In this document: positions 1 to 21,315 of the stretch, one piece after another
Position numbering within the stretch: the stretch's first letter is position 1
Layout of the letters: each line of letters starts with the position of its first letter
Origin: an uncultured Caulobacteraceae bacterium
Lineage (GTDB): Bacteria; Pseudomonadota; Alphaproteobacteria; Caulobacterales; TH1-2
Length of the DNA: 21,315 nucleotides
Direction: 5' to 3'
NCBI GenBank assembly: GCA_937967425.1
Contig: CALBST010000458.1
Span: 1 to 21,315 of the forward strand
Made by a program: the position numbers and the translations under genes
Notes under the pieces: model-generated
What the model saw: the letters and a program-made list of their open reading frames with translations, nothing else
Database searches by the model: none
What the model was told of the DNA's origin: nothing

Positions 1-9
1 CCAGGAGGA

Positions 10-55
10 ATGGCGCACCCGAAGGGATTCGAACCCCTGACCTCTGCCTTCGGAG
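10..55 (-). repeat. Left attachment site (attL): 3' tRNA-Arg fragment
   Basis: These 46 bases match 21261-21306 exactly. On the minus strand positions 55-11 read from the first base of the anticodon loop through the T arm and acceptor strand to the encoded CCA end; position 10 is one extra shared base. Identity stops exactly at the 5' edge of the anticodon loop, and the next bases (56 onward) no longer fit a tRNA, so this copy is a fragment. Tyrosine integrases often recombine in the anticodon loop of tRNA genes, which fits this boundary. Confidence 0.9.
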
Positions 56-171
56 TGGATTTTTGGCAGTTTTCTGGGCTGGTCGCAACTTGTACCGGCT
101 CGCAAAAATCCATTCAAATCAACGAATTTTCTTGCATCGCCTAAGTGTGTCTGGTCACGTGTTTCGATTTC

Positions 172-200
172 GGTGCGGACCAGGTGTGGACCAAGGTGAC
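172..200 (+). repeat. Left integrase arm-type repeat (two ~11-bp units)
   Basis: A 29-bp stretch with two tandem units, GTGCGGACCA and GTGTGGACCA, lies between attL and the integrase start. It matches 25 of 29 bases with 21195-21223, which lies just inside attR in the same orientation. Paired sites flanking the two cores are what arm-binding sites of a lambda/P4-type integrase should look like. They also overlap the probable integrase promoter, so integrase binding could autoregulate. The repeat is seen; the function is inferred. Confidence 0.65.
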
Positions 201-237
201 CTCTGCCCTCTCGGAAAAGCGGCCGTCGGCGGCTCCT

Positions 238-1485
238 ATGCGACTTACCAAGCGTGTTGTTGACGCCGCAGAGCCGCGCACCGCACGCTATCAGATTTGG
301 GACTCTGAGCTGGTCGGGTTCGGTCTGCGCGTCGAGACCTCGGGACGCAAGTCCTTCATCATCCGCTATCGCGCGGACGGCGGCGGACGCAATGCCGCCC
401 ACCGCTTGGTCACGATCGGCGCATACGGCGTCATGACGCCAGATCAGGCGCGAGCCGAAGCCAAGAAGCTCTTGGGCGCTGTGGCGACCGGCGCTGATCC
501 CGGGGCCGAGCGCCGATCAAAGCGCCAGGACCTCACGGTCTCCGAGCTTTGCGAACTCTACCTTCGCGAAGGCTGTCCCACGAAAAAGGCGTCGACGCTG
601 GCAACCGATCGCGGGCGCATCGATCGCCACATTAAGCCGCTGATTGGCACGAAGAGAATTTCGTCCGTCACGCGCGGCGACATTCAATGGCTGATGCGCC
701 AGATAGCCGATGGCAAGACCAAGGCTGACGTGAAAACGCGCCCGCGCGGCCGCGCCATCGTCCGCGGCGGCAAGGGCACGGCTAGCCGTACCATCGGCAT
801 GCTTGGCGGCATTTTCACCTACGCCGTACGCGAAGGCATGATCCCGGACAATCCTGTTCGCATGGTCAAACGCTGGCAGGATCGTCGCCTCGACCGCTAC
901 CTGAGCCAGGACGAGCTCGAACGTCTCGGCGACGCTTTGACGGAAGCGGAAGCCGCCGGCGAGAACCCCAAAGCACTCGCCATCATTCGGCTGCTGGCGC
1001 TTACCGGCGCGCGCAGAGGCGAGATCATCAATCTTGCTTGGGACGAGGTCGATTTCGACAAGGGCATGTTGCGGTTGCGCGACTCCAAAACCGGCCAGAA
1101 GATCATCCCCGTTGGCAAATCGGCGCTTGCGATCCTGGCGTCACAGCCGCGCACTGCGGATTCGGGATTGGTGTTTCCGGCCGACAAGCTTGGACGGAAG
1201 GGCGCCACGCGAACTCACTTTCAGGGCATCGACGCGATCTGGTATCGGGTTCGGACAAAGGCCAAGCTGCCGGACGTGCGCCTGCACGATCTCAGGCATA
1301 CGGCTGCGAGCGTCGCCGTCGCCAACGGCGCCTCTCTGCCAATGATCGCACGCATCCTCGGCCATGCCGACACAAAGACCACGCAGCGTTACGCCCACCT
1401 CTCGGATGCACCTGTGCGCCACGTCGTGGAGGAATTGGCCGAACAGGTTGCCGCCGCCATGCGCGTGCGCACGACGGCATCTTAA
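238..1485 (+). CDS. int: Tyrosine site-specific integrase (P4-like, DUF4102 arm domain)
   Basis: A 415-residue tyrosine recombinase predicted to excise and integrate the element at tRNA-Arg. The N-terminus (MRLTKRVVDAAEP, then GFGLRVETSGRKSF) is a typical DUF4102 arm-binding domain, followed by a core-binding region and the catalytic domain. Catalytic residues are all visible: R259 (TGARRGE), K284 (SKTGQK), H350 and R353 (HDLRH), H376 (LGHADT) and Y385 (TTQRYAHL). The frame is open upstream to 145, but ATG238 is chosen because family members start at the MxLTKRxVD motif and the upstream codons cover the arm repeats. No strong ribosome site is visible. Length is normal for the family and there is no damage. 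It is followed directly by a good terminator. Confidence 0.95.
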   Translation: MRLTKRVVDAAEPRTARYQIWDSELVGFGLRVETSGRKSFIIRYRADGGGRNAAHRLVTIGAYGVMTPDQARAEAKKLLGAVATGADPGAERRSKRQDLTVSELCELYLREGCPTKKASTLATDRGRIDRHIKPLIGTKRISSVTRGDIQWLMRQIADGKTKADVKTRPRGRAIVRGGKGTASRTIGMLGGIFTYAVREGMIPDNPVRMVKRWQDRRLDRYLSQDELERLGDALTEAEAAGENPKALAIIRLLALTGARRGEIINLAWDEVDFDKGMLRLRDSKTGQKIIPVGKSALAILASQPRTADSGLVFPADKLGRKGATRTHFQGIDAIWYRVRTKAKLPDVRLHDLRHTAASVAVANGASLPMIARILGHADTKTTQRYAHLSDAPVRHVVEELAEQVAAAMRVRTTAS

Positions 1486-1495
1486 CATTGCCCTT

Positions 1496-1527
1496 GCACG
1501 ACGCGCCGCAGGCCGTCGTGCTTTTTT
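1496..1527 (+). terminator. Rho-independent terminator of int
   Basis: Stem GCACGACG (1496-1503) pairs perfectly with CGTCGTGC (1514-1521) across a 10-base loop, followed at once by six T residues (1522-1527). It begins 10 bases after the integrase stop codon. Confidence 0.85.
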
Positions 1528-1571
1528 CAGACGCCCCTCGCCGCGACGGCTTCTATCGGACACCGGGCGCA

Positions 1572-1629
1572 GGGTGGGTCAAGGATCGCGCGGCAGCGCG
1601 ACCCGAAGGGCTGCGTCCTTGACGCACCC
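1572..1629. repeat. Long inverted repeat between convergent int and thg1-like genes
   Basis: Arms of 14 bases, GGGTGGGTCAAGGA (1572-1585) and TCCTTGACGCACCC (1616-1629), pair with one mismatch. The 30-base loop holds a further short CGCG/CGCG pairing. It lies between the int terminator and the 3' end of the Thg1-like gene. There is no T-run, so it is not a classic terminator for either gene. It may be a dispersed palindromic (REP-like) repeat or a structured 3' end. Confidence 0.5.
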
Positions 1630-1670
1630 GAGCACGGTGTCAGGCTCCGATCGTCGCCACGCGCTGCATG

Positions 1671-2444
1671 TCACATCCGAAGATCAGCTCGACCCGGTCC
1701 TTCCGGGCGCGCAAGGTCCAGATCGACAACGCGCGACCGGATCACCGGCCCTTGTGGGCGGTGCGGAGCGGGGATTCGCGCAAGGACCTCCGCCGAGCGC
1801 GTCGTCTCGACAGGGCGCTTCGCGAGATAGCTCCCGAGCCGATTGGCTACCGGAAACGCCTCCATGGACAGGCCGATCTCGGCCAGCATTGTCACCAACT
1901 CGCCGACGGACTTGCCGTGCGATTGCCCCGGTGTGAAGTTCGCCTGGGTCACCATTTGTACAGCGTTGCGGGTGGCGTCCTGTTCGCGCCAGATCTGCGC
2001 GTTGACCGCCTCGACGCGCGAGGGGATGTTGAAGGCGCGACAATCGAAAGACGGGATGATGCGCCCGACGCGCTCGGGCCACGCCTCAGCAGCAAGAAGC
2101 ATGAATTTCGCGGACGCCATCGCTGCCAGCACGGACACGATCTTGAACACGCGCCCGCCGAAGATCGGGTCGCTCTCGGGCGTTTCGCGTTCGAGGATCA
2201 GCGTGATCTCGTCGCTCTGCGTGTAGCCGACCCAAGCGTGCGTCTCTTCGATCAGGCGCGCTGTGACGGTGCGCATGATGCCGGACATGCGCGCATCGAA
2301 GGGCTTGTCCATGCCGCGGGTGAACGTCGAGAAGGCGCGGCCGTCCAGCCTAACCACAAGCGGCAACCCCGGCGCGATCAGGCGCTCGGTTTCAAGGCTT
2401 TCATAAGCCTTCATCCGGTCGCCGAGCTCATCCTTGATGGCCAT
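1671..2444 (-). CDS. Thg1-like 3'-5' RNA polymerase / tRNA-His guanylyltransferase family
   Basis: A Thg1-superfamily protein of 257 residues. Thg1 adds G-1 to tRNA-His; bacterial Thg1-like proteins repair tRNA 5' ends by template-dependent 3'-5' addition. The metal-binding carboxylates are in place: VVRLDGRAF (D34) and GYTQSDEITL (D78, E79), followed by the conserved middle region (SFDCRAFNIPS) and a TPGQSHGKS segment. ATG2444 is preferred over an in-frame GTG at 2453; neither has a clear ribosome site. The last residues look shifted: after VVDLDL the frame reads ARPEGPGRADLRM and stops, whereas the +1 frame reads RARKDRVELIFGCD and ends at 1640, closer to expected family C-termini. A one-base indel near 1714-1718 is therefore likely; the catalytic palm is untouched. 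Family identity is confident, substrate unknown. Confidence 0.85.
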   Translation of the reverse strand: MAIKDELGDRMKAYESLETERLIAPGLPLVVRLDGRAFSTFTRGMDKPFDARMSGIMRTVTARLIEETHAWVGYTQSDEITLILERETPESDPIFGGRVFKIVSVLAAMASAKFMLLAAEAWPERVGRIIPSFDCRAFNIPSRVEAVNAQIWREQDATRNAVQMVTQANFTPGQSHGKSVGELVTMLAEIGLSMEAFPVANRLGSYLAKRPVETTRSAEVLARIPAPHRPQGPVIRSRVVDLDLARPEGPGRADLRM

Positions 2445-2473
2445 CTTAATCACCCAACGCTAATCAGCCGACG

Positions 2474-2640
2474 CTATGAAGCCCGGCGTCGGGCAGTGCG
2501 CGCCGATGTCCCTCTGCCGCCACGCGCGATCTTCATGTCGATATGCAGCCCCGCCGCAGAGGCCATGTTGACCAGCATATCGATGCTGAACAGCTCAATC
2601 TTGCCGCGCACCAGATCGGATATTTTACGCTGATTCCCGA
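2474..2640 (-). pseudogene. C-terminal remnant of an XRE/HigA-like antitoxin
   Basis: The minus strand encodes QRKISDLVRGKIELFSIDML followed by VNMASAAGLHIDMKI, characteristic of the second half of HTH_37/XRE antitoxin-type regulators (QxxISDLxRGKIxxFSxDxLxxM). The first half, which should hold the start and the first helices of the HTH, is missing: upstream the frame runs antisense-like through the neighbouring HTH gene with no XRE sequence. No toxin gene is seen nearby. The remnant overlaps the last codons of the 2625-2837 gene, so a deletion probably joined the two. It could at most be translated as a short tail protein. Confidence 0.55.
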
Positions 2641-2837
2641 CCGTACTCGCTGGTGGAGCCGTGCAGGCGCTTTTGCGCCCAGGCGTCGAGCACATGATCG
2701 ATGTAGCGCACCAGGCGTGGCCCATATTTGACGAAGGGCGGGCCTTCGCCCGTGACGCGCCAGCGATTGAGCGTGTGCTTGGAGATTTTGAGCCGCGCGG
2801 CGGCTTCTTCCACCGTGAGCAGTGTTTCGACAGACAT
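2625..2837 (-). CDS. Small AlpA/excisionase-like HTH protein
   Basis: A 70-residue DNA-binding protein of the MerR-fold HTH_17/AlpA type. LLTVEEAAARLKISKHTLNRW is the winged helix-turn-helix and GPPFVKYGPRLVRYIDHVLDAW the wing and final helix, filling nearly the whole protein. In mobile elements such proteins act as excisionases/directionality factors or as regulators of int and transfer genes. ATG2837 is preferred over ATG2843 because the ribosome site AGGGAG lies 7 bases from the former and almost touches the latter. A GCGGGA/TCCCGC inverted repeat (2863-2868, 2881-2886) in the leader could be an operator. The C-terminus runs into the broken XRE gene. Confidence 0.75.
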   Translation of the reverse strand: MSVETLLTVEEAAARLKISKHTLNRWRVTGEGPPFVKYGPRLVRYIDHVLDAWAQKRLHGSTSEYGRESA

Positions 2838-3104
2838 ATGCATTCTCCCTGTCCAGCATGACGCGGGATGCTGAAACACGTCCCGCTTGGTTAAGGAGAA
2901 CGCCGACAAACACTTGGCGCCAACGTTTTCTGCCCTCGTTTGAAAACCCGATTCGACGTGAGAACGCGGCGCCGTTTCCCGGCGTTGCCGCATGTGGACC
3001 AGGCTGTCCCGCGCGATCCCTGGCAAACCGCACCTAGCCCTTATTGTCCCGCAATGGCCCAGCGCCACAATTCACGCGCCGGACGAAAAGTGAATCTGCG
3101 GATT

Positions 3105-3458
3105 TCAACGTCCAGCGCTGTTTTCATCAAGAAAGCGCTCAAGATCGGCGGGCCGATAGGCGATGAGGCGCGCGCCGCGCATGGTCCATTTGGGACCGAT
3201 CTTCTTGGCGCGCCATGCTTTGAGTGTGGATTCCGACACGCCTAGATATTGGGCCGCTTCGCGCGGGCTCAACACAATTGGCCGCTCGGGCGCGGGAATT
3301 GGCGGTGGTTTCGCGCGCCTGGTTCGCTGCTGCTTCGGCTGGCTCGCCGGAGTGGCCTCGCGCTCCGATGTGCGTGCATCAAGAGCATCGAACAGCCCCA
3401 ATTGGCCTGGATCGCTTCCACGCTTGTGAGGGGATTTCCTGCCTCCGCGCCGCGCCAT
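3105..3458 (-). CDS. HTH_17-type DNA-binding protein
   Basis: A 117-residue protein. Residues 1-55 are basic and low in complexity (MARRGGRKSPHKRGS, later RTRRAKPPPIPAP), probably disordered. Residues 58-117 form one excisionase/MerR-type HTH: LSPREAAQYLGVSESTLKAW, then KIGPKWTMRGARLIAYRPADLERFL. The ribosome site AAAGGA lies 8 bases before ATG3458. The gene follows the relaxase on the same strand after a 55-bp gap, suggesting a relaxosome accessory or regulatory role; that link is inferred. It is related in fold to the 70-residue HTH protein downstream but has a long basic tail. Confidence 0.75.
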   Translation of the reverse strand: MARRGGRKSPHKRGSDPGQLGLFDALDARTSEREATPASQPKQQRTRRAKPPPIPAPERPIVLSPREAAQYLGVSESTLKAWRAKKIGPKWTMRGARLIAYRPADLERFLDENSAGR

Positions 3459-3513
3459 GGCCGATGTCCTTTGCGATCCAACTGGCGTTTCGCAGCAAAG
3501 GACGGGCCTCTCC

Positions 3514-5280
3514 TCAAAGCTCTAGCCCGAGGCCACGTCCAAGCAGCTTGGTCATCGCCAGCTCCGGCGTCTTCGTCATTTGGTTGGCGAGGTTAAGCGA
3601 GACGCTGTCGCCGGCGCCGATGTCCATGCCCAATTTCATTGGCGTCAGCGCCACGTCGCGCCCGCGTTCCAGGATGGCGGTCTTGCCGGCGAACAATTCC
3701 TTGGTTTCACGCACGTTCCACGGCTCTTCGCCGCCAAAGCCGCCGCGGCCAAATTTCTGATCGCCGCTGCCGGGCGTCACGTCGCGGAAGAGCCCGTGCC
3801 GCTCACGTGTCGCAAGCTTGCCCTCATGCTTCAGCTCGTTGTCTTTGAGCGCGTCCATGGCGCCATCGCGGAAATGGAATTTACCGGCTCCGTCGCGCAC
3901 GCCGAAGCCTTGCTGCTCCATGAACTGCGCTCGTTGGTCCAAGGCTTCGCGCACGCCGGGCATGTCGGGCAGTCGCGGCGACTCGCCTCGTGCGATGCGA
4001 TTGAGTTCACGGTCTAGCTCAGTTTGCGCCCACACCCGGCTCTGTTCGCTAGGCGAGTGAAACGATAGCCGCTCGATGCCGCCACGCCTGCCGTCCGGCG
4101 TCAGCGTCACCAGCGAACCGCGCTGTAAATCGACAATCGCCTCCATTGAGGTGTTGAGCACCAGTCTTCCCTTATCGGGCGTCTCCACCACCAGCACGCC
4201 GCGATCGGGAGCTTCGCCCCGCGGGCCCATTTCGCGCACCTCGCCAGCGACGCGGCCCATGCTCTTCTCATAGGGCCGCGCCCGCGCCAGTTCGCGCCGA
4301 ACGTCTATGGAGCGCATGGCTTTGAGCCGCTCGGTCCAGTCGCGCTCGAAGGTCAAGACATTGCGCCGCGATTCTTGCGCCAAGCCGATCCGCGCCAGCT
4401 CCCGCGCCCGCGCCTTCAGCGCATAGGCGAAAGCCGGATCTCGGCCTCGACCCAAGCGTTGCAGCAATATCTCCGGCTTGCCGCCCAGCTCCTGTTCGAT
4501 GGCCTGATCAAGCCGCGTAAACCCACGCGCATGTGCTTCGCGGTCGAGTCGGAGCCGCTCGTCCTCGCGCCCACGGCCGCCGATCCGATCGGTCGCCACG
4601 TCGCGCGCCGCTTCGCGGAGTCCGTGGCTCACATAGTCGCGGGGGAGAAGGAGGTCGGCGCCGTCGCGGCGCACACCGCGCAAAATGACATGGGTGTGCG
4701 GATTGTCGGTGTTGTGGTGATCGATCGCGACCCAGTCGAGCCGCACCCCGAGATCGCGCTCCATCCGCGCCATGGTCTCGCGCGTGAAGTCCTTCAGATG
4801 CCCATCCTCGGACACGAGGCGCGCCCCGCTTTCCGGCGCCAGGGTCAGCCGGAAATGCCGCTTGTCATGCTCGGCCCAGTCTTGCAGCCGGTCCTGCGCG
4901 TTGCGCACTTCGTCCTCGTGGGCATCGTAGAAGCGGCCTTTCTCGCCTTCGCGCTCAGCCCCATCGCGTTGCAGGTACGACGCATGCGCCGCCAGATTGC
5001 CGCCGCCGCCGGCAGCGCCGCGCATGCCATGGTTGCGGAAACTGACCTTCGCCACCACACGCTGGCGCCCATCGACCGCGAACGGCCGCGCGCCGCGTCC
5101 TACGCCGCCGCTGCGGCCCACCTTTTTCCCGGCCAGCGCCGAGCCGAGCTGCTTGCCAAGCGAGATGCGGGCGCCGCTACTGCCGCCGCCCTTCTTCGCG
5201 CGCAGAATGCGGATGCGCAGCGCGTCTTCCTTGGCTTCCCGAAGCGCGTTGCGCGCGTTGAAGGACTTCTTCTCGAACAT
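3514..5280 (-). CDS. Relaxase, VirD2-like with DUF3363 domain
   Basis: A 588-residue mobilization relaxase that would nick oriT and lead transfer. A basic glycine-rich N-terminus precedes the nuclease domain: VVAKVSFRNHG, then AAHASYLQRDG with Tyr102 as probable catalytic tyrosine, FYDAHEDE, KRHFRLTLAPESG, and the metal-binding triad in AIDHHNTDNPHTHVILRG (His188/189, His195, His197). The remainder (THRLDQAIE-like helix, then SLVTLTPDGRRGGIERLSFH) fits DUF3363. ATG5280 has an AGGCAG-like site upstream; an in-frame start at 5343 would add 21 atypical residues. The gene is intact and full length, unlike the divergent coupling protein. Identification follows the conserved alphaproteobacterial ICE order relaxase-TraG-CopG. 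Confidence 0.9.
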   Translation of the reverse strand: MFEKKSFNARNALREAKEDALRIRILRAKKGGGSSGARISLGKQLGSALAGKKVGRSGGVGRGARPFAVDGRQRVVAKVSFRNHGMRGAAGGGGNLAAHASYLQRDGAEREGEKGRFYDAHEDEVRNAQDRLQDWAEHDKRHFRLTLAPESGARLVSEDGHLKDFTRETMARMERDLGVRLDWVAIDHHNTDNPHTHVILRGVRRDGADLLLPRDYVSHGLREAARDVATDRIGGRGREDERLRLDREAHARGFTRLDQAIEQELGGKPEILLQRLGRGRDPAFAYALKARARELARIGLAQESRRNVLTFERDWTERLKAMRSIDVRRELARARPYEKSMGRVAGEVREMGPRGEAPDRGVLVVETPDKGRLVLNTSMEAIVDLQRGSLVTLTPDGRRGGIERLSFHSPSEQSRVWAQTELDRELNRIARGESPRLPDMPGVREALDQRAQFMEQQGFGVRDGAGKFHFRDGAMDALKDNELKHEGKLATRERHGLFRDVTPGSGDQKFGRGGFGGEEPWNVRETKELFAGKTAILERGRDVALTPMKLGMDIGAGDSVSLNLANQMTKTPELAMTKLLGRGLGLEL

Positions 5281-5555
5281 GGCGTTCTGCCTATTCCGCG
5301 TCCTGCCGCAGCCCGGCGGCAAACTTACCCAGCCGCGCCTCAACTTGCGGAAATCCTAGCAAAACCAAGGGCCGAAAGCAACTAAAACTCGCTCTTTATC
5401 TTGCTTTAAGCCTCCATTTCTGCGACCATTACAATATAAACAAGTATAGATGAGCCGATGCAGCGCATGACAACTTATAACTACGAGGCGGGCGGACGAG
5501 ATGCGCAGCTTGCTGGCGTCAAGCGCGTTGCGCACCGGCCTTTGCCGGGCTGCGC
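5281..5555. other. Divergent intergenic region, candidate oriT
   Basis: This 275-bp gap separates the relaxase (left) from the TraG-like gene (right). The part from about 5350 to 5490 is strikingly AT-richer than its surroundings. It holds an inverted repeat AAAGCAA (5375-5381) / TTGCTTT (5401-5407) with 19 bases between, and GAAATCCTAGC near 5351, which partly resembles the IncP-type nick motif ATCCTG. oriT commonly lies next to its relaxase gene. The promoters of both genes must also lie here. The nick position is a guess. Confidence 0.4.
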
Positions 5556-7430
5556 ATGACGGCGTGGGGCCGCTTCTTGGCAGCCACCGCATTGGCGCTG
5601 GTGCTAATGTTCGCGGCCGTCACCCAGTTCGTCGCCTGGAAGTTCGATCAGCACCCGGCGCTAGGCGATCCCGTCGCAGTGGTGGACGGCGTCAGACTCT
5701 ATGCGCCGTGGCAAGTGCTCGTGTGGGCGTTCAAATGGATCGCTTATGATGCGTGGAAGGCGCTGTTGCACGCCGCGCTGATCGCCATGGCGCTGTTCGC
5801 CGCATTCGGACTGGCCGCGCTCGTCGCCGCGATTGAACCGCCGACCTTTCGCCTGCGTCTTTGGCGTCCAGGCTTCGAACGCTGGTGTAGATTGAGCCAA
5901 CGTGGGCTATTGCGGGGCGACGGCTTGGCGCTAGCTGGCGTGCGTCGTCATGCCTTGGCGAAGCCGGAGTTTGTCCGCCTCGATGCGGGACATGCGCTGC
6001 TGCTCGGCGCGCCGGTTCACACGGACGATGCCCTTCTTGCGGCGGTGGCGAACTGGCGCGGCGCATTGGTGTTCATCGAAGCGCGCGATCTCGCAGCGCG
6101 CCTGCCACGGCAGGACATGCTGCGCTTCGCGCCGGGCCGCGCCGACGCCATCGCCATCAACCCGCTCTTGAACGTGCGCGGCGGCGCCCATGCCTGGAGC
6201 GATGCGCAGATCCTGGCGCGCGGCTTTCTGCGCAGCGAGCAGAGCATGCTCGTGGCGGGCCTTGCGGCGCTCGTGCTCGACACGCTGGTCCATAGCGCAC
6301 CTCTGGCGCGCTCGTTCTCCGGTATGCGCCGGGCGCTCGCCGATCCGCAGCGGCGACTGGCTGAGTTCTGCGCGCGCTGGGCCGACCCTGTCGAGCCCGA
6401 TCTCGGTCCTGCGACCGGGGAGTTGACGCGCATCGCACGCCATTGGCGCCGCGACGGCGAAGCAGCGCTCAAGACCATGCGCGACATCGATAGGCGATTG
6501 CGGCTGTTCGCTGATGGCGATCACGCGCTCGCCACGGACGGCCATCAGCTCCGCTTCGCCGATCTGATGTCGGGCGATGGACCATCTTCGCTCGTCGTGC
6601 AGTTGCCGCCGGGACGAGAAAGACTGACCGCCCCGCTCGCTGCGGCTCTGTTGGCGCAGCTTGCCTCGGCTTGCGCGGCGATGTCCCATCTCAATGAGCG
6701 CCGCGAACAGAGCGCGTTGCTCGTTGTTGTCGAGGCCAGTGCGCTGGCGGCGCTCGCGGCCGAACAGGAACCCGCCGAGCCAACGAACGCGGCCTGGAAA
6801 AAGATGCTGCCGCTTTACGATGCGCTGATCTGCGGCGCACGCGGCGTGCGCTTTCTGGTGCAAGCTGCTTGCGCCAGCGAAGCCAGCATAGCGATCGGCG
6901 CCAAGCGTGACGAATTCGCCGATGACGTGCGCGACGTATTTGCCGCCATCGCCCCGATCGGGCCGCAAACCGAAGCGAGCGCGGCGATGGCGGCAGGGTT
7001 GGCGGGACAGGTCTGGGTCTGGAACCGTTTGCCGCATCAGGCCAGCAGCTTCGCGCGCTGGCTCTTGCCGCGCTGGCGGCGCGAGGTCGCGTGGGCGGTC
7101 ACGCCGGACGATCTGCGAACCGCCGAAGCGGGCGACACGCTGCTCTTGCTGGCGGGCCTCAAGCCCATACGCGGCAGGTCGCTGATCACCGAACGCGCCA
7201 GCGCCAGTTTCGTCGATGTAACCTCCGTCGCCCACGCGCCGCATGATTGGGATGCGCCTGCATTGGCGCCGGCTGCCGCTGGCGCTGCCGTCGCGCTGGA
7301 AGCGCCGCCAGCAATCGAGAATACGCAGACTAATCCGCCAGCGCTGATCGGTGGTGCGAAGTTGCGCCGCGCCTTGTCGCGTCGGGCCGCGCCAACACTC
7401 AAGCTTGACCATCGAGAAACACCGACATGA
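5556..7430 (+). CDS. TraG/VirD4-like coupling protein homologue lacking Walker motifs
   Basis: A 624-residue membrane protein matching the TraG family over its length: TM segments at about 6-28 and 68-93 around the periplasmic GVRLYAPWQVLVWAFKW, then the nucleotide-binding-domain counterpart. At the expected Walker A (APTRSGKG in active proteins) it reads LLGAPVHTDDALL (149-161), with no GK[ST]. At Walker B (LLLLDEFPALG) it reads LLVVVEASALAAL (388-400), losing the Asp. AINPLLNVRGG (200-210) matches the YNPLxEVR signature and supports homology. The C-terminus (about 560-624) is Ala/Pro-rich. T4CPs feed the relaxase-DNA complex to the secretion channel using ATP; this one should not hydrolyse ATP. 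The frame is open throughout, so it is not simple decay by frameshift. ATGA overlap with the next gene. Confidence 0.75.
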   Translation: MTAWGRFLAATALALVLMFAAVTQFVAWKFDQHPALGDPVAVVDGVRLYAPWQVLVWAFKWIAYDAWKALLHAALIAMALFAAFGLAALVAAIEPPTFRLRLWRPGFERWCRLSQRGLLRGDGLALAGVRRHALAKPEFVRLDAGHALLLGAPVHTDDALLAAVANWRGALVFIEARDLAARLPRQDMLRFAPGRADAIAINPLLNVRGGAHAWSDAQILARGFLRSEQSMLVAGLAALVLDTLVHSAPLARSFSGMRRALADPQRRLAEFCARWADPVEPDLGPATGELTRIARHWRRDGEAALKTMRDIDRRLRLFADGDHALATDGHQLRFADLMSGDGPSSLVVQLPPGRERLTAPLAAALLAQLASACAAMSHLNERREQSALLVVVEASALAALAAEQEPAEPTNAAWKKMLPLYDALICGARGVRFLVQAACASEASIAIGAKRDEFADDVRDVFAAIAPIGPQTEASAAMAAGLAGQVWVWNRLPHQASSFARWLLPRWRREVAWAVTPDDLRTAEAGDTLLLLAGLKPIRGRSLITERASASFVDVTSVAHAPHDWDAPALAPAAAGAAVALEAPPAIENTQTNPPALIGGAKLRRALSRRAAPTLKLDHRETPT

Positions 7431-7789
7431 GTTCCAAGCGCCAGCTCACCTTGCACTTTGACGCCGAAGTCGCCGCCGCGATCGAAGCTGAGGGCAGAAG
7501 GCGGGGGCTCACCCTGTCGCGCGCGGCCAATGACGCCATCCGCCGCGCGCTCTTGGATGAAGCTGGCGAAGGCCTCGCCAGCACGATCAAGGCGCGGCTA
7601 GACCGGATCGACAAACGCGACCACGCCCGCGCGCGCGAACTGGCGCTGGTCAAGGAGACGTTGCTCCTATTCGTTCGAGTCTGGTTCGAATATGCCGGAC
7701 CGCTCGATGACAGCGACCCGGACGCGGGCGCGGACGCCGAGGTGCGCTTTCAGGGGTTCCTGGAAATGCTGGCGGAACAACCCCCGTGA
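7427..7789 (+). CDS. CopG/ribbon-helix-helix protein of the TraG-CopG-Trb module
   Basis: A 120-residue protein with an N-terminal ribbon-helix-helix (KRQLTLHFDAEVAAAIEAEG, then LTLSRAANDAIRRAL) and a helical C-terminal part (ELALVKETLLLFVRVWFEY, VRFQGFLEML) typical of the small CopG-family protein found between TraG and TrbB in alphaproteobacterial ICEs. Its start overlaps the TraG-like stop (ATGA), so the two are translationally coupled. Expected role is DNA binding at oriT or control of the trb operon. No trbB or other trb gene follows. Confidence 0.8.
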   Translation: MSSKRQLTLHFDAEVAAAIEAEGRRRGLTLSRAANDAIRRALLDEAGEGLASTIKARLDRIDKRDHARARELALVKETLLLFVRVWFEYAGPLDDSDPDAGADAEVRFQGFLEMLAEQPP

Positions 7790-8716
7790 CTGGCGGGAAA
7801 TGAACCCATCTGCGCCCGCCACGCGATGTTGGCAACCGAGCATTTCTCGCCGAAACGTGACATCTATGGCGCTTGGATGTTCCGCACTGGCTGCGCGGCT
7901 TTGCAATCCGACTAGGAGATTGGCACGCCCGGTCGTACGCTTTGCGCTATGGATAACGCCACTCTTAGCCTGATCTTCGACCGTCTTCAGAACGGCCACC
8001 TGCGTGCTGGATGGGCGCACACAGATTACGCCGAAATCCAAACAATCGGCGACGGGATTGATTTATGGGCCCGCCGCGTCGATGCGGCTCTTAATGTCGG
8101 CCTTTGGGCTCTTCTCCCTCAACCGATTGCCGGTCATGCCTAACGACGACGCATGCAGGTCACTGTCTTAAAGTCAATCGCTCGATACTGAAGCCGCGAC
8201 CGTCTTACTCGCTCGATTGCGGTCAGTGGCTTAGCGCCAGCAGCAACGGCGCGGTTTCGCCGACAACGGTCACTCTCGTCACCGCAAGGCCACCCTATGA
8301 ACGGACCGGCGACGACGGCCATCCGATCCGAACCCAGAGATTGTCGAGGCCAGCGACGCCAACCTAGCAAAGAATGCCGCCAGGACGAATGACGAGGTCA
8401 TTGGCCCGTGCTGCTATCGCTGCAACGTTTGGCGCCAGATTGAACACCAACGCGATTGTTCTCGGAAGGCACCATAGGAATCTGGATCAGGTAAGGGAAG
8501 TCCTCGCCGGGCTCGGGGGCGACTAAAGTAACGGGCGAGGAGGAAAGCCGCACTCCGGGCTGCGGCGCGGTCTCGAACGCGGTCCAAGGGGCCAAACTGA
8601 CCAAGCCGATCCGCGCTAAGGCTTGACCGATGTCATTGCCCGTTCGAGGCAAATGGGCGTGAAGTTGCGACATTGACGACATTCGCGCCGCCGCCTAACT
8701 TTCGCGGATCAGTGTC
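7790..8716. other. 927-bp stretch without a recognisable gene
   Basis: No reading frame here has family-like motifs. A 64-codon plus-strand frame (7949-8143) and a 94-codon minus-strand frame (8398-8682, with a hydrophobic PYLIQIPM stretch) are open, but neither has a convincing ribosome site or recognisable domain, and chance open frames of this size are expected at this GC content. Position suggests the scar where the trb genes were lost and the fluoride operon joined. The promoter of the fluoride operon should lie near its right end. Confidence 0.5.
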
Positions 8717-8768
8717 CAAGGGGATGGAGTCCCCCAAAACCGCCCCTCAAAGGCTGATGACTCCTACC
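8717..8768 (+). promoter_or_regulatory. Fluoride riboswitch (crcB motif) aptamer
   Basis: The sequence contains all conserved blocks of the crcB RNA motif in order: GGGGATGGAGTCCCCC (8720-8735; short stem with ATGGAGT loop), AAAACCGCC (8736-8744), and AGGCTGATGACTCCTACC (8751-8768). This class binds Mg2+-coordinated fluoride and turns on fluoride-export genes. It lies about 100 bases before the first start codon of an operon with two crcB genes, which confirms the call independently. Confidence 0.95.
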
Positions 8769-8787
8769 GCGTAGAGCGCGGTGGGAG
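8761..8787 (+). promoter_or_regulatory. Riboswitch expression-platform hairpins
   Basis: CTCCTACCGCG (8761-8771) can pair with CGCGGTGGGAG (8777-8787) in an 11-bp stem with one T.G wobble and a 5-base loop. Its 5' strand is the 3' conserved strand of the aptamer, so hairpin and fluoride-bound aptamer should exclude each other. Further hairpins follow: CCCGCCG/CGGCGGG (8796-8812) and CCGGT/ACCGG just before the GGAGG ribosome site (8860-8864). No T-run follows any of them, so control of translation or a Rho-dependent mechanism is more likely than an intrinsic terminator. Confidence 0.55.
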
Positions 8788-8869
8788 CAGCCATGCCCGC
8801 CGCAACGGCGGGAGCACCCCTCGCCGATCTTTTCAGCCCGGTCTTGAAACCGGAATGCCGGAGGCGAGC

Positions 8870-9043
8870 GTGACTGAAGTTTGGACCGCCGCGGAATTTT
8901 GGCTGGGCTTGTCCGTCATCACGACACTGCTTTCGATGCTCCCGCCCGACCCGCAGCATCCACGCGTCCTCACCCAGCGCATCGCGGAACTGGCCGATCA
9001 TGCTGCGCTCGGCGCCATTGTCCCGAAAAGAGGAGCGTCATGA
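8870..9043 (+). CDS. Small hypothetical protein, first gene of fluoride operon
   Basis: A 57-residue protein starting at GTG8870 with a strong GGAGG site five bases upstream (8860-8864), directly behind the riboswitch. It has one hydrophobic segment (AAEFWLGLSVITTLLSML, residues 7-24) and a soluble tail with TQRIAELADHAALGAIV. Its TGA overlaps the ATG of the next gene (ATGA), implying translational coupling. I do not recognise a family. It may be a real small membrane protein or a leader peptide passing riboswitch control on to the next gene. Confidence 0.5.
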   Translation: MTEVWTAAEFWLGLSVITTLLSMLPPDPQHPRVLTQRIAELADHAALGAIVPKRGAS

Positions 9044-9324
9044 ACGACCAGCAATTCGAAATCATCAAGCTGCACAAGCTCTGGGCCGACCGCTTCACGA
9101 TCGTGTGGCAGATCATCGCCGTCAGCGTCATCGCCGGCATCTATTTCCTGCTCGATCAGATGGGCGCCACGCCGATGGAGAAGACCGATGCGCTCATTCT
9201 CTTGGCCGCGATCGTGATCGTCAGCGCGGTTTGGCAGGCGGCCGGTCTTGCAATCGCGCGTATCCATATGATCGTGCGCGGCCTGAACCTCGACAGCTCG
9301 TCCCAATCGCGGCGTGCGGGCTAA
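9040..9324 (+). CDS. Small two-TM membrane protein of fluoride operon
   Basis: A 94-residue protein. ATG9040 has AGGAG four bases upstream (9031-9035) and overlaps the preceding stop. Two membrane segments are visible: FTIVWQIIAVSVIAGIYFLL (residues 19-38) and ALILLAAIVIVSAVWQAAGLA (51-71), with a charged connecting loop and a polar C-terminus (LNLDSSSQSRRAG). The stop codon is one base from the crcB start. I do not recognise the family. Position in a riboswitch-controlled operon suggests a role in fluoride tolerance, perhaps as a channel partner; this is inference only. Confidence 0.75.
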   Translation: MNDQQFEIIKLHKLWADRFTIVWQIIAVSVIAGIYFLLDQMGATPMEKTDALILLAAIVIVSAVWQAAGLAIARIHMIVRGLNLDSSSQSRRAG

Positions 9325-9325
9325 C

Positions 9326-9721
9326 ATGACCGAGACGCTTTCCAGCCTCTTATGGGTAACGCTTGGCGCGGCCATTGGCGGTCCTTTGCGCTTTTTCCTC
9401 TCCGGATTTGTCGGACGCCGTATCGGCGAGACGTTTCCTTGGGGCACGTTCGCCGTGAACGTCTCCGGCGCTTTTATTATCGGCGCCTTTGGCGCGTTCG
9501 CGCTGACGCGCGGTTTGACAAGCGCTTCGGCGCCTTGGCTCTTTTTCGTAACCGGCGTGCTCGGAAGCTACACGACCGTCTCGTCCTTCAGTTTACAAAC
9601 GCTCGCGCTGGTACGCGACGGTGAGCGCCTTCCCGCCTTGGCCAATGCCGGCCTGTCGCTCGGCGCGTGTGTCGTCTCCGCGGCGGCTGGCTTTGCGCTG
9701 GCTTCCATGATGGTGCGCTAG
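9326..9721 (+). CDS. crcB: CrcB/Fluc fluoride channel subunit (first copy)
   Basis: A 131-residue four-TM Fluc channel that lets fluoride leave the cell. Family signatures: GGPLRFFLSGFVG, FPWGTFAVNVSGAF with the pore Asn45, and GVLGSYTTVSSFS (78-89). The conserved Phe-box, normally F-S-x-F-S, here reads V85-S-S-F88-S, so one of two pore phenylalanines is replaced by Val. The second crcB copy keeps both. Fluc channels are dual-topology dimers; two adjacent paralogues usually form a heterodimer, so this subunit may supply one working pore face. ATG9326 starts one base after the previous stop. Length is normal. Confidence 0.95.
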   Translation: MTETLSSLLWVTLGAAIGGPLRFFLSGFVGRRIGETFPWGTFAVNVSGAFIIGAFGAFALTRGLTSASAPWLFFVTGVLGSYTTVSSFSLQTLALVRDGERLPALANAGLSLGACVVSAAAGFALASMMVR

Positions 9722-9722
9722 C

Positions 9723-10574
9723 ATGGACGGCGCCCAGGACAGCAAAGCGGAACCAGAAGTCGCCGCCGCAAGCGCATGGCGCGCACGTTTACGCGCCGAG
9801 GCGCCGCTCTATGCCGCCATCGCCGCCGGCAGCATCATTGGCAGCGTACTGCGCTGGTTGGTGAGCCTGGCCGCGCCGCTCCTGCTTGGCGCGAACTTTC
9901 CCTGGGGCACGCTGATCGAGAACGTCAGCGGCTCCTTCGCGATTGGTTTGATCGCCGGTCTGACCGGACCGGACGGACGCTTGTTCGTCGGGCCGCTCAC
10001 CCGACAATTTTTGATGACCGGGTTGTGCGGCGGCTACACGACCTTCTCGATGTTCAGCTTCGAAATGCTCGGCTTTCTACACGCAGCGGAATGGGGCCTC
10101 GCCGCGCTTTACGTGAGCGTTTCGATTCTGACCTGGATGGGCGCCGTCTGGGCTGGCGACGCCCTCGCGCGGCGCCACAACCGGCTTGATCCAAACGTGC
10201 GCGCTCGCGGCCTCTCAAAGGAGAAAGACATGCAAATCCCAAAGGACGCACAATTGCTGCGCATCTATCTCGGCGAGAGCAAACAATATCAGGGCAAACC
10301 GCTCCATGAAGCGATCGTACTCAAGGCGCGCGAAATGCACATTGCCGGCGCCACCGTGCTGCGCGGCGGCCTGGGCTTTGGCCATTCAAGCAGATTGCAC
10401 ACGGCCAAGATCCTGCGTCTGTCCGACGATCTGCCGCTCGTGATCGAGATTGTCGACAGCCAGGACAAGATCACGGCGCTCCTGAAGGAGGTCTCTCCGA
10501 TGATGGCGGCCCGCGGGCTCGTCACCCTCGAAAAGGTGCAGGTGCTGCAATACGGCCCGAACGGGAACGCGTGA
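9723..10574 (+). CDS. crcB: CrcB/Fluc fluoride channel fused to DUF190 (PII-like) domain
   Basis: A 283-residue fusion. Residues about 28-155 are a second Fluc channel: NFPWGTLIENVSGSF (Asn67) and GLCGGYTTFSMFSFEM with both Phe-box residues (F108, F111). Residues 170-283 are a complete DUF190 domain (AQLLRIYLGESKQYQGKPLH, then VLRGGLGFGHSS, LPLVIEIVDSQDKI, TLEKVQVLQY), a PII-like small-ligand fold often encoded beside crcB. The join, RGLSKEKDM, is the translation of an intact ribosome site plus ATG. The polar N-terminal 25 residues are unusual for Fluc. The frame is continuous and the gene starts one base after the first crcB. Whether DUF190 gates or senses is unknown. Confidence 0.9.
   Translation: MDGAQDSKAEPEVAAASAWRARLRAEAPLYAAIAAGSIIGSVLRWLVSLAAPLLLGANFPWGTLIENVSGSFAIGLIAGLTGPDGRLFVGPLTRQFLMTGLCGGYTTFSMFSFEMLGFLHAAEWGLAALYVSVSILTWMGAVWAGDALARRHNRLDPNVRARGLSKEKDMQIPKDAQLLRIYLGESKQYQGKPLHEAIVLKAREMHIAGATVLRGGLGFGHSSRLHTAKILRLSDDLPLVIEIVDSQDKITALLKEVSPMMAARGLVTLEKVQVLQYGPNGNA
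10217..10232 (+). promoter_or_regulatory. Internal ribosome site and start for a stand-alone DUF190 protein
   Basis: Inside the fused gene, AAAGGAG (10217-10223) lies six bases before an in-frame ATG (10230-10232) that matches the normal start of DUF190 proteins (MQIPKDAQLLRIY). This is better than the ribosome sites of most genes in the operon. A separate 114-residue DUF190 protein ending at 10574 may therefore be made alongside the fusion. Confidence 0.55.
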
Positions 10575-10575
10575 C

Positions 10576-11808
10576 GTGACAGCGCAAAACCAAGCAAGCT
10601 CTCCGGGCGCATCCCACCTCAAGATTCCGCCCACAGTCTGGGCGCTTGGGCTGGTGAGCTTCTTCATGGATGTGTCTTCTGAAAGCATCCACGCGCTCTT
10701 GCCGCTCTTTCTCACTGGCACGCTTGGCGCCAGCGTCGCGCTCGTCGGACTGATTGACGGCGTGGCCGAGGCGACCGCCTCTATCTCGAAAGTCTTTTCA
10801 GGCTATCTCTCGGACCGCTTCGGCCGGCGCAAACCGCTTATCCTGTTTGGCTATGCGCTTGGCGCTCTGACCAAACCGCTCTTCGCCATCGCGACCGCGC
10901 CATCGCTTGTATTCGGCGCGCGCTTCGCCGATCGCATTGGCAAAGGCCTGCGCGGCGCGCCGCGAGATGCGCTCGTCGCGGACGTTACGCCGGAGCCGAT
11001 CCGCGGCCGCGCTTATGGCTTGCGCCAAGCGCTCGACACGGCGGGCGCATTTGCAGGCCCGCTCCTTGCGATCGGCTTGATGTGGCTGTTCGCCGACAAC
11101 ATGCGCGCGGTCTTCTGGGTCGCTGTTATTCCAGCCGCGCTCGCCGTGCTGTGCGTGCTGATCGGCGTGGAGGATCGCGGCGTTCCCGCAGAAGCACGCG
11201 AGGCGCGCCCGCCAATACGCTTCAAGGATCTGCGCGGACTCGATGGCGCCTTCTGGGCCGTCGTCGCCGTCGGCGTTGTCTTCACGCTGGCGCGCTTCAG
11301 CGAAGCCTTCCTGATCTTGCGCGCCTCAGATCAGGGCTTGCCTCTGGCGCTGGCGCCGCTCGTTCTTGTCGTGATGAATATCGTCTACGCTGTCGGCGCC
11401 TATCCTGCCGGCGCATTGTCCGACAAGGTTCCGGCGCAGTTCATTCTCGTCGCCGGGCTTGCCGCTTTGATCGGCTCGGACTTGGCGCTCGCTTTCGCAC
11501 CCGGTCTCGCTGGCGCGTTCGCCGGTATCATCCTGTGGGGCGTTCACATGGCGCTCACCCAAGGCCTTTTCGCCAAGCTCGTCGCCGCGCGCGCGCCGCG
11601 GACGCTGCGCGGATCGGCCTTCGGCGTTTTCAACCTGGTGACGGGGATCGCGATGCTGCTTGCCAGCGTGATCGCTGGACTGCTGTGGGATCGCATCGGG
11701 CCCGGCGCAACCTTCGTCGCCGGCGCGGGCTTTGCGACGCTTGCCGGCGCTCTCCTGCTGTTGGCGGTTAGGAACGGCGGGCTGTCCAAGGCCCAAGGCG
11801 CCCTTTAA
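10576..11808 (+). CDS. MFS transporter of fluoride operon
   Basis: A 410-residue major facilitator superfamily protein with about 12 hydrophobic segments. The loop 2-3 motif A is clear: GYLSDRFGRRKP (76-87); DRIGKGLRGAPRDALVADVT is the characteristic loop 4-5 signature of its subfamily, and a related GALSDKVPAQ loop marks the second half. Start is GTG10576, one base after the CrcB-DUF190 stop. Substrate cannot be read from sequence. Lying inside a fluoride-riboswitch operon, it may export fluoride-related or co-toxic anions. Length is normal and there is no damage. Confidence 0.85.
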   Translation: MTAQNQASSPGASHLKIPPTVWALGLVSFFMDVSSESIHALLPLFLTGTLGASVALVGLIDGVAEATASISKVFSGYLSDRFGRRKPLILFGYALGALTKPLFAIATAPSLVFGARFADRIGKGLRGAPRDALVADVTPEPIRGRAYGLRQALDTAGAFAGPLLAIGLMWLFADNMRAVFWVAVIPAALAVLCVLIGVEDRGVPAEAREARPPIRFKDLRGLDGAFWAVVAVGVVFTLARFSEAFLILRASDQGLPLALAPLVLVVMNIVYAVGAYPAGALSDKVPAQFILVAGLAALIGSDLALAFAPGLAGAFAGIILWGVHMALTQGLFAKLVAARAPRTLRGSAFGVFNLVTGIAMLLASVIAGLLWDRIGPGATFVAGAGFATLAGALLLLAVRNGGLSKAQGAL

Positions 11809-11835
11809 CATGATCGCTTCGTCATATCGGGCCAA

Positions 11836-12636
11836 ATGACTTCCTCTCCAACAGCTCACCGCAGCTTGGCCGGCGCATTCGGCGCCGGAGCTGGCGTCGG
11901 CGCTCTTGGCGGTCTGATCGGTCTTGGCGGCGCCGAATTCCGTCTGCCGCTGCTGATCTCGCTCTTCCGCTTTCCGCCGCTGGAGGCGGTCATCATCAAC
12001 AAGGCGATGAGCCTTGTCGTGGTCGCCGCCGCGCTCGTGTTCCGCACGCGCACGATCCCCCTCTTAGAGATCGCCGACCATTGGAGCATCGTGGCGAACC
12101 TGCTCGCCGGCAGCCTGGTCGGCGCCTGGCTGGGCGCCGGTCTCGCCGTGCGCATGACATCGCGCATGCTTTATCGCGTGATCGCAATCATGCTTGTGCT
12201 GATGGCGGCGGCGCTGCTGTTCGCGCATGGCCTCACATCGCACGCCGCGCTTGCGCAAGGACCGTGGCTAGTCACGTTCGGACTGGCGGCGGGACTAGCG
12301 ATCGGCATGGTGGCGGCGCTGATGGGCGTCGCCGGCGGCGAATTGCTGATCCCCACGATCGTGCTGCTGTTCGGCGCCGACATCCGTCTTGCAGGCTCTC
12401 TCTCGCTCGCCATCAGCCTGCCGACGATGCTGGTGGCCTTTGCGCGCTACAGCCAGGACAAGAGCTTCGTGGTGCTTCGTACCCACAGCCGCTTCGTTTT
12501 GCTTCTTGCCATCGGCTCCATTGTCGGCGCTTTCTTGGGCGGCATGTTGCTCGGACTGGTTTCAAGCAATGTGCTCATTCCGCTCCTCGCCGCAATTCTT
12601 CTAATCTCTGCGGTGAAAGTCTGGCGTCACGACTGA
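11836..12636 (+). CDS. TSUP/TauE-SafE family membrane exporter
   Basis: A 266-residue membrane protein with seven or eight hydrophobic helices and the duplicated glycine-rich signature of the TSUP family: LGGLIGLGGAEFRLPLL (residues 23-39) and ALMGVAGGELLIPTIVLL (160-177). Members move sulfite, sulfoacetate and other small anions across the inner membrane. It follows the MFS gene after 27 bases with no terminator, so it probably shares the riboswitch transcript and ends the operon. No ribosome site is obvious at ATG11836. Substrate unknown; the context suggests an anion linked to fluoride stress. Confidence 0.85.
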   Translation: MTSSPTAHRSLAGAFGAGAGVGALGGLIGLGGAEFRLPLLISLFRFPPLEAVIINKAMSLVVVAAALVFRTRTIPLLEIADHWSIVANLLAGSLVGAWLGAGLAVRMTSRMLYRVIAIMLVLMAAALLFAHGLTSHAALAQGPWLVTFGLAAGLAIGMVAALMGVAGGELLIPTIVLLFGADIRLAGSLSLAISLPTMLVAFARYSQDKSFVVLRTHSRFVLLLAIGSIVGAFLGGMLLGLVSSNVLIPLLAAILLISAVKVWRHD

Positions 12637-12857
12637 AAAGACGCGACGCCGTTTGTTCGGGCTCGATGTGAAGGCCGTCTGCCATCGTGCTCGGCGGCGT
12701 CAAGGCGCGCTTTCGCTTTTCACCCTGACGCCGCCTGCGCGCGATGGCCTCCTGAAGGTGTCGGGACGCAGGGCTTTGTCTTTGGTCATCGGCGACGTGC
12801 GCCTCCGGCGCGGGCCGAACACAGGGCTAGAATGGCGCCGCGTGGGAAACTTTCAGC

Positions 12858-12882
12858 GGAACCATTCCCACGCCGAGGCGTT
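12858..12882 (+). promoter_or_regulatory. EcfG-type general stress promoter
   Basis: GGAAC (12858-12862), 16 bases, then CGTT (12879-12882) is a perfect match to the sigma-EcfG consensus GGAAC-N16/17-CGTT of alphaproteobacteria. It lies 34 bases before the response regulator start. A 9-bp inverted repeat GCGTGGGAA/TTCCCACGC (12840-12848, 12865-12873) surrounds the -35 element and could be a repressor site or a chance overlap. No other sequence noticed in the window matches this promoter consensus. Confidence 0.75.
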
Positions 12883-12916
12883 GCGCCCACTACGGCCTCG
12901 TCCGTTGGGGGATGCA

Positions 12917-13345
12917 ATGAATGCGGCGCGCCATGACTCCGGCCCGGACATCAAAACCGCGCCGCGAACGGTTCTCGTTGTCGAAGATGAAGTCCTCATC
13001 CGCTTGGCGACGGCGGAATATCTCCGCGAGTGCGGCTTCACAGTGTATGAGGCTGGCAACGTCGACGAGGCGCAAGCTATCTTCGCAGCCGCGCTGCCGG
13101 TCGACATCGTTTTCAGCGATGTTCAAATGCCTAGCGAGTTGGACGGGTTCGGATTGGCGCGCTGGGTGCGCGCGACTCATCCGGGCGTACCCATCATTTT
13201 GACCTCAGGCGTTGCGCGACTGGCGGCGGATGCGGCCGACCTCTGCGATCAGGCGCCTTTCGTAGAGAAGCCTTATGACCATCGCGCAATCGCAGAGTGC
13301 ATTCGCGTACTGCTGGCGACGCGCGAAAGCGCTGGCGAGCGCTAA
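12917..13345 (+). CDS. Single-domain response regulator (REC only)
   Basis: A 142-residue receiver-domain protein with no output domain. Acidic pocket E23-D24-E25 (VLVVEDEVL), phosphoacceptor D68 (IVFSDVQMP), conserved Ser/Thr in ILTSG and K118 (FVEKPYD). ATG12917 has GGGGGA just upstream; upstream codons in frame look non-coding. Single-domain regulators of this kind (VVEDEVLIR) are common in alphaproteobacterial stress signalling, and the EcfG-type promoter places this one in the general stress regulon. No cognate kinase lies next to it; the FixL-like kinase at 19.4-20.5 kb has its own regulator. Confidence 0.9.
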   Translation: MNAARHDSGPDIKTAPRTVLVVEDEVLIRLATAEYLRECGFTVYEAGNVDEAQAIFAAALPVDIVFSDVQMPSELDGFGLARWVRATHPGVPIILTSGVARLAADAADLCDQAPFVEKPYDHRAIAECIRVLLATRESAGER

Positions 13346-13402
13346 CCATGTGATGGTTCATTGCTGCGCCGATATATATCGTGGCCGGAATGATACATTG
13401 GA

Positions 13403-13729
13403 CTATGTATGCGCTCGTGGTCCGAAGAGGATCACACCCGTACCGACCAGGCATATCGCCGCGCCAATGATATCCCAGCGGTCGGGCCGAACGCCCTCAA
13501 TGAGCCAAAGCCATGCTATGGCTGCTGCGATGTAGATGCCGCCATACGCGGCGTAGCTTCGGCCAGCATATTCGACATGCACGAGCGTCAGCAAATATGC
13601 GAACAACGTCAGCGACGCGACGCCGGGAATGATCCAGAACGGCGACTTGCCATGCCTCAACCACGCCCAAAACGCAAAACATCCTGCGATCTCAGCGACT
13701 GCAGCCCCGACGAAAGCCCAAACCCACAT
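13403..13729 (-). CDS. ynfA: YnfA/UPF0060 family small membrane protein
   Basis: A 108-residue protein with four TM helices and clear family motifs: [35 protein letters not shown] and [18 protein letters not shown]. YnfA proteins resemble small multidrug resistance transporters. Its start overlaps the end of the MerF-like gene by 73 bases on the same strand in another frame, so the two are probably co-transcribed from the MerR-type promoter. GAGGGAGA lies about 11 bases upstream of ATG13729. Length is normal for the family. Confidence 0.9.
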
Positions 13730-13977
13730 GGCCCAATTTTCTCCCTCACCTCGCAGATTGGCCTGTCCGCCTTGCGCCTACGGCACAGAATGAACACGAT
13801 CAGCAATCCTACAGTGGTGCCCGCACCCAGCCCAAAGCAAGCAATCTCGCCCCGGTCCAGCCCAAGGAGCAAAGCGCCTCCGCCTGCAAGGCCGCCAGCG
13901 CCAAGCAAAGGCAGGAAGGGCGGAAGACAGCACGCCAAACAGGCACGCCCAGAACCCAAGACAAACCGTTTCTTCAT
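13657..13977 (-). CDS. MerF-like small di-cysteine membrane protein
   Basis: A 106-residue protein. After a short basic start it has [18 protein letters not shown] (residues 13-30), a vicinal CC pair followed by Pro at a TM edge as in MerF/MerT mercury carriers, then a second TM ([14 protein letters not shown], 51-64) ending in CRRRK. Residues 75-106 are polar and overlap the ynfA start out of frame, so the tail may be an extension of a shorter ancestor. ATG13977 has GGAG about 8 bases upstream. It is divergent from a MerR-family gene across a palindromic operator, the normal layout for metal carriers. Metal specificity is not readable; annotation by pattern only. Confidence 0.6.
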
Positions 13978-14012
13978 GATGCGCTCCGCAGCTGACGCTC
14001 TTCGTGCTAGGA

Positions 14013-14029
14013 CCTCAAGCCACTTGAGG
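14013..14029. promoter_or_regulatory. MerR-family operator between divergent genes
   Basis: CCTCAAG-CCA-CTTGAGG is a perfect 7+7 palindrome of the kind bound by MerR/SoxR-family dimers. Read leftward, it sits between TTGCTC (-35-like) and TAGCAC (weak -10-like) with a 19-base spacer, the lengthened spacing that MerR activators correct. It would drive the MerF-like and ynfA genes and lies 8 bases before the regulator start. Confidence 0.6.
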
Positions 14030-14037
14030 AGCAAGGC

Positions 14038-14395
14038 ATGGCGACGAGCTTGACAATCGGAGACGCCGCCCGCCGCAGCGGGTGCTCGGTTGCGACCATC
14101 CGTTATTACGAGGAAATCGGCTTAATCCGCTCAGCAGATAGAAGCGCAAGCGGCCGGCGCGTTTTCGCGCGGCCTGATATAGAGCGCCTGCAACTTATTC
14201 GGCGCTTACGCTCGATGGAGTTCGGCATACACACCATTTAGAGATTTGCTGGCCGCCATGAGTTCGACGAATTTACGCCTTGACGTTCGCGATATCGTCG
14301 CCGCGCAACTCGCGGTCGTTCATGCCGGACGAAACGAGATTGACGCGCTGAAACGGACACTGGCCGGGATCGCCGGGAGTTGTTCAACTCTCTGA
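14038..14395 (+). pseudogene. MerR-family regulator, frameshifted
   Basis: The N-terminal HTH is intact: LTIGDAARRSGCSVATIRYY (residues 5-24), then EEIGLI and GRRVFARPDIERLQLIRRLR. The frame stops at a TAG after EFGIHTI (stop ending 14241). Skipping one T at about 14238-14240 restores the family sequence directly: RDLLAAMS, LDVRDIVAAQLAVVHAGRN, EIDALKRTLAGIAGSC, to TGA at 14393-14395. A single-base insertion is the simplest reading. The restored protein of about 118 residues is also short at the C-terminus, where the metal-binding cysteines usually sit; one Cys remains (AGSC). GAGGAG lies six bases before ATG14038. The stopped 67-residue form keeps the DNA-binding part but loses the dimer helix. 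Confidence 0.8.
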
Positions 14396-14429
14396 GCCAG
14401 CGGGCCCCGGCCTAAGTGCATGGAGCATC

Positions 14430-14452
14430 TCGGGCGCGCCTGAAGCGCCCGA
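14430..14452 (+). terminator. Hairpin after the MerR-family gene
   Basis: TCGGGCGC (14430-14437) pairs with GCGCCCGA (14445-14452) over a 7-base loop, 35 bases after the restored regulator stop. No T-run follows, so terminator function is uncertain. The 14396-14659 gap holds nothing else that I can recognise. Confidence 0.35.
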
Positions 14453-14659
14453 TTGAATGCCTCGAACGCCCACTCTCTAGAAAATACGATGGGCGCTTAT
14501 CGACATGAACACCATGCCAATTCACTTTACCATAGTCGTATTGCAGTTGGAGCGTATCATTGGCAGCACTGCCAATCTCGCGCTTTCTCCGAGACATAAG
14601 GCAGGTGCGATCCGTCAAAACCCTATGGGTGAGACCGGGGACGATGAACGCACGAGCGC

Positions 14660-15820
14660 CTATTCAACTCCAGGCCATTGGGCATCCTTCGTCTCCGCCC
14701 GCGCATCGTCGAGGTTCGGCGCCGGCGGGCGGGCATCGCTGCGCGCGTATCCGCTGATGTTGAACGGACTGGAAATCACGCGCAATGGCCCCATTTCCGG
14801 ATCGGCGATATCAGCGAACATGCCCCGCGCCAAAAGCTGCGGGTCGTTCGCGACCGCCGCCATATCATGCACCGGCGCCGCCGGAACGTCAGCCGCCCGC
14901 AACACGTCAACCCAATCGTCGACGGTGCGCGCGGCAAGGGCGGTCTGCAATTGCGCCTTGAGCGCCCCCTGATTTGCGAACCTGGCGAAGAGATCGTGAA
15001 ATTCGACCTGGGTCGCAAGTTCCGCCCGTCCAATCGCGACGCAGAGCTTTTTGAACAGCACATCGTTCGCGCAGGCGATAGCGATGGGCCCGTCTGCGGC
15101 CTCAAATATGTCGAACGGCGTTATGACCGGATGCCGAGAACCAGTCGGGCCTTGGGTTTCGCCGCTGGCGAGCTGACGCACCAATGCGCTTTCCAGCAGC
15201 ATGGTTTGCGCGTCCAGCATGGCCATGTCGATGAAGCGCCCCTTGCCGCTGGCGCGGCGTTCGTAGAGCGCCGACACGATGGCAAGCGCGGCGAACACGC
15301 CTGCCGCTAGATCGGCCAACGAAACGCCCACGCGCACGCCTGGACCGCCTTCGGGACCGTTGATGGACACCATGCCGCCCAGCGCCTGAATAATCAGGTC
15401 ATAGGCCGGCAAGTCCTTGTACGGGCCAGTATGCCCAAATCCGGAAATGGACGCATAGATCAGCGACGGAAAGCGCGGCGCCAGAGTAGCGTAGTCATAA
15501 CCCAAGCGCTTCATTACGCCCGGCTGAAAATTTTCCACCAGAACGTCTGCCTGCGCCATGAGCTGTTCGAGCAGGCGACGATCGCCGTCGTCCTTGAAGT
15601 CGAGAGCCAATGATCGCTTGCCGCGGTTGATGCTCGCGAAATAGACGCTCTCGCCTTTCTGAAACGGCGGAAACGAGCGCGTGTCGTCGCCCTTTCCGGG
15701 GCGTTCGATCTTGAGCACCTCCGCGCCCAACTCCCAAAGCAGCGTAGTACAGAACGGCCCGGAGAGAACGCGCGATAGGTCAAGCACCTTGACGCCATCT
15801 AAAGGCCCTCTCGCGCCCAT
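14660..15820 (-). CDS. Class III CoA-transferase (CaiB/BaiF family)
   Basis: A 386-residue family III CoA-transferase, moving CoA between carboxylic acids through aspartyl-CoA intermediates. Signatures: GVKVLDLSRVLSGPFCTTLL, ELGAEVLKIERPGKGDDTR, VYFASINRGKRSLALDF, IYASISGFGHTGPY, and the likely catalytic D203 in IDMAMLDAQ. It is full length. ATG15820 has AAGG about seven bases upstream. It lies 16 bases after the corA stop on the same strand, so the two are probably co-transcribed. The substrate acid cannot be read; nearby genes give no pathway. It is general metabolism, unusual cargo for a transfer element. Confidence 0.9.
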   Translation of the reverse strand: MGARGPLDGVKVLDLSRVLSGPFCTTLLWELGAEVLKIERPGKGDDTRSFPPFQKGESVYFASINRGKRSLALDFKDDGDRRLLEQLMAQADVLVENFQPGVMKRLGYDYATLAPRFPSLIYASISGFGHTGPYKDLPAYDLIIQALGGMVSINGPEGGPGVRVGVSLADLAAGVFAALAIVSALYERRASGKGRFIDMAMLDAQTMLLESALVRQLASGETQGPTGSRHPVITPFDIFEAADGPIAIACANDVLFKKLCVAIGRAELATQVEFHDLFARFANQGALKAQLQTALAARTVDDWVDVLRAADVPAAPVHDMAAVANDPQLLARGMFADIADPEMGPLRVISSPFNISGYARSDARPPAPNLDDARAETKDAQWPGVE

Positions 15821-15836
15821 CGTACACCTTCCATCC

Positions 15837-16823
15837 TCAAAGCCAGCCGCGGCGCTTGAAATAGTAGAACGGGATCGCCGCGGAGGCGATCATGAGCACA
15901 ATGGCGAAAGGGTAGCCCAGCGGCCACCGCAATTCGGGCATGAAGTCGAAGTTCATGCCATAGATCGAGGCCACCAGCGTCGGCGGCAGGAACATCACCG
16001 CCGCCACAGAGAAAATCTTGATGATCTCGTTCTGCTCCAGGTTGATGAGCCCGAGAGACGCATCCAGCAGGAATGAGGTGTTGTTGGAAATATAGGAGGA
16101 ATGATCGCTCAGCGACTGAATATCGCGCGCCAGACTGCGCGCGTGTTCGCGCAGGTCACGATCAGGTTTCGCTTCTTGGGCAGCAGTGAAGAAGCTGACA
16201 AGACGTCCAAGACTGACCAAACTGTCGCGAACCTTCGTTACGAGGTTTTGGTTGAGCGCAATTCGTGCAAGTAGAGTGCGTAATGCCGGTGTCGACCCAC
16301 CGCGTCCCTTCGCCTGCGCATCCTTCATCCTGAAAATCTCGCGTGAGATCGCGTCGACCTCGCGGCCGCTGCGCTCAAGCACCTCAGCTGCGCGATCGAC
16401 GATCGCCTCCACCAGCCCGATGAGCGCATGCCGGCCTGAGCGGCATGCATCCGAATGCCGGGCAGCGTAAGCTGCAAAGGCTTCGAAGGCGCGTGGGTCG
16501 CTGTAGCGGATGGTGACCAAAGTGTCGTCCTTGAGGACAAACGTCACCGGCGCGGTTTCCGGCGCTTCGCTGTCTGCACGCCAGACCACGTTCGCGGTAA
16601 GGTATAGCGCACCATTTTCTTTGTAGAGCCGGCTAGATGGTTCGATATCGAGCATCTCATCGGCCGTTGGCAGATCGAGACCGAGCTGGCGCTCAACCGC
16701 GCCTTCCTCTTCCTTGGTCGGCCGGTCAAGATCAATCCAAGTCGACCCAGCTGGCATCAGATCAAGATTGCTCTGATCGACGCTGCAAAGGCGTCCCAGC
16801 GCCTTATTGTAAGACTTAAGCAT
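15837..16823 (-). CDS. corA: CorA-family divalent cation channel
   Basis: A 328-residue CorA/MIT protein of the inner membrane that carries Mg2+ or related divalent ions. It has the large cytoplasmic alpha/beta and helical N-terminal domain (TWIDLDRPTKEEE, ADEMLDIEPSSRLYKENGAL), the long stalk helix, and two C-terminal TM segments. TM1 ends in the signature YGMNFDFMPEL (G289-M290-N291); TM2 is FAIVLMIASAAIPFYYF, with a basic tail. ATG16823; the ribosome site is weak. Length is normal. Because fluoride acts with Mg2+, its presence on a fluoride-resistance element may be meaningful, but it is outside the riboswitch operon. Confidence 0.93.
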   Translation of the reverse strand: MLKSYNKALGRLCSVDQSNLDLMPAGSTWIDLDRPTKEEEGAVERQLGLDLPTADEMLDIEPSSRLYKENGALYLTANVVWRADSEAPETAPVTFVLKDDTLVTIRYSDPRAFEAFAAYAARHSDACRSGRHALIGLVEAIVDRAAEVLERSGREVDAISREIFRMKDAQAKGRGGSTPALRTLLARIALNQNLVTKVRDSLVSLGRLVSFFTAAQEAKPDRDLREHARSLARDIQSLSDHSSYISNNTSFLLDASLGLINLEQNEIIKIFSVAAVMFLPPTLVASIYGMNFDFMPELRWPLGYPFAIVLMIASAAIPFYYFKRRGWL

Positions 16824-17126
16824 GACATCACCCGACCAGCCGCGAAAGGGCGTCGCCGAGCGATGGGACTAACCCGCAACTCCCCGGAGCTCAGCCCACG
16901 CAATCACAAAAATACAAATGCCGTCGTCCGGCACCCGAATCACTCCCGACGACGCCCAGCGTATGCCGCCCTCTTCAGTCGCGCGCGGCCATTTTTGTCA
17001 AGCCTTACCCTTCGCCCATGCTGTCGCAGCTACGGCGCAGACGCTCCGGATCAGGACGGAACCCGTCGAGATGGCAGACGCCCACGGGGCCGAACAGCGG
17101 AGCAGCACTCAATAGCGCGACGCGCA
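16824..17126. other. 303-bp intergenic region upstream of corA
   Basis: No gene or known riboswitch is recognised. It should hold the corA promoter. On the minus strand a TTGACA box (plus-strand TGTCAA, 16996-17001) is present, but no convincing -10 lies 17 bases on. A short inverted repeat CGTCGTC/GACGACG begins near 16922. The tail next to 17127 is the 3' untranslated region of the VWA gene. Confidence 0.4.
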
Positions 17127-18707
17127 TCATCGCGAAATCCGCAGCTGCGTGATGGACGTCGCGATGGCCCGGAACGCGCTACGCAACTCCGATCCGGAAT
17201 CCGCCATATAGACGTGACTAGCGTCAGTCGCGCAATTGTTGACGAGATCGCGCGCCCGTTGATCGTCGACGATTTCAAAACCGACCGTGTAGATAATGAT
17301 GCCCGCATCCTTCATTTCGCGGCACAGGCGCTGCGCCTGCGTAAAGGAATGACCGTTGGGCGCGTCGCAATTAATATGATCGGAGGCCGATCCGCTACCC
17401 GACGTCGAGTCGCGGCTGATCACACCGTTGCAATAGGCGCTGTTGTACTCGCCATCGGTCATGATAACGGCGATCTTGAGCGTGTCTTCGTCGCCGTAGG
17501 AGCCAGGCGCGCTCACCGAAGGCCAGAGATAGCCGAACCTCGGAGACAGAAGATACCAGCCCCAGGCAATGCCGATATGGCCAGCGGTTGAACCTGACGC
17601 GTCCAAATCCTCAATGCGGTTGGTGATCATATCGGCGTTGTCTGTGAGCGGCACGATGACATTGTCTGCGGGACACGGATTACTCGCGCTTGGATAGTTG
17701 CGCCCCAGCAAACTGGATCGCGGCGAGACGTCTGTGTATGCATTGCCGCCAGCGCGCTCGGTGACGCAAGAACTAATTTGGAAGACGCGCTCCTGTCGCG
17801 GCGATCCCGCATTCGTGAACAAGAAATAATCGCAGCCAGCTTCAGTGCAGTGCGCCTCTCCGCCTCCTCTGTATCGACGATAGCTTCGGCCATCGACACC
17901 TTGAAGCGCAAAACTGTTCGCGGTGACGCCGCTCACCGTGAAAGTCCGACTGTTGAGTTCAGTCATGCCTGCCACGCCGTCGATGTAAACGACGTCGCCA
18001 TTGGCCAATCCATGTGCCGTGGACGTGACAACAACCGGACTAGCGCGCGTGGCGTTGGTTATGGTGGTTGGAGCACGCACAGGGCCGCGTATCTCTTCAG
18101 CATACGGACCGACATTGACAGCCATCGAATACGGAACTAGCGCCACTTTAGAATAAAAGGGCTCCTGATCGTCTCGTACGACGATGCTGACGAGATCGGC
18201 GGCCGCGACGCGCAGGTCGGCGATGCGCTGGCCCGCCATGGAGCCCGTCGTGTCGAGCACCATGGCAACTTCGAGATTGACGCCGCTCTGCTCGGCCTCG
18301 GCGGAGACTCCGATGCGCCAATCCTCATCGCGGATAATCGCGGCGAGGGAGACAGGCATGGCAACTGAAGCTTCCCCGCGCACCCCGCCGCTTGGCAGGC
18401 TACTCAGAGAAAACTCAACGCCGGAAACATCGCCCAGCTGGGCGATTTCGGCGTCGAAGAATCCACGCGCAATTCGATTGCGCTCGCTTTCCGACAGATT
18501 CGGATCGCGCGCGGCTGCGAGTACGGCGCCGTCGACTGCGTTCTGTAATTGAGCGCGGATGGCTTGCGCGCGCGTAAAGTCCACAGCCAACCCGAGGAGT
18601 CCGATGAGCACAGCGCCCATCAGACCCCACATCATCGCGACATTGCCGGACCGATCACGAACAAAGCGCCTAGCGCAGCGCGTCAGCAGATTCTGCACTC
18701 GTGCCAC
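17127..18707 (-). CDS. TadG-like VWA-domain protein with inserted FCCH-type domain
   Basis: A protein of about 526 residues, membrane-anchored and mostly outside the cytoplasm. N-terminal TM AVLIGLLGLAVDFTRA followed by QLQNAVDGAVLAAAR is the TadE/TadG-like start seen in Flp pilus minor pilins. The VWA domain begins at EVAMVLDTTGSM (a DxTxS-type MIDAS, with Thr for the first Ser) and resumes at LKIAVIMTDGEYN. Between them, residues about 215-280 (SPVVVTSTAHGLANGDVVYI, then TFTVSGVTANSFALQGVDG) resemble the small FCCH beta domain found in phage and surface proteins. GTG18707 is preferred: GGGGA lies nine bases upstream, whereas an in-frame GTG at 18716 abuts it. No other tad gene is present, so it probably acts alone. 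Confidence 0.85.
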   Translation of the reverse strand: MARVQNLLTRCARRFVRDRSGNVAMMWGLMGAVLIGLLGLAVDFTRAQAIRAQLQNAVDGAVLAAARDPNLSESERNRIARGFFDAEIAQLGDVSGVEFSLSSLPSGGVRGEASVAMPVSLAAIIRDEDWRIGVSAEAEQSGVNLEVAMVLDTTGSMAGQRIADLRVAAADLVSIVVRDDQEPFYSKVALVPYSMAVNVGPYAEEIRGPVRAPTTITNATRASPVVVTSTAHGLANGDVVYIDGVAGMTELNSRTFTVSGVTANSFALQGVDGRSYRRYRGGGEAHCTEAGCDYFLFTNAGSPRQERVFQISSCVTERAGGNAYTDVSPRSSLLGRNYPSASNPCPADNVIVPLTDNADMITNRIEDLDASGSTAGHIGIAWGWYLLSPRFGYLWPSVSAPGSYGDEDTLKIAVIMTDGEYNSAYCNGVISRDSTSGSGSASDHINCDAPNGHSFTQAQRLCREMKDAGIIIYTVGFEIVDDQRARDLVNNCATDASHVYMADSGSELRSAFRAIATSITQLRISR

Positions 18708-18804
18708 CGCACACACTCCCCGATTATTCCGGAAGCGTGTCAGGGGCGTCTTCAGACGAAGTTAAGCGCCCGCGTTAGGCATGGGTATCTTTGGCATCGC
18801 CATC

Positions 18805-19440
18805 CTATACTTTAGTATATTGATTGGACGCGCCCTGGACAGCGTCGACCAAACGGACGAGGTCCGGCAACGTCGCGACCTGGAGCTTGCGCATGGCTTG
18901 CGCGCGGCTAACCTTGATCGTGATCTCGCTGACGCCAAGCTCGCCGGCGATCTGCTTGTTCAGCTGTCCCTGAGCGACACGGACGACCACATCGCGTTCT
19001 CGCTCGCTCAAGCACGCAAACAAGGCTGACCGCGCCTCGCGCTCAGCGCGCGAGCAGCGTTTTTGCATTGAGCGCAAAACCCCTGTCGCCACCGCGTCCA
19101 GGAGATCTTGGTCGTTGAAGGGCTTGAGCAGGAAATCCAATGCACCGGCCTTCAGCGCCCGCGCACACATTGGAACGTCGCCGTGCCCCGTTATAAAGAC
19201 AATCGCCGGCTCGTTGCCCGCCTTCATCAGCCTGCGCTGCAATTCAAGCCCACCGGCGCCCGGCATACGCACATCCAAAACCAAGCAATCCGCCTCTGGC
19301 TCGGCTGCGCTGAGAAAGGCCTCGGCGGTTGGAAATGCGCTGACTTTGTAGCCAACAGATTCCAGCAAGTCTGTGACGGCGGCGCGAACCGATTGATCGT
19401 CGTCAATCACGACGACCCGACGCGTCTCCGCATCAACCAC
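18805..19440 (-). CDS. FixJ-like response regulator (REC + LuxR-type HTH)
   Basis: A 211-residue transcription factor. The receiver domain has VVVIDDDQSV, phosphoacceptor D56 (CLVLDVRMP), FITGHGD and K106 (FLLKPFND). The output domain is a GerE/LuxR HTH: LSERERDVVVRVAQGQLNKQ then IAGELGVSEITIKVSRAQAM. This is FixJ/TodT-like architecture. Start GTG19440 has GGAGG six bases upstream and overlaps the kinase stop by eight bases, so the pair is translationally coupled. Targets cannot be read. The C-terminus is normal. Confidence 0.93.
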   Translation of the reverse strand: MVDAETRRVVVIDDDQSVRAAVTDLLESVGYKVSAFPTAEAFLSAAEPEADCLVLDVRMPGAGGLELQRRLMKAGNEPAIVFITGHGDVPMCARALKAGALDFLLKPFNDQDLLDAVATGVLRSMQKRCSRAEREARSALFACLSERERDVVVRVAQGQLNKQIAGELGVSEITIKVSRAQAMRKLQVATLPDLVRLVDAVQGASNQYTKV

Positions 19441-20455
19441 GCGGCACCTCCAGACAGGCGATTACCCCCCTGGGAGAAGACCTCTCCAGCCAGAGCCGTC
19501 CGCCATGGGCCTCAGCAATGGTCCGCGAAATCGTCAGTCCCATGCCCAAGCCTTGAGGTTTCGAGGTGAAAAATGCTTCCAGCCATTCTTCGCAAGGCAC
19601 ACCGGGCCCGTTATCTTTCACGGCAACACAAACTGCCGATTCAGTTGTCTGTACGGTTATCTCAACAAGCGGTTTCTGCGCGGATTGGGCAGCTTCCAAT
19701 GCATTGAGAAGCATATTCACTAACACTTGCTGCAACTGCACTCGATCACCCCGGACGCTAACACCCTCGGGTCCCAGTCGCTGCTCTACTGACACACCGC
19801 GCCTGTGCGCTTCGTGCGCAACAAGCGTCATCCCATCGCGCACGACGGCCCGCACGTCTATGCTGGCGACCGCCGGCGTACGTCGGCGCGCCAAGTCACG
19901 CACGCGGCCAACCACAATGGATGCGCGCTTCGCGTCATCAGAGATCGCGCGAATACACTCCATTGCACGACCCGCATTGCGCGGCTCTGCCTCGAGCCAT
20001 CTCAGCGCCGCACCAGCGCGCGCGGCTATCGCTGCCAGCGGCTGGTTCACTTCATGTGCGATCGAGGCGCTCAATTCGCCGAGCGCGCCCACGCGCGCTA
20101 GATGTTCGGCGAGTGACTGCGTCTCTTGTTTGGCGCGCATCAGGGCGTCATTGCGCAAGGCGAGGTGGGTTGTCGCGACAATCGCCGCCACGCCCAGAAT
20201 ACTGTTGAAAATCCCAGCCTCGGAAGAACGGTTCGGCGTGAGCAAGAAGCTAATCAGGGTCAGCGCAATGGCGCCGCCGGCGGACCAAAGCGCGCCGCGC
20301 CGGCCATCCCACGCGAATCCCAGTAAAACAACCGCCACGTACAGTACGGACGCGGCGATCTCTAACGGCGTGCCTGTATCCAGAGCGAAAATAGCCACGC
20401 TCAGAATCATCATCAGGATCGGTGCGCCTAGAAACGGCAATCTCGGCCTAACCAC
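19433..20455 (-). CDS. FixL-like membrane sensor histidine kinase
   Basis: A 340-residue kinase. Residues 8-100 carry about four TM helices with short loops and no PAS domain, so the signal is probably sensed in the membrane. HisKA has ELSASIAHEVNQPLAAIAAR with H134; the HATPase domain has QQVLVNMLLNALEAAQ (N box), VKDNGPGVP (G1), FFTSKPQGLGMGLTISR (F/G2) and a C-terminal RGVIACLEVP strand. This is the HPK4/FixL-type core usual with FixJ-like partners, encoded next. GTG20455 has GGAG five bases upstream. Full length. The signal is unknown. Confidence 0.93.
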   Translation of the reverse strand: MVRPRLPFLGAPILMMILSVAIFALDTGTPLEIAASVLYVAVVLLGFAWDGRRGALWSAGGAIALTLISFLLTPNRSSEAGIFNSILGVAAIVATTHLALRNDALMRAKQETQSLAEHLARVGALGELSASIAHEVNQPLAAIAARAGAALRWLEAEPRNAGRAMECIRAISDDAKRASIVVGRVRDLARRRTPAVASIDVRAVVRDGMTLVAHEAHRRGVSVEQRLGPEGVSVRGDRVQLQQVLVNMLLNALEAAQSAQKPLVEITVQTTESAVCVAVKDNGPGVPCEEWLEAFFTSKPQGLGMGLTISRTIAEAHGGRLWLERSSPRGVIACLEVPRG

Positions 20456-20597
20456 ACTGGCTCCACTACGAACAGGCTGAGCATGCGCGAGTCGCGTTAT
20501 CGATTTATTAACCCCATCGCACGCCTCGCTTGGATGCCAGTAACCGATCGGCCGTGACGTCGGACGCTAGACATGTTCGGGAAGCCCAGGGCCTTGA

Positions 20598-20939
20598 GTG
20601 GCGACATACTCGATCAGCGTTTGCGAAAGGCGGTCGCGCGCGAGGCGACGCCCCCCGCCAGACAGCTTTCCACTCACCCGCCAGCTCGAGCGGGCGATCC
20701 GTCAGGCGGTCTTCCGCCAAGGGGAGTTGATTTTGACGGATGGAGAGAAAATCCCGGTCGAAGTGAAGAACATCAGCGCCACAGGCGCGAATGTGGAATT
20801 TTTCGTGCGGCGCGAGTTGCCTGAGCGGGTGATCCTTGTTGAGCTGACGCTGCGCATTCAGACGCACGCCCGAGTCGCTTGGCAACGGGATGGAGTGGCG
20901 GGGCTGGCTTTCACTGCCGGAGACCCTTTCAAATCATAG
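20598..20939 (+). CDS. PilZ-domain protein (putative c-di-GMP binding)
   Basis: A 113-residue protein. Residues about 30-110 fit a PilZ barrel: ERAIRQAVFRQGELILTDG, VEVKNISATGANVEF with the (D/N)xSxxG motif, LPERVILVEL, and HARVAWQRDGVAGLAF. The RxxxR part is atypical (RAIRQ or RRSRAR further upstream), so c-di-GMP binding is not certain. The N-terminal 25 residues are Arg/Pro-rich and may not be native. Start taken as GTG20598, with only a weak AGGG site. It is divergent from the FixL/FixJ operon across about 140 bp. Confidence 0.7.
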   Translation: MATYSISVCERRSRARRRPPPDSFPLTRQLERAIRQAVFRQGELILTDGEKIPVEVKNISATGANVEFFVRRELPERVILVELTLRIQTHARVAWQRDGVAGLAFTAGDPFKS

Positions 20940-20997
20940 CCCACCTACGATCTCACCTAGAACACCTTAACTCGGTGTCCGTGAAACCGACAGCAGC

Positions 20998-21156
20998 TCA
21001 CTGCGACGCACCAAGGCTGCCCTCATCTACCGCAAGACGGGGAACCTCCGCGCAGTCCAGCCGCTGCTTGGGCATTGCAAGCTCGCAAGCACGGTGCGTT
21101 ACCTGGGCGTTGAGGTGGACGACGCGCTGGCGATCTCAGAGCGGGTCGACCTCTAG
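20998..21156 (+). pseudogene. C-terminal stub of a second tyrosine recombinase
   Basis: About 52 codons read SLRRTKAALIYRKTGNLRAV, then LLGHCKLASTVRYLGVEVDD, ending in ERVDL and TAG. This is the catalytic end of an integrase subfamily (LRRTKAxLIYRRTxNLRAVQ, LLGHTKxESTVRYLG) different from the intact integrase at the left end, and includes the R, H and Y catalytic positions. In frame upstream is a TAA at 20968, and bases before about 20990 no longer resemble an integrase, so more than two thirds of the gene is lost. It sits beside the tRNA, the usual place for an island integrase. Confidence 0.85.
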
Positions 21157-21194
21157 AGCAAGGTCGCCGCTGCGTAGTCGCGGACCCCAATCAT

Positions 21195-21223
21195 GGTGCG
21201 GACCAAGTGCGGACCAGGGCGAC
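21195..21223 (+). repeat. Right integrase arm-type repeat
   Basis: Two tandem units, GTGCGGACCA and GTGCGGACCA, in a 29-bp block matching 25 of 29 bases at 172-200, in the same orientation. It lies 38 bases inside attR. Pairing of the two blocks at opposite ends supports the assignment of the left-end integrase to these attachment sites. Confidence 0.65.
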
Positions 21224-21260
21224 TTGGCGAGCGGCATGATGGGGCTAACTGCTTGATTTT

Positions 21261-21306
21261 ATGGCGCACCCGAAGGGATTCGAACCCCTGACCTCTGCCT
21301 TCGGAG
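21261..21306 (-). repeat. Right attachment site (attR) within tRNA-Arg
   Basis: Identical over 46 bases to 10-55. On the left it begins one base past the encoded CCA end of the tRNA and on the right it ends at the first anticodon-loop base. After 21306 the sequence continues as the tRNA 5' anticodon stem, unlike the left copy. Confidence 0.9.
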
Positions 21307-21315
21307 GGCAGCGCT
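21262..21315 (-). tRNA. tRNA-Arg(CCG), 5' part beyond the window
   Basis: Read on the minus strand, the visible 54 bases give the anticodon stem CTGCC/GGCAG around the loop CTCCGAA (anticodon CCG at 21304-21302), a 5-base variable loop, the T arm with TTCGAAT, the acceptor 3' strand and an encoded CCA. Anticodon CCG reads the Arg codon CGG. The D arm and 5' acceptor strand lie beyond the window. The element sits directly at its 3' end, supplying the 3' half of the gene without changing it. Confidence 0.9.

Follow-up and report, generated by a model that had tools for sequence, protein, structure and literature searches.

Fluoride binding to the crcB-motif riboswitch turns on the operon behind it, and Fluc channels let F− leave the cell. 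The main survey of the genes under fluoride riboswitches is reportedly that of Baker et al. 2012. No paper in the literature searched brings a fluoride riboswitch and an MFS transporter together, though the Baker survey may list MFS genes. The available parts of PMC11139923, PMC5533749, PMC7266159, PMC12595759 and PMC11477304 tie no MFS gene to a fluoride riboswitch. The motif was first reported in PMC2864571, where the genes named, in the portion accessible, are mutS and those for K+ and Cl− transport and formate hydrogen lyase, and neither MFS nor TauE appears in that portion of the main text. TauE, in the part of PMC7266159 at hand, concerns ykkC riboswitches, and a benzoate transporter in fluoride tolerance is treated in the available part of PMC13104614.

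The GI3 island of Enterobacter cloacae FRM, as described in the accessible text of PMC5533749, shares with the locus studied here a riboswitch, a multi-gene crcB operon and an island setting thought to be horizontally acquired, and all six genes of its operon are reported to contribute to high resistance. It differs in its partner genes, ppaC, uspA, eno, gpmA and orf5249, and that text does not name MFS, TSUP or the 94-aa protein that we call p94. Na_H_Exchanger proteins are a known partner of fluoride riboswitches (PMC11139923, available part), and the riboswitch–Na+/H+ antiporter operons, as presented in the accessible parts of PMC11139923 and PMC11477304, represent the presumed ancestral type: our locus keeps the riboswitch, crcB, DUF190 and apparently the antiporter N-terminus, whereas the antiporter itself seems to have been lost and MFS and TSUP genes added.

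Two further arrangements came from the genomes that we collected. A Reyranella locus (L076, NZ_JAFKJN010000007) has the order two riboswitches, antiporter, p94, CrcB and CrcB2/DUF190, and thus the same p94–CrcB–CrcB2/DUF190 succession under fluoride riboswitches, but it has two riboswitches instead of one and an intact antiporter, and nothing in the stretch matches MFS or TSUP. Loci L136 and L139 share the riboswitch, the MFS subfamily (57-58% identity), CrcB1, CrcB2 and DUF190; in these the MFS gene comes first and belongs to another clade, and there is no p94 or TSUP match.

A fluoride riboswitch operon within an integrated element

The DNA analysed (the window, 21,315 nucleotides from an uncultured Caulobacteraceae bacterium) ends on both sides in a perfect 46-bp direct repeat derived from the 3′ half of a tRNA, read by eye as Arg with anticodon CCG; no complete tRNA was found in the window by ARAGORN. 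A tyrosine integrase lies between these repeats of a tRNA 3′ end, an arrangement expected of tRNA-targeted integrative mobilizable elements (Table 1). The mobilization protein scores above the cut-off for DUF3363, and for Relaxase (PF03432) it reaches 21.4 bits, under the cut-off of 24.6. Since the perfect repeat bounds the window and the integrase and relaxase-like genes lie inside it, on sequence grounds the window is a single 21.25-kb integrated element, probably mobilizable, inserted at a tRNA gene's 3′ end. The Pfam scan, which took in 23 proteins of the window, also recognised YnfA and CorA, and megablast of the window against plasmids gave two short matches.

Table 1. Features of the window, with the matches on which their assignment rests
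Feature	Position	Strand	Basis and remarks
Left att copy	10..55	.	46-bp repeat, copy 1; tRNA from RF00005 match
Tyrosine integrase	145..1485	+	Just inside left att copy; PF00589, PF13356, PF14659
Relaxase-like mobilization protein, DUF3363	3514..5343	-	PF11843, 50.5 bits
Fluoride riboswitch aptamer (crcB motif)	8711..8773	+	RF01734, 55.5 bits
Possible expression platform	8806..8826	+	Terminator-like hairpin, then ATCTTTTC; pattern match only
57-aa frame	8870..9043	+	Probably what a deletion left of a riboswitch-associated Na+/H+ antiporter gene; its first 23 codons can be recognised
p94, 94-aa two-helix membrane protein	9040..9324	+	Unnamed fluoride-associated family; homologue loci, alignment, predicted fold
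CrcB1, Fluc subunit with altered Phe box TTVSSF	9326..9721	+	PF02537; NF010799 over cut-off
CrcB2 (TTFSMF) fused to DUF190	9723..10574	+	PF02537 and PF02641
MFS exporter, subfamily recurrent in fluoride operons	10576..11808	+	GTG start; PF07690
TSUP (TauE/SafE) permease, last gene of the run	11836..12636	+	PF01925
Right att copy	21261..21306	.	46-bp repeat, copy 2; minus-strand tRNA gene runs off contig

The riboswitch match covers model positions 1-64 of 64 (gathering score 34, E 3.7e-13). The terminator-like hairpin is overlapped by an alternative CCCGCCG/CGGCGGG hairpin, a candidate found by pattern matching; overlapping terminators are described for the crcB motif in the available part of PMC2864571. 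Six tightly packed plus-strand frames follow 3′ of the riboswitch: the 57-aa frame overlaps p94 by 4 bp (ATGA), single base pairs separate p94 from CrcB, CrcB from CrcB-DUF190 and CrcB-DUF190 from MFS, and the largest gap of the run, 27 bp, precedes TSUP. A consensus scan showed no terminator-like site in the gap from the MFS stop to the TSUP start, but it discriminates poorly, since over 8400-12900 it gave nine sites where shuffles gave 5.2. The Rfam match and the frame coordinates thus confirm the riboswitch and the six packed same-strand frames of the first-pass annotation, and its placement of the operon on a mobile element is borne out by the 46-bp repeat and the integrase; its riboswitch start, 8717, lies 6 bp inside the Rfam match, which begins at 8711.

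Both CrcB proteins are well above the PF02537 cut-off of 32.9 (79.3 bits for CrcB1, 84.6 for CrcB2). In the motif TTFSxF, which we take to be the pore Phe pair of Fluc/CrcB, 115 of 150 matches in the collected loci and the window are F/F and 26 are V/F, overlapping loci being counted more than once. The combination of TTVSSF in CrcB1 and TTFSMF in CrcB2 would suit a pair in which one subunit is altered. CrcB-DUF190 was not found in viral contigs.

p94, a recurrent neighbour of crcB

A search at E up to 0.01 gave 64 proteins for the p94 family, counting that of the window, and H12, K13, D17, L55, W65, L70, R74 and H76 are invariant across 39 aligned sequences, again with the window protein included. 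The predicted fold is a two-helix hairpin (pLDDT 83, pTM 0.61), which matched nothing in the PDB at E <= 0.001, and no solved relative was found. Pfam gave no match to the window protein. Across the 39 members the Pfam matches were few, weak and scattered; the best, to PpoB2 in 9 members (E 0.0015), was treated as a chance hit. No p94 match was obtained in 72,556 plasmid records or in viral contigs. Two exact peptide patterns also found none in genome contigs, a silence that means little because the same scan missed the Reyranella copy.

In all three genomes where a homologue was found it lies directly upstream of crcB. Two of these loci were reached through CrcB-DUF190, and the third (G570), in which p94 is split over two frames, was found without going through crcB. 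The protein would be an accessory membrane protein conserved in operons of this type, most likely a helper subunit. That it serves instead the antiporter or general membrane stress, and not the Fluc channel, so that it would be an orphan in the window, we regard as the lesser possibility: in Reyranella p94 directly follows the antiporter, and in another locus (L087) it stands in a run that starts with riboswitch and antiporter, but in the window its frame stays open despite the probable loss of the antiporter, and in G570, where 12.6 kb were read without an antiporter match, p94 adjoins crcB. No riboswitch was detected near the G570 copy.

Recurrent MFS genes and a terminal TSUP permease

The MFS and TSUP proteins clearly belong to their families (PF07690, 150.4 bits against a cut-off of 33.4; PF01925, 100.9 against 32.6). 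Among the matches listed for 297 genomes of one order, the MFS subfamily directly follows 5 of 46 over-threshold fluoride riboswitches, all five of which were found again by Rfam, and a rough chance expectation is 0.0007 such adjacencies. A sample of the whole class gave, among the matches listed, one such case in 22 riboswitches, in a genome (G390) that is one of the five. The counts of these genome searches are lower bounds, since a limited number of candidates was scored for each genome. In the five loci the MFS gene occupies the first place and the sequence read around it shows no antiporter match; a sixth copy (L161) heads an operon MFS/DUF190/CrcB/CrcB. A loose text pattern suggested a second riboswitch before the MFS gene in L091, and others in L165, L172 and L209, without Rfam support; the counts therefore rest on Rfam.

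Most copies of the subfamily lie elsewhere. Contexts were read for 45 of 49 matches, leaving out the partial matches G688, G704, G723 and G839, over about 5 kb a side (four of them shorter), and 39 of the 45 held no crcB. The direct neighbours of the non-fluoride copies show no common partner, as no family occurs in more than 4 of 76 proteins (best 25 of 98 Pfam families). The nearest relative of the window MFS is on a Xanthobacter plasmid, with no crcB match within 6 kb. In the tree the five riboswitch–MFS operons form one clade, and fluoride association requires three label changes, with p-AU 0.0013 against a single fluoride clade. This suggests that the subfamily was recruited to fluoride operons three separate times, the window's included, while a label change on the tree can stand for either a gain or a loss.

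The first-pass annotation had proposed that the additional genes handle fluoride or an accompanying problem, with their recurrence beside crcB or fluoride riboswitches as the test. Absence of such association is not what was found for MFS and p94, since both recur there, MFS in at least five riboswitch-adjacent genomes and in L161, and p94 in three of three genomes, one reached independently of crcB. For TSUP the association is weak, with one of 14 copies in the 297 genomes adjoining a riboswitch–crcB operon.

It could be argued that fluoride resistance comes only from CrcB and CrcB-DUF190, perhaps with p94, and that MFS and TSUP are general metal or oxyanion cargo of a stress island, placed downstream by chance and transcribed by read-through from the operon's promoter. 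On alphaproteobacterial plasmids (L002, L006, L008) the same MFS subfamily (59-60% identity) follows ChrB and DUF1127, with TSUP close by in the latter two, a chromate-type context that differs from our locus in having no crcB in the stretch. ChrB was also near MFS in 3 of 20 genome contexts of one batch and 0 of 20 of the other. A Neotabrizicola plasmid, of which 12.7 kb were read without meeting crcB, carries MFS, TSUP, YnfA and CorA side by side, and the window too has YnfA and CorA; moreover, the widest gap of the run is the one before TSUP. Against this, MFS is the gene next to the riboswitch in five genomes, and a sixth genome and the window have it combined with crcB; these cases occupy separate branches. 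The window gene starts 1 bp after the CrcB-DUF190 stop. We judge this explanation unlikely; the simpler idea of MFS as a chromate-island gene is weakened by the riboswitch survey and survives within it.

A more specific proposal, which we find quite doubtful, is that MFS takes the place of the Na+/H+ antiporter in fluoride operons without being homologous to it, restoring pH under fluoride stress by proton/cation exchange or weak-acid export, and that p94 is a dedicated accessory subunit of the Fluc pair. If that were so, the window would show the swap: erosion would have left a few dozen codons of the antiporter, and MFS would have been gained.

The probable antiporter remnant and the proposed history of the operon

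Three riboswitch-associated antiporters, one with a masked stretch inside it, were used to search the window, and for each the top match was at 8870, start codon on start codon. Compared with 12 antiporter N-termini, the 57-aa frame has a mean score of 64; of 1228 open start positions no other scores above 27, and none of 20000 shuffles reached the score of the frame. The likeness is confined to residues 1-23, the later part being without clear similarity to any part of an antiporter. The frame has no Pfam or NCBIfam match, and hence no complete exchanger domain (PF00999), and it keeps a start codon and a GGAGG site. It is probably the remnant of a Na_H_Exchanger gene left by a deletion, not a member of the family. 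Two small membrane proteins of unknown kind had been annotated here: the 94-aa one stands, as an unnamed two-helix family, and the 57-aa one gives way to the start-aligned antiporter match. That the frame is more than a remnant, a functional small protein or a regulatory leader peptide, is very improbable: with its start codon and GGAGG kept and its stop overlapping the p94 start, its translation would be possible, with that of p94 coupled to it, but the antiporter match is start-aligned and in the antiporter's place, next after the riboswitch as in Reyranella, and nothing in Pfam or NCBIfam corresponds to it.

The explanation that we consider probable is that the window carries a fluoride-resistance operon as cargo of a tRNA-integrated mobilizable element, in which the antiporter was lost, p94 is a helper, and MFS and TSUP were added. 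The ancestor would have had the order riboswitch, Na+/H+ antiporter, p94, crcB and crcB-DUF190, like the Reyranella genome, and a deletion would have taken most of the antiporter, its first 23 codons remaining as the start of the 57-aa frame. Fluoride would bind the riboswitch and turn the operon on, and its core output would be a Fluc pair, presumably CrcB1 with CrcB2-DUF190, that lets F− out, with p94 as an accessory membrane protein, most likely a helper subunit. The MFS exporter would be a separate addition. As the simplest account has three entries of its subfamily into fluoride operons, its probable role is to relieve some stress accompanying fluoride (such as acidification or a toxic metal or anion), not to replace CrcB. 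The terminal TSUP is probably an anion exporter co-transcribed with the rest, which is the weakest step. We infer these roles of MFS, TSUP and p94 in fluoride resistance from sequence; relatives of some of the genes adjoin fluoride genes in other bacteria, so that the extra genes may help cells to survive fluoride.

The genes under an orphan riboswitch guide the search for its function, sometimes falsely, as the crcB story illustrates (PMC7266159, available part). That fluoride operons have captured one MFS subfamily and a small two-helix protein more than once would yield two candidate fluoride-stress genes, on top of Fluc, CLC-F, antiporters, enolase and pyrophosphatase, and the element points to a route by which a fluoride operon may be transferred, as cargo of a tRNA-integrated mobilizable element.

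Operon layout and the 57-aa frame

A fluoride riboswitch (RF01734 match, 55.5 bits) precedes six frames on the same strand, joined by one 4-bp overlap, three 1-bp gaps and one 27-bp gap (Table), as the first-pass annotation had described. Mutually exclusive hairpins lie between the aptamer and the 57-aa frame, with ATCTTTTC directly after one of them (by pattern match only), which would be compatible with a transcription-terminating expression platform, of the kind reported for many crcB motifs (PMC2864571).

The 57-aa frame had been taken for an unknown small membrane protein, a view that our results do not support. A CrcB-DUF190 scan of genome contigs gave at least 80 loci, among them a Reyranella locus (L076) with two fluoride riboswitches and a 404-aa Na_H_Exchanger. 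The window's 94-aa protein has a homologue of 98 aa at this locus, where CrcB, CrcB2 and DUF190 are matched as well. The start of the 57-aa frame resembles that of the Reyranella exchanger. Three exchangers of this kind were searched against the window (one of the queries being broken by a masked stretch), and with all three the best match fell on the start codon at 8870. Against 12 exchanger N-termini the frame has a mean score of 64, the next best of 1228 open start positions reaching 27, and none of 20000 shuffles attained its score; the rest has diverged too far to be placed. In the simplest reading, the frame would derive from an exchanger gene by internal deletion of most of it. Antiporters are the next commonest riboswitch-associated class after exporters, according to a review (PMC11139923).

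Features of the window discussed in the text
Feature	Position	Strand	Remark
Direct repeat, left copy	10-55		46 bp, perfect
Tyrosine integrase	145-1485		just inside left repeat copy
Thg1-type tRNA-His guanylyltransferase	1671-2453
Fluoride riboswitch	8711-8773	+	RF01734
57-aa frame	8870-9043	+	frame 1 of six
94-aa protein	9040-9324	+	frame 2 of six
CrcB (CrcB1)	9326-9721	+	frame 3 of six
CrcB-DUF190 (CrcB2)	9723-10574	+	frame 4 of six
MFS	10576-11808	+	frame 5 of six
TSUP	11836-12636	+	frame 6 of six
YnfA	13403-13729
Small frame	13657-14034		no Pfam match
MerR-type 67-aa frame	14038-14241		possibly truncated
CorA	15837-16823
Direct repeat, right copy	21261-21306		46 bp, perfect
tRNA gene (incomplete)	21265-21315	-	RF00005

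Recurrence beside fluoride genes

A single-sequence search with the 94-aa protein gave three relatives (68-76% identity), and adding the Reyranella sequence raised this to 64 (E up to 0.01), a count that includes the window's own protein. Residues H12, K13, D17, L55, W65, L70, R74 and H76 are invariant in an alignment of 39 sequences (38 relatives plus the window), and the predicted model (pLDDT 83) folds as a hairpin whose two long helices span 3-40 and 45-81. The family was found in 2/30 genomes behind the crcB loci, in 1/385 genomes of the class and 1/76 of the Reyranella order (Reyranella itself both times), and in 2/151 of the family of genome G027 (G027 and G570); these genome-search counts, like those for the riboswitch and the MFS, are lower bounds. 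The proposed association with crcB is recurrent, the gene lying directly upstream of crcB in all three genomes found with a copy (G025, G027 and G570), the first two loci having been reached through crcB and the G570 locus not. In G570 the gene is divided between two frames, and the search of its locus detected no riboswitch. The G027 locus (L087) reads riboswitch, antiporter, Usp-like gene, a frame without assignment, MutS_V protein, 94-aa homologue, CrcB, CrcB2 and DUF190.

For the MFS, the neighbours of every riboswitch over the cut-off were examined in two genome sets, 22 riboswitches in 19/385 genomes of the class and 46 in 32/297 genomes of the G027 order. The predicted link to fluoride genes does recur: in the order, this MFS (55-58% identity) directly follows five of the 46 riboswitches (loci L108, L135, L136, L139 and L144), all five re-found by Rfam, with one or two CrcB genes after the MFS in each; the single case among the 22 of the class is in genome G390, already among the five. 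This MFS is present in 49/297 genomes of the order, and 6/45 contexts read adjoin crcB, namely these five and L161 (MFS, DUF190, CrcB, CrcB), where no riboswitch was found; apart from the five, 40 contexts were read, 36 of which extended 3 kb or more in both directions. A riboswitch occurs in 17/49 genomes with the MFS vs 15/248 without (Fisher p 3e-7, with kinship and genome size uncontrolled).

Further MFS matches lie downstream of a riboswitch in genome G778 (27%), after CrcB-DUF190 in two Chloroflexota loci, L073 and L082 (32%), and just upstream of a riboswitch-antiporter-crcB run in L091 (53%). Among solved structures, NorA and 3wdo (YajR) are the nearest to this MFS in sequence. Plasmid records matching the MFS at E 1e-5 number 192, the match covering 80% or more of the protein in 118. 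Among six plasmid contexts read, ChrB/DUF1127 adjoin in two and the others have Usp and drug-transport genes, an anion transporter, phosphatases, or nothing notable; crcB-DUF190 occurs in one of the six, about 4 kb off on the opposite strand.

In a 54-row MFS tree, the window copy groups with a Xanthobacter plasmid copy (100/99), the five riboswitch-MFS copies make up a clade of their own (100/100) and L161 branches separately. A single clade for the fluoride-operon MFS is rejected (p-AU 0.0013), and the fluoride-operon label needs three changes on the tree, which would most simply be three gains.

The tie of TSUP to fluoride genes is suggestive only. Its expected association with crcB is seen for one of 14 copies (in 13/297 genomes), that in G836, which adjoins a riboswitch-crcB operon on the opposite strand; no crcB match was found in the stretches around the other 13. 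Riboswitches over the cut-off occur in 5/13 TSUP genomes vs 27/284 others (Fisher p 0.007). On plasmids, TSUP lies 4.5 kb from crcB-crcB-DUF190 (L009) and upstream of a riboswitch-CLC-enolase-Usp run (L012), with no such fluoride genes in the stretch around it in L005 and L011.

Clusters of fluoride riboswitches were also seen. Contig C22 of G778 carries seven in some 20 kb (about 157-177 kb; L126, L127), interspersed with CrcB/DUF190, CLC, enolase and Usp matches and forming a dense fluoride island; three riboswitches on Methylocystis plasmid L010 (4004-4065, 7009-7070 and 9497-9558) surround antiporter, Usp, crcB, DUF190 and enolase genes.

The integrated element

The perfect repeat at the two ends of the window represents the 3' half of a tRNA gene, itself cut short by the right end of the window, and no complete tRNA in the window was listed by ARAGORN; the anticodon, read by eye from the alignment, is CCG, therefore Arg. 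Since these repeats flank the contig and the integrase lies just inside one of them, the contig corresponds almost exactly to a single integrated element of about 21.25 kb. After the integrase come a Thg1-type gene, here inside a bacterial mobile element, two HTH_17 proteins and a DUF3363 relaxase-like protein. The MerR-type frame is divergent from the small frame, which is membrane-like by eye. YnfA and CorA genes also occur together with this MFS and TSUP on Neotabrizicola plasmid L008, with no crcB in the stretch read.

Possible working of the operon

Among tested systems, the Enterobacter cloacae FRM island operon comes closest; compared with its description in PMC5533749, the window operon differs in its added genes. 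No link between an MFS gene and the fluoride riboswitch was found in the literature searched, the main 2012 survey lying outside that search.

The Phe-box motifs are TTVSSF in CrcB1 and TTFSMF in CrcB2. In the window and related loci, tandem pairs combine one TTVSxF with one TTFSxF copy in 7/9 of the loci listed, the exceptions being L161, with TTFSAM in the second copy, and L091, where only one copy matched. These motifs suggest that such pairs may build mixed channels in which the Phe box of one subunit is altered.

What we observe is the sequence identity of the operon parts, their order and their recurrence. In these families, fluoride switches the riboswitch on and Fluc channels release F-. 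In the window operon, CrcB1 and CrcB2 would form a mixed pair, the 94-aa protein may assist, and the MFS and TSUP would handle a companion stress.
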